64,000 nucleotides of DNA from Stenotrophomonas sp. ESTM1D_MKCIP4_1. GTDB taxonomy: Bacteria > Pseudomonadota > Gammaproteobacteria > Xanthomonadales > Xanthomonadaceae. The translations under genes and the position numbers were made by a program. Each line of letters opens with the position of its first letter. Positions within the stretch are counted from its first letter, which is position 1. A model generated the notes under the pieces. It searched no databases, was not told where the DNA came from, and saw only the letters and a program-made list of their open reading frames with translations. The stretch spans positions 3,864,684-3,928,683 of the forward strand of contig NZ_CP026004.1 in assembly GCF_003086895.1 (NCBI RefSeq). Direction: 5' to 3'. This document shows, piece after piece, positions 1 through 64,000 of this stretch.

Positions 1-35
1 AGGGCTTCGCGGTTGATCCCAAGTGCCTGATTTGT

Positions 36-111
<76 letters not shown>

Positions 112-151
112 TGCGCAGCGTCACAGTGTAGTGGACCGCGCCCCTGCCCGG

Positions 152-466
152 CTACTCAGGCATCACTGCCAGTGCTTTGGCCACCCGCTCCAGCCGCACT
201 TCCGCAATCTCCGCGAAGTGCTGCATCTGCCGCAGGTGTGCGTGGTACAACGCAACCGTCCTTCTGGCCGCTTCCAGCCCGGGTTGGTTGCGACCACCAA
301 AGCCCTCAACCAGCTGCGCGCCAGACCGCGTCAGAAGCGCCTGCGTCGTGCGGCGGGCGAACCCCAGCCGATCCTCGCGCTCATCCTGCTCCACTCCCTC
401 CCAATCCAGCAGCGGCGAGAAGTCGGCCTGCAGGGGATCAGGTATTTCGTGTTCGACAACATTCAT
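152..466 (-). CDS. Unknown small protein, 104 aa
   Basis: I do not recognise this protein. It begins MNVVEHEIPDPLQADFSP and is charged and mostly helical in appearance, with no signal peptide or membrane segment. The start at 466 is chosen because GGAG lies about 8 bases before it; a longer open frame upstream lacks a ribosome site. The C-terminal half (HAHLRQMQHFAEIAEVRLERV) looks amphipathic and could form a coiled coil. It sits alone between the tRNA and the HipA-like gene, with about 180 bp of upstream space that could hold its promoter. Function unknown. Confidence 0.6.
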   Translation of the reverse strand: MNVVEHEIPDPLQADFSPLLDWEGVEQDEREDRLGFARRTTQALLTRSGAQLVEGFGGRNQPGLEAARRTVALYHAHLRQMQHFAEIAEVRLERVAKALAVMPE

Positions 467-650
467 GGCGTAACTCCAGATGCATAAGGGATCCGTGCAA
501 CAGGCAGCACTTGGTGTGCATGGCCTGCTGCCTGTCTGCATCGGTGCCGGTGAAGATCCGGCCCGCCTACGCGATGTGTTGAGCATCTGCCCTACCAGCG
601 TGGGGCTGTCGCGGGGAGAGTTCAAATGGCAGATGCGACATCGGGTGTAA

Positions 651-2051
651 TCACCCAAATCGCGCCCCCATCGCCCTCACCCTCTCGGCATTAGCCGCCG
701 CCAATTCCCGCAGCCCAACCGAACCCACCCGCGCATCCCCCGCAACCCGCTCCCAAAACGCACTGGCCAGCGGCGCGGCCCAGCGCAGGTGTTCCAGCTC
801 CCCACTGCCACGCGGCGCCACCGCTTCCAACGCCACATCCGCCCGTAACACCCCCAACCGCGATGGCGCCAACGACATCGGCAGCATGTCGTACGCAGGC
901 GCCAACGGCAGCGCGCCGCGATCAATGAAATGGAAACCGATGTTGCCCTGATGCATATCGCTGTTGCCGATCAACCGGCCAAACGCATGCAGCCTTGCCA
1001 TGGCCTGCACGGTATCGGCAGACAGCCAACCCGACGCCTGCAGCAGCGCACCCGCACGTGGCCACTCCGCAGTCGCCTCGCCGGTAAACGCGGCCGAAAG
1101 CGACAGGAGCGAGACGAAGCCCCGGCGCCCCAGCACATCGGCGCTGCGATCAAAGCGCGTCACTTCCAGGAAGGTATGCGTGGGCGTCTGCAGCAACTCA
1201 CTGCTGGCGGCCTCCACGCCGGCGGCGCGCAGGGTTCCCAGCGCGAGGTGTTCGCACACCAGCAGGTCGGCCCAGCGCTGCGCAGCGTCGCCACCCTCGG
1301 GCTGGGCGAACTTCACGATCACGGCGCGGCGCCCGCCGTCGCCTTCCACGGTGGCGGTGAACTTGGGCTGCTCGCCCCCAGGCGACGACCCCACGTCTTC
1401 GCCACCCAGCGCGGCGCGGGCGCGTTGCGGGTACTGCTGCGGCCGGTCACGTGCATCCACGCGGTCAGGCGGTGCATCCAGCGCGGCCAGGGCCGCCTGC
1501 ACGGGCTCGCCGCCCAGCAGCAGATCGCCGGTCTCGGTGCCGCCGCCATGCACCAGCGCCACCAGCACGTCGTCGCGCTGCCAGCGTGTCAGATCCGAAG
1601 GCAGTCCAAGCCCGCGCGCGCGGCCATGCGCGAAGCTGCGGCCGAGGAAGCCTTGTGGGCGCAGGTCGTCGAGGTACCACGGCAGGCCTGGGAAGAAGGC
1701 GGCGATATCGCCGTCCGGTGCGCGCAGCAGGTTGGGACGCGCGCGGCTGGTGTCGACGTGGAAGGTATCGCCACTGAGGGCGATCACCCGGCCCAGCTCT
1801 TCCAGAGTGGCGTCCTCGCGCAGACGGTAGAGCGGCCATTCGCTGCCGGCGCGGGAGGGCTGGCGCAGGGCATAGGCGGTGGCGCGGGTCTGGCCCAGCC
1901 GCACGACCTGATCGCCACTGGCCGCGACCAGGCGGCTGAGGGTCATGCGGTTCACGCCCAGGTGCTCGGCCAGCACGGCCGCCGGTTGCGGCTGGCCGGG
2001 GGGAAGCTGGGCGATCAGATCTTCGGGCTGCAGGAGCGCGCGGCGGGCCAT
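651..2051 (-). CDS. yjjJ: HipA-family serine/threonine kinase with N-terminal HTH (YjjJ type)
   Basis: 466-aa protein of the HipA kinase superfamily. The first ~60 residues form a helix-turn-helix-like segment (AEHLGVNRMTLSRL). The kinase part shows the glycine-rich loop GGEQPKF (225-231), a likely ATP-binding lysine in VIVKF (K247), the catalytic loop GNSDMHQGN (362-370, Asp365 and Asn370) and a metal-binding PAYDMLP (Asp388). All key kinase residues are present, so it should be active. In E. coli, YjjJ is a stand-alone HipA-like toxin without a HipB partner; here too no HipB gene is adjacent, and the fused HTH may play that role. The upstream region is AT-rich and carries a repeated 14-mer, suggesting autoregulation (inference). 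Confidence 0.85.
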   Translation of the reverse strand: MARRALLQPEDLIAQLPPGQPQPAAVLAEHLGVNRMTLSRLVAASGDQVVRLGQTRATAYALRQPSRAGSEWPLYRLREDATLEELGRVIALSGDTFHVDTSRARPNLLRAPDGDIAAFFPGLPWYLDDLRPQGFLGRSFAHGRARGLGLPSDLTRWQRDDVLVALVHGGGTETGDLLLGGEPVQAALAALDAPPDRVDARDRPQQYPQRARAALGGEDVGSSPGGEQPKFTATVEGDGGRRAVIVKFAQPEGGDAAQRWADLLVCEHLALGTLRAAGVEAASSELLQTPTHTFLEVTRFDRSADVLGRRGFVSLLSLSAAFTGEATAEWPRAGALLQASGWLSADTVQAMARLHAFGRLIGNSDMHQGNIGFHFIDRGALPLAPAYDMLPMSLAPSRLGVLRADVALEAVAPRGSGELEHLRWAAPLASAFWERVAGDARVGSVGLRELAAANAERVRAMGARFG

Positions 2052-2069
2052 GGCAGGGCCTACGGGACG

Positions 2070-2192
2070 AATAGTGTTACGTATTTATCGCAAAATAACG
2101 CAGAGGGCAAGCCTAACGAAGCTTAAAAATCATTGTTTCACAAGGACTTTTGTGGAAAAAGCGAGGAGAGGCATCAAAAATAGTGTTACGTA
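2070..2192 (-). promoter_or_regulatory. AT-rich control region of the HipA-like gene with a duplicated 14-bp motif
   Basis: Two exact copies of AATAGTGTTACGTA occur at 2070-2083 and 2179-2192, 109 bp apart and in the same orientation, in an AT-rich stretch that contrasts with the GC-rich genome. The proximal copy lies about 20 bp before the start codon. On the minus strand a possible promoter TTGCCC-N16-ATAAAT lies just upstream of the proximal copy. The layout fits a repressor binding two sites; that the HTH of the HipA-like protein itself binds is inference. Confidence 0.5.
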
Positions 2193-2245
2193 AAAGTTAT
2201 GAATTCTTCATGCAGTCCGCCAGGCATGGCCCGGCACTACCAAAG

Positions 2246-2270
2246 AAAAACCCCGCCGAAGCGGGGTTTC
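2246..2270 (-). terminator. Intrinsic terminator of rpoD
   Basis: The minus strand reads AAACCCCGC-TTCG-GCGGGGTTTTT, a stable hairpin with an UUCG loop followed by a T run, about 30 bp after the rpoD stop. The A-rich other side means it may also work for plus-strand transcripts. Confidence 0.9.
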
Positions 2271-2297
2271 TCTCAACACATCAGCGGTACCCGGATA

Positions 2298-4154
<1,857 letters not shown>

Positions 4155-4197
4155 GTAGTGCTCGCGCCACCGGCTAGGGAGAAATAGGGAACGTAGC

Positions 4198-4206
4198 ATT
4201 ATACCA
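4198..4206 (-). promoter_or_regulatory. Extended -10 promoter of rpoD
   Basis: The minus strand contains TGGTATAAT, a perfect TATAAT preceded by the TGn of an extended -10 element, 44 bp before the rpoD start codon. No good -35 is seen in the GC-rich sequence upstream, which fits an extended -10 type. Confidence 0.6.
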
Positions 4207-4244
4207 GCCCGGGGCCCCGCCTGCCGGGCGGTGGTCCCGGCGGC

Positions 4245-4685
4245 TCAGGGCCTGAGAAGGAAGGTCACGGGACCATCGTTGACCAGGCTGACGACCATAT
4301 GGGCACCAAACCGGCCTGTTTCCACCCCCGGGGCGTGATTTTCACGGCAGATCTCGACAAATCGATTGAACCCGCGTTCAGCCTCGTCCGGCGGGGCAGC
4401 GCTGGTGAAGCTGGGGCGCATGCCCGACCGGGTCTCGGCGGCCAGGGTGAACTGGCTGACCAGCAGCAGCCCGCCCCCGGTATCCCGCAGCGAACGGTTC
4501 ATTTTCCCCGCCTCATCTGCAAATACACGGTAGCCGAGCAGGCGTTCGGCCATCCGCGTGAGCTGCGCTTCGGTGTCGCCCGGCTCCATGCCCACCAGGG
4601 CCAGCAGGCCGGGGCCGATCTGCCCGACCGCCTCGCCTTCCACGTGCACGGCGGCCTGGGTGACGCGCTGGATCAGGACAAGCAT
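4245..4685 (-). CDS. dtd: D-aminoacyl-tRNA deacylase
   Basis: 146-aa Dtd, which removes D-amino acids (and glycine mischarged on tRNA-Ala) from tRNAs and so protects translation. The hallmark motifs are present: SQFTLAA at 77-83 and NDGPVT at 136-141, the latter carrying the Gly-Pro that excludes L-amino acids. The start MLVLIQRV at 4685 has GGAG nine bases upstream; an upstream in-frame extension overlaps the divergent acyltransferase gene and is rejected. The gene ends close to the rpoD promoter and is read in the same direction as rpoD. Confidence 0.95.
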
Positions 4686-4746
4686 CGAAGGGCTCCAGAT
4701 AACGGGGCCGGCCACGATAGCAGCGCCCTTGGCTAAACTGGGGCCA

Positions 4747-5667
4747 ATGAATCCGCAACGCAAAGCCCGGCTGGTCTACCGCGCCACCACCCTGTTCGCC
4801 CGCCTGCCCTGGCCGCTGCTGCGGGGGTTTGCCCACGCCCTGGCCTGGGCCTGGATCCGCGTGAACGCCCGCGAGAGCCGGGTGACCCGGCGCAATCTGG
4901 AACTGGCCTACCCGGACATCACCGGCGCTGAGCGCGACCGCCTGCACCGCGAGCTGCTGCGTTCGACCGCGCTGCAGGCCATCGAAACCCTGCGCCTGTG
5001 GAGCCAGAAGCCGGCCGACAACCTGCGCCTGCACCTGAAGGAGCAGCACGGCGCGGCCCTGTATGACGCCGCCCTGGCCAGCGGCAAGGGCGTGATCGTG
5101 GCCGCCCCGCATTTCGGCAACTGGGAGCTGTTGAACCAGTGGCTGGCGTCCCGCGGGCAGATCGCCATCGTCTACAAGCCGCCGGAGGACGAGGCCGGCG
5201 ATGCCTTCCTGCAGCTGGTGCGCGGGGGCCAGAACGTGCAGCAGGTGCGTGCCGAAGGCCCGGCCGTGCGCCAGCTGTTCAAGGTGCTCAAGGACGGCGG
5301 CGCCACCGGCATCCTGCCCGACCAGCAGCCCAAGGCCGGCGACGGCGTGTTCGTGCCGTTCTTCGGGGTGCAGGCGCTGACCATGACCCTGGTCAACCGC
5401 TTGGCCGAGCGCACCGGCGCCACCGTGCTGTACGGCTGGTGCGAGCGCATCGGGCCGGACATGGAATTCGCCCTGCACATCGAACCCACTGATCCTGCGG
5501 TGGCCGACCCGGACCCGCAGGTGGCCGCCACCGCGCTCAATGCCGGCATCGAGCGCATCGCCCGCCGCGACCCCACCCAGTACCAGTGGACCTACAAGCG
5601 TTACACGCTGCGCCCACCGGGCAGTGGCGAGGATGACCCGTACGCGACCGAGGCGCACCCTCACTAG
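4747..5667 (+). CDS. lpxL: Lipid A biosynthesis lauroyl/myristoyl acyltransferase (LpxL/HtrB family)
   Basis: 306-aa member of the LpxL/LpxM late acyltransferases, which add secondary acyl chains to lipid A at the inner membrane. A hydrophobic N-terminal segment (about 15-38) would anchor it; the catalytic H(X4)E-type motif is seen as HFGNWE (122-127), followed by family motifs [19 protein letters not shown] and LYGWCERIG. The start MNPQRKARL is 61 bp from the divergent dtd start, so both genes probably have promoters in this short space. Which of LpxL or LpxM it is cannot be told from sequence alone. Confidence 0.9.
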
Positions 5668-5721
5668 AGGCCGCCCCGCCCGTGCGTTGAATACAACGCT
5701 GGCGCCCCCATAGAGACTGCG

Positions 5722-6855
5722 ATGTCCGCCTCCCCCGGTCCTGCCATGCCTGCTTCTTCCCTGTTCGGCGATCCCGCCGCGATCCGCTGCGAACGTGCGG
5801 TGGCCGAGCTGCGTGCCGGTCGCCCAGTGCTGCTGCACGATGGCCACGGCCAACGCCTGGCGGTGATCGCGCTGGACAGTGCAACGGCCAGCAGCTTCGC
5901 CGCCTTCGCCAGCGCCGCGCGCGAGCGCCACTACCTGTTCCTGACCGCCACCCGGGCACGCGTGCTTGGCGTGGAGGCCCCCGAGGGTGCACGGCTGCCG
6001 CTGGCCGGTGTGGCCTTCGATGCGCTGCCCTCGCTGGGCTACCTGCGCGAGCCGGGCCCGATGCCGGACGGCTGGAGTGCCGGCGATGCCTTTGATGCCG
6101 GGGCGGTGGAACTGGCCCGGCTGGGCCTGCTGCTGCCGGCGATGGTGGCCGTGCGCCTGGAGGCCGATGACCCCACCTTCGACGGTGCCGCCGAGGTGGC
6201 CCTGTGCGACCTGGCCGAGGGCGCGGCCCATGCGGCGCACGATTACGAACTGGTGGCGCGCTCGCCGGTGCCGCTGCGCGATGTGGGCATGACCACCTTC
6301 GCGGTGTTCCGCGGCGGCGTGGCCCAGCGCGACCAGGTGGCGATCATCGTGGGTGAGCCGGACCTGTCGGCCGTGGTGCCGGTGCGCGTGCATTCCTCCT
6401 GCCTGACCGGTGATCTGTTCGGTTCGCTCAAGTGCGACTGCGGCGACCAGCTGCGGCGCGGGCTGCGCAAGCTGAAGGAACTGGGTGGCGGCGTGCTGCT
6501 GTACCTGGACCAGGAAGGCCGCGGCACCGGCATCGCCGCCAAGATGCGCGCCTACGGCTACCAGCACGATGGCCTGGACACCATCGACGCCGATGCCCAG
6601 CTGGGCTTTGGTGCCGACGAACGCCGTTACGGCAGCGCGGTGGCGATGCTGCGCGGCCTTGGCATTTCGCGCGTGGCGCTGCTCAGCAACAACCCCACCA
6701 AGGCCCAGCGCCTGCGCAATGCCGGCATTGAAGTGCTGGACTGCATTCCGGTGACCGGCGAGATCACCGCCGAGAACGAACAGTACCTGCGCACCAAGGC
6801 CGACCGTGCCGGCCACATGCTCGACGTCGACGCGCTGATCCAGGCCGCCCAGTAA
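5722..6855 (+). CDS. ribA: GTP cyclohydrolase II with a degenerate N-terminal DHBP-synthase-like domain
   Basis: 377-aa protein. The C-terminal ~190 residues are a complete RibA, which opens GTP to start riboflavin synthesis: SSCLTGDLFGSLKCDCGDQL (zinc ligands Cys227, Cys238, Cys240), the catalytic DQEGRGTG (263-270) and SNNPTKAQRL. The N-terminal ~180 residues (AVAELRAGRPVLLHD, then ERHYLFLTATRARVLG) follow the outline of RibB (3,4-dihydroxy-2-butanone 4-phosphate synthase) but lack its acidic catalytic DDEDRENEGD-type loop. So it looks like a RibBA fusion whose RibB half lost activity; that is inference from pattern. It follows the acyltransferase on the same strand after 54 bp. Confidence 0.9.
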   Translation: MSASPGPAMPASSLFGDPAAIRCERAVAELRAGRPVLLHDGHGQRLAVIALDSATASSFAAFASAARERHYLFLTATRARVLGVEAPEGARLPLAGVAFDALPSLGYLREPGPMPDGWSAGDAFDAGAVELARLGLLLPAMVAVRLEADDPTFDGAAEVALCDLAEGAAHAAHDYELVARSPVPLRDVGMTTFAVFRGGVAQRDQVAIIVGEPDLSAVVPVRVHSSCLTGDLFGSLKCDCGDQLRRGLRKLKELGGGVLLYLDQEGRGTGIAAKMRAYGYQHDGLDTIDADAQLGFGADERRYGSAVAMLRGLGISRVALLSNNPTKAQRLRNAGIEVLDCIPVTGEITAENEQYLRTKADRAGHMLDVDALIQAAQ

Positions 6856-6931
6856 CGCGGCCGACCTGCTACCGTCTGCGCGGGGCGGCTGCGGCCGCCA
6901 CCGCCCTGCCCTGCTGCCGACGGACGCCCGC

Positions 6932-7432
6932 GTGACCGAACTGCCTTCGCCTGCCCCGCCCCTGGACCACTGGCAACCGCTGCCACGCCGTGCCGCGCGC
7001 ATGGCCGCCTTCGAGGGCGCCTTCGGCGGCCTGTTCGTGCCCGGCGCGCCACTGGCCGCCGCCTGGTGGTTCTTCGATCTGCCGGGGGGCCTGTGGGGTG
7101 CGCCGGTTGGCCTGCTGGTCGGCCTGGTGTTCGGCGCCTGGCTTGGCCACCGCCGCCTGACCCGCACGCGGTGGCGGCTGGACGCACAGGGGCTGGGCCT
7201 GCGCCGCGACCTGATGTGGCAGCTGGAAACCCGCATTCCTATTTCCCGCGTGCAGCACCTGGACCTGCGCCGTGGCCCGCTGGAACGTCGCGCCGGCCTG
7301 GCCACGCTGATCGTGCACACCGCCGGCACCCGCCTGAGTGCGGTGACGGTGAGTGGCCTGGACCACGCCGATGCCGAGCGCCTGCGCGACACCCTGGCGC
7401 ACCAGCTCGACCAGGACGCCGACGCCCTGTGA
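6932..7432 (+). CDS. Membrane protein with bacterial PH domain (YdbS-like)
   Basis: 166-aa protein starting at GTG. After a cytoplasmic N-terminus there are two hydrophobic segments (about 40-72), then a bacterial PH (bPH2) domain beginning WRLDAQGLGLRRDLMWQLETRIPISRVQHLDL, a pattern typical of the YdbS family. It overlaps the next gene by four bases (GTGA), so the two are translationally coupled, as ydbS-ydbT pairs are in other bacteria. Exact role unknown; members of this family are membrane proteins of uncertain function, some linked to resistance to bacteriocins. Confidence 0.8.
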   Translation: MTELPSPAPPLDHWQPLPRRAARMAAFEGAFGGLFVPGAPLAAAWWFFDLPGGLWGAPVGLLVGLVFGAWLGHRRLTRTRWRLDAQGLGLRRDLMWQLETRIPISRVQHLDLRRGPLERRAGLATLIVHTAGTRLSAVTVSGLDHADAERLRDTLAHQLDQDADAL

Positions 7433-8967
7433 GCCAGCCACCGCCCCTGCCGCCGTCGCTGCCTGGCGACGGCCACGAACATCGCCTGCACCCGTGGTCG
7501 TGGCTGTTCGTGCTGCTGATGCAGTTGCGCCACTACCTGCTGCCCCTGGTGGCATTGCTGGTGTTTGGCCAGCGCGGCGACCGCGACCCGATGTGGGCGC
7601 AGTTGATTCCGCTGCTGGCCATCGCCGCGCTGGTGCTGGTCTCGGTGCTGCAGTACCTGAGCTACCGCTACCGCATCGGCAACGATGCCATCACCGTGCG
7701 CAGCGGCCTGCTGTCGCGCAACCGGCGCGAGATTCCCTTCGCCCGCATCCACAACGTGGAAGTGCGGCAGAACCCGCTGCACCGCCTGTTCGGGGTGGCC
7801 GAGCTTCGCCTGGAATCGGCCGGTGGCGTGCGCCCGGAAGCCGAGATGCGGGTACTGAAGCTGGACCAGGCACTCGCCCTGGAACGACTGGTGCGCCAGC
7901 GCGGGCAGGCACCGCAGGCCGTGGCCAGCGATGCGCCGCAGGACGCACCCAGCGACGAAGACGAACAGGTACTGCTGCGCCTGTCGGCGTGGGACGTCGT
8001 GCGCATGGGCCTGTTGTCCAACCGCGGTTGGGCGCTGGCCGCCGCCGCGGTCGGCGTGCTGTTCCAGACCGTGCCGCGGCCGATGATGGACGATGCGATC
8101 CAGCGTGGCGGCCGCCAGGCCTTCGGTTACTTCAGCCACCTGCACGCCGGCCTGACCGGCACGCTGCTGCTGGTGGCCGCCGCGCTGCTGCTGGGCTGGC
8201 TGGGGCTGCGCGTGCTGTCGGTGGTGCTGACCGTGCTGCGTTATCACGGCTTCACCCTGAGCGAACGCGAACGCAGGCTGACGGTGTCCACCGGTCTGCT
8301 CAGCCGTACCCGCAGCAGCGTGGCGCGGCGGCGCATCCAGGCCTGGACCCTGCGCGAAGGCACGCTGCAGCGCTGGTTTGGCCTGCGCCAGCTGCGCATC
8401 GACAGCGCGGCAGGTGGTCCTTCCCGCGATGACGACCGCGCCTTGCGCGAACTGGCACCACTGGCCGCGGCGGCCACCTGCGAAGGGCTGGTCCGGCACC
8501 TGCTGCCGCAGCTGCAATGGCCTCCCGCACAGTGGCATGCCTTGCCGCAGCGCGGCTGGTGGCGGTTGAGCCTGGGCAGCCTGGTGCTGGTGCCGTTGCT
8601 GGCGGCGGGCGCGTACTGGCGCTGGGGGCCGTGGGGCCTGCTGGTGCTGGCGTGGCTGCCGGTGGCGCTGCTGGTGGCGCAGCGGCAGATGGCGCGCATG
8701 GGCTGGCACCTGGACGACCAGTACGTGGCCGTGCGCGGCGGCTGGTGGAAACGATGGTGGCGCTGGGCCGAACTGGACAAGGTGCAGGGCCTGCGCCTGC
8801 AGCGATCACCGCTGGACAAGCTGCTGGGCACCGCCAGCCTGCAGCTGGACACGGCTGGCGCGCATGGCGATGTGGCACTGGCGCTGAATTACCTGCCGCA
8901 GGCGCAGGCACAGCAGGTGATGGAGCAGCTGGCGGCGGCCTTGGCGCGGCGCAAGCTGCGCTGGTGA
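7429..8967 (+). CDS. Large membrane protein with repeated bacterial PH domains (YdbT-like)
   Basis: 512-aa protein with a GTG start that overlaps the stop codon of the preceding PH-domain gene. It has paired membrane segments each followed by a bPH2 domain: RYRIGNDAITVRSGLLSRN (about 75-95), then FTLSERERRLTVSTGLLSR (about 275), then WHLDDQYVAVRGGWW (about 425). This three-repeat membrane/PH arrangement is that of YdbT. It probably forms a complex with the upstream small PH protein. The gene runs straight into the tandem repeat array 4 bp after its stop. Confidence 0.8.
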   Translation: MSQPPPLPPSLPGDGHEHRLHPWSWLFVLLMQLRHYLLPLVALLVFGQRGDRDPMWAQLIPLLAIAALVLVSVLQYLSYRYRIGNDAITVRSGLLSRNRREIPFARIHNVEVRQNPLHRLFGVAELRLESAGGVRPEAEMRVLKLDQALALERLVRQRGQAPQAVASDAPQDAPSDEDEQVLLRLSAWDVVRMGLLSNRGWALAAAAVGVLFQTVPRPMMDDAIQRGGRQAFGYFSHLHAGLTGTLLLVAAALLLGWLGLRVLSVVLTVLRYHGFTLSERERRLTVSTGLLSRTRSSVARRRIQAWTLREGTLQRWFGLRQLRIDSAAGGPSRDDDRALRELAPLAAAATCEGLVRHLLPQLQWPPAQWHALPQRGWWRLSLGSLVLVPLLAAGAYWRWGPWGLLVLAWLPVALLVAQRQMARMGWHLDDQYVAVRGGWWKRWWRWAELDKVQGLRLQRSPLDKLLGTASLQLDTAGAHGDVALALNYLPQAQAQQVMEQLAAALARRKLRW

Positions 8968-8971
8968 AGGC

Positions 8972-9901
8972 AGGCATCCACGCATGGCGTGGATCTACCG
9001 GACATCACCGCGTGCGTGAACAACTGCCGGTAGAGTCGACCGTTGGTTGACCATCGCGCGCAGCGCGGGGTTTTCGCGGCGAGGATCAACAGCAGTCGAC
9101 CAACGGTCGACTCTACCCGGCAGCGCAGGCATCCACGCATGGCGTGGATCTACCGGACATCACCGCGTGCGTGAACAACCGCCGGTAGAGTCGACCGTTG
9201 GTCGACCATCGCGCGCAGCGCGGGGTTTTCGCGGCGAGGATCAACAACAGTCGACCAACGGTCGACTCTACCCGGCAACGCAGGCATCCACGCATGGCGT
9301 GGATCTACCGGACATCACCGCGTGCGTGAACAACCGCGGGTAGAGTCGACCGTTGGTCGACCATCGCGCGCAGCGCGGGGTTTTCGCGGCGAGGATCAAC
9401 AACAGTCGACCAACGGTCGACTCTACCCGGCAACGCAGGCATCCATGCATGGCGTGGATCTACCGGACATCACCGCGTGCGTGAACAACTGCCGGTAGAG
9501 TCGACCGTTGGTCGACCATCGCGCGCAGCGCGGGGTTTTCGGGCAGAGAATCAACAACAGTCGACCAACGGTCGACTCTACCCGGCAACGCAGGCATCCA
9601 CGCATGGCGTGGATCTACCGGACATCACCGCGTGCGTGAACAACCGCCGGTAGAGTCGACCGTTGGTCGACCATCGCGCGCAGCGCGGGGTTTTCGCGGC
9701 GAGGATCAACAACAGTCGACCAACGGTCGACTCTACCCGGCAACGCAGGCATCCACGCATGGCGTGGATCTACCGGACATCACCGCGTGCGTGAAAAACC
9801 GCCGGTAGAGTCGACCGTTGGTCGACCATCGCGCGCAGCGCGGGGTTTTCGCGGCGAGGATCAACAGCAGTCGACCAACGGTCGACTCTACCGGGCAACC
9901 G
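8972..9901. repeat. Tandem array of six 155-bp units built from GTAG-type palindromes
   Basis: The motif AGGCATCCACGCATGG starts at 8972, 9127, 9282, 9437, 9592 and 9747, exactly 155 bp apart. Each unit holds three palindromes: ATCCACGCATGGCGTGGAT, GTAGAGTCGACCGTTGG and its inverted partner CCAACGGTCGACTCTAC, linked by CGCGCGCAGCGCGGGGTTTTC. Units are nearly identical; the fourth differs most (CATCCATGCATGG and a GGGCAGAGAATC spacer). The units are REP/SMAG-like dimers that have expanded in tandem between two unrelated genes. The 930-bp stretch has no real gene; the many 60-residue open frames in it are repeat translation. Confidence 0.95.
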
Positions 9902-9941
9902 TATGCATCCCCGAGGTTGCCGGCCAGCGGCCGGCAATATC

Positions 9942-10997
9942 TCACCGTTGCGACGGGCCCCAATACCCCAGGTCCTTGCGGATCTGCAGGTCGCGCATCC
10001 AGCTGCCGAATGGCTTGCGGCGCAGCGCGCCCATTTCGCCGGACAGGAAATCCTCGGTGGCGGCAATCACCCGCTCGCTCGAACGGCCATCGCGGAACGG
10101 ATGGATGGCATCGGCATAACGCACGATCTCGGCCTGCAGCGCGGCGTCCGGATGCAGCGCGCGCTGCAGCATTGCCGGCAGCTGCGTGGCATCGTCGAAA
10201 TCGATCATGTGCGGCTTGGGCACGCGGTTGCGGAAGGTCACCACCGGCTTGTGCTGGACGATGAACTCCGAAACGATCGACGAGGTATCCGACACCAGCA
10301 CGTCGGCCGCGCGCTGGGCGGCCATCACCTGCTCCGGTTCGACGAAGCGCGCATTGGCGCCGGCCAGCGCGCGGTAACGCTCGAACAGTTCCGGCGGGCA
10401 CTTGGGATGCAGGGTCAGCAGCCAGTAGTGATCACCGGCAGCGATGTCGGCGGCGATCGGCGCCAGCAGGTGCGGGGCCGCGCTCAGGCGCTCGGTGAAC
10501 GTCGAGCCGAACAGGATGACCGGACGCCCGGCAGCCAGCGCACGCAGCGCGGCGCTTTCGCCGCCATCGTCGCGGAACAGAGGATCCAGCTTCGGCCAGC
10601 CGGTTTCGGCCACGGCGAAGTGCCCCTGCTGCTCGGCCATCTGCCGGAACGGCGCGGTGGTGGCGGGCCCCTGCGTGCAGTACAGATCGAACATGCCGCG
10701 TACCCGGAAATGGCCACGCGCACTGTCCCGCTTCTCCACGTTGAAGCCATGGAACAGCTGCACCTTGGCCCCGGAAAGGAAGGTCGGCACCCAGTTGGCC
10801 GCGCTGAACACCGCGCGCGGGCGCATGGCCAGGGCCTGCTTCAGGCCGATATTAGGCACACCCGGCAGGCGGCTGCCGGCCGCGCCGCCCTCGAACCAGG
10901 CGGCCACTTCCTGCCCGGACGCGTGCAACGCCTGCGCCAACGGGGCGAGAATAGGCAGCGCATAGCGCTCCGTCGCAAACAACAGGTACCCGGCCAT
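9942..10997 (-). CDS. CDP-glycerol glycerophosphotransferase-family protein
   Basis: 351-aa protein, starting MAGYLLFATERYALPI. The fold is that of the GT-B-like CDP-glycerol:poly(glycerophosphate) transferase family: a first half ending in the acceptor region (KVQLFHGFNVEKRD), and a second half with LFGSTFTERLS, LLTLHPKCPP and the strongly typical VLVSDTSSIVSEFIVQHKPVVTF. In Gram-negative xanthomonads such proteins are thought to build or decorate surface polysaccharide rather than teichoic acid. It lies head-to-head with a glycosyltransferase gene with the start codons nearly touching, and ends 40 bp from the 155-bp repeat array. An ATG one codon earlier (11000) is possible. Confidence 0.8.
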   Translation of the reverse strand: MAGYLLFATERYALPILAPLAQALHASGQEVAAWFEGGAAGSRLPGVPNIGLKQALAMRPRAVFSAANWVPTFLSGAKVQLFHGFNVEKRDSARGHFRVRGMFDLYCTQGPATTAPFRQMAEQQGHFAVAETGWPKLDPLFRDDGGESAALRALAAGRPVILFGSTFTERLSAAPHLLAPIAADIAAGDHYWLLTLHPKCPPELFERYRALAGANARFVEPEQVMAAQRAADVLVSDTSSIVSEFIVQHKPVVTFRNRVPKPHMIDFDDATQLPAMLQRALHPDAALQAEIVRYADAIHPFRDGRSSERVIAATEDFLSGEMGALRRKPFGSWMRDLQIRKDLGYWGPSQR

Positions 10998-10998
10998 C

Positions 10999-11805
10999 AT
11001 GTCCTCCACGACCGCTCCCATCGAACGGCCTCGCATCTCGGCCTGCATTATCGCGTTCAACGAGGCCGGGCGCATCGGCGACTGCCTGGCCTCGCTGGCC
11101 TTCTGCGATGAGATCGTGGTGGTGGATTCCCAGTCCACCGATGCCACCGTGGCCATCGCCGAGGCCGCAGGCGCCCGCGTCCTGCAGCGTCCGTTCGATG
11201 GCTTCCGCAGCCAGAAGGCGTTCTGCGTCGAACAGGCCCGCCACGACTGGGTGCTGTGCCTGGATGCCGACGAGCGCATCAGCCCGGAACTGCGCGCGGC
11301 CATCGAGCAGGCCCGCGAGGGCGGATTCGCTGGCCACGCCGGCTACCGCTTCGCGCGCCTGTCGGAGTACTTCGGCAGATTCCTGCGCCACGGCAACGCC
11401 TACCCGGACCGGGTGATGCGCCTGTTCGACCGCCGCCGCGGTGGCTGGCGCGGCAAGCGCGAGATCCACGAAGCCGCCAGCGTCGATGGCAGCGTCGGCA
11501 CCCTGCGGGGCGATCTCATCCACTACCCGTACCGGTCCCTGCAGCAGCAGCTGGCCAAGACCGAAAAGTACGCGCGGATGATGGCCGAGCACGAGTTCGC
11601 GCGTGGCAAGCGGGCCACCCTGGGCAAGCTGGTGCTGGCGCCGGCCTGGCGGTTCTGGCGCGGCTTCGTGTTCCGCGGCGGTTTCCGCGATGGCTGGCAC
11701 GGCCTGGTGTACGCCTACGTGCGCGCCAACTACGTGCGGCAGAAGACCATCATGCTGTGGATGCTGGGCAACGGACAGGCCGTGGCCGACCCGCGCAACG
11801 ATTGA
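10999..11805 (+). CDS. Family 2 glycosyltransferase, WaaE/KdtX-like
   Basis: 268-aa GT-A glycosyltransferase. The N-terminal nucleotide-sugar domain reads ISACIIAFNEAGRIGDCL, the DxD-type site is in VLCLDADERISPEL, and the family motif HEAASVDGSVGTLRGDLIHY follows. This layout is typical of WaaE-type enzymes that add a sugar to the lipopolysaccharide core. Its ATG at 10999 overlaps the ATG region of the divergent CDP-glycerol transferase gene, so any promoter must lie inside the neighbour's coding sequence. Together with the genes out to 15 kb it forms an envelope polysaccharide block. Confidence 0.85.
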   Translation: MSSTTAPIERPRISACIIAFNEAGRIGDCLASLAFCDEIVVVDSQSTDATVAIAEAAGARVLQRPFDGFRSQKAFCVEQARHDWVLCLDADERISPELRAAIEQAREGGFAGHAGYRFARLSEYFGRFLRHGNAYPDRVMRLFDRRRGGWRGKREIHEAASVDGSVGTLRGDLIHYPYRSLQQQLAKTEKYARMMAEHEFARGKRATLGKLVLAPAWRFWRGFVFRGGFRDGWHGLVYAYVRANYVRQKTIMLWMLGNGQAVADPRND

Positions 11806-11814
11806 TCCGGCATC

Positions 11815-11905
11815 TGTGCCGACCAGCGGTCGGCACCCACCACTGCAGAACCCCTGTGCCGACCAACGGTCGGCACCTACCGGTAACTCTGTCGGCACCT
11901 ACCGC
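11815..11905. repeat. Cluster of short palindromic intergenic repeats
   Basis: Three copies of a palindrome family, GTGCCGACCAGCGGTCGGCAC, its variant with CCAACGG, and a half copy (GTCGGCACCTACC), fill the space between convergent genes. This is another REP/SMAG-type variant; the ends carry the CTAC/GTAG signature. Confidence 0.75.
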
Positions 11906-11913
11906 TGCAGACG

Positions 11914-13218
11914 TCAGGCCTTCGCTCGGTGGCGTGCGCCTTCCAGCAGCGACAGGCCGGTCAGCAGGCCGACGATGGTCACGTAGAAACTGGCCGTCAT
12001 CTGGTGGGCGAACATCGATTGGGTGAGCCCGCACAGCACGTAGGCGATGACGATCATCACCCCGGCCGCCGCCGGCCCACGGAAGGTGACCCGCCCACTG
12101 CGCCGGTGCAGGAAAACGAACACCCACAGCGGCACGCCGTACACCGCGATCAGCATCAACAGGCCGGGCAGGCCCTGGGTGGCGGCCCATTCGGCCACAT
12201 CGTTGTGCGCATGGCCCAAGTGGCAGCGCACTTCGGCCGGGTCGTCCCGGCACACCGGCACGCGCTGCATGGCGCTGTCGAAGTGACCAATGCCCACGCC
12301 AGTCAACGGATGATCGAGGAAGGTCTCCCAGGCCACCTGCATGCGCTCCACGCGCGCACCGGCAGAGGAATCGACGTCACCCTGCTCCAGCTTCTGCACA
12401 TCGCTGTGCAGCTCGGTCAGGCGCACCTGGTGGCGCAGTTCGGGCACCGACAGCAGCAGCGTGGCGCCGATGGCCAACATGCCGGCCAGCACCGACAGGC
12501 GGGCCACACCGGTCCGCCAGCGCAGGCTCAGGGCCAGCACCACCAGCAGCGCCAACAGGGCGGCGAACACGCCACGGCTGCCGGTCAGCACGATGGTGCC
12601 GCAGCCGGCCGCCATGCCCACGATCACCAGCGACCAGCGCCGCGACGGGCGGCAGAACACCAGCAGGACCATCAGCATGACCACGATGTCGGCCAGCACG
12701 ATGGCGTTGGTGCTCAGTTCGGCACGCGGCGCGCCCTGCAGCACCTGCACCAGCGACAGCACGAAGGTGGCCAGCAACCCGGCCAGCGCGCCGCGCCACA
12801 ACCAGCGCAGGTCCGGGCGCAATGCACAGACCCACAGTGCGATCCACGGGATCACCAGGAACCGGGAACGGTTGTCGACGTCACGCAGCCCCTGCTCGAA
12901 CAGCAGCACCGACAGCAGGCCCAGCGCCACCGCCGCCAGCATCATCCAGGTCAGCGCACGCACGGGGGTGCCGCCCATGCCCCGCGCGCGCCACAGCAGT
13001 TCGGGCGCCAGCAGCGAGCTGACCAGCAGGGTCAGCGCATACGGCAACAGGTTCACCGGTACGGTCAGTACCAGCGCCGGCATGCAGAACAGGCCGATCT
13101 GTGCGATCCAGTGCGCGGCGCCGAGGCGGCCGCCCGCAGGCGCGGGCAGCGGATGGGCGTGGGAAGGGCTCAGGTTGTCCGGTGAAGCTGGCACGTCGGG
13201 AATGATCGCTGCGGTCAT
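11914..13218 (-). CDS. O-antigen ligase-like membrane protein (Wzy_C/WaaL family)
   Basis: 434-aa polytopic inner-membrane protein with about ten to twelve hydrophobic segments. The conserved Wzy_C segment is visible: TGSRGVFAALLALLVV, then the large periplasmic loop with RVERMQVAWETFLDHPLTGVG and GHAHNDVAEWAATQGLPGL, which carries the conserved arginine and histidine of O-antigen ligases. Such proteins transfer O-antigen to lipid A-core, or polymerise or ligate other glycans; which one is unclear. It is preceded on the same strand by a terminator that separates it from the ArnT-like gene. Confidence 0.85.
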   Translation of the reverse strand: MTAAIIPDVPASPDNLSPSHAHPLPAPAGGRLGAAHWIAQIGLFCMPALVLTVPVNLLPYALTLLVSSLLAPELLWRARGMGGTPVRALTWMMLAAVALGLLSVLLFEQGLRDVDNRSRFLVIPWIALWVCALRPDLRWLWRGALAGLLATFVLSLVQVLQGAPRAELSTNAIVLADIVVMLMVLLVFCRPSRRWSLVIVGMAAGCGTIVLTGSRGVFAALLALLVVLALSLRWRTGVARLSVLAGMLAIGATLLLSVPELRHQVRLTELHSDVQKLEQGDVDSSAGARVERMQVAWETFLDHPLTGVGIGHFDSAMQRVPVCRDDPAEVRCHLGHAHNDVAEWAATQGLPGLLMLIAVYGVPLWVFVFLHRRSGRVTFRGPAAAGVMIVIAYVLCGLTQSMFAHQMTASFYVTIVGLLTGLSLLEGARHRAKA

Positions 13219-13223
13219 GCGGA

Positions 13224-13252
13224 AGAAAACGGCGGCCGTGTCGCGGGCCGCC
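13224..13252 (-). terminator. Intrinsic terminator of the ArnT-like gene
   Basis: The minus strand contains GGCGGCC-N8-GGCCGCC followed by GTTTTCTT, just before the start of the O-antigen ligase-like gene and about 60 bp after the ArnT-like stop. Confidence 0.7.
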
Positions 13253-13312
13253 CGCCTGATGTTTTACTGCCTTTGTCCACGCTTGGGCAGTCTGGACAAG
13301 CCAGCGGCCACG

Positions 13313-15028
13313 TTATTGCTCACTTTTCTGCAACCACCGTTCACGTTTCAGTTCGGCTTCGCTGGGCTCGCAGGGGCCGTGCACCGCCGACGCCGGTACC
13401 AACCACCAACGGCGGCGGTTGGCGACACCGGCCAGCACCGCCCCGCTGCGCTCCACGCAGGACAGCAGCGCATCCTCACGCACCAGCAGCCAGCGCCGCT
13501 GCGGCGACAGCCGCTGCCATTGCACCCCGGCCTGCAACTGCTCGTGCCAGGGCACGTTGAAGCCGAAGGTCGCTGCCGGCCGGTCGGCCATCAGCAGGTT
13601 CTGCTCCTTCCAGGCCACCAGGCCCAGCTCCGCATCGGCGCCGATGCGCGTGCCCACCGAATGCATGAGGCCGCGCGCCGAACTGGAATCGTTCAGCGCC
13701 GGATAGCCGACCAGGCTGTACAGCACCCACACCACCGTCAGCATCGACACCAGCGCCAGGTGGCGGCGCGACGGGCCGAACAACAGCAGGCCGGCAATGC
13801 CCGCCCCGCCCATGGCCAGCGCCGCCCACGCCAACGCCTCCATCGCGCCCGGTGCCAGGCCACGTTCCTGCACGAGCCGCGCCTCGAACCCAGGCGTACC
13901 CAGCAGGGCCGACGCGCCGGCAGCCAGGGTGCCCAGCGCCAGCAGCAGGGTGAAGCCGCCCAGCACCCACTGCATGTCGCGACGGCGCAGCAGGCCCGGC
14001 ATCAAGGGCGCCAGGGCCAGGCAGAACATCGGCAGCGCCGGCAGGATGTAGACGTCGCGCTTGCCGTGCGGAAGGGAAAAGAACAGCACGATCATCAGCC
14101 ACCAGGCCAGCGGCAGCAGGTAGCGCGCATCGCGTCGCTGCAGGCGCCGCCGCCACGCGGGGATCGCCCACGGCAGGGCCAGGAACGCCGGGATCCACAT
14201 CGACGGCATCGTGCCGAGGAAGTACCACCAGGGCTGGTGGTGGTCCCAGGACTGCGTGTAGCGCTTGGCCGTCTGCCGGAACAGGATGTCGTCCAGATAG
14301 GCCTGGTATTCGCCAGGCTTCGCCGCCAGCGCGGTCATCACCATCGGCACCAGCCACAGCGCGAGGGCCAGCACGAAGGCCAGCGGCGCCAGCCAGAAGC
14401 GCAGGTCGCGTGCGTGCAGGCGCACCCGCGGCCAGTGCAGCGCCGAGGCGATGGCCGCCGGCAGGATCATCAGCAGCGCGATCACCCCGACCCCCTTGGT
14501 GATGACCCCGATGCCGGCGAAGAACCACCCGGCCCACCACCAGCGCCAGGCCGGCCCCAGCAGCAGGTGGCGCAGCAGCCCGTAGTTGGCCAGGGTGATG
14601 AACAGCACCACCAGCGGGTCGATCTGCGCTTTCTTGGCCTGGAAGGTGAACTGCAGTGCGAACAGCAACGCCCAGCCGGCGTACAGGCCGACCCGCCGCG
14701 TCCACAGCCGCCGGCCCAGGTCGACCACGCACCACAAGGTGCCCAGCGCGGCGATCAGCGAGGGCAGCAGGAAGGCCACCCGCGCGTTGCCGATCAGGCT
14801 GTACACGGTGGCCTGCCACCACATCAGCATGGGCGGCTTGTCCGAATACAGCTCCAGCCCCCGGTGCGGGAACAGCCACTGGCCGCTGTCCACCATCTGC
14901 TTGGCGACCAGGGCGAAGCGGGGCTCGTCCGACGGCCAGGGGTCGCGCAATCCGAGCCCCGCACCGATTACCAGCAGGGCCATCACTACGAACAACCCCG
15001 TTTCGCGTGACGCGCGGGTTTTCAGCAT
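13313..15028 (-). CDS. Dolichyl-phosphate-mannose/ArnT-like family 39 glycosyltransferase
   Basis: 571-aa multi-spanning protein. The first periplasmic loop carries the PMT-family acidic motif in RDPWPSDEPRFALVAKQM, followed by LELYSDKPPMLMWWQATVY, and later HGKRDVYILPALP, all typical of ArnT/PMT transferases that use polyprenyl-phosphate sugars on the periplasmic side. About eleven hydrophobic stretches precede a C-terminal soluble domain (from about 470). It may add 4-amino-arabinose or another sugar to lipid A or core; the donor cannot be told. No arnBCAD genes are adjacent, so the ArnT name is not assigned. Confidence 0.8.
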   Translation of the reverse strand: MLKTRASRETGLFVVMALLVIGAGLGLRDPWPSDEPRFALVAKQMVDSGQWLFPHRGLELYSDKPPMLMWWQATVYSLIGNARVAFLLPSLIAALGTLWCVVDLGRRLWTRRVGLYAGWALLFALQFTFQAKKAQIDPLVVLFITLANYGLLRHLLLGPAWRWWWAGWFFAGIGVITKGVGVIALLMILPAAIASALHWPRVRLHARDLRFWLAPLAFVLALALWLVPMVMTALAAKPGEYQAYLDDILFRQTAKRYTQSWDHHQPWWYFLGTMPSMWIPAFLALPWAIPAWRRRLQRRDARYLLPLAWWLMIVLFFSLPHGKRDVYILPALPMFCLALAPLMPGLLRRRDMQWVLGGFTLLLALGTLAAGASALLGTPGFEARLVQERGLAPGAMEALAWAALAMGGAGIAGLLLFGPSRRHLALVSMLTVVWVLYSLVGYPALNDSSSARGLMHSVGTRIGADAELGLVAWKEQNLLMADRPAATFGFNVPWHEQLQAGVQWQRLSPQRRWLLVREDALLSCVERSGAVLAGVANRRRWWLVPASAVHGPCEPSEAELKRERWLQKSEQ

Positions 15029-15050
15029 GGGAACTCGGACAGCGGAGAGG

Positions 15051-16382
15051 TCAGGCCGTTTTTAGCAGACGCGCGTAGAAGAATCCGTCAGCGTCGTCTT
15101 CACCCGGCAGGCGCTGGCGGGCGATGCCCTCGCAGTCCAGGCCAAATGCGTCACCCAGCGGTGCCGCTTCGGCGTCCGGGTGCCACTTCAGGAAGGCACG
15201 CACCTGGTCCACGTTCTCGGCCCGCAGGATCGAGCAGGTGGCATACAGCAGCACGCCACCAGGCCGCAGCATCGCCCAGCAGGCTTCCAGCAGGCGCGCC
15301 TGCACGCCCACCAGTGCCTCGATGTCCTCGGCACGGCGGTGGAACATCACGTCGGGCTGGCGGCGGATGACGCCGGTGGCCGAGCACGGTGCATCCAGCA
15401 GGATCGCGTCGAACGGGGTGCCGTCCCACCACGCTGCCGTGTCGCTGGCGTCGGCCACCTGGGTCTGCACGTGTTCGCCGACACCCGTGCGTGCATAGGT
15501 GTCCTTGGCCCGCGCCAGGCGGCGGGCGTCGATGTCCAGCGCCAGCAGACGCAGGCTCGGGTCGCGTTCCAGCAGGTGTGCCGACTTGCCGCCCGGTGCG
15601 GCGCAGGCGTCGAGCACCCGCGCACCGGCCGGCGGCGCCAGGGCATCGGCCGCACACTGCGCCGAGAGGTCCTGCACGGACAGCGCGCCGTCGGCAAAGC
15701 CCGGCAGCTGATTGACCGGGCTGGCCTCGGCCAGGCGCAGCGCATCGTCGCTGAGCGGGCTGGCTTCGGCGGCGATGCCGGCCTCGGCCAGTGCGGCCAG
15801 CGCCTTGTCGCGGCCACCCTGCTGGCGGTTGGCGCGCAGCCACAGCGGTGCCGGCTGCAGACTGGCGCTGAAGATCGCCTCGGCCTGCTGCGGCCAGTCG
15901 CGCTCGACCGCCTCGGCCAACCAGGCCGGGAACGCGTCGCGCGCGGGTTGTTCGGGGAAGCCCTCACGCTGCGCACGGCGCAGGATGGCGTTGACCAGGC
16001 CCGCCTGGCGCTCGCGGCCCAGCGCGCGCGCGGCATCCACGGTGGCTGACAGGGCCGCGTGGGCCGGCAGCTCCAGCACGTCCAGCTGGGCGAAACCCAC
16101 CATCAACAGGGTGCGCAGGTCCGCATCGCGCGCCGACAGCGGCTTCTGCATCCACGCCTGCAGCGCGGCATCGTAGGTGCTGCGACGGCGCAGCACGGCG
16201 AAGCACAGGGCTTCGAGCAGCGCGCGGTCACGGGTGTCGGCCAGCTTGGGCAGGGCCCACGCCAGTTCGGCCTTCAGCGAACGGCCACGGGTGAAGACCT
16301 GGGCCAGCACGCGGGCGGCCAGCATGCGGGTCGCAGCGCCCGGCGCGGCCTTGGCAATGGAGAAATCGTTCTGCTTCGACAC
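15051..16382 (-). CDS. rsmB: 16S rRNA (cytosine(967)-C5)-methyltransferase
   Basis: 443-aa RsmB. The N-terminal NusB-like RNA-binding domain (about 20-150) is followed by the SAM-dependent domain: motif [18 protein letters not shown], the Pro-Cys motif [18 protein letters not shown], and the second catalytic Cys in [17 protein letters not shown]. The GTG start ([11 protein letters not shown]) has GGGAG upstream and sits 4 bp after the fmt stop; a long open frame further upstream is only fmt read in another frame. It is the third gene of the def-fmt-rsmB cluster, a common arrangement. Confidence 0.95.
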
Positions 16383-16386
16383 CGGT

Positions 16387-17313
16387 TTACGCTCCCACGC
16401 GCAGGTCGCGGCGCGCATTGAGGTAGTCGGCGGCGGTGATCGCCTTGCCGCCCTCGCGCTGCAGCACGCGCAGGCGCAGGGCGCCCTGCCCGCAGGCAAT
16501 GTCGATGCCTTCGCGGCCGGCCGCCAGCACGGTGCCAGCGGCCTGGCCATGGGCGAGGTCCAGCGCCACCGCACCGTGGATGCGCACGCGCTCGCCGGCC
16601 AACTGCGCTTCGGCAATCGGCCACGGGTTGAACGCACGCACGGTACGCGCCAGGGCCTGTGCGTCCTGCGCCCAGTCCAGCTTCGCTTCGGCCTTGTCCA
16701 GCTTGTGTGCGTAGGTGACACCTTCCGCCGGCTGCGGCCGTGCGATCGGCTTGATGCCCGCGCGCAGCAGGCCCAGGCCATCGGACAGCACCTGCGCACC
16801 CAGTGCGGCCAGCGCATCGTGCAGGTCACCCCCGGTGGCGGTGGCGGCAATCGGAAGTTCCTGGTGCAGCAGCACCGGGCCGGTATCCAGCCCGGCTTCC
16901 ATCTGCATCAGGCACACGCCTGTGGTGGCATCGCCGGCCTGGATCGCACGCTGGATCGGCGCGGCGCCACGCCAGCGCGGCAGCAGCGAGGCATGCACGT
17001 TCCAGCAGCCATGGGTCGGAATGGCCAGCACCGCCTTGGGCAGGATCAGGCCATAGGCCACCACCACCATCAGGTCGGGCTGCAGATCACGCAGCTGCTG
17101 CTGGGCGGCGGCGGCGTCCTTCAGGCTTTCCGGCTGGTAGACGGGAATGCCACGGGCCACCGCTTCCAGCTTGACCGGCGACGGCGCCAGGCCACGGCCA
17201 CGGCCGGCCGGGCGATCGGGCTGGGTGTAGACGGCCACGACCTCGTGATGGCGCGCGGCCGCACGCAGCGACGACACCGCGAATTCCGGCGTACCGGCAA
17301 AGACAATCCTCAT
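16387..17313 (-). CDS. fmt: Methionyl-tRNA formyltransferase
   Basis: 308-aa Fmt, which formylates initiator Met-tRNA with 10-formyl-THF. Start [12 protein letters not shown] is the family N-terminus. The catalytic region reads [20 protein letters not shown] (Asn/His of the active site), with the SLLPRWRG signature, and the C-terminal OB-like domain ends [22 protein letters not shown]. It lies between def (upstream, 121 bp gap) and rsmB (4 bp gap), so the latter two are surely co-transcribed. Confidence 0.97.
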
Positions 17314-17434
17314 GGCTACCCCACTTGCAGGATGGATTCGTGCAGAAAGAACAACGGCGCCGTCGGCCGGCGCCGTGCAGCCCGCGCGGGAAGCGCAGGC
17401 GGGGGCCACCGCGAAGGGCGGCCCGCGATGGCGG

Positions 17435-17947
17435 TCAGGCCACGTGCTTGCGCTGCTTGGCCAGCTTCTTGCGCACCATTTCGCGCTTCAGCGGCGACAG
17501 GTAATCAATGAACAGCTTGCCGTCCAGGTGGTCCATCTCGTGCTGTACGCACACGGCCAGCAGGCCGTCGGTGCTCAGCTCCTGCGGCTGCCCCTGGCGG
17601 TCCAGGTACTTCACCGTGATGGTGTCGGCACGGGTCACGTCCGCGAAGATGCCCGGCACCGACAGGCACCCTTCCTGGTACACCTGGCCTCCGTCCTTGG
17701 CGACGATTTCCGGGTTGATGAAGACCCGCGGCTCGTTCTTCTCTTCGCTCACGTCGATGACCATGAAGCGCTTGTGCACGTCCACCTGGCTGGCGGCCAG
17801 GCCGATGCCGGGGGCGTCGTACATGGTCTGGAACATGTCGTCGATGAGGGTCTGGAAGGCCGGGGTGGTGACCTCGGCGGCGTCGATCAACGCAGCCTTG
17901 GTACGCAGGCGCGGATCGGGGAACTCAAGAATGGGGAGCAGGGCCAT
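17435..17947 (-). CDS. def: Peptide deformylase
   Basis: 170-aa Def, the metal-dependent enzyme that removes the N-formyl group from nascent proteins. The three family motifs are all present: GIGLAASQV (motif 1), EGCLSVPG (motif 2, metal-binding Cys) and QHEMDHLDG (motif 3, metal-binding His residues and catalytic Glu). The start [14 protein letters not shown] is the conserved N-terminus; a TTG 20 codons earlier is rejected. It is the first gene of def-fmt-rsmB and is divergent from the LysM gene. Confidence 0.97.
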
Positions 17948-18076
17948 GGCTGTTTCCGGGTTGGGGGCCGGGGATACGCCGGCATACGTCGCAGATTCTA
18001 TCTGCAACGCTTGCCTTGCGCCCCGGTTTCTGGACTATAGTGCGCGAACCTGTTGGGGAATCAGGGCTTCGCACCT

Positions 18077-19204
18077 ATGTTGCTTCGTTTTCGTACGGTC
18101 GTCGCTGCGGCGATGCTGACCGTGGCTGCCTATGCTACCGCTGTTGAAGTGAACGGCGGGCACCCGGACACCTATGTGGTCCGCAAAGGGGACACGCTGT
18201 GGGACATTGCAGGTCGTTTCCTGCAGAAGCCCTGGCTGTGGCCGGAGATCTGGCAGGCCAACCCGCAGATCGCCAACCCGCATCTCATCTACCCGGGCGA
18301 CGTGCTCAGCCTGGCCTACCTGGACCGCGTGACGGCCCAGCCCGGCCCGCGCACGGAGGCCCCGTTGACCGGCGTGCCGCTGTCGGAGGTCGAACCCTTC
18401 CTGAAGCAGCTGAGCGTGGTCGACAGCATCGACCAGCTGCCCTACGTGGTCGGCCTGGAAGAGAACCGCCTGCGCGCCACCAGCGGCCAGGCCGCCTATG
18501 TCCGCCTGGCCGATGCCCAGGTTGGCCAGCGCTGGGCGGTGGTCCGCCCGACGGTGCGCTACGGCCAGCCCAAGCCGACCGAGGACCTGACCGCCAATGG
18601 GGATGTCACCCCGGGCAGCGGCAATCTGTGGAAGGCCTACAACACCCCGAACCATCGCCGCGGCGTGCTGGGCTATGAACTGGCCCAGGTTGGCGTCGGC
18701 ACCATCACCCAGGTGGCCGGCGGCAGGACCGAAGCCTCCACCCTGATGCTGGACGCCAACAGCAACGGCCGTGAAGTACGCGCCGGTGACCGCCTGGTGC
18801 AGGTGGAAGCGCAGCCGTACGACCTGCAGTTCTTCCCGCATGTACCGGCCGCCAGCCTGGAAGGCCTGGACGTGCGTGTGCTGGCCGTGGCCGACATGTT
18901 CAATGCCGGCGGCCCGCGCGACGTCATCGCCATCTCGGCCGGCCGCAGCCAGGGCGTGGACAACGGCACCGTGTTCTCGCTGTGGCGCCAGGGCAGTCAT
19001 GTCGCCCACCGCATGAAGTACCCGAACTCCTCGCGCATGGACGATTCACCGTCCACCGGCGCGGGCCGGGTCAGCCTGCCGGACGAGTATGCCGCCCACG
19101 CGATGGTGTTCCGCACCTTCGACAACGTCAGCTACGCGCTGGTGATGCAGGGCGTGAAGCCAGTGAAGGTGGGCTACAGCGCCCAGCACCCGGACGCGAA
19201 GTAA
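18077..19204 (+). CDS. Secreted LysM-domain protein
   Basis: 375-aa protein with a clear signal peptide (MLLRFRTVVAAAMLTVAAYATA). Residues about 32-85 form a LysM peptidoglycan-binding domain (TYVVRKGDTLWDIAGRFL ... NPHLIYPGDVL). The rest (about 100-375) is a conserved xanthomonad/pseudomonad C-terminal region of unknown role. In many gammaproteobacteria a LysM protein of this kind stands between def and dprA, exactly as here, so it probably belongs to the conserved def-dprA neighbourhood. It ends shortly before a strong terminator. Confidence 0.9.
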   Translation: MLLRFRTVVAAAMLTVAAYATAVEVNGGHPDTYVVRKGDTLWDIAGRFLQKPWLWPEIWQANPQIANPHLIYPGDVLSLAYLDRVTAQPGPRTEAPLTGVPLSEVEPFLKQLSVVDSIDQLPYVVGLEENRLRATSGQAAYVRLADAQVGQRWAVVRPTVRYGQPKPTEDLTANGDVTPGSGNLWKAYNTPNHRRGVLGYELAQVGVGTITQVAGGRTEASTLMLDANSNGREVRAGDRLVQVEAQPYDLQFFPHVPAASLEGLDVRVLAVADMFNAGGPRDVIAISAGRSQGVDNGTVFSLWRQGSHVAHRMKYPNSSRMDDSPSTGAGRVSLPDEYAAHAMVFRTFDNVSYALVMQGVKPVKVGYSAQHPDAK

Positions 19205-19229
19205 GCGCAGCGGTCTGAAAGCACTACGC

Positions 19230-19256
19230 GAAGGCGCCCCAGGGCGCCTTCGTTGT
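19230..19256 (+). terminator. Intrinsic terminator after the LysM gene
   Basis: GAAGGCGCCC-CA-GGGCGCCTTC followed by GTTGTTTG, 26 bp after the stop codon. An almost identical hairpin reappears at 19590-19611 on the far side of the repeat array. Confidence 0.8.
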
Positions 19257-19259
19257 TTG

Positions 19260-19611
19260 TGGCGGCCCGCGAAAACCCCGCGCTGCGCGCGGAAGTCGAC
19301 CAACGGTCGACTCTACCCCCGACAGCAGTCGACCCCACCCCACCGCAGCGGACTCCCCCGGTAGAGTCGACCGTTGGTCGACTGCCCTTCGATCCGCCCG
19401 CGAAAACCCCGCGCCGCGCGCGGAAGTCGACCAACGGTCGACTCTACCCCCGACAGCGGTCGCCGCGGCGGATTCTCCCGGTAGAGTCGACCGTTGGTCG
19501 ACTGCTTTTCGATCGGCCCACGAAACCCCGCGCCGCGCGCGGTAGTCGACCCCACCCCGCCGCGGCGGATTCCCCTTACACCACCATGCGAAGGCGCCCT
19601 AGGGCGCCTTC
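19260..19611. repeat. GTAG-type palindromic repeat array with a second copy of the preceding hairpin
   Basis: This gene-free stretch contains alternating copies of GTCGACCAACGGTCGACTCTAC and GTAGAGTCGACCGTTGGTCGAC, at about 19296, 19363, 19424, 19481 and a partial at 19542, separated by CGCGAAAACCCCGCG-type spacers also seen in the 155-bp array. It ends with GAAGGCGCCC-TA-GGGCGCCTTC (19590-19611), a near copy of the terminator at 19230. No gene is seen in it. Confidence 0.85.
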
Positions 19612-19636
19612 GTCGCCCGTGCCGGATAGTCGGCCG

Positions 19637-20770
19637 ATGCCCCGCTCCGAACCTGCCCCCGAAGCCCTCGCCCGCTTGGTCCTGGCCGGCGGGCCGCTGG
19701 CGCCACGCCGCGCCCTGTTGCTGGCCAGCGGCGATGCCGCCGCCGCCCTTTCCCTGGGGGTGGCCGGTTGGCGCGCCCATGGCTGTTCCGCCGAACAATG
19801 CGCGGCGCTGCAACAGCCCGACCCAACCGCGCTGGCCGCCACGCTGCGCTGGCTGCAGCAACCCGGCCAGCAGCTGCTGGGCTGCACCGACCCCGCATTT
19901 CCGCCGTTGCTGCAGGACATCCCGCAGCCGCCGCTGGCCCTGTTCGTGGCCGGCGACCCCAACGTCGCCTGGCACCCGTCGGTGGCCGTGGTCGGCAGCC
20001 GCTCGCCGACGCCCACCGGGCGCGCCCTGGCCACGCGCTTCGCCCAGTGCTTCGTTGAGGCCGGCCTGGCGGTGACCAGCGGCCTGGCCGCCGGCATCGA
20101 TGCGGCCGCCCATGGCGCCACACTGGACGCGCGCGGGCGCACGGTGGCTGTCATCGGCACCGGCCCGGACCTGACCTATCCCCCCGGCAATGCCCGCCTG
20201 CAGGCCCACATCGCCGCCGAAGGGGCCGTGCTGAGCGAGTACCCACCGGGCACGCCGGCACGGCCGGGACAGTTTCCGGCCCGCAACCGGCTGGTGGCCG
20301 GGTTGGCCCTGGCCACCGTGGTCGTCGAAGCCGCCCAGCGCTCTGGCGCTTTGATCACTGCCCGCCTGGCCGCAGAGGCCGGCCGCGAGGTCGGCGCGGT
20401 GCCCGGTTCGGTGCTGAACCCGCGGGCCGCCGGCTGCCATCGGCTGATCCGGGAGGGCGCGGCCCTGATCGAACGCCCCGAGGACGTACTGGAGCTGCTG
20501 GCCCCTGCCCTGCGCCAGCAGCTGCCCGGCTTGCAAAGCCGCCTGGGCACCCCCACTGAACAGGCACCGCCGGCAGACCTGCCGGACCGGTGGGTGAACG
20601 ACCCTGACTACCAGAGCTTGTGGCGGGCACTGGACGACAACCCAAGCAGTATGGATTCATTGATCACGCGTTGTGGATTGACGGCGCCTGAGGTGTCCTC
20701 CATGCTGCTGGCCATGGAACTGGCGGGAATCGTGGTGTGCGTACACGGCCGCTACTGTCGGACTCCCTAG
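19637..20770 (+). CDS. dprA: DNA processing protein DprA
   Basis: 377-aa DprA/Smf, which loads RecA on incoming single-stranded DNA during natural transformation. A Rossmann-like core carries [34 protein letters not shown] and [22 protein letters not shown], all family signatures. The C-terminal ~60 residues ([30 protein letters not shown]) form the DprA winged helix. The start [10 protein letters not shown] at 19637 follows the repeat array; earlier in-frame sequence is repeat and is rejected. Forms the conserved dprA-smg-topA order. Confidence 0.95.
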
Positions 20771-20813
20771 TTTCTTCACCTCCACAGCGTCGCGCGACGC
20801 AGGCCGAGGGGCA

Positions 20814-21287
20814 ATGAAAGAGAGCATTCTGGACGTACTGCTGTACCTGTTTGAACACTATTTCAGCGAAGATGCTGATCTGATCCGTGACCGCGATTCC
20901 CTGCAGAATGGCCTGATCCAGGCCGGTTTCAGCCCCGCCGAGATCAACAAGGCGTTCGACTGGCTTGACGCGCTGGCGGCCCAGCGGCCCAGCGTGGCGC
21001 AGGCCCGGGTCGACGGCCCCGTGCGCATTTTCCACGGCCCCGAGCTGGACAAGCTGGACGTGGAATGCCGCGGCTTCCTGCTGTACCTGGAACAGCACGG
21101 CATCCTGGATGCCGACCAGCGCGAGCTGGTGCTGGACCGCGCCATGGCCCTGGACCAGGACGAGCTGGACCTGGACGACCTGAAGTGGGTCGTGCTGATG
21201 GTGCTGTTCAACCAGCCGGGCGCCGAAGCGGCCTATGCCTGGATGGAAACGCAGATGTTCATGGACGAGCCAGAACCCCTGCACTGA
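20814..21287 (+). CDS. smg: DUF494/Smg family protein
   Basis: 157-aa protein of the Smg (DUF494) family: [20 protein letters not shown] at the N-terminus, a helical middle and the C-terminal [23 protein letters not shown]. The family is found between dprA and topA in many gammaproteobacteria; its molecular role is unknown. It begins 43 bp after dprA and is probably co-transcribed with it. Confidence 0.95.
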
Positions 21288-21327
21288 CCGTACACTTGGG
21301 GGACCGAGCGCATTCAGGAGCGTCCCC

Positions 21328-22059
21328 GTGAGTGAGTGGTTTCACGCCCAAGGCAACCGCCAGCAAGGCCCGTTGCCGGCGGAGCAGTTGATCGAGCTTT
21401 TCCGCAGCAACGAAATCACCCTGGACACGCTGGTCTGGCGCGACGGGCTGCCGCAATGGCAGCCCCTGCGCAGCGTGGTCGACGAATTGGGCCTGATCGT
21501 GCCGGCCGTGGATGCACCGGCCACTGCACCGCCACCACCGGCCGCCCCGCAACCGCCCATCCTGCCGCCGGAAACGCCTTACCGCGCCGCCGCCAGCGCT
21601 ACGTTGCCGCCCCCCAAAAAAGGGCTGTCCGGCTGCGCGCTGACCGCAATCATCGCGGGCGCCGCTTTGCTGGTGCTGGTGCCGATCGTGGCCATCCTGG
21701 CCGCGATCGCCCTGCCCGCTTACAACGACTACACCGTGAAGGCCAAGGTTGCCGGTGCGATCACCGCCCTGCAGCCGCTGAAGGAACAGGTCCAGCGCTT
21801 CGCCGACGACCAGGGACGCTGCCCGGGCGCCAACGATGCCGGTTTCCCCGACGCAGGCAGCTTTGCCAGCCAGGGCCTGTCGGCGGTGCACATCGGCCGC
21901 TTCAACAATGGCCATTGCGGTATCGAAGCCACCCTGGCCGCACCCGGCAAGACGATCGACGGCGATCTGCTGTGGCAGGAATACGACCGCGAAAGCGGAC
22001 GCTGGGAATGCACCGGCGAAAGCGACGACAAGTATCTGCCTGTGCAGTGCCGCGGCTGA
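21328..22059 (+). CDS. GYF_2-domain protein with a pilin-like membrane helix and C-terminal domain
   Basis: 243-aa protein starting at GTG behind AGGAG. Residues 1-50 form a GYF_2 domain (EWFHAQGNRQQGPLPAEQL ... DTLVWRDGLPQWQPL). A proline-rich linker follows (about 55-95). Then a hydrophobic helix ends VAILAAIALPAYNDYTVKAK (about 115-135), which closely resembles the N-terminal helix of type IV pilins, and a globular part with two Cys pairs follows. The prepilin cleavage site and the conserved Glu5 of true pilins are missing, so it should stay anchored in the membrane with the GYF domain in the cytoplasm. Function unknown. Confidence 0.8.
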   Translation: MSEWFHAQGNRQQGPLPAEQLIELFRSNEITLDTLVWRDGLPQWQPLRSVVDELGLIVPAVDAPATAPPPPAAPQPPILPPETPYRAAASATLPPPKKGLSGCALTAIIAGAALLVLVPIVAILAAIALPAYNDYTVKAKVAGAITALQPLKEQVQRFADDQGRCPGANDAGFPDAGSFASQGLSAVHIGRFNNGHCGIEATLAAPGKTIDGDLLWQEYDRESGRWECTGESDDKYLPVQCRG

Positions 22060-22114
22060 GCCGTCGGCACTCCAGGCTGCATGACATCCAAGGACGACCC
22101 AACAGGGGAACGCA

Positions 22115-23044
22115 ATGACTGAGTGGTATTTCGCCGAAGGACAGCAACGCCAGGGACCGTTCCCGGTCACCGATATCCGCCAGCGCTTCCAGCGCGGGCA
22201 GCTGACCCTGGACACGCTGGTGTGGCGCGAGGGGATGGGCCAGTGGGCCGCCCTGCGCCAGGTCGTGGACGAACTGGGCCTGCAGACCCTGGCCGACGCC
22301 ACCGAAACCAGTGCCTCGGGCGGCTTCGACCTGCGCGGTGACTACGCCGCCATCGACAGCGGCACCGCGCCGCTGCCGGGCACCGGCGCCCTGAGCAGCT
22401 CCCCCTACAGCGCCCCGGGCGCAACCGGCGGCGACTACGCACAGGCCGTGCAGGGTGGCGAGGTGGTCTATGCCGGCTTCTGGAAGCGGTTCGCGGCCTA
22501 CCTCATCGACTACTTCATCCTGCTCATCCCCAGCTGGATCATCGGCATGATCCTCGGCGTCGGCATCGGTGTCGGCATGGGCGCGGCGGGAGGGGGCGAT
22601 ACCGCCACCGGGCTGGTCGCACAGCTGGTCAGCGGCCTGGCCGGCCTGGTCATCTCGCTGGCCTACTACGGCTGGTTCCACGCCTCCGCGGGCGGCGCCA
22701 CGCCCGGCAAGATGGCCATCGGCATCAAGGTCGTGCGCGGCAACGGCGAGCGTCTCACCCTGGGCCGCAGCATCGGCCGCTACTTCGCCACCATCCTCAG
22801 CAGCATCATCCTGTGCATCGGCTACCTGATGGCGGCGTTCACCGACCGCAAGCAGGCCCTGCACGACATGATCTGCGACACCGTCGTGGTGGACCGCTGG
22901 GCCTATACCGACCAGCCGCACCTGCAGCGCCGCGAACTGGGTACGGTCACCGTGGTGATGCTGGTGCTTGGCGGCCTGATGGTCGTGGGTGGCCTGATCC
23001 TGATGATCGTGGCGGTCGGCGTGATCGCCAACATGGCCGGTTGA
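22115..23044 (+). CDS. GYF_2 and RDD domain membrane protein
   Basis: 309-aa protein. Its first ~50 residues are a second GYF_2 domain (EWYFAEGQQRQGPFPVTDI ... DTLVWREGMGQWAAL), close in sequence to that of the preceding gene. After a Gly/Ser/Ala-rich linker comes an RDD domain with its typical arginine and aspartates (VYAGFWKRFAAYLIDYFILL, and the conserved GATPGKMAIGIKVV and RKQALHDMICDTVVV) and several membrane segments. The pair probably arose by duplication of the GYF domain. RDD proteins are often transporters or antiporters; the role here is open. Confidence 0.85.
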   Translation: MTEWYFAEGQQRQGPFPVTDIRQRFQRGQLTLDTLVWREGMGQWAALRQVVDELGLQTLADATETSASGGFDLRGDYAAIDSGTAPLPGTGALSSSPYSAPGATGGDYAQAVQGGEVVYAGFWKRFAAYLIDYFILLIPSWIIGMILGVGIGVGMGAAGGGDTATGLVAQLVSGLAGLVISLAYYGWFHASAGGATPGKMAIGIKVVRGNGERLTLGRSIGRYFATILSSIILCIGYLMAAFTDRKQALHDMICDTVVVDRWAYTDQPHLQRRELGTVTVVMLVLGGLMVVGGLILMIVAVGVIANMAG

Positions 23045-23077
23045 GCCCTGGCGGCGGCGCTGGCAGGCCGCCGTCAT

Positions 23078-23119
23078 CACGCCCCGCCCCTTGACAGGGC
23101 CGGTCCGGGCGTGATTTTT
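23078..23119 (+). terminator. Intrinsic terminator after the GYF-RDD gene
   Basis: CACGCCC (23078-23084) pairs with GGGCGTG (23107-23113) around an internal CCC/GGG pair, followed by ATTTTTCT. It begins 33 bp after the stop codon. Confidence 0.75.
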
Positions 23120-23132
23120 CTAATAAGGAAAC

Positions 23133-23166
23133 CTGAACGCCCGGCACATTACCGGGCGTTCAGTTT
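23133..23166 (+). terminator. Second strong hairpin before topA
   Basis: CTGAACGCCCGG (23133-23144) pairs perfectly with CCGGGCGTTCAG (23152-23163) over a 7-nt loop, followed by only TTT. It follows the first terminator by 13 bp and may act as a back-up or as a bidirectional element in the topA leader. Confidence 0.6.
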
Positions 23167-23256
23167 ATGGATTTGCCCGTGGCCGCTTCACTAATGCGGC
23201 CGTTTGCTCCACCCTAGCGGCCCCTTCCCCCGGTTCGCCCACAGACCCTTCCCGAC

Positions 23257-25734
<2,478 letters not shown>

Positions 25735-25905
25735 ATCCACGCCATGCGTGGATGCTCTGCCACGCCATGCGTGGATGCTCTGCCATGATGTGCGGACCAA
25801 CGGTCCGCACCCACCGCCCCATGATTGAGGGTAGTGCCGGCCGCTGGCCGGCAGCCCGGGTGATGCACCTGCCGACCAGCGGCCGGCACTACCGTCACCC
25901 CCCAC
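25735..25905. repeat. Mixed palindromic repeats between topA and tsaC
   Basis: Directly after the topA stop there are two copies of ATCCACGCCATGCGTGGATGC, a GTGCGGACCAACGGTCCGCAC palindrome, and an inverted pair of GTAGTGCCGGCCGCTGGCC-type repeats. All are REP/SMAG variants. No gene is seen. Confidence 0.85.
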
Positions 25906-25964
25906 CACCCCTTCTGCACGCATCGGGGGGATAATGGACGCCCACGTCGGGCCGGCCCTTCCCC

Positions 25965-26525
25965 ATGAAAGATCTCACCCTCGATACTGCTGTGGCCACG
26001 CTGCGTACGGGGGGCGTGATCGCCTACCCGACCGAAGCCGTCTGGGGTCTGGGCTGCGACCCGGCGCATGAAGCGGCGGTCCACATGGTGCTGCGCCTGA
26101 AGCAGCGCCCGGTCGAGAAGGGCATGATCCTGGTCGCCGCCGACCTGCCACAACTGGAAGGCTGGGTGCGCCTGGAGGCCCTGCCTGACGCCCGCCAGCG
26201 CGCGGTGCTGGCCAGCTGGCCCGGTGCCAATACCTGGATTCTGCCCGCAGGCCCACGCGCGCGCAGCTGGGTGACCGGCGAACACAGCGGCATTGCCGTG
26301 CGCATCAGCGCCCACCCCCTCGTGGCGGCGCTGTGCCGCGCCTGGGGCGGCCCCCTGGTGTCCACCAGCGCCAACCTGGCCGGCGAACCGCCGGCGCGCA
26401 GCCGCGAAGAACTGGATCCGCGCCTGCTGCGGCTGCTGGACGGCATCCTCGATGGCCAGACCGGTGGCCTGGCCCAGCCGACGCCCATCCGCGACGCGCT
26501 CAGTGGCAGCATCCTGCGTTCCTGA
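25965..26525 (+). CDS. tsaC: Threonylcarbamoyl-AMP synthase (TsaC/YrdC)
   Basis: 186-aa TsaC, which makes threonylcarbamoyl-AMP for the t6A37 modification of ANN-decoding tRNAs. The YrdC-domain signatures are present: GGVIAYPTEAVWGLGCDP, the KxR-type LKQRPVEKGMILV, ANTWILP, SGIAVRISAHP and PLVSTSANLAGEPPAR. The short form without the Sua5 extension is typical. In many gammaproteobacteria tsaC follows topA or aroE; here it follows topA after a repeat-filled gap. Confidence 0.95.
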   Translation: MKDLTLDTAVATLRTGGVIAYPTEAVWGLGCDPAHEAAVHMVLRLKQRPVEKGMILVAADLPQLEGWVRLEALPDARQRAVLASWPGANTWILPAGPRARSWVTGEHSGIAVRISAHPLVAALCRAWGGPLVSTSANLAGEPPARSREELDPRLLRLLDGILDGQTGGLAQPTPIRDALSGSILRS

Positions 26526-26568
26526 CGCGTCGATTGCACTGCTGCGGCAATTCGCGCAGGCTGCAGCC

Positions 26569-27276
26569 ATGAACCTGCTGCGCCCTGCCCTGTGCCTGGC
26601 TCTGTTGATGCCACTGACGGCTGTCGCCGCCGATGACGTGCGGGTTTACCGCTGCGTCGGCAGCAACGGTGCCGTCGCCCTGCAGGACAAGCCCTGCAGC
26701 AGCGGCCGCCAGGAAGTGCGTGACCTGCAGCGCCCCCGCGATCCGCCGCCACGCGCGGTCAGCACCGACACCCCCGCACCGGCACCCGCAGCGACGCCGG
26801 ACATGGGCGTGCGTGAAGTGCGCCACGTGTACATCCAGCCGCCGCAGCCGATGTACGAGTGCGTGCGTGACGATGGCAGCCGCTATACCAGTGACAACAA
26901 CGAGGGCAATCCGCGCTGGGTGCCGGTCTGGACCACCGTGTGGTACCCGGCGGGGCCACATGGCGGACCGCGTCCGCGGCCGCCCGCACCCGGCCCTGGG
27001 GGCGGTGCCATCGGCATCGCACCACCACCCGGCGGCGCGGGCATTCCGGTGCACCGGCCTCCGCTGGGTTATGGGGTGAACGTGCCCGGCGGCAACGTGC
27101 TGGTACGCGATGCCTGCAGCCAGCTTCCCGCACGCGAAGTCTGCTCGCGCCTGCGCGACCGCCGCTGGGAACTGGACCGCCGCTACAACAGCGCCCTGCA
27201 GAGCGAACGCACCGCGATCAGCAACGAGCAGCGCGGCATCGACGCGCGGCTGTCGCAGGACTGCAGCGGCGGCTGA
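26569..27276 (+). CDS. Secreted DUF4124-type protein
   Basis: 235-aa protein with a signal peptide (MNLLRPALCLALLMPLTAVAA). The mature N-terminus VRVYRCVGSNGAVALQDKPC matches the DUF4124 pattern (a short beta domain with two Cys residues). A Pro/Gly-rich middle (GPRPRPPAPGPGGG) leads to a C-terminal helical part with paired cysteines (DACSQLPAREVCSRLRDRRWELDRRY). It resembles the next secreted gene at 27704, suggesting an old duplication. It begins 43 bp after tsaC. Function unknown. Confidence 0.75.
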   Translation: MNLLRPALCLALLMPLTAVAADDVRVYRCVGSNGAVALQDKPCSSGRQEVRDLQRPRDPPPRAVSTDTPAPAPAATPDMGVREVRHVYIQPPQPMYECVRDDGSRYTSDNNEGNPRWVPVWTTVWYPAGPHGGPRPRPPAPGPGGGAIGIAPPPGGAGIPVHRPPLGYGVNVPGGNVLVRDACSQLPAREVCSRLRDRRWELDRRYNSALQSERTAISNEQRGIDARLSQDCSGG

Positions 27277-27282
27277 GCGCCC

Positions 27283-27675
27283 CTGCTTTGGTAGATGCCC
27301 ACCTTGGTGGGCGCTCCGCTCCTGCTTTGGTAGCTGCCCACCTTGGTTGGCGCCCTGCTCCTGCCCTGGTGGATGCCCACCTTGGTGGGCGCTCCGCTCC
27401 TGCTTTGGTAGCTGCCCACCTTGGTGGGCGCTCCGCTCCTGCTTTGGTAGCTGCCCACCTTGGTGGGCGCTCCGCTCCTGCTTTGGTAGATGCCAACCTT
27501 GGTTGGCGCCCTGCTCCTGCTTTGGTAGCTGCCCACCTTGGTGGGCGCCGCTGTTTGCCAGCGCCAACCAAGGTTGGCGTCTACCGGGGCACCGACCACC
27601 GCGTGCGCCAACCAAGGTTGGCATCTACCGGGGCATCGACCACCGCGTGTGCCAACCAAGGTTGGCATCTACCGG
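27283..27675. repeat. Two adjoining tandem repeat arrays of opposite orientation (7 x 39 bp, then 3 x 44 bp)
   Basis: CTGCTTTGGTAG-type units start at 27283, 27322, 27361, 27400, 27439, 27478 and 27517, exactly 39 bp apart; each contains GCCCACCTTGGTGGGC or its CAACC variant. After 27556 the orientation flips: CCAACCAAGGTTGGC followed by ATCTACCGGGGC recurs at 27563, 27607 and 27651 with a 44-bp period. Both use the same palindrome core with a GTAG/CTAC edge. This 427-bp gap holds no gene. Confidence 0.9.
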
Positions 27676-27703
27676 GCGGTGGCCGCTGCTGTAGGCTGCT
27701 GCC

Positions 27704-28432
27704 ATGAAGAAACTGATCTGGCTGGCGCTGGGCCTGCTGCCCGGCGCTGCGGCCGCCGACGAAATGGTGATCTACCGCTGCACCGGCAGCAGCGACGTTC
27801 CCGTGGTGCAGCGCGTGCCGTGCGCTGCGGGCATGAAACAGTCGATCGTGACCCTGCCGGGATCTGCGCAGCCCGCGTCGGCCGCCGCCCCGGAACCCGT
27901 TGCTCCGGCCCCGCCCCAGGCCGCCGCCGAGCCCGCAGCCACCGCCACGCCGCCGACGAACACCCCCGAACCGCCCCGCGCGGGACAGGAACGCATCATC
28001 AGCGAGGCCTACATGGTCGAGCGCGACGGAGGCGATGCCATCCTCGACAGCGCCCTGCTGCCCCGCCCCGGTGATGCGACGGTCGACAACGATGCGCCGC
28101 CCAAGCCGCCGCTGCCACCGATCTTCCAATGCCTCGATTCACAGGGCGGGCAGTACCTGCATGAGTACGAGGCTGCACCGGGCCGCTGCGAGCTGATGAA
28201 CATCAACGGCCTGGGCGGGGCCACCCCGGTCAACGCAGCCAGCTGCGAGGTGGTCAGCGACCGCTGCACCGAAGTCGCCGAAGCGCAGCGCTGTGGCAGC
28301 TGGCAACAGCGCTTCCGCACTGCACGCGGCCGCGAACGCTTTGCCTCGGCAGAGAACCGCGATGCTGCACGCGCGGAGCGCGAGCGGCTGCAGGAGGTTC
28401 TGACCGCGAGTGATTGCCGGGTACCGGAATGA
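27704..28432 (+). CDS. Secreted Pro/Ala-rich DUF4124-like protein
   Basis: 242-aa protein with signal peptide MKKLIWLALGLLPGAAAA. The start of the mature part (EMVIYRCTGSSDVPVVQRVPC) has the same spacing of aromatic and Cys residues as the DUF4124-type gene at 26569. An Ala/Pro-rich linker (about 50-95) follows, then a Cys-containing domain (IFQCLDSQGGQYLHEYE, VVSDRCTEVAEAQRCGSW) and a basic C-terminal helix (RDAARAERERLQEVL). Probably a paralogue of the earlier gene. Function unknown; periplasmic location is likely. Confidence 0.75.
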   Translation: MKKLIWLALGLLPGAAAADEMVIYRCTGSSDVPVVQRVPCAAGMKQSIVTLPGSAQPASAAAPEPVAPAPPQAAAEPAATATPPTNTPEPPRAGQERIISEAYMVERDGGDAILDSALLPRPGDATVDNDAPPKPPLPPIFQCLDSQGGQYLHEYEAAPGRCELMNINGLGGATPVNAASCEVVSDRCTEVAEAQRCGSWQQRFRTARGRERFASAENRDAARAERERLQEVLTASDCRVPE

Positions 28433-28442
28433 GCATCGCAAC

Positions 28443-28580
28443 CCGGGTAGGGCCGGCCGCTGGCCGGCGGTTGTTTGGTCCGTTGCTGCCGGCCAGCGGC
28501 CGGCACTACCGGTGATGCGGTCGGTGGTGGGGTCAGAGCCCTTTCCTGCGGAAAGGGATCCGACCCCGGTTGACCGGTGC
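28443..28580. repeat. GTAG-type repeat pair and a GGGGTCAGAGCCC palindrome
   Basis: An inverted pair of GGCCGGCCGCTGGCCGGC palindromes (28447-28510) is followed by a different family: GGGGTCAGAGCCCTTT paired with AAAGGGATCCGACCCC (28529-28567), then a half copy GGGGTCAGAACCC (about 28583) that contributes the stop codon region of the SDR gene on the minus strand. Confidence 0.8.
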
Positions 28581-28585
28581 TGGGG

Positions 28586-29362
28586 TCAGAACCCGTAGCG
28601 CAGGAAGCCGCCGTCGACGGCGATGCACTCACCGGTGACGTAGCTCGATGCCGGCAGGCACAGGAACCCTACGGCGGCGGCCACTTCGTCCGGTTCACCG
28701 ATGCGGCGCATCGGCGTGCGTGCGATCACTTCTTCGTAGTAGTCGGCATCGGACAAGGGGCCGGACGTGCGCCGGGTACGGATGTACCACGGCGCCACGG
28801 CGTTCACGCGGATGCCGTCCTCGGCCCACTCCACTGCCAGGTTGCGGGTCATCTGGTGCATCGCCGCCTTGGTCATGCCGTACACCACGCCGCTGCGCAC
28901 ATGGGTCAGCCCCGATACGCTGCCGACGTTGACGATGGCCGACGAGGCGTGGCGGGCCAGCAGCGGGTGCGCATAGCGCGACAGCTCGAACGCCGAGAAC
29001 AGGTTGGTCTCGAAGATCTGCCGCCACTCATCCTCGGAGTACTCGGTCGCGGCCTTGGTGACATTGCCGCCAGCGTTGTTGACCAGGATGTGCAGGCCAT
29101 CGCTGTGGTCTTCCACCCAGTCCAGGATCTGCCGGCGGTCTTCATCGTCAGACACATCGGCCGCCAGCGCATGCACCTGCATCTGCGGATGCACGTCCAG
29201 CAGCTCATCGCGCGCGGTTTCCAGCATGTCGATATCGCGGCCGACGATCATCAGATCGGCGCCGAAACCGGCCAGTTCATGTGCGATTGCCAGGCCGATA
29301 CCGGCGCTGGCGCCGGTAATCAGAGCGGTCTGCCCGTCCAGGCGCCACCGTTGCTGGGTCAT
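28586..29362 (-). CDS. Short-chain dehydrogenase/reductase (tropinone reductase-like)
   Basis: 258-aa classical SDR with a Rossmann fold. The NAD(P)-binding motif is TGASAGIG (about 15-22), the structural NNAGG is in [14 protein letters not shown], the catalytic Ser is in VGSVSGLTH, and the active-site YxxxK is YGMTK. The C-terminus ([21 protein letters not shown]) is typical. The start [17 protein letters not shown] at 29362 follows GGAGG. Substrate unknown. The stop codon TGA lies in a GGGTTCTGACCCC half-repeat. Confidence 0.9.
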
Positions 29363-29472
29363 GAGTCCTCCGGGGCCGCGCCCGCTGTATTTCGATGCGG
29401 CAAGGATACGCGTCACAGCAGGCCGCTGCCGACAGTGCGACACTGCCGCATCACCTGCCCAGGAGCACCACC

Positions 29473-29679
29473 ATGCGTCTGCTGATCCCTGTCTGCCTGT
29501 CGGTCGCACTGCTGGCGGGTTGCCAGAAGCCGGCCCCGCCCAACCCCGAAAAGCCGCCGGAGCCGCAGGCGCTGGCCAAGGCCATCAACCAGCCGCTGGA
29601 CCGCGCCAAGAGCGTGCAGCAGACCGTAGATGACGGCGCCGAACGCGAGCGGAAGGCCGAGGCAGAAGCAACTCAATGA
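29473..29679 (+). CDS. Small lipoprotein, 68 aa
   Basis: The protein [19 protein letters not shown] begins with a lipoprotein signal peptide and lipobox LLAGC, behind a good AGGAG ribosome site. The short mature part is charged and helical ([25 protein letters not shown]). It would be anchored in a membrane by an acylated Cys17. No known family recognised. It ends just before a perfect GGGGTCAGAGCCC palindrome. Confidence 0.75.
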
Positions 29680-29684
29680 TGGGT

Positions 29685-29723
29685 GGGGTCAGAGCCCTTT
29701 GCGGCGCAAAGGGCTCTGACCCC
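29685..29723. repeat. Perfect GGGGTCAGAGCCCTTT palindrome
   Basis: GGGGTCAGAGCCCTTT (29685-29700) and its exact inverse AAAGGGCTCTGACCCC (29708-29723) flank a 7-nt loop, between convergent genes. The same family occurs at 28529, 37557, 40754 and inside mdtB at 45905. Between convergent genes it could serve as a terminator, but T runs are short. Confidence 0.85.
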
Positions 29724-29730
29724 GGTCTGC

Positions 29731-31653
29731 TTAGAACCCGCAGAAGCAATACGCCAGTGCTTTCACCGGGGCGCCGTTGCCCTTCTCGCGCGCGGCGTTC
29801 TCGACGAAGCGCAGCTGCGTATCGACTTCCGGCATCGTGCGCGCCAGCATCATCCGCGCCATGCCCGAGTCGGACAGCATCCAGGCACCGGCGTGGCTGC
29901 CGGCGAACCCAGTGATGAACTGCGCGAACGGGGTAGCGGGCTTCTCGATGTAGCGCACGCGGTACTTCTCTTCATTGCCCAGCTTGGCACGGCTGGCTGC
30001 ATCGGCCACGGCGTCCTTCATGCCGCCGAAGGCGTCGACCAGGCCGCGTTCCTTGGCCTGCGCACCACTCCAGACGCGGCCACGGGCCACTTCATCGATG
30101 GCCTCGACCGGCTTCTTGCGCGCCTCGGCCACGCGACCGGTGAAGTCGGCATAGCCCTTGTTGATCACCGACTGGATGACCTGGCCCACGGCCGGGTCCA
30201 TCGGACGGGTGACATCAAAGGCACCGGCAAAGCGGGTCGTGCCCACGCCATCGGTGTGCACGCCGAACTTGTCCAGCGCGCGGCTGAAGTTGGGGATCAT
30301 GCCGAAGATGCCGATCGAACCGGTGATGGTCGACGGATCGGCGTAGATGCGATCGGCGTTCATGCTGATCCAGTAACCACCGGATGCCGCCAGGTCGCCC
30401 ATCGACACTACCACCGGCTTGCCGGCAGCCTGCAGGGCCACTACTTCACGACGGATCTGCTCGGAGGCGAAGACTTCACCGCCCGGCGAATCCACGCGCA
30501 GCACCACCGCCTTGACCTGCTCGTCGTCGCGTGCGGCGCGCAGCAGGGCCGAGGTCGATTCACCACCGATGCGGCCGGCCGGCAGATCGCCACCGCTGAT
30601 CTCACCCGAAGCCACGACCACGGCCACCTGCGGACGGTTGTCCACCGGGTTGCGGCGCGCGTCGAGCTGGCCCATGTAGGAGGCGAAGTCGATGTTGCGG
30701 AAGCCGCCATCGGCATCTTCATCGGCCACGCCGCGCTCGATCATCAGATCCTCGAATTCCTCGCGGGTCTTCAGCGCGGTCACCAGCTTCTGCTGCAGGG
30801 CGAACTTGGCCAGATCGCCACCGGCTGCGGCCACGCCCTCGGGCAGGGTATCGATGCCCGCAGCCAGCTGTGCCGGATCCAGGCGGCGCGCCTTGGCGAT
30901 GTCGCCCAGGTAGCGCTGCCACACATCATTCATCCAGAACAGGTCGGCTTCCTTGGATGCCGGCGAGGCCGCATCCAGCACGTACGGCTCTGCGGCGGAC
31001 TTGTACTCACCCACCTTGAACAGGTGCACGTCCACGCCCAGCTTGTCCTGCAGACCGGTGCGGAAGTACTGGCGGTAACGGCCCAGGCCTTCCAGCACGA
31101 CCGACCCCATGGGGTCCAGGTAGACCTCATCCGCCTGCGCGGCCAGCAGGTACTGCGACTGGCCCATGCTCTGGCTGAAAGCGACAATCTGCTTGCCCGA
31201 AGCGCGCAGGTCCTGCAGCGCACCGGCCACTTCACGCAGCGAGGCGAAACCGGACGGCTGCAGCTTGTCCAGTTCCAGCACCACGCGTTCGATCTTCTTG
31301 TCGGTCTTGGCCGCCTCGATCACCCGCAGCAGATCACGCAGCTGCACTTCCTCGGCACCGTTGTCGCCAACGGCCTTGGCCAGCGCGCGGCTGACCGGGT
31401 CGGCACTGAACTGCTCGACCAGCCGGCCTTCCGGCGCGATCACCAGCGTGGTGCGGTCCTGCAGCGACTTGCTGGCGGAGGCACCCATGCCAGCGGCGAC
31501 GATGAACATCACCAGCAACAGCAGCAACAGGCCGAAGAACACCAGGTTGAGGATCAGCCGGCGGGTGAAATTCATCACGTCCCACAGCCCGATGAAGAAA
31601 CTGGCGACGGGGTTGCGACGTGCCGGGGGCAGCGGGGGCACGGTTTGGTTCAT
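29731..31653 (-). CDS. sppA: Signal peptide peptidase SppA, 67K type
   Basis: 640-aa membrane-anchored serine protease that degrades cleaved signal peptides. One N-terminal membrane segment (about 36-54) is followed by two tandem S49 domains. The catalytic Lys lies in GEYKSAAEPY (K218) and the catalytic Ser in MGDLAASGGYW (S424), as in E. coli SppA; the IRVDSPGG-type motif is LRVDSPGGEVFASEQI. The start MNQTVPPLPPARRN at 31653 has GGAG upstream. The two-domain length is normal for the long form. Confidence 0.95.
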   Translation of the reverse strand: MNQTVPPLPPARRNPVASFFIGLWDVMNFTRRLILNLVFFGLLLLLLVMFIVAAGMGASASKSLQDRTTLVIAPEGRLVEQFSADPVSRALAKAVGDNGAEEVQLRDLLRVIEAAKTDKKIERVVLELDKLQPSGFASLREVAGALQDLRASGKQIVAFSQSMGQSQYLLAAQADEVYLDPMGSVVLEGLGRYRQYFRTGLQDKLGVDVHLFKVGEYKSAAEPYVLDAASPASKEADLFWMNDVWQRYLGDIAKARRLDPAQLAAGIDTLPEGVAAAGGDLAKFALQQKLVTALKTREEFEDLMIERGVADEDADGGFRNIDFASYMGQLDARRNPVDNRPQVAVVVASGEISGGDLPAGRIGGESTSALLRAARDDEQVKAVVLRVDSPGGEVFASEQIRREVVALQAAGKPVVVSMGDLAASGGYWISMNADRIYADPSTITGSIGIFGMIPNFSRALDKFGVHTDGVGTTRFAGAFDVTRPMDPAVGQVIQSVINKGYADFTGRVAEARKKPVEAIDEVARGRVWSGAQAKERGLVDAFGGMKDAVADAASRAKLGNEEKYRVRYIEKPATPFAQFITGFAGSHAGAWMLSDSGMARMMLARTMPEVDTQLRFVENAAREKGNGAPVKALAYCFCGF

Positions 31654-31768
31654 GGAACGCTCCGGATGGCTTCTTGCCGTGGTAACAGCATAGCCGGTGC
31701 CGTGTGAGGCGGCATCGGACACAAGTCAGGGGATCGCCCGTCACGGTCTGTGGTGACGGGCGCGACGA

Positions 31769-33133
31769 TCAGTTCAGGGCCGACTGGCCGATGCGCAGGC
31801 TGCTGCGGCGCAGGCGCCACCCCATCAGGATGGCGGCGGCGGTCAGGCCCACGATCAGGCCGATCCACATGCCCTGCGGGCCCATGCCCAGGCCCAACCC
31901 GAGCCCGGCGCCAAGCGGCATGCCCAGCCCCCAGTAGGCGAACATGGCGATGAACATCGGTACGCGGGTGTCCTTCAGCCCGCGCAGCGCGCCGGCCGAC
32001 AGCACCTGGATGCCATCGGGGAACTGGAAGGTGGCCGCGTACAGCAGCAGGGTGGACGCCAGGCCGGCCACGGCCAGGTCATTGGTGTAGACACCGACGA
32101 TGGCATCGTGGCCGAACAGCAGCACTGCTGCCGACAGCGTCTGCGTGCCCATGATGATCGCGTAGCCGGCCCACGCCGCGCGGCGCACGCCGAAGCCATC
32201 ACCACGGCCGACCGCATGGCCCACGCGCACGGTAGTGGCCTCGGCCACGCCCATCGGGATCATGAAGCACAGCTGCGCCACGTTGATCGCGATCTGGTGC
32301 GCGGCCGCCTCGTTGGCGCCCAGGCGGCCAATCAGCAGCGCGGTGACGATGAACAGACCGCCTTCCATCAGCACGGTGATGCCGATCGGCAGGCCGGTAC
32401 GCAGCAGGTCCCAGATTGCCGCCGGGCGCGGGCCTTCAAAGTGGGCGAACAGCTGCAGGTGGGCGAAGCGCTTGGTGAACCACAGGTAGGTGGCGAACGC
32501 GATGGCCTGCAGCCACATCATCACCGCCGAGGCGATACCCAGGCCTTCCGCCCCCATTTCCGGGAAGCCGAGCTTGCCATTGGCCAGTACGTACCCCATC
32601 GGCGCCAGCACCAGCAGTCCACCGAAGCCGAGCAGCATGGTCGGCAGCGTCCAGTGCATGCCCTCGCTGAGGTAGCGCATGCAGAAGTACAGGGTCAGCG
32701 CCGGTCCCCCCCAGCGCACCGCGTGCAGGAACGCCGTCGCGCCGGGCACGATGTCCGGGGCGATGCCGAACGCCGGCAGCAGCGGCGGCACCACCGTAAG
32801 GAAGGTGAACATGATCAGGCCCAGGCCCAGTGCGAGCCACAGCGCCTGGCGGAACAGCGGGCCGATCTCGCGCTCGCGGCCGGCGCCGTGCAGCTGCGAC
32901 ACCGATGCGGTGAGCGAGATGAGCGTGCCGATGGGGATCAGCATCGGCAGCCACAGCAGGGCCGTGCCGATGGTCACCGCGGCCAGGGTTGCCGTGGCGT
33001 GGTGGCCGGCAATGACGTTGTCGACGAAGGAGATGAGACCGGTGGATACGTGACCCAGCACCAGAGGCAGGGCGAGCAGACCGGTCGCGCCGACTTCCTT
33101 GCTGAAGCGCGGCGTGGAGGTTGCAGTAGACAT
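31769..33133 (-). CDS. MATE-family multidrug/sodium antiporter (NorM-like)
   Basis: 454-aa protein with twelve predicted membrane segments in two homologous halves. Typical NorM features are seen: LALPLVLGHVSTGLISFVDNVIAGHH near the N-terminus, HQIAINVAQLCFMIPMGVAEATTVRVG in the second half, and QVLSAGALRGLKDTRVPM. It would export cationic drugs with Na+ or H+. The start MSTATSTPRF at 33133 has no strong ribosome site, and a TTG six codons upstream is an alternative. It is read in the same direction as sppA, 115 bp upstream of it. Confidence 0.9.
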   Translation of the reverse strand: MSTATSTPRFSKEVGATGLLALPLVLGHVSTGLISFVDNVIAGHHATATLAAVTIGTALLWLPMLIPIGTLISLTASVSQLHGAGREREIGPLFRQALWLALGLGLIMFTFLTVVPPLLPAFGIAPDIVPGATAFLHAVRWGGPALTLYFCMRYLSEGMHWTLPTMLLGFGGLLVLAPMGYVLANGKLGFPEMGAEGLGIASAVMMWLQAIAFATYLWFTKRFAHLQLFAHFEGPRPAAIWDLLRTGLPIGITVLMEGGLFIVTALLIGRLGANEAAAHQIAINVAQLCFMIPMGVAEATTVRVGHAVGRGDGFGVRRAAWAGYAIIMGTQTLSAAVLLFGHDAIVGVYTNDLAVAGLASTLLLYAATFQFPDGIQVLSAGALRGLKDTRVPMFIAMFAYWGLGMPLGAGLGLGLGMGPQGMWIGLIVGLTAAAILMGWRLRRSSLRIGQSALN

Positions 33134-33229
33134 GGAGGTACAGAACGCCAACTGCGGTTGCGCGCGAAGGGCACAGGCACCGGGTTGGGGGCGGCCATTT
33201 TACGGCCAAACGATGCCACGCCGCATGCC

Positions 33230-33390
33230 CGGTAGAGTCGACCGTTGGTCGACTGCGCTTCATTCGGCCCGCGCAGGCCCCCCCGCGCTGCGCGCGGTAG
33301 TGGACCAACGGTCGACTCTACCCCGTTGAATCCCGGTCGAATCCCCGCCGAAATCCCGACCGGATCCCGGTCGGATCCCCCTGATTTTAC
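33230..33390. repeat. GTAG-type dimer repeat and a degenerate simple repeat
   Basis: GGTAGAGTCGACCGTTGGTCGAC (about 33230) and CCAACGGTCGACTCTACC (about 33305) form an inverted dimer around a CGCGCTGCGCGCGG core, the same building blocks as in the 155-bp array. It is followed by a degenerate CCCGGTCGAATCCC-type repeat (about 33330-33380). Confidence 0.8.
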
Positions 33391-33962
33391 TGGCCGGCCT
33401 GTCGCTTCAGCCAGGCGTCGCGTTCGGCGGCCGGCACCGCCAGGAAGGCGCTGCGCACGGCGTCGCGTTCCTGCGGTGGGGTGCGCTGGGCAACCAGCGC
33501 CAATTGCGTCAACTGCGCGGCGCTGAGTTGGCGCAGCACGGCCAACACTGGTTCGCGCTGCTCCGGCGGCACCAGTCCGAACAGGCCGTGCAGCTTCGGG
33601 AACTGCATGCCCAGCTGCGGGCCCAGCCGCCAGCCATCGCGGAAGGACTGGTCCTGGGCCTGGAACTGCTCGCGCAGGCGCTGCTGCTGTGCAGCCGGCA
33701 GCGCGGCAAAGCGGGCAGCGGCCTGGCGGATGCGTTCGCGCTCGCCCTCCGGCAACGCCTTCCACGCAGCGTAATCGGCACGACGCTGGCGCTGCTGCTC
33801 GGGCCGCAGTTGGGCAAAAGCGTCGGGTGAGCTCGTATCAGCAGCCAGTGCTGGCGTTGTGCCGGGTGCAGCGGGGGGCAGTGGCACCTGCAGCGAAGGG
33901 GGCGCGGCGGCCAGCGACAACGGCAGTGCCAGCAGCAGGCTGGTCAGCAGGAACTTATTCAT
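33387..33962 (-). CDS. Secreted DUF3106 protein
   Basis: 191-aa protein with signal peptide MNKFLLTSLLLALPLSLAAA. The mature part is Pro-rich at first and then strongly helical, with DUF3106-type segments rich in Arg, Gln and Trp (LRPEQQRQRRADYAAWKALP, ERERIRQAAARFAAL, QREPVLAVLRQL). It overlaps the end of the membrane sigma-like gene by 8 bp, so it is translated with it. In betaproteobacteria, DUF3106 genes sit beside an ECF sigma factor and a DUF3619 protein; this pair looks like a compressed version of that cluster. Confidence 0.8.
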   Translation of the reverse strand: MNKFLLTSLLLALPLSLAAAPPSLQVPLPPAAPGTTPALAADTSSPDAFAQLRPEQQRQRRADYAAWKALPEGERERIRQAAARFAALPAAQQQRLREQFQAQDQSFRDGWRLGPQLGMQFPKLHGLFGLVPPEQREPVLAVLRQLSAAQLTQLALVAQRTPPQERDAVRSAFLAVPAAERDAWLKRQAGQ

Positions 33963-34953
33963 CGGCAGCGGCCGTTTCCAGCGCGGCACCAACCGGCTCG
34001 GGGCGGGTCGGCTTGGGTTCGGATTCGTCCACCGGCAGCGGGCCACCTGCGGCGCTCCACGCATAAAGATCGGCATCGGCGGCCAGCGGATAGTCACGGT
34101 CGGCCAGCATGGCGGCGTCCTCGGCCGCGTGGCCATCGGCGCCGGCCATCGGCTGCACATCGGTGGCCGGCAGGGCTTCGACAGTGACCGGACCGGCCTC
34201 GGCGACCACGCCTTCCGGCAGCGGCGCATCGCTGGCCGGCGCACGGGTCTGCCAGTAGCGCCAGCCCAGGGCGGCGGCCAGCAGCACCGCGACCGTCGCC
34301 AGCAGGATGACCGGGCCACGCCAGCGCGGTGCGCCACCGGCAGCACGGCGGCGCTTGGGCGCACTGCGCTCCTCGCGGGCCGGCGCGCGCCAGCTGGTCG
34401 TAGGGGCCTGGTTGTTGGTCGCCGGCGCCGAGGGCTGCTGCAGCTGCTGCAGGCGCTTGGCGGGCAGATCGCGGATACGCAGCTGCACCTGCTCGGCCAG
34501 ACCGCGCCATGCGGCGGCGTCGGGCTGGCCGTGGGCGTCACGCGGGCACGCGGCGGCCAGCAGCTGCTGGTAGCCGTCCTCCTCGATGTCCAGCACGCGG
34601 GTGGCAATGCTTTCATCCAGGCTGCCGCCGACCCGCAGCAGCAGGGCCAGACGCGGCAACGGCGGCATCTCGCCCAGGGCAGCCAGCGGCAGCGGCCATT
34701 GCCCCGCGGCCGGCTCGCGCAGCGCCTGGCGCTGGCCCAGCAGGGTCCAGAAACGGGTGGGCCACTGCGCCATCGGCAGATCACTGGCCACGGCGGAAAA
34801 AGCACGCATCACCGCAACCAGGGTCTGCTCGGCACGGGCGGGGTCACCGCACTGCAGTTCGGCAACCACCAGTGCGCGGCGCTCGACACCACGCAGGAAC
34901 GCCGACAGCGCGCCGGCCGCGGTCGAGGAAACAGGGGCGGGCACAGCCGTCAT
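33955..34953 (-). CDS. Membrane-anchored protein with a degenerate ECF-sigma-like N-terminal domain
   Basis: 332-aa protein. Residues 19-72 (FLRGVERRALVVAELQCGD, AEQTLVAVMRAF) recall ECF sigma region 2, and 95-135 (LPRLALLLRVGGSLDESIATRVLDI) recall region 4 (LPPRQRAALLLRE...LSYEEIAEVLGI in true ECFs). The DNA-contact residues are not convincing, so it may not act as a sigma factor. A basic linker (KRRRAAGGAPRWR) leads to one membrane segment (about 213-232) and a ~95-residue acidic, probably periplasmic tail. The pair with the DUF3106 gene suggests a fusion of sigma-like and DUF3619-like parts (inference). Confidence 0.6.
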   Translation of the reverse strand: MTAVPAPVSSTAAGALSAFLRGVERRALVVAELQCGDPARAEQTLVAVMRAFSAVASDLPMAQWPTRFWTLLGQRQALREPAAGQWPLPLAALGEMPPLPRLALLLRVGGSLDESIATRVLDIEEDGYQQLLAAACPRDAHGQPDAAAWRGLAEQVQLRIRDLPAKRLQQLQQPSAPATNNQAPTTSWRAPAREERSAPKRRRAAGGAPRWRGPVILLATVAVLLAAALGWRYWQTRAPASDAPLPEGVVAEAGPVTVEALPATDVQPMAGADGHAAEDAAMLADRDYPLAADADLYAWSAAGGPLPVDESEPKPTRPEPVGAALETAAADE

Positions 34954-35230
34954 CGGTTACTCCAAAGGTCTGCCGGCATGATAGCGGCAGCCCATCGGCG
35001 GCCGGCAGGACTTGCACCCGCGGCTACTTCGTGCTGCAGGTTGTGCACAGCATCAATCGTGCCGGGCAACGAACCGGGCTGAGCCAGCGCATTCACCCTG
35101 TTTCAGCAATGTTTCACACTCAAATCATTGATTTCAATGATGTTTTAAGTATGGCTATTTTTTGACCAACCCGAGTGTAAAGCTGTCGCCATCGGCCTCA
35201 TGCGGTTCCGCTGACCGGTAACACACAACG
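34954..35230. other. Intergenic region before priA, AT-rich in its right half
   Basis: The left part is ordinary GC-rich spacer that should hold the promoter of the sigma-like gene. From about 35090 the base composition becomes AT-rich, unlike the neighbourhood. An inverted repeat ATCATTG-ATTT-CAATGAT lies at 35124-35141, followed by GTTTTAAG, then TATTTTTTGACC. No convincing gene was seen here. Confidence 0.5.
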
Positions 35231-35253
35231 TTATCCACAGAAGATGTGGATAA
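35231..35253. promoter_or_regulatory. Inverted pair of perfect DnaA boxes upstream of priA
   Basis: TTATCCACA (35231-35239) and TGTGGATAA (35245-35253) are both exact matches to the strongest DnaA-box sequence and face each other across 5 bp. They lie 115 bp before the priA start codon. DnaA binding and control of priA are inference; the palindrome could also fold as a hairpin in RNA. Confidence 0.6.
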
Positions 35254-35367
35254 GACTGAATCTCTAATAGCCACCTGTATTTAGGTGACATTTATGATTC
35301 CGCGGCCACTGCGGGCGCCGTCCTCCGCTCTGCCATCGGCTCCCGCCCGGCCCGTTACACTGCGCCG

Positions 35368-37545
35368 ATGCTCGACCCCATCCCGACCCTGCAGGTCGCC
35401 CTGCCCGTCCCGCTGCCGCGCCTGTTCGACTACCTGCCCCCGGAAGGCCCCGGCCCGGCCGTGCCGGTCGGCTGCCGGCTGAAGGTGCCGTTCGGCAACC
35501 GCGAGCTGGTGGGGATGGTGGCCGGCCATGGCCAGGTGGACGACGGCCAAGGCCTGCGGCAGGCGCTGGCCTGGTGCGACCCGCAGCCGCTGCTGCAGGG
35601 TGAGCTGTGGCAGAGCCTGCAATGGCTGGCCCGTTACACCCACTCCCCGCTGGGCGAGGTGGTGAACACGGCCCTGCCCGGCCCGCTGCGCCACGGCGAA
35701 GCCCTGCCCGACACCCATCACTGGGGCTGGCAGTTGACCGCCGCCGGCCAGGCCCAGCGCGAAAAGCTGCGCGCCGGTAGCCGTCCCCGGCAACTGGCCG
35801 AATTGCTGGGCGAGGCCGTGGTTGATGAGGATGTGCTGGGCGCGCGCATGGACGATTGGCGCACGGCCGCACGCAGCCTGGCCAAGCGCGAACTGGCCGA
35901 GCGCGTGGTTCTGAGCGTGGCGCCCCAGCATGCACAGCCCCTGCCCGGCCCCACCCTCAATGCCGAACAGGCCGAAGCCGTGGCCGCGATCAGCGCCGCC
36001 GACGGGTTCCATGCGTTCCTGCTGGATGGCGTGACCGGCAGCGGCAAGACCGAGGTCTACCTGCAGGCCATCATCCACTGCCTGGCGCAGGGAAAGCAGG
36101 CGCTGGTGCTGGTGCCGGAAATCGGCCTGACCCCGCAGACCCTGGCGCGCTTCCGGGGCCGCCTGGGCATCGCGGTACACGCCCTGCACTCGGGGTTGAG
36201 CGACAACGAACGCGCGCGCGTCTGGGCGGCCGCTTCGCGCGGGGAGGCGCGGGTGATCGTAGGGACCCGCTCAGCGGTGTTCACCCCGCTGCCACACGCC
36301 GGCCTGCTGATCGTCGATGAGGAACACGACGGCAGTTACAAGCAGCAGGATGGCATCCGCTACCACGCCCGTGATTTCGCCCTGGTGCGGGCCAAGGCAC
36401 TGGGCATTCCCGTGCTGCTGGGCAGCGCCACGCCTTCGCTGGAAACCCTGCACAACGCCTACGCAGGCCGCTACACCCATCTGCGCCTGAAGCAGCGCGC
36501 AGGTGATGCGCGGCCGCCACGCGTGCGCATCCTGGATGTCCGCAAGCGGCCGCTGCACGATGGCCTCAGCGACGACGTGCTGGCCGGCATCGGCGAGCAT
36601 CTGCGGCGCGGGCAGCAGGTGCTGGTCTTCAAGAACCGCCGCGGCTACGCACCGGTACTGCTGTGCCACGACTGCGGCTGGACCGCGCCCTGCCAGCGCT
36701 GCGATGCGCCGATGACCGTGCACGGCGGTGGCCGCCGCCTGCAGTGCCACCACTGCGGCGCGCGCCAGCCGGCGCCGCTGGCCTGCCCCGCCTGTGCCAG
36801 CCTCGCGTTGCAGCCGCAGGGCATCGGCACCGAACGCCTGGAAGAACACCTGGTCAGCGCCTTCGCCGATTACCCGGTGGTGCGCATCGACCGCGGCACC
36901 ACCGCGCGCCGCGATGCGCTGGAACAGCAGCTGGCGAAGCTGGGCGACCAGCCCGGCATCCTGGTCGGCACGCAGATCCTGGCCAAGGGCCACGACCTGC
37001 CCAAGCTGACCCTGGTGGTGGTGGTGGGCATCGACGAGGGCCTGTTCTCGGCCGATTTCCGTGCCAGCGAAAAACTGGCGCAGCAGTTGATCCAGGTGGC
37101 TGGGCGTGCCGGCCGCGCGCGTGATCCCGGCGAAGTGTGGCTGCAGACCCACCACCCCGGTCATCCACTGCTGGAAACCCTGGTGAACGGTGGCTACCAC
37201 CCGTTCGCGCAGGCTGAACTGAACCAGCGCCAGGCCGCCGGCTTTCCTCCGTTCGCGCATCTTGCGCTGATGCGTGCGGAAGCCCAGCAGGTGGAACATG
37301 CCAACGCCTTCCTGCTGGCGGCGCGTCAGTTGCTGGGGGAGCAGAACGTCGTGGAGGCCTATGGGCCGATGCCGGCGCCGATGCCACGCCGCGCCGGCTA
37401 CCAGCGCACGCAGCTGCTGCTGTCGGCGCTGCAGCGGCCACCGCTGCACGGCGTGCTGGCCCAACTGGTGCCGCAGCTGTACGCGCTGCCGGAGGCACGC
37501 AAGGTGCGCTGGTCGCTGGATGTGGATCCGACGGATCTGTATTGA
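35368..37545 (+). CDS. priA: Primosomal protein N' (replication restart helicase PriA)
   Basis: 725-aa superfamily 2 helicase that rebuilds replication forks away from oriC. The N-terminal 3'BD and winged-helix parts (LQVALPVPLPRLFDYLPP) precede the helicase core: Walker A GVTGSGKTEV (221-230), the DEEH box in LLIVDEEHDGSYKQ, motif III LGSATPSLETL, and motifs V-VI (GILVGTQILAKGHDLP, QVAGRAGRA). The eight-cysteine zinc-binding insert is intact (CHDCGWTAPCQRCDAP, CHHCGARQ, CPACAS). Length is normal. Confidence 0.97.
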   Translation: MLDPIPTLQVALPVPLPRLFDYLPPEGPGPAVPVGCRLKVPFGNRELVGMVAGHGQVDDGQGLRQALAWCDPQPLLQGELWQSLQWLARYTHSPLGEVVNTALPGPLRHGEALPDTHHWGWQLTAAGQAQREKLRAGSRPRQLAELLGEAVVDEDVLGARMDDWRTAARSLAKRELAERVVLSVAPQHAQPLPGPTLNAEQAEAVAAISAADGFHAFLLDGVTGSGKTEVYLQAIIHCLAQGKQALVLVPEIGLTPQTLARFRGRLGIAVHALHSGLSDNERARVWAAASRGEARVIVGTRSAVFTPLPHAGLLIVDEEHDGSYKQQDGIRYHARDFALVRAKALGIPVLLGSATPSLETLHNAYAGRYTHLRLKQRAGDARPPRVRILDVRKRPLHDGLSDDVLAGIGEHLRRGQQVLVFKNRRGYAPVLLCHDCGWTAPCQRCDAPMTVHGGGRRLQCHHCGARQPAPLACPACASLALQPQGIGTERLEEHLVSAFADYPVVRIDRGTTARRDALEQQLAKLGDQPGILVGTQILAKGHDLPKLTLVVVVGIDEGLFSADFRASEKLAQQLIQVAGRAGRARDPGEVWLQTHHPGHPLLETLVNGGYHPFAQAELNQRQAAGFPPFAHLALMRAEAQQVEHANAFLLAARQLLGEQNVVEAYGPMPAPMPRRAGYQRTQLLLSALQRPPLHGVLAQLVPQLYALPEARKVRWSLDVDPTDLY

Positions 37546-37556
37546 GGATCGGCGCT

Positions 37557-37593
37557 GGGGTCAGAGCCCACCCTTCAGGTGGGATCCGACCCC
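37557..37593. repeat. GGGGTCAGAGCCC/GGGATCCGACCCC palindrome after priA
   Basis: GGGGTCAGAGCCCACC pairs with GGTGGGATCCGACCCC across a short loop, between the convergent priA and GST genes. Same family as at 28529, 29685, 40754 and 45905. Confidence 0.8.
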
Positions 37594-37611
37594 GACCCCG
37601 GTCGCCCCCGC

Positions 37612-38232
37612 TTACGTCAGCGGCGACATCACGCCGCGCTGGTACGCCGGGCGCTCGCGCAGGCGGGCGTACCAGTCGGCCAGGTGCGGCAGGTCCGGGC
37701 GCTGGATCGGCAGTTCGTACCAGGCGTAGATCAACGAGCCCAGCGGAATGTCGCCCATCGCGAATGTCTCGCCCGACAGCCACGGCTGCCTGGCCAGGGT
37801 TGCATCGGCCATCGCCAGGTAATCACCGGCACGCACGATGGCGGCGTTGATGCGTGCTTCATCGCGGTCGGCCGGGGCGGTGCGCATGATTCCCCAGATC
37901 AGTTCGGAGTACAGCGATGCCATCCGCGAGGTGCTCCAGTCCATCCACTTCTCGGCCTGCGCACGCTCCATCGCATCTTCGGCGTACAGCGTGCCCAGCG
38001 AATAGCGCGCGCTCAGGTAGCGCACGATGGTGTTCGATTCCCACAGCGGCAGGCCGTGGTCTTCGATCACCGGCACCAGGCTGTTGGGATTCATCGCCAC
38101 GTACTCGGGTGACTGCGTGCCGCCATGGCTGCCGCCCACTTCGATGCATTCGTACGGCAACCCGATTTCTTCGGCGCACCACAGCACCTTGCGGACGTTG
38201 CTGGAATTACGGCGGCCCCAGATCTTCAACAT
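37612..38232 (-). CDS. Glutathione S-transferase family protein
   Basis: 206-aa GST. The N-terminal thioredoxin-like domain reads MLKIWGRRNSSNVRKVLWC with the cis-Pro motif in NSLVPVIEDHGLPLWES (ESxAI-type glutathione-binding motif as ESNTIVRYL). The C-terminal domain is all helical (YLAMADATLARQPWLSGETFAMGDIPLG, with the conserved Asp N-cap). The start at 38232 matches the family N-terminus. Substrate unknown. Confidence 0.9.
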   Translation of the reverse strand: MLKIWGRRNSSNVRKVLWCAEEIGLPYECIEVGGSHGGTQSPEYVAMNPNSLVPVIEDHGLPLWESNTIVRYLSARYSLGTLYAEDAMERAQAEKWMDWSTSRMASLYSELIWGIMRTAPADRDEARINAAIVRAGDYLAMADATLARQPWLSGETFAMGDIPLGSLIYAWYELPIQRPDLPHLADWYARLRERPAYQRGVMSPLT

Positions 38233-38311
38233 TGCGGATTCCCTTGCCTGCAGCGGTGCGCCACGGTGGCGCGGAGCCGCTACGATACGCCCATCCACAG
38301 GGAGAGACGAC

Positions 38312-38503
38312 GTGACTGCATGGGATGCTTTGAACTACGTTCTGCTGGCAGCGGGGCTGGTGATGCTGGTGCTGGGCTACCGCCGTTCCAGCCGCAACCA
38401 GCTGCTGTGTGCGGGGCTGTTGCTGCTGGCCTTCAATGGCGTCGAGGATTTCGCCGCCGGGTTTGCCGACGGCCATGCGGGTTCCGATGCGCGGGTGATC
38501 TGA
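38312..38503 (+). CDS. Small two-helix membrane protein, 63 aa
   Basis: The GTG start follows GGAGAG. The peptide has two hydrophobic segments (LNYVLLAAGLVMLVLGY and LLCAGLLLLAFNGVEDF) linked by a basic turn (RRSSRNQ), so it should span the membrane twice with a cytoplasmic loop. Divergent from the GST gene by 79 bp. No family recognised; the good ribosome site and composition support a real gene. Confidence 0.55.
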   Translation: MTAWDALNYVLLAAGLVMLVLGYRRSSRNQLLCAGLLLLAFNGVEDFAAGFADGHAGSDARVI

Positions 38504-38515
38504 GTCGCGGCGTCG

Positions 38516-38578
38516 ATGTGCCGGCCAGCGGCCGGCACTACCGGTCTCTCTGATGTGCCGGCCAGCGGCCGGCGCTAC
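38516..38578. repeat. Two direct copies of a GTAG-type palindrome
   Basis: GATGTGCCGGCCAGCGGCC occurs twice (about 38515 and 38550), each followed by GGC(A/G)CTACCGGT. The second copy overlaps the end of the NYN gene and supplies its TAG stop codon on the minus strand. Confidence 0.85.
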
Positions 38579-39351
38579 CGGTTCTTTTTCGGCAGCGCGC
38601 GCACGTAGGACGATTTGCCGTCCTTCTTCAGCTCGAACAGGCCGATGGCTGCCAGCAGATCGCTGAGTTTTCCATACCCGTAGTTGCGTGGATCGAACGA
38701 GGCCTGGTTGCCGATCTGGCTGCCGACCGGGCCCAGGTGCGACCAGCCGTCTTCGCCCTCGGCCGCCGATACCGCACGGCGCAGCATCTTCACCAAGCGC
38801 GTGTCGTTGCGCAGTTCCGCGCTGTTCTTGCGCGGGCGCACTTCATCGCTGCCCACCTGCCCGGCAGGCACCTGTTCGGCCCCGGCCTCGACATCGGGAA
38901 CACTGGCATGGGTCTGGCCCAGCGCTTCAAGGTAGGTGAACTTGGAACAGGCATTGACGAACGGCTCCGGCGTTTTCTTTTCACCGAAGCCATAGACCTT
39001 CACGCCATCGGTCAGCAGGCGCATCACCATCGGGGTGAAGTCGGCATCGCTGGACACGATGGCAAAGCCATCGAGGTTGCGCGCGTACAGCAGGTCCATC
39101 GCATCGATGACCATGGCCATGTCCGACGCATTCTTGCCCTTGCTGTAGGCGAACTGCTGGATCGGGCGGATGGCGTACTCGTGCAGCACCGCTTCCCAGC
39201 CTTTCAGCCGCGGGCTCTTCCAGTTGCCATAGGCACGGCGCACGTTGGCCACGCCATAGCGGGCGACCTCGGCCAGGACTTCGTCGATCTTCGATGCCGG
39301 CGCATTGTCGGCGTCGATCAGCAGGGCGATGCGCTTTTCCGGTTCAGACAT
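38575..39351 (-). CDS. NYN ribonuclease-like domain plus OST-HTH/LOTUS domain protein
   Basis: 258-aa protein. The N-terminal NYN (PIN-like) domain has the metal-binding acids in ALLIDADNAPASK (Asp13, Asp15) and IVSSDADFTPMVMRL, plus the characteristic AYSKGKNASDMAMVIDAMDL. The C-terminal ~65 residues (WSHLGPVGSQIGNQ ... RNYGYGKLSDLLAAIGLFEL) form an OST-HTH/LOTUS domain, an RNA-binding winged helix. The combination suggests an RNA-processing nuclease; bacterial members remain poorly studied. The start has GAGG upstream. Its TAG stop lies inside a GTAG-type repeat. Confidence 0.85.
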   Translation of the reverse strand: MSEPEKRIALLIDADNAPASKIDEVLAEVARYGVANVRRAYGNWKSPRLKGWEAVLHEYAIRPIQQFAYSKGKNASDMAMVIDAMDLLYARNLDGFAIVSSDADFTPMVMRLLTDGVKVYGFGEKKTPEPFVNACSKFTYLEALGQTHASVPDVEAGAEQVPAGQVGSDEVRPRKNSAELRNDTRLVKMLRRAVSAAEGEDGWSHLGPVGSQIGNQASFDPRNYGYGKLSDLLAAIGLFELKKDGKSSYVRALPKKNR

Positions 39352-39459
39352 GATTTCCTCGGTGGGCTGCAGGCTGAGCGGAGTATCACCCATGGCCACT
39401 GCCCGCCATGTGACGTGCGATGATGCAGGGCGACATCCATCCCCCTCTGGAGTACGTCG

Positions 39460-40737
39460 ATGAGCCGCGAACCAGTCCCCCACCTGGTCATCATCGGCGG
39501 CGGTTTTGCGGGCCTCTGGGCCACCCGGGCCCTGGCCCGCGAGAAGATCAGGATCACCCTGCTCGACCGCCGCAACCACCACCTGTTCCAACCCCTGCTG
39601 TACCAGGTCGCCACCGCCGGCTTGTCCGCCCCCGATATCGCCGCCCCGCTGCGCCATATCCTCGGCCACCAGCGCAACGTGGAAGTGCGCCTGGGCGAGG
39701 TCGTCGCCATCGACAAGGCCACCCGCCAGGTTCAGCTGGCCGATGGCAGCACCCTGGGCTACGACAGCCTGCTGCTGGCGACCGGCGCCACCCATGCCTA
39801 TTTCGGCAACGACCAGTGGGCGGCCGATGCGCCGGGCCTGAAGACCCTGGACGATGCCATCGCCCTGCGCCGCAAGCTGCTGCTGGCCTTCGAGCGCGCC
39901 GAGGCCGAACCGGACCCGGCGAAGAAGGCCGCCTGGCTGAGCTTTGCCGTGGTCGGCGGCGGCCCGACCGGCGTCGAACTGGCCGGCACCCTGGCCGAGA
40001 TCGCCCGCCACACCCTGCGCAACGAGTTCCGCCACATCGACCCGGCCAGCGCCACGGTGCGCCTGGTCGAGGCGGGCCCGCGCGTGCTGTCCTCCTTCCC
40101 CGAAGTGCTTTCGCTGAAGGCGCGCCGGCAGCTGGAAAAGCTGGGCGTGGAAGTGCTGACCGGCACCCCGGTGAGCGACATCGACAGCCAGGGCTTCAAG
40201 CTGGGCGAGCAGTTCGTGCCCGCACGCACCGTGGTCTGGGCCGCTGGCGTGGCCGCCTCGCCGCTGGCGCGCACGCTGGACGTACCGCTGGACCGCGCCG
40301 GCCGCGTGCTGGTGCAGCCCGACCTGACCCTGCCCGACCATCCCGAATTGTTCGTGGCCGGCGATCTGGCCGCCGTGAACCAAGCCAACGGCAAGCCGGT
40401 GCCCGGCGTGGCGCCTGCCGCCAAGCAGATGGGCAAGTACGTGGCCGATGTGATCCGTGCGCGCCTGCATGGCAAGCCGACGCCGGGGCCGTTCAAGTAC
40501 GCCGATTACGGCAACCTGGCCACCATCGGCCGCATGGCCGCCATCGTGCACCTGGGCAAGCTGCAGCTGTCGGGCATCCTGGCCTGGTGGTTCTGGCTGG
40601 CCGCGCACGTGTTCTTCCTGATCGGTTTCCGCAACCGCATCGTGGTGCTGTTGAACTGGGCGGTGGCGTACTGGAGCTACCAGCGCAGCGCGCGCATCAT
40701 CTTCGGCGATGATCAGGAAGACCGACGGCCGAGGTAA
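39460..40737 (+). CDS. ndh: Type II NADH:quinone oxidoreductase (NDH-2)
   Basis: 425-aa flavoprotein that passes electrons from NADH to quinone without pumping protons. Two dinucleotide-binding motifs are clear: FAD site VIIGGGFAGLWATRALA (about 10-26) and NADH site AVVGGGPTGVELAGTLAE (about 165-182). The quinone-site AQxAxQ-type region reads VAPAAKQMGKYVAD. The C-terminal segment has hydrophobic stretches (LSGILAWWFWLAAHVFFLIGF) that attach the enzyme to the inner membrane, common in gammaproteobacterial NDH-2. Confidence 0.93.
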   Translation: MSREPVPHLVIIGGGFAGLWATRALAREKIRITLLDRRNHHLFQPLLYQVATAGLSAPDIAAPLRHILGHQRNVEVRLGEVVAIDKATRQVQLADGSTLGYDSLLLATGATHAYFGNDQWAADAPGLKTLDDAIALRRKLLLAFERAEAEPDPAKKAAWLSFAVVGGGPTGVELAGTLAEIARHTLRNEFRHIDPASATVRLVEAGPRVLSSFPEVLSLKARRQLEKLGVEVLTGTPVSDIDSQGFKLGEQFVPARTVVWAAGVAASPLARTLDVPLDRAGRVLVQPDLTLPDHPELFVAGDLAAVNQANGKPVPGVAPAAKQMGKYVADVIRARLHGKPTPGPFKYADYGNLATIGRMAAIVHLGKLQLSGILAWWFWLAAHVFFLIGFRNRIVVLLNWAVAYWSYQRSARIIFGDDQEDRRPR

Positions 40738-40753
40738 TGGCCTGCACGACCCT

Positions 40754-40792
40754 GGGGTCGGATCCCTTTCCGCAGGAAAGGGCTCTGACCCC
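40754..40792. repeat. GGGGTCGGATCCC/GGGCTCTGACCCC palindrome
   Basis: GGGGTCGGATCCCTTTCC pairs with GGAAAGGGCTCTGACCCC (opposite orientation to the copy at 28529), placed between ndh and the next gene on the same strand. Confidence 0.8.
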
Positions 40793-40821
40793 GCCTCTCA
40801 ACCACTACGCAAAGGAATGCC

Positions 40822-41142
40822 ATGACCACCCCTGACGCCCAGCAGAAGCGCGCCCGCACCGCCCTTGAACAGTTGCTGGGCACCGAAGAAGGCGAGGACA
40901 GCGTCGACCTGTTCATCCAGCATCATCTGGACGAGATCGAAGCCGGGTACTGGAACGCGCAACTGGGCACGGCCACGCCGGCGGCCAGCGCGGTGCTGGG
41001 CCTGCTGCAGCCGCGCGCGCCCTGGGGAGACGATGGATCGGTGCACGTCGATTTCGAGCTGCCGGGCGACGTCTCGCAGTATGTGCTGAGTGTCGAGTTC
41101 GATGAGGACGGCGAGGTGCTTGGCGTTTCGATGGAGAGCTGA
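40822..41142 (+). CDS. Small acidic protein, possibly DUF2004 family
   Basis: 106-aa acidic protein starting MTTPDAQQKRARTALEQLLG with FIQHHLDEIEAGYWNAQLG in the middle and ending LSVEFDEDGEVLGVSMES. The C-terminal FDEDG...SMES pattern resembles DUF2004 proteins, but this is a recollection of pattern only. No signal peptide or membrane segment, so cytoplasmic. Function unknown. Confidence 0.6.
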   Translation: MTTPDAQQKRARTALEQLLGTEEGEDSVDLFIQHHLDEIEAGYWNAQLGTATPAASAVLGLLQPRAPWGDDGSVHVDFELPGDVSQYVLSVEFDEDGEVLGVSMES

Positions 41143-41152
41143 GCGCGGCGAG

Positions 41153-41177
41153 GCCATCCACGCGTGGCGTGGATCTA
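41153..41177. repeat. Single GTAGATCCACGC-type repeat
   Basis: CATCCACGCGTGGCGTGGATCTAC fills the short gap between two convergent genes; its GTAG end gives the TAG stop codon of the minus-strand gene at 41175. Confidence 0.85.
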
Positions 41178-41606
41178 CTCCGCCTTCGGTTTCGGATACC
41201 ACAGCGCATTGACGATGACCCAGCGCTGGTCGAAACGACCCATGTGGAAGTAGTCGACGAACCACGGGGTTTCCAGCCGCACCGAGGCCGCGTTGCCGGT
41301 GACATCCAGCACCGTGCAGCGGCGGTCCCATTGCTCCTTCGGAGTCTTCAACGCGCCCTGCTTGGTCAGAGCCACCAGTTCTTCCTTGGACATGCGGCGC
41401 AGGCCCAGTCGCTCATCCGGCGTATCGCCCAGCACCGCGCGCTTGGCCACGTCCGGGTGCAGGGACCGGGCCACGCGCTGCGGGTCGGCCTCCAACTGGC
41501 CGTCCACGTAGTCGTGGCAGGTGGCTTCGATGGCCGCGAGGGTGGCCGGGTCGGCGGCCGGGCTCGTCGCACCGGCAACAGCAAACAGCAGGGCAAGCGT
41601 GGGCAT
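41175..41606 (-). CDS. Secreted NTF2-like (lumazine-binding-like) protein
   Basis: 143-aa protein with a short hydrophobic N-terminus (MPTLALLFAVAGATSPA) that is probably a signal peptide. The rest fits the NTF2-like 'putative lumazine-binding' family: ATLAAIEATCHDYVDGQLEAD, then VARSLHPDVAKRAV, SKEELVALTKQG and the C-terminal YFHMGRFDQRWVIVNALWYPK. GGAG precedes the start. These proteins are small cone-shaped domains of unknown substrate. The amber stop codon is part of a GTAG repeat. Confidence 0.75.
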   Translation of the reverse strand: MPTLALLFAVAGATSPAADPATLAAIEATCHDYVDGQLEADPQRVARSLHPDVAKRAVLGDTPDERLGLRRMSKEELVALTKQGALKTPKEQWDRRCTVLDVTGNAASVRLETPWFVDYFHMGRFDQRWVIVNALWYPKPKAE

Positions 41607-41655
41607 TCCGGGTCTCCAGCGCTGGGCGTCTGGCGATGATGGCATGGGTGCGGCA

Positions 41656-41732
41656 CCCATCCACACATGGCGTGGATCTACTGCATCAGGCGCATTTCAT
41701 CGGCGCCCATCCACGCATGGCGTGGATCTACG
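41656..41732. repeat. Two direct GTAGATCCACGC-type repeats
   Basis: CATCCACACATGGCGTGGATCTAC and CATCCACGCATGGCGTGGATCTAC follow each other (about 41658 and 41707). The CTAC end of the second supplies the TAG stop codon of the GIY-YIG gene. Confidence 0.85.
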
Positions 41733-42003
41733 GGACGGCCTGGGCCGGGGCCTGCAGCCAGGCCAGCTTGCGTTCACGCGGCTGCTGCTTGAGCTGCCAT
41801 TCGGCACGTGAGGCAGCGGCGCGGTCCGGGTATTCGCGCACGGCGAGGATGCGCAGCGGCGGCCGGGCCCGTGTGTAGCGGGCGCCCTTGCCGGCCTGGT
41901 GGGCGGCGAAACGGGCCGCCACGTCGGTGCTGATGCCGGCGTAATAGCTGCCATCCCGGCACTCAAGCAGATACAGGAACCAGGGCACGGGCGGACGGGT
42001 CAT
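41728..42003 (-). CDS. GIY-YIG nuclease domain protein (UPF0213/YhbQ type)
   Basis: 91-aa stand-alone GIY-YIG domain: [20 protein letters not shown] carries the two half-motifs, followed by [20 protein letters not shown] with the catalytic Arg and the C-terminal [19 protein letters not shown] containing the conserved Glu. YhbQ-like proteins are small nucleases linked to DNA metabolism; exact target unknown. The start MTRPPVP at 42003 is the family N-terminus. It is divergent from the riboswitch-controlled gene, 47 bp from the aptamer start. Stop codon is in a GTAG repeat. Confidence 0.88.
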
Positions 42004-42035
42004 GGGGAGATTATGGCGTGCTGCACTGCAGCGGA

Positions 42036-42041
42036 TATACT
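42036..42041 (+). promoter_or_regulatory. Likely -10 element for the riboswitch transcript
   Basis: TATACT at 42036-42041 lies 9-14 bp before the first aptamer. No good -35 was seen, so this is tentative. Confidence 0.4.
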
Positions 42042-42049
42042 GGCGGCCG

Positions 42050-42246
42050 AATGCAGGAGAGAGGCGCCACGCTGGCGCCCGCCGAAGGCGCAGGCTCCCA
42101 TGATCGCTCAGGCCGGTGGGCTGGAATCCCACCAACCATGCATTCGACTCGCCGAGCTGGAGAGAGGTCACCGGGCACGCCCGGCACGATCCGCCGAAGG
42201 GGCACGCGGTTCATCCCGCTGAACTCTCAGGCAAAAGGACAGCGGG
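42050..42246 (+). ncRNA. Tandem glycine riboswitch
   Basis: Two glycine aptamers are seen in sequence. The first runs from about 42052 with GCAGGAGAGAGGCG ... CGCCGAAGGCGCAGGC ... TCGCTCAGGC. The second runs from about 42156 with CTGGAGAGAGG ... CCGCCGAAGGGGCACGC ... ACTCTCAGGCAAAAGGACAG, the classic 3' signature. The linker between them is short (about 25-30 nt), as in co-operative tandem riboswitches. It stands immediately upstream of the TRIC/UPF0126 gene with no clear terminator, so an ON switch acting at translation or an unseen terminator is possible. Confidence 0.92.
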
Positions 42247-42334
42247 AGCGGCACCGGTCATCGTCATCCCGTCATTGCGCAGGCAGTGGCGGTATACGCG
42301 CATGGCCGGCCCCACCGCGCCCGGAGCCTTTCCC

Positions 42335-42952
42335 ATGCTGCTGTCCATCATCTACCTCGTCGCCATTTCCGCCGAAGCCATGACTGGCGCCCTGTCCGCA
42401 GGCCGCCGTCGCATGGATCTGTTCGGCGTGGTCATGATCGCCTGCGTCACCGCCCTCGGTGGCGGTTCGCTGCGCGACATCCTGCTGGGCCACTACCCGC
42501 TGGGCTGGGTGAAGCACCCCGAGTATCTGGGCTTCACCGTGTGCGCGGCGCTGATCGCCACCTGGGTGGCGCGCTGGATGCATCACTTCCGCCGCACCTT
42601 CCTGGTGCTGGATGGCCTGGGGCTCATTGCCTTCACCCTGATCGGCTGCTCGATTGCACGCGAGGCCGGCCATGCGATGCCCATCGTGCTGATTGCCGGC
42701 ATGCTGACCGGTGCCTTCGGCGGCGTGCTGCGCGACATCCTCTGCAACGAAGTGCCCCTGATCTTCCAGAAGGAGCTGTACGCGATCATCTCGCTGCTGA
42801 CCGGCGCGGTGTACCTGCTGCTGCTGCGCTGGGGCGTGGCCGATGCCACCGCCATCCTGTGCTGCCTGGGCGGCGGCTTCGCGGTGCGCCTGCTGGCGAT
42901 CCACTACCGCTGGGAAATGCCCAAGTTCGTGTACCACGACGAAGTGCATTGA
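42335..42952 (+). CDS. TRIC/UPF0126 family membrane protein under glycine riboswitch control
   Basis: 205-aa protein with seven predicted membrane helices in two repeats. Both halves carry the family GG motif: ACVTALGGGSLRDILLGHYPLGW (first) and AGMLTGAFGGVLRDILCNEVPLIF (second). UPF0126 proteins resemble trimeric intracellular cation channels; several are placed behind glycine riboswitches, which suggests a link to glycine transport or export. The start MLLSIIYLVA at 42335 is chosen for its GGAG ribosome site; MAGPTAPG at 42302 is an alternative. Confidence 0.9.
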   Translation: MLLSIIYLVAISAEAMTGALSAGRRRMDLFGVVMIACVTALGGGSLRDILLGHYPLGWVKHPEYLGFTVCAALIATWVARWMHHFRRTFLVLDGLGLIAFTLIGCSIAREAGHAMPIVLIAGMLTGAFGGVLRDILCNEVPLIFQKELYAIISLLTGAVYLLLLRWGVADATAILCCLGGGFAVRLLAIHYRWEMPKFVYHDEVH

Positions 42953-42959
42953 CCGTTTG

Positions 42960-43048
42960 ACGGTAGTGCCGGCCGCTGGCCGGCAACGCTGCACACGCCC
43001 ACAAATTCCAGCAGGTTGCCGGCCAGCGGCCGGCACTACCGGTGATAG
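42960..43048. repeat. Inverted pair of GTAG-type palindromes
   Basis: GGTAGTGCCGGCCGCTGGCC and its inverse GGCCAGCGGCCGGCACTACC flank a unique core of about 40 bp (42960-43042). The remaining bases to 43239 form the leader of the pump operon; no other gene is evident there. Confidence 0.85.
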
Positions 43049-43239
43049 GACATGACCAAGGTCATGCGGCATTCGCCGGTCTGATTGGCTACCATTGACG
43101 CCCCGTCGCACGCGCGACGGCATCCAGCCACGCTGCGCTCGCGGCCCCGCCAGACAACTCCCCTCCCCCGCTGCCCGCTGCGCATGAAGCGTGACCGGGC
43201 GTACATGTCCCTGCGTGCCCGCAGGGCGCAGGATGCCCC

Positions 43240-44424
43240 ATGTCCGCTGTTGAGCCGTCCCGTAGCACCCCGTCGCGTTCCCACCGCAGGTGGGCGATTC
43301 CCGCCGCCATCATCGTGATCGGCCTGGTGGCCTGGTGGGCGTGGCCGCGCGCCGATGCGGACGTGGCCGAAGGGCCGGGCAAGACCGTACCGGTGCGCGT
43401 GGCCCGCGCCAGCGCCGAACCGCTGCAGCTGCGCCTGAAGGCCGTCGGCACCGTCACCCCGCTGCACAGCGTGGTGGTGCGCAGCCGCGTGGATGGTGAA
43501 CTGCTGCGCCTGCATTTCCAGGAAGGCCAACAGGTCAAGGCCGGTGATCTGCTCGCGCAGATCGACCCGCGCCCCTATGAAGTGAAGCTGGCGCAGGCAC
43601 AGGGCACCCAGCAGCAGAACCTGGCCGAACTGGAAAACGCCGAACGCCAGCTGCAGCGCTACCGCGAACTGCAGAAGCAGAACTACGTGTCCGGGCAGGA
43701 ACTGAGCGACCAGCAGAGCAAAGTCCGCCAGCTGCAGGGCCGACGCATCAGCGATCAGGCTTCGGTGGACGAAGCGCGCCTGCAACTGCAGTACACCCGC
43801 ATCACCGCACCGGTCAGCGGTCGCGTCGGCCTGCGCCGGCTCGATGTCGGCAACCTGGTGCACGCCAGCGACACCGACGGCCTGGTGACCCTGGCGCAGA
43901 CTGCTCCGATCAGCGTGCTGTTCACCGTGCCCGAACCGGAACTGCCGGCCCTGCTCGACGCCGTGCAGGCGCAGGCCGGCCTGCCGGTGGAAGCCTGGGA
44001 CCGCAGCGAAAGCAAGGCACTGGCGCAGGGCACGCTGTCCAGCGTCGACAACCGCATCGACACCGCCACCGGCACGCTGAAGCTGCGCGCGCAGTTCGAC
44101 AACGCGGGCCTGGCCCTGTTCCCCAACCAGTTCGTCAACGTGCGCCTGCAGCTGGGCGAACACCCGGCACTGCTGATTCCCGATGCCGCCGTGCAGTTCG
44201 GCAGCCAGGGCAACTACGTGCACATCGTCGACAAGGACAACAAGGCACAGCGCCGCACCGTGGTGCTGGGCCCGGCCGATGAGGGCCGCGTGGCCGTGCG
44301 TTCGGGCCTGCAGGCTGGCGACCAGGTGGTGATCGAAGGCATCGACGGGCTGGAAGACGGCACCGCGGTGGAGATCATCGCCGAACCCGCTGCTGCAGCG
44401 AAGGCGGCCAAGGCCGGCGCATGA
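43240..44424 (+). CDS. mdtA: RND pump periplasmic adaptor (MdtA/SmeI-like)
   Basis: 394-aa membrane fusion protein. An N-terminal membrane anchor ([16 protein letters not shown], about 19-34) leads to a barrel-sandwich/lipoyl half ([33 protein letters not shown]), a coiled-coil hairpin (about 120-190, [31 protein letters not shown]), the second lipoyl half ([22 protein letters not shown]) and a beta-barrel. It ends overlapping the first pump gene (ATGA). It corresponds to MdtA of E. coli and SmeI of S. maltophilia SmeIJK. Confidence 0.92.
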
Positions 44425-47400
44425 ACCTGTCGCGTCCGTTCATCCTGCGCCCGGTAGCCACCACGCTGCTGATGGTGGCGCTGCTGCTGTCCGGCGTGCT
44501 GGCTTACCGCCTGCTGCCCGTGGCGGCGCTGCCGCAGGTCGATTACCCGATCATCCAGATCACCACGCTGTACCCCGGCGCCAGTCCGGAACTGACCACG
44601 CGCACGATCACCGCGCCGCTGGAACGCCAGCTCGGGCAGATTCCCGGCCTGAAGCAGTTGTCGTCCACCAGTTCCGGCGGTGCCTCGGTCATCACCCTGC
44701 AGTTCGGCCTGGATGTGGCGCTGGGCGTGGCCGAGCAGGATGTGCAGGCCGCCATCAACGCAGCCGGCAGCTTCCTGCCGGATGATCTGCCAGTGCCGCC
44801 GGTGTACCGCAAGGTCAACCCGGCCGACACGCCCATCCTTACCCTCGCGGTGACCTCGCAGGCGCTGGCCCTGCCACAGGTGCACGATCTGGTGGACACG
44901 CGCATCGCGCAGCGCCTTTCGCAGCTGCCGGGCGTCGGCCTGGTCAGCCTGGCCGGTGGCCAGCGCCCCGCCGTCCGCATCCAGGTGAACCCGGCTGCAC
45001 TGGCCGCCAACGGCCTGGGCATGGACCACATCCGCACCGCCATCGCTGCGGCCAACGTCAACCTGCCCAAGGGCAGTTTCGATGGCCCGATCCGCGCGGT
45101 GATGCTCGATGCCAACGACCAGATGCGCAGCGTGGATGAGTACCGCGCCCTGGTGCTGGCCTGGCGCGACGGTGCCCCGTTGCGGCTGGGCGATGTGGCC
45201 ACCATCACCGATGGCGCCGAGAACCGCCAGCTGGCCGCCTGGAGCGGCACCACGCCGGCGGTACTGGTAAACATCCAGCGCCAGCCCGGTGCGAACGTGA
45301 TTGCCGTGGTTGAACAGGTACGCACGCTGCTGCCGCAGCTGCAGGCCACGCTGCCGGCGGGCGTGCAGATGGCCGTGCTGAGTGACCGCACCGAATCGAT
45401 CCGCGCCTCCGTGCGCGGCGTGCAGAAGGAACTGGTGCTGGCCATCGGCCTGGTGGTGCTGGTCACCTGGGTGTTCCTGCGCAACCTGCCGGCCACTCTC
45501 ATTCCCAGCGTGGCGGTGCCGCTCTCGCTCATCGGCACCTTCGCGGTGATGCTGCTGGCCGGCTATTCGCTCAACAACCTCACGCTGATGGCACTGACCA
45601 TCGCCACCGGCTTCGTGGTGGACGATGCCATCGTGATGCTGGAAAACATCGCCCGCCATCTGGAAGACGGTGAAAGCCCGCGCGAGGCGGCGCTGAAGGG
45701 TGCGACCGAGATCGGCTTCACCCTGGTCTCGCTGACCGTCTCGCTGATCGCGGTGCTGATCCCGCTGTTGTTCATGGCCGATCTGGTGGGCGCGCTGTTC
45801 CACGAGTTCGCGGTGACGCTGGCGGTAGCGATCGGCATTTCGCTGCTGGTGTCGCTGATGTTGACGCCGATGCTGTGTGCGCGCTTCCTGAAGCCGCATG
45901 CGAAGGGGTCAGAGCCCCAAGGGGATCTGCCCCCGGCCCAGGGGTCGGATCCCGCCAGGGCTCCGACCCCAAAACAGGATGTCTTCGACCGCATCATCGC
46001 CGTCTACGACCGCCAGCTGCAGTGGGTGCTGCAGCGCCAGCCGTTGATGCTGCTGGCCACCGTCGCCACGCTGGCGCTCACCGTGGCGTTGTACTTCGCC
46101 GTGCCCAAGGGCTTCTTCCCGGTGCAGGATGCCGGCCTGGTGCAAGGCATCAGCGAAGCACCGCAGGCGATTTCCTTCCAGGCCATGCGCGAGCGCCAGC
46201 AGGCGCTGGCAGCGGCCATCGAAGCCGACCCGGCGGTGGCCAGCGTGTCCTCGTACATCGGTGTGGACGGCAACAATGCCACGCTCAACACCGGCCGCCT
46301 GCTGATCGAACTGAAGCCGCATGGCGACCGCGAAGGCGCCGCCGTAGTGATGGAACGGCTGCAGCACCGCGTGTCGAAAATTCCCGGCATCACCCTGTAC
46401 CTGCAGCCGGTGCAGGAACTGGGCATCGAAGACCGCATCAGCCGCAACCAGTACCAGTTCACCCTGACCACGCCCGAACAGCAGACGCTGGAAACCTGGA
46501 CGCCGAAGCTGCTGCACGCCCTGCGCCAGCAGCCGGCGCTGCGCGATGTAGCCAGCGACCTGCAGATGCAGGGCCGGCAGGCGCGGGTGAACATCGACCG
46601 CGATGCCGCCGCGCGCCTGAACGTGAGCGTGGAAGCGGTGGCCGATGCGCTGTACGACGCCTACGGGCAGCGGCAGATCTCCACCATCTTCACCCAGGCC
46701 AGCCAGTACCGCGTGGTGCTGGAAGCCGATCCCTCGGGCCAGCCCGGGCCCGACGCCATCAGTGGCCTGCGCGTGCGCAACAGCGATGGGCAGACCGTAC
46801 CGCTGGGCGCGGTAGCGCGGGTGGAACTGGGGCCGGCGGCACTGCTGCGCAACCATGTGGGCCAGTTCCCAGCGGCCACGCTGTCGTTCAACCTGGCACG
46901 GGGTGCCTCACTGGGCGAAGCCACCGCCGCCGTGGAAGCGGCGCGCACGCAGATCGCCCTGCCCGACAGCATCGAACTGCGCCTGCAGGGTGCGGCCGCA
47001 GCGTTCAGCAGTTCGCTGTCGTCCACGCTGTGGCTGATCCTGGCCGCCGTGGTGGTGATGTACATCGTGCTGGGCGTGCTCTATGAAAGCTTCGTGCACC
47101 CGATCACCATCCTCTCCACCCTGCCCTCGGCCACGGTGGGCGCGCTGGCCGCGCTGTGGGTGAGCGGGCGCAGCCTGGATCTGATCGCCGTGATCGGCAT
47201 CGTGCTGCTGATCGGCCTGGTGAAGAAGAACGCGATCATGATGATCGACTTCGCGCTGGACGCGCAGCGCACGCGTGGCATGGCCCCGCGCGAGGCGATC
47301 CACCAGGCGGCGCTGCTGCGCTTCCGGCCGATCCTGATGACCACGCTGGCCGCGCTGTTCGGCGCGGTGCCGCTGATGCTGGCCAGTGGTTCCGGTGCGG

Positions 47401-47555
47401 AACTGCGGCAACCGCTGGGCTGGGTGATGGTCGGCGGCCTGCTGGTCAGCCAGGTGCTGACCCTGTTCACCACCCCGGTGATCTACCTGGCCTTCGACCG
47501 CCTGCAGCGGCGGCGCACGGCCGCCCCCGCCATGCCCGGCGAGGCCCGCGCATGA
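44421..47555 (+). CDS. mdtB: RND multidrug efflux permease, first of a pair (MdtB/SmeJ-like), with in-frame repeat insert
   Basis: 1044-aa inner-membrane proton antiporter of the heteromeric MdtBC type. The N-terminus ([21 protein letters not shown]), the proton-relay helix ([19 protein letters not shown]), NKD-type and the C-terminal [19 protein letters not shown] are all intact. Residues about 495-517 ([20 protein letters not shown]) have no counterpart in E. coli MdtB: their DNA (45905-45970) is a GGGGTCAGAGCCCC palindromic repeat, placed in the cytoplasmic loop between the two halves. It overlaps mdtA and mdtC by 4 bp each. Confidence 0.95.
45905..45970. repeat. GGGGTCAGAGCCC-family repeat inside the mdtB coding sequence
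   Basis: Two tandem palindromic halves, GGGGTCAGAGCCCC ... and GGGGTCGGATCCC-N4-GGGCTCCGACCCC, occupy 66 bp, exactly 22 codons. The elements elsewhere in the window (28529, 29685, 37557, 40754) are all intergenic; this one is in frame and without stop codons. Confidence 0.9.
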
Positions 47556-50500
47556 GCCCCATCGCACGCCTGGCCCAGGCCTGCGTGCAGCGACCGGTGG
47601 CGACGATCCTGCTGGCGGTGGCGCTGGTGCTGGCCGGGCTGCTGGCGCTGCGCATGCTGCCGGTGGCGCCGCTGCCGCAGGTGGATTACCCGGCCATCGA
47701 AGTGAGCGCCAGCCTGCCCGGCGCCTCGCCCGAGTCGATGGCCGCCACCGTGGCCACACCGCTGGAACGCGCCCTGGGCAGCCTGCCCGGCATCTCGCGC
47801 ATCGATTCGGCCAGCACCCAGGGCCAGACCTCGGTGGAGCTGAAGTTCGTGCTCGGCCGCGATATCGACGAAGCCGCGCGCGAAGTGCAGGCGGCCATCA
47901 ACCTGGCACGCGGGCAGTTGCCCAGCGGCATGCCGGGCATGCCGCAGTACCGCAAGGTGAATCCCTCGCAGGCACCGATCCTGGCACTGGCGCTGACCTC
48001 GGACACGCTGCCACCGGGCCAGCTGTACGACCTGGCGTCCACCGTACTGGCGCAGAAGCTCTCGCAGGTGCCGGGCGTGGGCGAAGTGCAGGTGGGCGGC
48101 AGCGCCCTGCCGGCGGTGCGCGTATCGCTGGACCCGAACGCCCTCAACCACGCCGGGCTGGCATTGGAAGACGTGGCCCAGGCCATCGGCCGCGCCAACG
48201 CGGTGCGACCGCTGGGTGCGGTGGGCGATGACCGCCAGCACTGGCAGCTGGAAGCACCGCTGCAGCTGCGCCAGGCCGCGCAGTACCGCGAACTGGCGTT
48301 GAAGGTCAGCGACGACCGCACCCTGCGCCTGGGCGATGTGGCCGCCGTGGCCGATGGCGTGGAAGACCGCTACGCCAGCGGCTTCCACAACGAACGCCCG
48401 GCGGTGCTGCTGATCGTCAGCCGCCAGCCCGGTGCGAACATCATCGCCACCGTCGATGCCATCCAGGCGCAGTTGCCGCAGCTGCACGCGCTGCTGCCGC
48501 CCAGCGTGGACATGCGGCTGGTGATGGACCGCTCGCCGGTCATCCGCGCCACCCTGCACGAAGCCGAGCTGACCCTGGTGCTGGCCATCGCCCTGGTGGT
48601 GCTGGTAGTGCTGGCGTTCCTTGGCCACTGGCGCGCCGCGCTGGTGCCCAGCGTGGCCATCCCGGTGGTGCTGTTCGGCACGCTGGCGCTGGTGGCGTTG
48701 ATGGGCTTCTCGCTCAACACGCTTTCGCTGATGGCCCTGATCGTCGCCGCGGTGCTGGTGGTGGACGATGCCATCGTGGTGCTGGAAAACATCGCCCGCC
48801 ACCGCGAACTGGGCGCCGACCGCTGGCAGGCCGCCGTGCGCGGTGCGGCCGAAGTGGGCGCCACCCTGCTGTCGATGAATGTGGCACTGGCGGTGGTGTT
48901 CGTCTCCATCCTGTTCCTGGATGATTTCGTCGAGCGCCTGTTCCGCGAATTCTCGCTGACCCTGGTGGCAGCGATGAGCGTGTCGGTGGTGGTTGCCCTC
49001 AGCCTGGTGCCGATGCTGTGCGCGCGCCTGTTCGTGGATGACGCGCAGCAGGCGTCGCGCTGGCAGCGCGGCAGCAATGCACTGTTCGAGCGCGTGCGCG
49101 CCGCCTATCTGCGCACCCTGCAGGCAAGCCTGCGTCGGCTGCGCTGGCCGCTGCTGGCGTTCGTGGCAGTCATCGCCCTCAACGCGTGGCTGTTCCAGCA
49201 GGTACCCAAGGGCGTGGTGCCCAAGCAGGACACCGCACAGCTGCGGGGCTTCGCGCGCGGCGACGATGGGCTTTCGTTCCAGGCCATGCAGCCGAAGATC
49301 GATGCCTACCGCACGCTGCTGCTGTCCGACCCGGCCATCGAAGACATCATCGGATATATCGGCGGCAGCAACGGCGTCAACAACGCCTTCATCATGATCA
49401 AGATGAAGCCGCTGGCCGAGCGCAAGGTGTCCAGCCAGGAAGTGATCGACCGCCTGCGCGCACGCCTGCCGAAGCTGCCCGGCGGCAATCTCTACCTGTG
49501 GGTCGACCAGGACATCCGCCTGGAAGGTGGCGGCAGCAGCGGCCAGTACGAATTCCAGCTGCTGTCGGCGGACATGGCGCCGTTGCGCGAGTGGGCGCCC
49601 AAGGTTGCCGCCGCGCTGCGCACCCTGCCCGAGCTGGTGGATGTGGAAGCGCAGGGCGAGGCCGGCATGCGCCAGGTCGTGCTGGACATCGACCGCGAAG
49701 CCGCCGCGCGCCATGGCGTCAACCTGCGCACCGTGGCCAACGTGCTCAACAACTCCTTCAGCCAGCGCCAGGTCGCCACCCTGTACGACAGCCTCAACCA
49801 GTACCGCGTGGTGATGGAACTGGACCCTAAGCATACCCAGGACCCGGGCACGCTGGCGCGACTGCAGGTAGTGGATGGCAATGGCCAGCGCATTCCGCTG
49901 TCCACCATCGCCAGCTGGCGTTATGGCATGGCACCGGACCGCATCTACCACAGCGAACAGTTCGCCTCGATCTGGATCGAGTTCGCGCTGGCACCGGGCG
50001 TCGGCCTGGAACAGGCCACACAGGCCATCAACGCGGCGATGGCCAAGCTGATGTTGCCGCGCACGGTGCAGGCCAAGCTGTCGGGCGAGGCCGGTGGCCT
50101 GGACCAGCTGCGTTCTCGCCAGCTGTGGCTGGTGCTGGGTGCCACCCTGGCGGTCTATCTGGTGCTGGGCATCCTGTACGAAAGTTTCCTGCAGCCGCTG
50201 GTGATCCTGTCCACCCTGCCCTCGGCCGGCATCGGCGCGCTGCTGGCGCTGTGGGCGTTCGGCAACGAACTGAACCTGATCGCGTTGCTGGGGTTGTTCC
50301 TGCTGGTGGGCGTGGTGATGAAGAACACCATCCTGCTGGTGGATTTTGCCCTGGCAGGGGAGCGGCGGGGCCTGAGTGCGCAGGAGGCGGTGATGGATGC
50401 GGCACGGCTTCGCCTGCGGCCGATCCTGATGACCTCGCTGGCGGCACTGCTGGGCACCCTGCCGTTGATGCTGGCCAACGGCGAAGGCTGGGAACTGAGG

Positions 50501-50611
50501 CAGCCGCTGGGCATCGCGATTGTCGGCGGGTTGCTGGTGAGCCAGTGGCTGACGCTGTACACGACGCCGGCGATGTATCTGGCGCTGGCGAGGATGCGCG
50601 CGAAGCGGTGA
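47552..50611 (+). CDS. mdtC: RND multidrug efflux permease, second of a pair (MdtC/SmeK-like)
   Basis: 1019-aa RND permease similar to MdtC. The start [20 protein letters not shown] overlaps the mdtB stop (ATGA), so translation is coupled. Family features: [21 protein letters not shown], helix 4 [17 protein letters not shown] with the proton-relay Asp pair, and [20 protein letters not shown] in helix 10. No outer-membrane partner gene follows; like MdtABC it probably uses a TolC protein encoded elsewhere. Its last codons ([16 protein letters not shown]) are partly repeated 1.5 kb downstream. Confidence 0.95.
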
Positions 50612-50618
50612 ATGCGGG

Positions 50619-50740
50619 CGGTTCATCCACGCATGGCGTGGATCTACTGCATCGGGTGGGACCTTGTAGAGTCGAGCTTGCTCGACTGCCCTTTGCGGTG
50701 GATCAACAGCCGTCGAGCAAGCTCGACACTGCAGAAGGCG
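50619..50740. repeat. GTAG-type repeats after mdtC
   Basis: CATCCACGCATGGCGTGGATCTAC (50626-50649) is followed by an inverted pair GTAGAGTCGAGCTTGCTCGAC (about 50668) and GTCGAGCAAGCTCGACACTGC (about 50711). Confidence 0.85.
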
Positions 50741-50742
50741 GA

Positions 50743-51279
50743 TCAGCGCGCGGAGCGGATTGCATTACCTGACGTGCCGGGCATGGCACGACGGCTTCGT
50801 GCCACACGCCGAGCAGGCGTGGTTGCAGATTCCCGCGGCGGGTCCAGCAGCGGCACCGTCGTGCCAGTACGTTCGGCCAGCCAGCGCACCACATCCGGCT
50901 TTTCCATCGCCAACGCCAGCAGCATCGTCGTAGCATCGTCGGGATAGGTCGTCTCGTTCTCGTAGCGGGAGAACGCAATGGCACCTTTTCCGAAGAGCGT
51001 TGCCGCTGCACGCTGGGTCAGGCCATAGCGACGCCGAAATGCGAGCACGTCCTCACCCAGCAAGAGGCCGCCGTAATGTTCGCGCCGGGCCGCCAGACGC
51101 CTGAGGTTCTCGATCTGCTGTGCTTCGCTGGTTGCCGTAGCGCCACATGCAGGGCACTCCATCACCAACAGGTCGACAACAACTTCATTGCCACGCGGGC
51201 TGAAGTGTCGTTCGCGTGTGGATGCCAGCAACCGTGCGTTCTGGCAGGCCGGACACATCCGGGGCTTGGCGTTGTTCAT
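50743..51279 (-). CDS. MqsA-like antitoxin with zinc finger and HTH
   Basis: 178-aa protein. The N-terminus carries two CxxC pairs (Cys9/Cys12 and Cys42/Cys45; MCPACQNARLLAS and MECPACGATATSE), the YgiT/MqsA zinc ribbon. The middle (about 75-130) is an HTH-XRE domain of MqsA type (FRRRYGLTQRAAATLFGKGAIAFSRYENETTYPD). It ends with a basic tail (ARRVARSRRAMPG). It lies 28 bp downstream of the toxin-like gene, in the toxin-first order of mqsRA. It probably binds and neutralises the toxin and represses the operon. Confidence 0.82.
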   Translation of the reverse strand: MNNAKPRMCPACQNARLLASTRERHFSPRGNEVVVDLLVMECPACGATATSEAQQIENLRRLAARREHYGGLLLGEDVLAFRRRYGLTQRAAATLFGKGAIAFSRYENETTYPDDATTMLLALAMEKPDVVRWLAERTGTTVPLLDPPRESATTPARRVARSRRAMPGTSGNAIRSAR

Positions 51280-51307
51280 GGCGTGCTCCGATCAATCACG
51301 TGGCGAT

Positions 51308-51742
51308 CTACAGATGGCAGCTGAGAAAGACGAGTCGCAACGTCCCGTCCTGGCCAACTGAGAATTTCAGGTAGTAGTTGATGTCCGAACGGCTGTTCCT
51401 GCACTTGCGCACATCGTCGTAGCGAACCGCATACGCGTCACACGGGTGCCAATGGCCCAACTGGTCCCTGCACCACTCCGATCCCTTGTAGTCCACCGCC
51501 TGCAGGCACAGCAGACAGTCCAACAGATCACCCAGTGTCCAGCGCAGGTTCTCCAGATCCCGCTGTGCCTTGTACGTGGCCACCCAGATGTCGTCAGGCT
51601 GAAGGCTTCCCGCCCGCGCGCAGTCCTGCAAAGCACACAGATCAATCAGGGGCCGCCCGCAGACATTGATTGTCCGCCGCCATCGCCGGGATTCCTGAGG
51701 CCACGGCAACTGGGCAGGATTTATCCGCCACAGCGCCAGCAT
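51308..51742 (-). CDS. MqsR-like toxin candidate (putative mRNA interferase)
   Basis: 144-aa protein. The C-terminal half (GDLLDCLLCLQAVDYKGSEW ... YYLKFSVGQDGTLRLVFLSCHL) follows the MqsR outline: a helix DLLDxLLxL, then DxYKS, an aromatic W/H region, and a final Y(L/V)KF-x-V ... beta hairpin. The N-terminal ~60 residues are extra compared with E. coli MqsR (98 aa). Position directly before a MqsA-like antitoxin supports the call; sequence similarity alone is modest. The start ATG at 51742 is chosen because the codons before it form an operator-like palindrome. Confidence 0.6.
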   Translation of the reverse strand: MLALWRINPAQLPWPQESRRWRRTINVCGRPLIDLCALQDCARAGSLQPDDIWVATYKAQRDLENLRWTLGDLLDCLLCLQAVDYKGSEWCRDQLGHWHPCDAYAVRYDDVRKCRNSRSDINYYLKFSVGQDGTLRLVFLSCHL

Positions 51743-51746
51743 CAAT

Positions 51747-51761
51747 TTATCACCGTGATAA
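51747..51761. promoter_or_regulatory. Operator-like palindrome at the toxin-antitoxin start
   Basis: TTATCAC-C-GTGATAA is a perfect 7-bp inverted repeat with one central base, 4 bp upstream of the toxin-like ATG. A possible -35 (TTGACG on the minus strand) lies at 51766-51771. Position fits binding by the antitoxin HTH (inference). Confidence 0.65.
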
Positions 51762-51886
51762 GTTTCGTCAAGTCCATGACCGATCTTCCGCTCCTGCCGC
51801 CGTGGGTTGGCGGCTCCCGCACGGACAACCGTGGGGCGTAGACGGAAGAAGCGGAATGGTCGTTTGCGGCAGACCGCGCTGGACAC

Positions 51887-52220
51887 ACACAGGGCCCTTC
51901 TGCTGCCCGCAGATTCCTCAGTGGAATCAGTGAAATGCGGCCCCCATGAAGGCCTGCCAGACGCAGGATCATCGTGAGCCGGGGGCGCGCTGTCGGCGCT
52001 GATGTGGCCGCCGACGGGTCGTAGCCGTCATTGGCGGGCAATCATCCACGCATGGCGTGGATCTACAGTTCACTCCACCCCGGCGATGTACCTGGCGCTG
52101 TCGCACTTACGTAGCGCCAGGCGCATCGCCGGTGCGGACGGGTCGGTCTCCAACTCCGACCGACCCTGATCGCGGCCGCACCCCCGCAGGCGCTGGCCGC
52201 CATCCACACACGTACCGCAA
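51887..52220. other. Gene-poor gap with a repeat and a detached RND-gene 3' fragment
   Basis: A GTAG-type repeat (CATCCACGCATGGCGTGGATCTAC) lies at 52043-52066. Directly after it, 52070-52168 can be read as [17 protein letters not shown] ... and a TGA stop, matching the end of RND permeases. The 21 bases at 52080-52100 match mdtC 50567-50587 at 20 positions. No start codon or rest of the gene is present. The remaining ~150 bp shows no feature. Confidence 0.65.
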
Positions 52221-53294
52221 TCAAGCGGCTTCAGACACCTTTACTTCACGACGGGCGCGCACGGCAGCGGCCAAGCGCTCCAGCACCTGCACGGTGGTGT
52301 CCCAATCAATGCAGCCATCGGTGATGCTCTGGCCGTAGACCAGCGGCTGGCCTTCCACCAGTTCCTGGCGGCCGCCGACCAGATGGCTTTCCACCATCAC
52401 GCCGACGATGCGCTGTTCGCCGTCTTCCAGCTGGGTGGCGATGTCCTCGATCACCTTCGGCTGGTTTTCGGGGTTCTTCAGGCTGTTGGCGTGGCTGGCA
52501 TCAATCATCAGGCGCGTCGGCAGCTTGGCCTTGGCCAGCGCCTGGCAGGCCTCGCCCACGCTGGCCGCGTCGTAGTTCGGCTGCTTGCCGCCACGCAGGA
52601 TCACGTGGCAATCCGGGTTGCCGGTGGTGGACACGATGGCCGTGCCGCCCTGCTTGGTGACCGACAGGAAGTGGTGCGGGTTGGACGCGGCACCCACCGC
52701 ATCGGCGGCAATCTTCACGTTGCCATCGGTGCCGTTCTTGAAGCCCACCGGGCACGACAGGCCCGATGCCAGCTCGCGGTGCACCTGGCTTTCGGTGGTG
52801 CGCGCGCCGATGGCGCCCCAGGCCACCAGATCGGCGATGTACTGCGGCGAGATCACATCGAGGAACTCGACGCCGGCCGGCAGGCCCAGCTTGTTGATAT
52901 CGCGCAGCAGGCCGCGGGCAATGCGGAGGCCCTTGTCGATCTTGAAGCTGCCATCCAGGTCCGGATCGTTGATCAGGCCCTTCCAGCCCACCGTGGTGCG
53001 CGGCTTCTCGAAGTACACGCGCATGACGATTTCCAGTTCGCCGGCCAGCGCATCGCGCAGGGGCTTCAGGCGCTGGGCGTACTCGATGGCCGCGTGCGGA
53101 TCGTGGATCGAACACGGGCCCACCACTACGGCCAAGCGGTCGTCACGGCCGTGCAGGATCTCGTGCAGGGCCGCGCGCGAGGCGCTGACCGTGTCGGAGG
53201 CTTCATCGTCACACGGCAGCATCGCCAGCAGCTGGGCGGGCGGTGTCAGCGGTTCGATGGTACGGATACGAAGGTCGTCGGTGTGCGGGGGCAT
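52221..53294 (-). CDS. aroG: 3-deoxy-7-phosphoheptulonate (DAHP) synthase, class I
   Basis: 357-aa type I-alpha DAHP synthase, the first enzyme of aromatic amino acid synthesis (PEP plus erythrose-4-phosphate). Active-site motifs: RLAVVVGPCSIHDPHAAIEYA, YFEKPRTTVGWKGLINDPDLDGS, GARTTESQVHREL, VGFKNGTDGNVKIA and IDASHANSLKN. The start MPPHTDDLRIRTIEP at 53294 matches the family N-terminus. The gene is preceded by a terminator hairpin (53341-53370) and an aromatic-rich leader peptide, so attenuation is the likely control. Confidence 0.97.
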   Translation of the reverse strand: MPPHTDDLRIRTIEPLTPPAQLLAMLPCDDEASDTVSASRAALHEILHGRDDRLAVVVGPCSIHDPHAAIEYAQRLKPLRDALAGELEIVMRVYFEKPRTTVGWKGLINDPDLDGSFKIDKGLRIARGLLRDINKLGLPAGVEFLDVISPQYIADLVAWGAIGARTTESQVHRELASGLSCPVGFKNGTDGNVKIAADAVGAASNPHHFLSVTKQGGTAIVSTTGNPDCHVILRGGKQPNYDAASVGEACQALAKAKLPTRLMIDASHANSLKNPENQPKVIEDIATQLEDGEQRIVGVMVESHLVGGRQELVEGQPLVYGQSITDGCIDWDTTVQVLERLAAAVRARREVKVSEAA

Positions 53295-53340
53295 GGGGGG
53301 GGTCTCTACGGAATGTGGGGGTCCGCAGCGTGGCGACATG

Positions 53341-53370
53341 AAAAAAGCCGCCAGGTTCGCTGGCGGCTTT
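53341..53370 (-). terminator. Attenuator-type terminator in the aroG leader
   Basis: On the minus strand AAAGCCGCCAG-CGAAC-CTGGCGGCTTT is followed by TTT: an 11-bp stem, 5-nt loop and a T run, ending 47 bp before the aroG start. It lies between the leader peptide stop and aroG and no gene ends here, so it is an attenuator and not a gene-end terminator. Confidence 0.88.
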
Positions 53371-53393
53371 CGGGAATGCGTCTGAAGGTTTCT

Positions 53394-53471
53394 TCAGGGT
53401 GAGCGCAGTCCTTCCTCCGCCGGGGGCTTCGGAAAGTAATACCAATAAAAGTTGGCGTGGGCTGCGTTCAT
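53394..53471 (-). CDS. aroG leader peptide with Phe-Tyr-Trp-Tyr-Tyr-Phe run
   Basis: A 25-codon open frame on the minus strand starts ATGAACGCAGCC and reads MNAAHANFYWYYFPKPP, then AEEGLRSP and TGA. Six adjoining codons (TTT TAT TGG TAT TAC TTT) specify all three aromatic amino acids. It ends 24 bp before the terminator hairpin. A small hairpin CTGAAG-AAAC-CTTCAG begins at its stop codon, and GGCGG in codons 17-19 could pair with CCGCC of the terminator's first arm as a weak antiterminator. It is the arrangement of pheA/trp-type leader peptides. Confidence 0.88.
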   Translation of the reverse strand: MNAAHANFYWYYFPKPPAEEGLRSP

Positions 53472-53479
53472 GGGATGTA

Positions 53480-53509
53480 TTGATAGCACAGCTTCTGCGC
53501 TGTGCAAAA
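53480..53509 (-). promoter_or_regulatory. aroG leader promoter with an inverted repeat in its spacer
   Basis: The minus strand has TTGCAC as a -35 and TATCAA as a -10, 16 bp apart. The spacer contains GCACAG-N8-CTGTGC, an inverted repeat at 53486-53505 that overlaps the -35. The -10 lies only 8 bp before the leader ATG, so the leader peptide may be translated from a nearly leaderless transcript. Confidence 0.6.
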
Positions 53510-53552
53510 TGTTTCATTGGCAACTGCGGGCGCGGTTCAGGCAGGGCGCGCC

Positions 53553-53813
53553 TCAGCGCTTGCCGTGCACTTCCACATCCAGCAGCAGGCCTTCATGGAT
53601 GTCCACCCAGCGCTCCACCACGCGGTCCAGTTCCTTGCGGGCATCGTCCAGCTGCTCGGGGTTGAGCAGGGAGCGGGCGGTGTAGAGATCGGAGACGAGC
53701 TGCCGCAGGGTCGATTCCAGGATGGCGACCGACGGCCCCTCCAGCCCCGGCACCTGCAGCGCCGGGCTGTCGCCAAGGGTTCCGTACAGCGTGACCTGGA
53801 GCTTGCTCTGCAT
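53553..53813 (-). CDS. Small unknown protein, 86 aa
   Basis: The protein starts MQSKLQVTLYGTLGDSPALQ behind AGGGAAG and continues with a strongly helical acidic part (ESTLRQLVSDLYTARSLL, ELDRVVERWVDIHEGLLLDV). It is cytoplasmic by appearance. No family recognised. It is upstream of aroG on the same strand but is separated from it by the aroG leader and promoter. Confidence 0.6.
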   Translation of the reverse strand: MQSKLQVTLYGTLGDSPALQVPGLEGPSVAILESTLRQLVSDLYTARSLLNPEQLDDARKELDRVVERWVDIHEGLLLDVEVHGKR

Positions 53814-54440
53814 GATCGACTTCCCTGCGGGTGGACATGGGCAGGGGTCATGTTTACCCGGAATCGGTGACAGGCGCATGTGCCAGTTGCTGCAGCCTAG
53901 CCGGCAACTGCGACGTACGCTTGCCGGCAGGATGAACCAGGCTGCAGGCACTAAGCCTGACAGCAACCAAGGCGTGCAGCCACCTCGGCCGCTTTATGCC
54001 TCCAATCTCCCAGAGCCTTCTGCTGCAGATTGGAGATCTGCTCGCACGCTTCACCCGTTCTCCCAACAGAGTGCATCAGCACCGCTGGATAGGCGACATC
54101 AAGTGCGAGTGGTCGCTTGGCTGCAGAAGCCTCCAGATACTCGAGAATATCCGAAGACGAGGTAGCAGCCGTACGAACAGGGAGTCAACGTTGAGTGGCA
54201 GCCGCTGCTGGTGTTCGGCACGCCCACCTGCGGGCGATTCGATAACTGCAAGGTCGTTGTGTTGTCGCGATTGAACCGCGTGATCGTCTGGCAGGTGACG
54301 CGCCCGTAAGTTATCGAGGCCGAAGTTCAACGGCGGCAAACAGACGGCAAAACAAGGGCTTTCAAGGCGTTGGGCGTATGCAATAATTCGCGGCGCTTCG
54401 TGAATGTCGCAGTCGCCCTTGGTGCTCTGCGCGAGCATAT
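53814..54440. other. Gene-poor stretch with decayed-looking sequence
   Basis: This ~630-bp region has lower GC content than its surroundings and no gene I can support. One frame (about 54190-54309) reads WQPLLVFGTPTCGRFDNCK ... VIVWQVTRP and a TAA stop, which looks like a genuine protein C-terminus, but the frame is closed by a stop not far upstream and lacks a start codon. It may be the remnant of a lost gene. Confidence 0.4.
54382..54387 (+). promoter_or_regulatory. Possible promoter of the structured leader
   Basis: AATAAT (54382-54387) is one base from TATAAT, with TTTCAA 16 bp upstream as a poor -35. A transcript from here would begin about 60 nt before the first hairpin of the structured element. 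Confidence 0.3.
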
Positions 54441-54454
54441 GCACAAGATGGATT

Positions 54455-54652
54455 GCCACCGAAAACGGGTGGCCGGGTCTGGAAGCCCGTGCAACAGAAG
54501 AAACGTTTGTCAGCCGGCGCCGCGTGGTGCGGCGCCGGCTGGCAAATCGTCCGCGTTCCATGGCGGGCGGTACGTGGGGACCTGAGGGTCCACCGGTTTA
54601 CTTCTGTTTCCCGGCTTCCAGCCACGTACCGTCCGCCACCTCTTCCGGTGGC
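54455..54652 (+). ncRNA. Candidate structured RNA with interleaved long stems, upstream of a 118-aa gene
   Basis: In order: hairpin GCCACC/GGTGGC (54455-54473); segment A (CTGGAAGCC 54479-54487 and AACAGAAG 54493-54500); a perfect 13-bp hairpin CAGCCGGCGCCGC/GCGGCGCCGGCTG (54511-54541); segment B GGCGGGCGGTACGTGG (54562-54577); hairpin GGACC-TGAG-GGTCC (54578-54591); segment A' (CTTCTGTT 54601-54608 and GGCTTCCAG 54613-54621); segment B' CCACGTACCGTCCGCC (54622-54637); hairpin GCCACC/GGTGGC (54635-54652). A pairs with A' and B with B' (one G-U), giving an A-B-A'-B' order, i.e. a pseudoknot or two exclusive folds. Function unknown; it could also act as DNA. Confidence 0.6.
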
Positions 54653-54683
54653 GCTGCCGTCTTTCCTGTACGGAGCACATGCC

Positions 54684-55040
54684 ATGAACGCAAAGCACGT
54701 TCCCTTCCCGGGCCGCAACCACGACGAACCGGCCAACGCCGACGACGCATTCCGCGATCCCAACCGCTTCATTACCAGCCTGCGGCGCATTGGTGCCGGC
54801 TACGGCAGCGATGGGCAGCCGTGGCCCGAGTCCAACCTGCCGATCGGACGCCGTATCCAGATTGCCGATGGCGATTGCGCCTTGGCCGGGCTTCGCGTCC
54901 TGCATGAGGTGTTGTTGGCAGCCGAACGCTGCCGTCGCAACGGCGGGCCGGAACATGACGTGGGCGAGCGGGTGATGGAAGGGCTGATGCTGGCCTGCCT
55001 GGCGCTGGGTACGCACGCGGCAGAGCGGGTGCACCCGTAG
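54684..55040 (+). CDS. Unknown protein, 118 aa, behind a structured leader
   Basis: The start MNAKHVPFPGRNHDEPANAD follows CGGAG by nine bases. The N-terminal half is polar (FRDPNRFITSLRRIGAGYGS); the C-terminal half is helical (CALAGLRVLHEVLLAAERCRR, GERVMEGLMLACLALGTHAAERV). No signal peptide. I do not recognise the family. The strongly structured sequence directly upstream, ending 31 bp before the start codon, suggests RNA-level control. Confidence 0.65.
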   Translation: MNAKHVPFPGRNHDEPANADDAFRDPNRFITSLRRIGAGYGSDGQPWPESNLPIGRRIQIADGDCALAGLRVLHEVLLAAERCRRNGGPEHDVGERVMEGLMLACLALGTHAAERVHP

Positions 55041-55065
55041 CAGCAATCGGGTTGCGCGGATGGCT

Positions 55066-55156
55066 TCATCCACGCAGGGCGTAGATCTACCGTAGAGTCG
55101 GGCTTGCTCGACTGCTCTTTCTACACGCCAAGAGCAGTTGAGCAAGCTCGACTCTA
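55066..55156. repeat. GTAG-type repeats, one supplying a stop codon
   Basis: CATCCACGCAGGGCGTAGATCTACC is followed by an inverted pair GTAGAGTCGGGCTTGCTCGAC and GTTGAGCAAGCTCGACTCTAC. The last CTAC gives the TAG stop of the HEAT-repeat gene on the minus strand. Confidence 0.85.
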
Positions 55157-55897
55157 CGTTTTGCTGAGGGTGCGTTGGGCGCGCTTGCGGATGTGTGCGT
55201 TTGCTGAGCTACTGTGTTCGCGTTGCCAACGCGTACAGAGATCGCGCACCCACTCGGGTTGCGTCTTGCTGGCATCGTTGAGCCAGTTGCCCACCGAGTC
55301 CTGCACGTAGCGCTCGGGGTCGTTGGCCAGTGCTTCCAGCAGCGGAAGTGCGTGCTGCGGTTGCTGCTTGAAGGCGGCGATGTGTGTGGCCCATGCGCCG
55401 CGCGGGCGCAGTGCTTCACAGGCGAACCGGCGCAGGTAAGGTGAGGCTTCACCGGTCCACGGCAGCAGCAACTGTAGTGCCTGCAAAGGCGCTGCCACCA
55501 CGTCAGCACGCACGGCCAGCCACGCCCATTCGCGCACGCCGAAATGCGGATCATCGGCCAGTGGCCGCAGGGCGTGCAGCTTGCCGGACATCGCCAATGT
55601 GGCATCACTGCCGATGAGGTAGCAGGCCCAGCCTCGTACCGTGTCTGAGGGGTGCGACTGCCACTGTGCTGCATCGCCCTGCCCTGCTTCGCGCAGCAGC
55701 GTTGCAGCCAGGGCCATGCGCTGTGTGACACCCTTGCTGGCAGCTTCGCGCATGCGTTGCACTGCGGCGTCTGGCGGCGTCGCAACGGTCTGCAGCAGAA
55801 GTGCGAAATCCACCGCAAGACACTCGGCCAGATGCGTGCTGGCCACCTTTCCGGTATCCAGTTCGTGCTGCCGCGTCGTGTTGATGGCCGCACTCAC
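55154..55897 (-). CDS. AlkD/AlkC-like DNA alkylation repair (HEAT-repeat) protein
   Basis: 247-aa all-helical protein made of HEAT repeats: VQRMREAASKGVTQRMALAA, WACYLIGSDATLAMSG, DPHFGVREWAWLAVRADVV, ASPYLRRFACEALRPRGAW and the signature ERYVQDSVGNWLNDASKTQP near the C-terminus. The last repeat (VGNWLNDASKTQPEWV, HIRKRAQRTL) is typical of the DNA alkylation repair family, which excises alkylated bases without flipping them. The GTG start overlaps the MarR stop (GTGA), so the two are coupled. Its TAG stop lies in a GTAG-type repeat. Confidence 0.82.
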   Translation of the reverse strand: MSAAINTTRQHELDTGKVASTHLAECLAVDFALLLQTVATPPDAAVQRMREAASKGVTQRMALAATLLREAGQGDAAQWQSHPSDTVRGWACYLIGSDATLAMSGKLHALRPLADDPHFGVREWAWLAVRADVVAAPLQALQLLLPWTGEASPYLRRFACEALRPRGAWATHIAAFKQQPQHALPLLEALANDPERYVQDSVGNWLNDASKTQPEWVRDLCTRWQREHSSSANAHIRKRAQRTLSKT

Positions 55898-56394
55898 GGG
55901 GTCGCGTCCCGGCCAGTGTCGGTGTGCTGCCACACCTTTTCCAGCAGCGTCGAAAGTTGTGCCTGCTCGGTTGCATCCAAGCCGTTGAACAACCCGCCGA
56001 TCCACTGCGTGTGCTGGTTGAACAGTTCTTCGGCCAGGCGTTTGCCGCGCGCGGTCAGCACGATCTGCAGGCGGCGGCCGTCTTCGTCATCGGGCTTTCG
56101 TTGCAGCAGGCCCTCGCGCTGCAGCCCGTCCAGCAGGCCGCTGATGGTGGCACGGGTGACGCCTGCACGCTCGGCCAGTTCGTGCGGGGGCAAGGTGCCG
56201 CCAGCGCCCTGCAGCAGGAACAGCACGATGAAGCGGCCTTCGCTGAGGCCGTGCGGTGCGAGGCGGGTGGCGCAGTCGCGATCGATGGCGCTGGACAGGG
56301 ACAGCAGCTGGAAGCACAGGCGCAGCTGGGCCAGGTTGGCGTGGCCGCGGCGGGTGGCTTCACCGATGAGGGCAGTGTGCTTGGCTTCCAGCAT
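55894..56394 (-). CDS. MarR-family transcriptional regulator
   Basis: 166-aa MarR protein with the winged helix PHELAERAGVTRATISGLLDGLQREGLLQRKPDDEDGRR (about 80-120), helical dimerisation parts at both ends, and the typical acidic DDEDGRR wing. The start MLEAKHTALIG at 56394 is preferred because an upstream ATG (56427) would put the operator palindrome inside the gene. It is probably the repressor of its own operon with the DNA-repair gene; the ligand is unknown. Confidence 0.88.
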   Translation of the reverse strand: MLEAKHTALIGEATRRGHANLAQLRLCFQLLSLSSAIDRDCATRLAPHGLSEGRFIVLFLLQGAGGTLPPHELAERAGVTRATISGLLDGLQREGLLQRKPDDEDGRRLQIVLTARGKRLAEELFNQHTQWIGGLFNGLDATEQAQLSTLLEKVWQHTDTGRDATP

Positions 56395-56406
56395 TGCATA
56401 CACGGA

Positions 56407-56428
56407 TATGATTAGGCGGCTAATCATA
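56407..56428. promoter_or_regulatory. MarR operator palindrome
   Basis: TATGATTAG-GCGG-CTAATCATA is a perfect 9-bp inverted repeat just upstream of the MarR start codon. Size and AT-rich arms are those of MarR sites. Confidence 0.8.
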
Positions 56429-56465
56429 TTCAGGCGTGGGTGGGTGTTGCAAGTGGATCGGAAGG

Positions 56466-56492
56466 TTCATCCACGCGTGGCGTGGATCTACT
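56466..56492. repeat. GTAGATCCACGC-type repeat after the histidine kinase
   Basis: CATCCACGCGTGGCGTGGATCTAC; its CTAC end supplies the TAG stop codon of the histidine kinase on the minus strand. Confidence 0.85.
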
Positions 56493-57831
56493 GGGGCAGT
56501 TGCAGGCGGGCGATCAGGCCGCCGCCTTCGCGCTGCAACAGCTGCAGGTGGCCGGCGTGGCTGCGGGCGGCGTTGGCCGCAACGGCCAGGCCCAGGCCGG
56601 TGCCGCCGGTTGTGCGGCTGCGCGAGGTTTCGCTGCGCTGGAACGGTTGCAGCAGGCGCTCGCGATCATCGGCGGGAATGCCGGGGCCACGGTCCATGAT
56701 GTCCAGCTGCACCCGTGCATCCACCTGCGCCGCGCGCAGCTCCACGGCACCGGCGTAACGACCGGCGTTGTCGATGAGGTTGTCCAGCGCGCGGCGCAGC
56801 AGCAGTGCGTCAGCGCGCCAGGGCAATGTGCGGGGCAGTTCAACGGCAACGTCAAGGCCGCGCAGACGTGCGGCCTGCACACAGTCTTCCAGCAGAGGGA
56901 CCAGATCCATCGGTTGCAGCTGTGGCGGCTGCAACTCGCCGCGAGCGTAATCCAGCACCTGCTCGATCATGGCGTTCATGCGCTCGATATCGGCCACCAT
57001 GCGCGCAGCCTGCGCGGGCGGGGCGAAATCGGCGCGCAGGCGCAGGCCGGTGAGCGGGGTGCGCAGGTCATGCGCCACCGCTGCCAGCATGCGTGTCATC
57101 TGTTGCGCCTGTTCGCGCAGGCGGGTGCGGCCGGCATCCAGGGCTTCGGCCAGCATCTGTACTTCGCGGGGGCCGTCATCAGGCAGCGGTGCCTGCGCGT
57201 GCAGGTCAAGGGTGGCGCTGGCGTCGGCCAGGCGGCGCAACGGCCGGCTCAGGCGCACCGCCGCCCACGCGGCCAGCGGTGCCAGCAGCACAGTGCCGCC
57301 CAGCAGGGCCAGAAGGACCTGCCGCCGCCACGCGGCCAGATCGCTGTAGGTGCTGCTGACCACGCGCCAGCGACCGTCGGGCTGCTGCACGGCCAGTTCA
57401 AACGGTGGCCACGGCAGGCTGGCCAGCACCTGCTGCGCGGCTTTCAGTGCAGCCACATCGCCGCGGCTTCCCTGCTCCGCACCAGCGGCAATGACATGAA
57501 TATCCGGCGGCTTGCTGTTGCCTGCCCAGACCAGCCGCACGCGCTGGACGGGCTGGCGCAGGTCATCTGCCACCATCTGTCGCAGCCGCTCGTGTTCGGC
57601 ACCGTGTGGGGCCTGCGTCCGCGTGTCCACGCGCAGGCCCATGCTGTCGCCCGCGTGCTCCCCGCGCAGTACCTGCATGGCCTGGTCCAGCCGCATCTGC
57701 GGCGCTGCCGGGCGCGGCAGCCAGCCCACCACGGCCATGCTCACCGCCGTGGCCAGCAGCAGGCTGCTGACGGCCAGCATCGCAATCCATCGTGCGGTGC
57801 TCCAGCGCACAGTGCTCAGACGCGCGCTCAC
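56488..57831 (-). CDS. Sensor histidine kinase
   Basis: 447-aa membrane histidine kinase. A first membrane helix (about 15-37), a periplasmic sensor region (about 40-165, no Cys), and a second helix (about 170-192) lead to HAMP (LSRPLRRLADASATLDL), the phospho-accepting His254 in AAVAHDLRTPLTGLRLR, the N box LDNLIDNAGRYAG, G1 DRGPGIPADDRERL and G2 GGTGLGLAVAANAARSH. The GTG start overlaps the response regulator stop (GTGA). EnvZ/OmpR-like class; signal unknown. The stop codon belongs to a GTAG repeat. Confidence 0.93.
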   Translation of the reverse strand: MSARLSTVRWSTARWIAMLAVSSLLLATAVSMAVVGWLPRPAAPQMRLDQAMQVLRGEHAGDSMGLRVDTRTQAPHGAEHERLRQMVADDLRQPVQRVRLVWAGNSKPPDIHVIAAGAEQGSRGDVAALKAAQQVLASLPWPPFELAVQQPDGRWRVVSSTYSDLAAWRRQVLLALLGGTVLLAPLAAWAAVRLSRPLRRLADASATLDLHAQAPLPDDGPREVQMLAEALDAGRTRLREQAQQMTRMLAAVAHDLRTPLTGLRLRADFAPPAQAARMVADIERMNAMIEQVLDYARGELQPPQLQPMDLVPLLEDCVQAARLRGLDVAVELPRTLPWRADALLLRRALDNLIDNAGRYAGAVELRAAQVDARVQLDIMDRGPGIPADDRERLLQPFQRSETSRSRTTGGTGLGLAVAANAARSHAGHLQLLQREGGGLIARLQLPQ

Positions 57832-58535
57832 AATCGCTGCACCGCTGCGCCAAAGCGATAGCCTTCGCCGCGCAGGGTCTGCACCAGGCGCTCGCCGCCG
57901 CTGGCGGCCTGGGCCAGCTTGCGTCGCAGGCGGCTGATGGCCAGGTCCACGGCGCGGTCCACGCTGTCACTGTCGTCGCCTCGCGTGAGCTGCATCAGCT
58001 GATCGCGGTCCAGTACGCGGTCCGGGCGCTCCGCCAGCGCGTGCAGCAGGGCAAACTCGCCGCGACTGAGCGCGACCTCGGCACCATCGGGCGCCAGCAG
58101 GCGGCGCGGTGCCGGCAGCAGGCGCCAGCCTTCAAAACGCAGTTCCATCGTCGCCTGCTCGCGCAGCTTGTCCTGCCGGCGCAGCAGCGCACGCACGCGG
58201 GCCAGCAGCTCGCGGGGGTCGAAGGGTTTGGCCAGGTAATCGTCGGCGCCCATTTCCAGCCCGATGACCCGGTCCGGTGCGCTGCCCATGGCCGACAGCA
58301 TCAGGATGGGAATGGCGCGCGACTGCAGGCGGCGGCACACCGACAGGCCATCTTCGCCGGGCATCATCCAGTCCAGGATGATGGCATCGGGTCGCTCGAC
58401 CTGCAGCAATACATCCAGGCCGGCAGCATCGGCCGCCACGCGCACGCGGTAGCCATGCAGCAGCAGGTGGTCGGCAATGGCGTCGCGGATGCTGGCATCG
58501 TCATCCACGACGATGAGGGTAGCGGTAGCATTCAT
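57828..58535 (-). CDS. OmpR-family response regulator
   Basis: 235-aa regulator. The receiver domain has the acidic pocket (VVDDDAS, Asp11-Asp12), the phosphorylation site Asp55 in ILDWMMPGEDG and Lys103 in DDYLAKPFDP. The C-terminal winged helix ends DLAISRLRRKLAQAA ... RLVQTLRGEGYRFGA. It is the first gene of the two-component operon. It is divergent from the aspartyl-protease-like gene 103 bp away, a possible target. Confidence 0.94.
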   Translation of the reverse strand: MNATATLIVVDDDASIRDAIADHLLLHGYRVRVAADAAGLDVLLQVERPDAIILDWMMPGEDGLSVCRRLQSRAIPILMLSAMGSAPDRVIGLEMGADDYLAKPFDPRELLARVRALLRRQDKLREQATMELRFEGWRLLPAPRRLLAPDGAEVALSRGEFALLHALAERPDRVLDRDQLMQLTRGDDSDSVDRAVDLAISRLRRKLAQAASGGERLVQTLRGEGYRFGAAVQRL

Positions 58536-58638
58536 GCGACAAGTATGACGGCGCTGTGTATCGGCCCGGTATCAACGCGGACATACCGGTACGACGCACG
58601 TGGTGCGAAATGGCCGCTCTTTCCCGAGGAGTCCCCCG

Positions 58639-59592
58639 ATGCGCATGGCCCTGCTGCCCCTGTTGATCGCTTCCTTGCCAGCTGCGGCTGAGCCGGCCGC
58701 GCTGCACAGCCTGCCGATGACGATGCAGGCCAGCCACCCCACCGTACTGGGCACGTTGGCGGGAGGCGATGAGCCCTTGCATCTGGTTGTGGACAGCGCC
58801 GCCAGCGCAACCTTGCTGGATGCGGCCGTGGTGCAGCGCTTCCAGCTGCAGGACCCGAACGCACGCAATCACAACGCGCAGGGCGCCAGCGCGGGCGGGG
58901 TGGCACTGCGCAGTACGCGCAGCGTGGCGATGGGGCTGGGCAGCCTGCAACTGCAGGTCACCGCGCTGCAGGCCGACCTGGCCAGCCTGTCTTCTTCTCG
59001 CAGCGCGCCGTTGCACGGCATCATCGGCCAGGACATCACAGCGCGCTTCGACACGCGCTGGGATTTCGCCAATGCACGCCTGATGTTGTGGCCGGCGCAG
59101 ACGCTGCCGACCTCCGCGGGGTACTGCCAGGGAAACGCCCTGCCCGACCGCAGCGGTGTGTTGAAGGGTTTCGGCTTTGTCACCCTGCAGCTGGGCGATG
59201 AAGGCGTGGAGGCGATCGGCGTGGTGGATACCGGTGCGGCGCAGACCATCCTCAACAACGCGGCAGCGCGCGCGTTGGGCCTGCGTACCGATGGCAGCGA
59301 TGAGCGTGTGCGGGCACGCAGCAGGGGCAGCGAAGGGCTGGGTGGCAAGCCGACGCCAACGTGGCTGTACACCCTGCCGGCGCTGGCCAGTGCAGGGTGG
59401 CAGCACCCGGCAGTGGAAGTGCGCATCAGTGAACTGCCGGTGTTCCGGGCGATTGGGCTGGATCAGCGCCCCGCAGTGATCCTGGGGGCGGATGTGATGC
59501 AGGATGGCCAGGTGGACATCAGTGCAGGGGCCGAGCGTATCTGCCTGCAGCGGCCGGGCCTTGTCCACGCATGGCGTGGATCTACGGATTGA
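58639..59592 (+). CDS. Secreted retropepsin-like aspartyl protease, two-motif
   Basis: 317-aa protein with signal peptide MRMALLPLLIASLPAAAEPA. Two aspartyl-protease half-motifs occur: LVVDSAASATLLD (Asp52; Ala in place of the usual Gly) and GVVDTGAAQTIL (Asp197), each followed by a hydrophobic-hydrophobic-Gly-type segment (LHGIIGQDI and AVILGADVM). So it looks like a two-domain single-chain protease with one imperfect site. The last ten codons (LVHAWRGSTD) are a GTAG-type repeat, so the C-terminus has been replaced or extended by the element. Confidence 0.75.
   Translation: MRMALLPLLIASLPAAAEPAALHSLPMTMQASHPTVLGTLAGGDEPLHLVVDSAASATLLDAAVVQRFQLQDPNARNHNAQGASAGGVALRSTRSVAMGLGSLQLQVTALQADLASLSSSRSAPLHGIIGQDITARFDTRWDFANARLMLWPAQTLPTSAGYCQGNALPDRSGVLKGFGFVTLQLGDEGVEAIGVVDTGAAQTILNNAAARALGLRTDGSDERVRARSRGSEGLGGKPTPTWLYTLPALASAGWQHPAVEVRISELPVFRAIGLDQRPAVILGADVMQDGQVDISAGAERICLQRPGLVHAWRGSTD
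59563..59588. repeat. GTAGATCCACGC-type repeat overlapping the protease 3' end
   Basis: GTCCACGCATGGCGTGGATCTAC lies within the last codons of the protease gene, just before its TGA stop. Confidence 0.85.
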
Positions 59593-59595
59593 TGC

Positions 59596-60207
59596 TCAGG
59601 CCGCGCTTTCAAAGAACATCAGGTACACCAGCCGGCCGTTCTCGGCGCAGTCGCCGAAGGCCGGGCCAGCGGTGTGCCAGAACCATGGGCGCAGCAGCAC
59701 CAGCCGATTGAAGCGCATGGGGATGGTCATGGTCGGCTCCCAGGCGCTTTCATCGTTGCTGTCACGCTCGATGATGTCACGGTGCATGGCTGCGCCATCG
59801 GCATAGCCCAGCGCAGCCAGTTCGGTGGGATTGAGCGCCATCCGATCGGTGCGGGTGCGGCGGTGGCGGAAGAATTCGGTGCCGCCCTGGCAGTGTTCGG
59901 GCGCGCTGAGGTAGAGAATGCCAGACCAGTGCGATTGATCGGTATGCACGCGGGCGCGACCCTCGTCATTGGCCAGGGTGAGCCGGAACTTGCCGTGTGA
60001 CTGCAACGGCTGCACCGGCCGCAGCGGTTCGTTCAACAGCCGGGAGGCGGCACCGGCAAGGCCCTGCATTTCCAGCCGCTGCAGTGAATTACGGCCAGGG
60101 AATGCGCCATCCTGCGCGGGATAGTCCAGGCCCAGGCCGGCGTGGCGCAGGCCGTGGGCATCGGCCGGGGAAAGAAAGTCGTCGACGACGAGGAACGAAG
60201 TAGGCAT
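59596..60207 (-). CDS. 2-oxoglutarate/Fe(II) oxygenase-like protein (DUF6445-like)
   Basis: 203-aa protein. The middle holds a possible metal triad: His88 and Asp90 in ARVHTDQSHWSGILYL and a distal His in LRPWFWHTAGPAFGDC. The N-terminus (SFLVVDDFLSPADAHGLRHAG) resembles the start of prolyl-hydroxylase-like PKHD proteins. The family name is a pattern judgement. It faces the protease gene convergently with 3 bp between stops. Substrate unknown. Confidence 0.65.
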   Translation of the reverse strand: MPTSFLVVDDFLSPADAHGLRHAGLGLDYPAQDGAFPGRNSLQRLEMQGLAGAASRLLNEPLRPVQPLQSHGKFRLTLANDEGRARVHTDQSHWSGILYLSAPEHCQGGTEFFRHRRTRTDRMALNPTELAALGYADGAAMHRDIIERDSNDESAWEPTMTIPMRFNRLVLLRPWFWHTAGPAFGDCAENGRLVYLMFFESAA

Positions 60208-60334
60208 GGCAGGAGGCTAGTGCCGGCGCGTTGCGGCGGCAAGGCTTTGTGCAGCATGGATGCGACCGGGGTTTACGCCGCTTTGCCGCCCGGCGCAGTA
60301 TAAAAGCCAGACACTCGCTTTTCTGGACCCCCGC

Positions 60335-60601
60335 ATGACCCCTTCGCAAGCTGATGCCATCGCCACCGCCGTGATGCAGCCGGATGAGCGGCGTGACAAG
60401 ATCGCCGCGCGCCAGCAGGAGGAGATGCAGCAGTTGCAGCGTCAGCGCAGGGCGGTGGCCGTCGGCCTGGTCGGCATGGCCGCAGGTGGGTTGATTGCCT
60501 ACCAGCTGGGGCTGCCTTGGGTGAAGGGCGTGCTGTATGGCGGTGTGCCCACCTTCTTCATCGCCAAGGTCTGGTTGGATCGGCGCGCGTTGCGCGGTTG
60601 A
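60335..60601 (+). CDS. Small membrane protein, 88 aa
   Basis: MTPSQADAIATAVMQPDERR is followed by a basic helix (EEMQQLQRQRR), a hydrophobic segment (AVAVGLVGMAAGGLIAYQLG) and a second weaker one (VLYGGVPTFFIAKVWL). A TATAAA lies at 60299-60304. It should be a two-helix membrane protein with the N-terminus in the cytoplasm. No family recognised. It runs into a tandem repeat array right after its stop. Confidence 0.6.
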   Translation: MTPSQADAIATAVMQPDERRDKIAARQQEEMQQLQRQRRAVAVGLVGMAAGGLIAYQLGLPWVKGVLYGGVPTFFIAKVWLDRRALRG

Positions 60602-60822
60602 TTCCGCGCGCGGTTTCATCCACGCATGGCGTGGATCTACTGTGCGTCGCACGGTTGATGCCGCGCGCGGTTTCATCCACGCATGGCGTGGATCTACTGT
60701 GCGTCGCACGGTTGATGCCACGCGCGGTTTCATCCACGCATGGCGTGGATCTACTGTGCGTCGCACGGTTGATGCCACGCGCGGTTTCATCCACGCATGG
60801 CGTGGACCTACCAGCGGCATGG
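60597..60822. repeat. Tandem array of four 57-bp units
   Basis: GGTTTCATCCACGCATGG begins at 60612, 60669, 60726 and 60783, a constant 57-bp period. Each unit holds CATCCACGCATGGCGTGGATCTAC plus TGTGCGTCGCACGGTTGATGCC. The last copy is slightly changed (GGACCTACC). Confidence 0.9.
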
Positions 60823-60833
60823 AATGCGTCCAC

Positions 60834-60863
60834 AAAAAAACCCCGCCTTCCGGCGGGGTTTTT
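60834..60863 (-). terminator. Intrinsic terminator of groEL
   Basis: The minus strand reads AACCCCGCC-GGAA-GGCGGGGTTTTTTT, 24 bp after the groEL stop. The plus strand side also has a T run (GGCGGGGTTTTTC), so it is bidirectional. Confidence 0.92.
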
Positions 60864-60886
60864 CATTGCATCGGTAGCGCGGGGAC

Positions 60887-62590
<1,704 letters not shown>

Positions 62591-62619
62591 TCAGGGGATG
62601 AAGCAGGTCGCGCCGGGGC

Positions 62620-62907
62620 TCAGCCGATGATGGCGAGCACGTCGTCTTCGCGCAGGACCTTGTACTCGACGCCTTCGCTCTTGTACGAACTGCCGGCGTA
62701 CTGGCCGTAGATGACCTTGTCGCCAACCTTCAGCGACGGAGCGCGCACGCTACCGTTGTCCAGGGCCTTGCCCGGGCCGACGGCCACGACTTCACCCTTG
62801 GTGGACTTTTCCTTGGCCGAATCCGGAATGACGATGCCGCCGGCGGAGATTTCGTCGGCTTCGATCGGCTTGACCACAACGCGGTCGTGCAGCGGCTTGA
62901 TGCTCAT
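62620..62907 (-). CDS. groS: 10 kDa chaperonin GroES
   Basis: 95-aa co-chaperonin: [19 protein letters not shown], the mobile loop ([20 protein letters not shown]) and the roof region, ending [11 protein letters not shown]. First gene of groSL, behind a heat-shock promoter and a CIRCE-like element. Confidence 0.99.
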
Positions 62908-62953
62908 GAGAGACCTCTTAAGTTATTGATTGGTCTGAAAAAGTCTGGCGATG

Positions 62954-62980
62954 TTAGCACTCACCCAGGGTGACTGCCAG
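62954..62980. promoter_or_regulatory. CIRCE-like element upstream of groES
   Basis: TTAGCACTC (62954-62962), nine bases, then GACTGCCAG (62972-62980). The first arm is a perfect CIRCE arm; the second matches GAGTGCTAA at 6 of 9 positions. CIRCE is the operator of HrcA. Confidence 0.75.
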
Positions 62981-62990
62981 CATTGCGTGT

Positions 62991-63011
62991 GAAAAAGCCC
63001 GACAGGTCGGG
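62991..63011 (-). terminator. Terminator-like hairpin in the groES leader
   Basis: On the minus strand CCCGACCTGTCGGG is followed by CTTTTTC. It sits between the heat-shock promoter and the CIRCE-like element. The stem is short (5-6 bp), so its effect may be small. Confidence 0.45.
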
Positions 63012-63021
63012 AGCAGGACAG

Positions 63022-63049
63022 AGATGGAGCTGCCCCGGGACCTTTCAAG
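63022..63049 (-). promoter_or_regulatory. Sigma-32 heat-shock promoter of groESL
   Basis: On the minus strand CTTGAAA (63043-63049), 13 bp, then CTCCATCT (63022-63029), close to the sigma-32 consensus CTTGAAA-N11-16-CCCCATNT. Confidence 0.85.
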
Positions 63050-63143
63050 CCCCGCCCCGTAAAATTTTTTGACGGTGGGCTGCGCTGGCCGCGCCCCGCT
63101 GCGGCAGGCGGGTTTCCCAGTTTTTGGTGACCCACGTCGCAGT

Positions 63144-63157
63144 GTCAGATATCTGAC
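63144..63157. promoter_or_regulatory. Perfect 14-bp palindrome upstream of the secreted-protein gene
   Basis: GTCAGATATCTGAC is an uninterrupted 14-bp palindrome 74 bp before the start codon of the last gene. It could be an operator; no regulator can be named. Confidence 0.5.
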
Positions 63158-63230
63158 GTTCAGTTACGACAAAGTGTCACGCGTTCGGCCTTAGGCTCGG
63201 CCCGGCATTCCCAATCACAAGGAGTAGTCG

Positions 63231-64000
63231 ATGCGATTGCTGTCCCCGCTCGCCGCCGCCTGCCTGCTGGCGCTGGCCGCCGCGCCGGTCCAGGCCGAGG
63301 TCTTCATCAACGAACTGCACTACGACGACAGCACCCCGGCCGGTGATGTCGGCGAAGCCATTGAAGTGGTCGCCACCGCTGGCGAGGACCTGTCCGGCTA
63401 CCGGCTGTACCTGTACAACGGCGCCAACGCTTCGGCGGCCGTGGTGTACGCCAACAACCCGGTGCCGGCCGGCAGCGCTGCCGGTTGCGGCAGCGCCACC
63501 ATTGCCGTGGTCAATTACCCCACCAACGGCATCCAGAACGGCCCCAATGACGGCATCGCCCTGGTCGACGCCAGCGGCAAGGTGGTCCAGTTCCTCAGCT
63601 ACGAGGGCGCCATCACCGCCTCCGGTGGCCCCGCGGCGGGCATGACCAGCCAGAACATTCCGGTGGCCGAGACCAACAGCACCGCGCCGGGCACCTCGCT
63701 GCAGCTGACCGGCAGCGGCAGCCAGTACGCCCACTTCACCTGGGCCGAGTCGGCCGGGCAGACCTTCGGCCGCTGCAACACCAACCAGACCTTCAGTGGC
63801 GGTGGCACCCCGGGCGGCCCGAACACACCGCCGTCGGTCACCACCACCACCCCGGCGCAGGGCAGCAGCACCTTCCCGGCGGCGGCCGATCTGGAAGTGG
63901 TGTTCAGTGAAACGGTCACCCTGGCCAGCGGCGCCTTCGCCCTGAGCTGCGGCCGATCCGGCAGCGTGCCGCTGACCTGGCCGGGCAGTGGCAGGACCGT
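63231..64000 (+). CDS. Secreted protein with lamin-tail-like domain, probably an extracellular nuclease (partial, runs off the window)
   Basis: At least 256 codons, open to the window end. The start follows AAGGAG. A signal peptide (MRLLSPLAAACLLALAAAPVQA) is followed by EVFINELHYDDSTPAGDVGE, the start of a lamin-tail-like (LTD) domain as found at the N-terminus of ExeM/NucH-type extracellular endonucleases. A Gly/Pro-rich linker (SGGGTPGGPN) leads to a bacterial Ig-like segment (TTPAQGSSTFPAAADLEVVF). The nuclease domain itself would lie beyond the window, so the final function is inference. Confidence 0.75.
   Translation, partial: MRLLSPLAAACLLALAAAPVQAEVFINELHYDDSTPAGDVGEAIEVVATAGEDLSGYRLYLYNGANASAAVVYANNPVPAGSAAGCGSATIAVVNYPTNGIQNGPNDGIALVDASGKVVQFLSYEGAITASGGPAAGMTSQNIPVAETNSTAPGTSLQLTGSGSQYAHFTWAESAGQTFGRCNTNQTFSGGGTPGGPNTPPSVTTTTPAQGSSTFPAAADLEVVFSETVTLASGAFALSCGRSGSVPLTWPGSGRT

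Follow-up and report, generated by a model that had tools for sequence, protein, structure and literature searches.

A probable ribosome-mediated attenuator with codons for phenylalanine, tyrosine and tryptophan upstream of aroG in Stenotrophomonas and related proteobacteria

The aroG gene of Stenotrophomonas sp. ESTM1D_MKCIP4_1 is preceded by a short open reading frame with six adjacent aromatic codons, a terminator hairpin and an arm that can compete with it. Judged from the sequence and its comparison with relatives, this leader is very probably a ribosome-mediated transcription attenuator. Whether each of the three aromatic amino acids would by itself be sensed is a more delicate matter, and the balance tips only slightly in favour. 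The leader lies in a 64,000-nucleotide stretch of contig NZ_CP026004.1, referred to as the window, from whose first letter all positions are counted.

Results

Elements of the aroG leader

The following elements, all on the minus strand, are considered below.

53502 to 53507, minus strand: predicted -35, TTGCAC; majority letters near here are TTGCA-like in 90 unique Xanthomonadales-type upstream sequences; a generic scan was silent
53480 to 53488, minus strand: predicted extended -10, TGC-TATCAA, 8 nt before the leader ATG and 16 nt after the -35
53394 to 53471, minus strand: leader open reading frame MNAAHANFYWYYFPKPPAEEGLRSP, 25 codons and TGA; a leader of the same plan stands at 90 of 90 loci of the genus
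53433 to 53450, minus strand: control codons Phe-Tyr-Trp-Tyr-Tyr-Phe; wobble bases vary at several positions, the residues remaining aromatic
53417 to 53421, minus strand: putative antiterminator arm GGCGG within the reading frame (codons CCG GCG GAG), in the same phase in 103 of 103 Xanthomonadales-type leaders
53360 to 53371, minus strand: terminator 5' arm GAAAGCCGCCAG, which includes CCGCC (53366-53362), common to terminator and antiterminator
53341 to 53354, minus strand: terminator 3' arm CTGGCGGC with T run, from sequence and fold
52221 to 53294, minus strand: aroG, class I (AroFGH type) DAHP synthase of 357 amino acids (PF00793, E 3.2e-94; TIGR00034; structure matches)

The leader frame reads MNAAHANFYWYYFPKPPAEEGLRSP from the ATG at 53471 to the TGA at 53394, and its six adjacent aromatic codons are TTT TAT TGG TAT TAC TTT (53450-53433); a first-pass annotation of this DNA had placed both frame and run correctly to the base. 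The frame carries a run of codons for end products of the pathway, as do the leaders of amino-acid attenuators. The FYWYYF codon pattern occurs only once in the whole 4.48 Mb genome. When 299 genomes of the order were searched for it, 17 matched and 13 of the places were found to precede aroG; the other four (L005-L008) are AT-rich and look like chance matches. The reversed control pattern was matched in 3 genomes.

Between the leader and the structural gene lies an intrinsic terminator that consists of the stem GAAAGCCGCCAG (53371-53360), the loop CGAAC, CTGGCGGCTTTT (53354-53343) and a T run at 53346-53341. The hairpin, which had been noted earlier together with its T run, has a folding energy of -19.8 kcal/mol (z -5.0), with none of 200 shuffles as good, and its stem begins 22-26 nt after the leader stop codon, according to where the A/T base of the stem is cut. 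The gene was said to follow just after the terminator, and its start was found at 53294, 46 nt beyond the T run. A species-wide terminator preference as the source of the conserved core was unsupported: the genome has CCGCCAG-N3-8-CTGGCGG with Ts at a single place, where, being a palindrome, it is seen on both strands. A generic promoter and terminator scan of 53200-53700 reported neither element, which we ascribe to its rule demanding a final T in the -10 and to its extending the stem into the T run.

The position of the -10 predicts a transcription start that coincides with the leader ATG or is no more than about 3 nt away. For 88 of 90 unique Xanthomonadales-type upstream sequences, a search restricted to about 25 nt before the leader ATG placed the end of the best -10 at 7-9 nt upstream of that ATG. 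A 4-nt match to a Shine-Dalgarno sequence was present before the leader in 0 of these 90 and before aroG in 73. The leader mRNA of this aroG is therefore likely, at good though not high confidence, to be leaderless. By eye, leaders of the Bradyrhizobium, Mesorhizobium and Comamonadaceae types have a similar -10 that is 6-8 nt from the ATG in most, and Burkholderia and Massilia are without a close -10 and have a TATAA- or TATAG-like box some 30-45 nt upstream. A leaderless leader mRNA is thus probable in several lineages. The trpL mRNA of Sinorhizobium meliloti is described as shown to be leaderless, starting at the ATG (PMC7298713, PMC10117765).

The enzyme encoded downstream

The aroG product matches the class I DAHP synthase (AroFGH) profile TIGR00034 with 536 bits (cut-off 173). 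It scored 560.5 bits with the narrower NCBIfam AroG model, under the cut-off of 568, and 511 bits with the AroH subfamily, above the cut-off of 463. As the AroG model is narrowly missed and the AroH cut-off is passed, the letter G is a convenience. The best matches among solved structures are DAHP synthases, some of them named Phe-regulated. The first-pass annotation had assumed a DAHP synthase without isoenzyme; a second enzyme, of class II, is however encoded in the genome. A second PF00793 match was rejected as a further DAHP synthase and is a KDO-8-P synthase. No convincing aromatic leader (a short reading frame with 3 aromatic residues in 5) was found at the two PF04715 genes, the PF00800 gene (pheA) or the class II DAHP synthase locus; the two PF04715 genes are trpE and a second one, which is probably pabB. 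One short match of this search in L304 and three in L238 were judged by eye to be due to chance. Among the sampled genomes of the family, 97 of 129 were without a match to this AroFGH-type enzyme, and 13 of 54 genera have one.

Several other features were seen in the window. The 86-codon reading frame directly upstream of the leader (53553-53813, minus strand) was without a match in Pfam or NCBIfam at E 0.001. A phage-type regulatory RNA pair is found roughly 1 kb away from the leader and on the other strand: a C4 antisense RNA (54556-54643, plus strand; Rfam RF01695, 67.5 bits, gathering score 45) beside a sub-threshold match to isrK at 54455-54510 (26.9 bits, gathering score 50). Two glycine riboswitch aptamers in tandem (41.9 and 50.2 bits) are situated at 42044-42252 (plus strand), and downstream of aroG a MqsA-type antitoxin is encoded (50743-51279, minus strand; PF15731, 69 bits). 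Short palindromic stretches at 52071-52141 (directly 3' of aroG), near 50612, at 54510-54561 and at 56436, whose frames recur by eye as WIYC/STHGVDLL-like pieces, are perhaps dispersed REP-like repeats.

Conservation of the leader upstream of aroG

Leaders were detected as reading frames of 12-45 codons in which a stretch of six residues includes at least 4 aromatic ones and which a terminator follows closely. Applied to the DNA upstream of aroG at 293 loci (275 unique; L055 and L078, with too little upstream DNA, were omitted), the detector fired on 218 of the 275 unique sequences, giving 180 unique leaders, on 0 of 825 dinucleotide shuffles and on 1 of 275 reverse complements. Over 848 tiles of the window only 3 fired, all of them covering the leader. 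A chance reading frame is ruled out by the shuffles and the tiles. An ordinary terminator of the upstream gene combined with such a frame has a negligible probability and may be regarded as already refuted: the hairpin could indeed end upstream transcription too, but the shuffles never gave the arrangement and run, phase and spacing are conserved over families and classes.

The leader was detected at 90 of 90 loci of the genus, 28 of 28 of other genera of the family, 19 of 20 of a second family and 2 of 2 of a third; the latter (L003, L004) were first found by the FYWYYF pattern, and no other sampled genome of that family bears aroG. The one miss in the second family (L226) has the reading frame and was matched by the covariance model described below, so that every examined Xanthomonadales aroG locus has a leader (139 of 140 by the detector, the last by the model). 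Among named GTDB loci, the best 80 of 589 relatives, 47 of the 78 usable ones had a detected leader and 31 had none. A protein search of the phylum gave a match in 220 of 397 genomes, and upstream DNA was taken from 62 of these outside the order, hand-chosen and mostly the best scoring; here a leader was detected at 37 and not at 25. The misses among the named loci include enteric, Vibrio, Methylotenera, Thauera/Azoarcus and Polynucleobacter rows. At L035, L062, L084 and L086 the leader is evident and the aromatic run present, the terminator being below threshold. Many rows are close relatives and the counts are not independent.

A covariance model, R1, was derived from 21 diverse leaders and run on 220 genomes of the order, with 13 candidates scored per genome. 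Among the matches listed, which were ordered by E-value, 51 are strong (at least 62 bits) and full-length. The genomes concerned are precisely the 51 in which aroG was matched over its full length, two very weak protein matches being set aside, and each leader match is on the strand of the aroG match and 38-141 nt upstream of it. Among the matches listed for the order no strong leader match was seen without an AroFGH-type enzyme, and with reserve the element is private to aroG within the order among these matches. This bears on the view that a small protein made from the reading frame, or the terminated RNA acting as an sRNA, works elsewhere and that attenuation is secondary. Such a role has a precedent in peTrpL and rnTrpL of Sinorhizobium, which are described as products of a leaderless trp attenuator (PMC7298713, PMC10117765). 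Here it is improbable, because the strong full-length matches of the order, among those listed, stand only before aroG, and because the N-terminal residues vary, the conserved parts being the aromatic content and the RNA arm.

In the phylum R1 was applied to 398 genomes with stricter filters and 7 candidates scored per genome. Of the matches listed with less than about 30 bits, most extend over no more than the 3' half or the terminator. Seven matches were inspected, of which three precede aroFGH-type genes (L361, L365, L366) and four precede pheA, pheS, leuA and, with 25 bits in the genome under study, ilvC; in other genomes the pheA leader (40.4 bits) and the pheS leader (35.6 bits) are weak matches.

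Relatives of the leader were found in Burkholderiales and Rhizobiales. Mapped on a tree of 79 aroG proteins, the presence of a leader requires 10 changes (24.6 with shuffled labels). A single supported group of 53 rows, which comprises Xanthomonadales, Rhizobiales, Burkholderiaceae and Oxalobacteraceae, takes in 45 of the 48 rows with a leader. Outside this group are two leader rows of the Comamonadaceae type and an unplaced Burkholderiales row (L085). Lack of conservation in close relatives had been fixed beforehand as the outcome that would refute an attenuator; the comparison was carried out, and the run, the hairpin and the competing arm are conserved before aroG at the loci examined in the order and, in part, outside it.

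The composition of the aromatic run is maintained without its order. In Xanthomonadales the runs FYWYYF, FYFWYYF, FYFWYYGF, YFWYYF and YYFWFYGY were found; elsewhere FYFYFFW occurs in Burkholderia, YFWYFSY or FYWYFSY in Bradyrhizobium and SFWYFSY in Mesorhizobium. Arrest peptides usually hold a fixed sequence. It is thus very unlikely that the nascent peptide itself causes the stall through binding of a free aromatic metabolite within the ribosome, in the manner of TnaC, which is described to sense free Trp: the run varies (FYWYYF, FYFWYYGF, YFWYYF, YYFWFYGY, FYFYFFW, FYWYFSY), and the conserved tail is accounted for at the RNA level, as set out in the next section.

The competing arm is conserved as RNA

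When the folded RNA omits the terminator 3' arm, GGCGG (53417-53421) is predicted to pair with 53366-53362. In this species the fold is mildly better than chance only (z -2.1; 9 of 200 shuffles at least as good) and the core helix is just 5 bp, because the Pro codon CCG stands where CTG was; among 180 leaders the arm is 7 bp in 106 and 5 bp in 46. A competing antiterminator that a stalled ribosome would free is indicated by prediction and conservation, with an arm that in this species is weak at 5 bp.

The conservation concerns both phase and spacing. GGCGG is read as NNG GCG GNN in all 103 Xanthomonadales-type leaders, in which NNG encodes nine amino acids; for comparison, GCG makes up 37% of the Ala codons in 135 aroG genes. 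The other 77 leaders share this phase in 57 cases, have another phase in 8 and are without GGCGG in 12. The types of leader were set by peptide regular expressions and not by taxonomy. From the last aromatic codon to the NNG codon there are exactly three codons in 96 of the 103 Xanthomonadales-type leaders and in 34 of the 57 others of the same phase, and of 168 GGCGG-bearing leaders 130 have a distance of 14 nt between the opening base of the last aromatic codon and the G with which GGCGG begins. A bacterial ribosome covers about 12 nt counted from the first base of the A-site codon. With a spacing of 14 nt, a stall on the last or an earlier aromatic codon should leave the arm just free.

The base adjoining the GGCGG/CCGCC core pairs in 109 of 164 leaders and is unpaired in 55, this species included; in some lineages both partners have changed (T-A, C-G, A-T). 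Leaders pair better with their own arms than with exchanged ones (18.9 vs 17.9; 0 of 2000 permutations, 81 unique combinations). At six flanking positions pairs are little above independence (at most 37 vs 31 and 49 vs 43 of 66), so that the covariation is modest. Arm strength exceeded that of synonymous recodings at p<0.05 in just 13 of 180 single loci. Taken over loci, randomly recoded tails had at least 5 pairs in 1024 of 1320 cases vs 129 of 132 for the real ones, with a mean of -20.2 vs -26.0 kcal/mol. That the aromatic content is kept without its order and the tail is kept as RNA suggests attenuation rather than a functional peptide.

Folding was also predicted with a ribosome in place. 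With the RNA made up to the terminator loop and the ribosome on the last aromatic codon, the antiterminator was predicted in 177 of 180 leaders. The terminator was predicted in 180 of 180 when the ribosome stood at the stop codon, and in 178 of 180 with no ribosome. For full-length RNA with a stalled ribosome the terminator was still the minimum-energy fold in 165 of 180. As the terminator is the better full-length fold despite the stall, antitermination must be kinetic, by the order of synthesis.

A model for attenuation of aroG

Attenuation by ribosome stalling, as proposed in the first-pass annotation, is strongly supported by the comparison, in which run, terminator and competing arm are conserved. 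Transcription would begin at or beside the leader ATG, and a ribosome would translate the leader close behind the polymerase. A shortage of charged Phe-, Tyr- or Trp-tRNA would stop the ribosome on one of codons 8-13 and leave GGCGG just outside it. GGCGG could then pair with the emerging CCGCC, together with an inner GGA/TGCG helix, and this pairing would block the terminator and so allow transcription of aroG. With an ample supply of all three, the ribosome would pass codons 14-25, open the GGCGG arm and come to rest at the stop codon, where it covers the inner helix, upon which the GCCGCCAG/CTGGCGGC hairpin would form and transcription would end. At the stop codon the ribosome would leave GGCGG itself, which starts 25 nt upstream of the stop, uncovered and would cover the inner helix. 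Both the stalling and the efficiency of termination we infer from this arrangement of the elements.

Of 136 distinct leader peptides, 118 have Phe, Tyr and Trp all within the aromatic cluster: 67 of 68 of the Xanthomonadales type, 23 of 23 of the alpha type, 9 of 13 of the Burkholderiaceae type and 19 of 32 others. A response to each of the three would, on our estimate, be slightly favoured. The attenuator may instead respond in practice to a single amino acid, of which Phe or Tyr would be the probable one, with the Trp codon and the mixture merely tolerated; we consider this possible, at roughly one chance in three. In its favour, 18 of the 136 distinct leaders are without Trp in the cluster and 109 of the 136 peptides have just one Trp. 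The AroR leader of Corynebacterium glutamicum, moreover, has Phe-Tyr-Phe, yet Tyr availability is described as being without effect (PMC11802643). Against it, all three residues are kept in the cluster of most peptides while the order and number of codons vary.

Discussion

DAHP-synthase attenuators and mixed-codon leaders are known already. The first-pass annotation knew of no well-studied leader with such a mixed run, but AroR, the leader of the DAHP synthase gene aroF in C. glutamicum, is one: its Phe-Tyr-Phe codons are described to attenuate the gene, Phe limitation being effective and Tyr limitation not (PMC11802643). Compared by description, AroR and the aroG leader share mixed aromatic codons and ribosome-mediated attenuation of a DAHP synthase gene; AroR differs in being actinobacterial, and the text of the review mentions no Trp codon for it. 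The predicted uORFC-13-1, known from 24 sequences of Acholeplasma and environmental origin (PMC8632094), likewise combines a uORF and a terminator ahead of a DAHP synthase gene, aroF, but is described with Phe codon(s) only and with an RBS. The trpL/rnTrpL leader of S. meliloti has an mRNA that starts at the ATG, as is predicted for the aroG leader, but is described with Trp codons only and the gene trpE(G).

The trp leader of Escherichia coli has control codons, competing hairpins and a T run. The aroG leader is built like this leader and those of pheA and pheST of E. coli, which differ in having a single control amino acid and other genes. Leaders with mixed Ile, Leu and Val codons are known for ilv genes (E. 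coli ilvGMEDA); as in the aroG leader, one leader holds codons for several end products of one pathway, here the branched-chain one. In the genome under study ilvC (NCBIfam; L367, C1:3580700-3582400) is itself preceded by a leader frame ...RSILVLVLITQPTGAGRASV and then a GC-rich hairpin and T run, a mixed Ile/Leu/Val attenuator of the same plan.

A gathering-level Rfam scan of the whole window gave nothing at the leader locus, where Phe_leader (RF01859) scored 22.4 bits against a gathering score of 55. In the available text of PMC1262725 no conserved RNA structures are described before phenylalanine or tyrosine operons in Actinobacteria, and aroG is unmentioned in that of PMC2965389, PMC4842269, PMC4603805, PMC10117765 and PMC10219788. 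No report of the aroG leader in Xanthomonadales, Burkholderiales or Rhizobiales was recognised in the open-access literature searched, by which its absence from print is not established. New are all three aromatic residues in a proteobacterial aroG leader, its breadth, the spacing and the probable leaderless start.

A wider proposal, which we hold tentatively and at somewhat less than even odds, is that the leader is an OR gate that reads three tRNA charges for entry into the shikimate pathway. The leaderless mRNA and the 14-nt spacing would make every aromatic codon an effective stall site, and the device would be old in one large proteobacterial aroG branch, where it would replace the TyrR-type repressors of enteric bacteria. 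The leader gives a direct answer to how bacteria might set the flux of the aromatic pathway by all three end products together with one RNA switch. It would also add an attenuator family, uncalled here by the searched copy of Rfam, in plant-associated, symbiotic and environmental genera, and would offer a clean model for the coupling of leaderless translation to attenuation. Finally, the leader is an example of a coding sequence under dual load, in which NNG GCG GNN is fixed for RNA pairing and the first amino acid varies.
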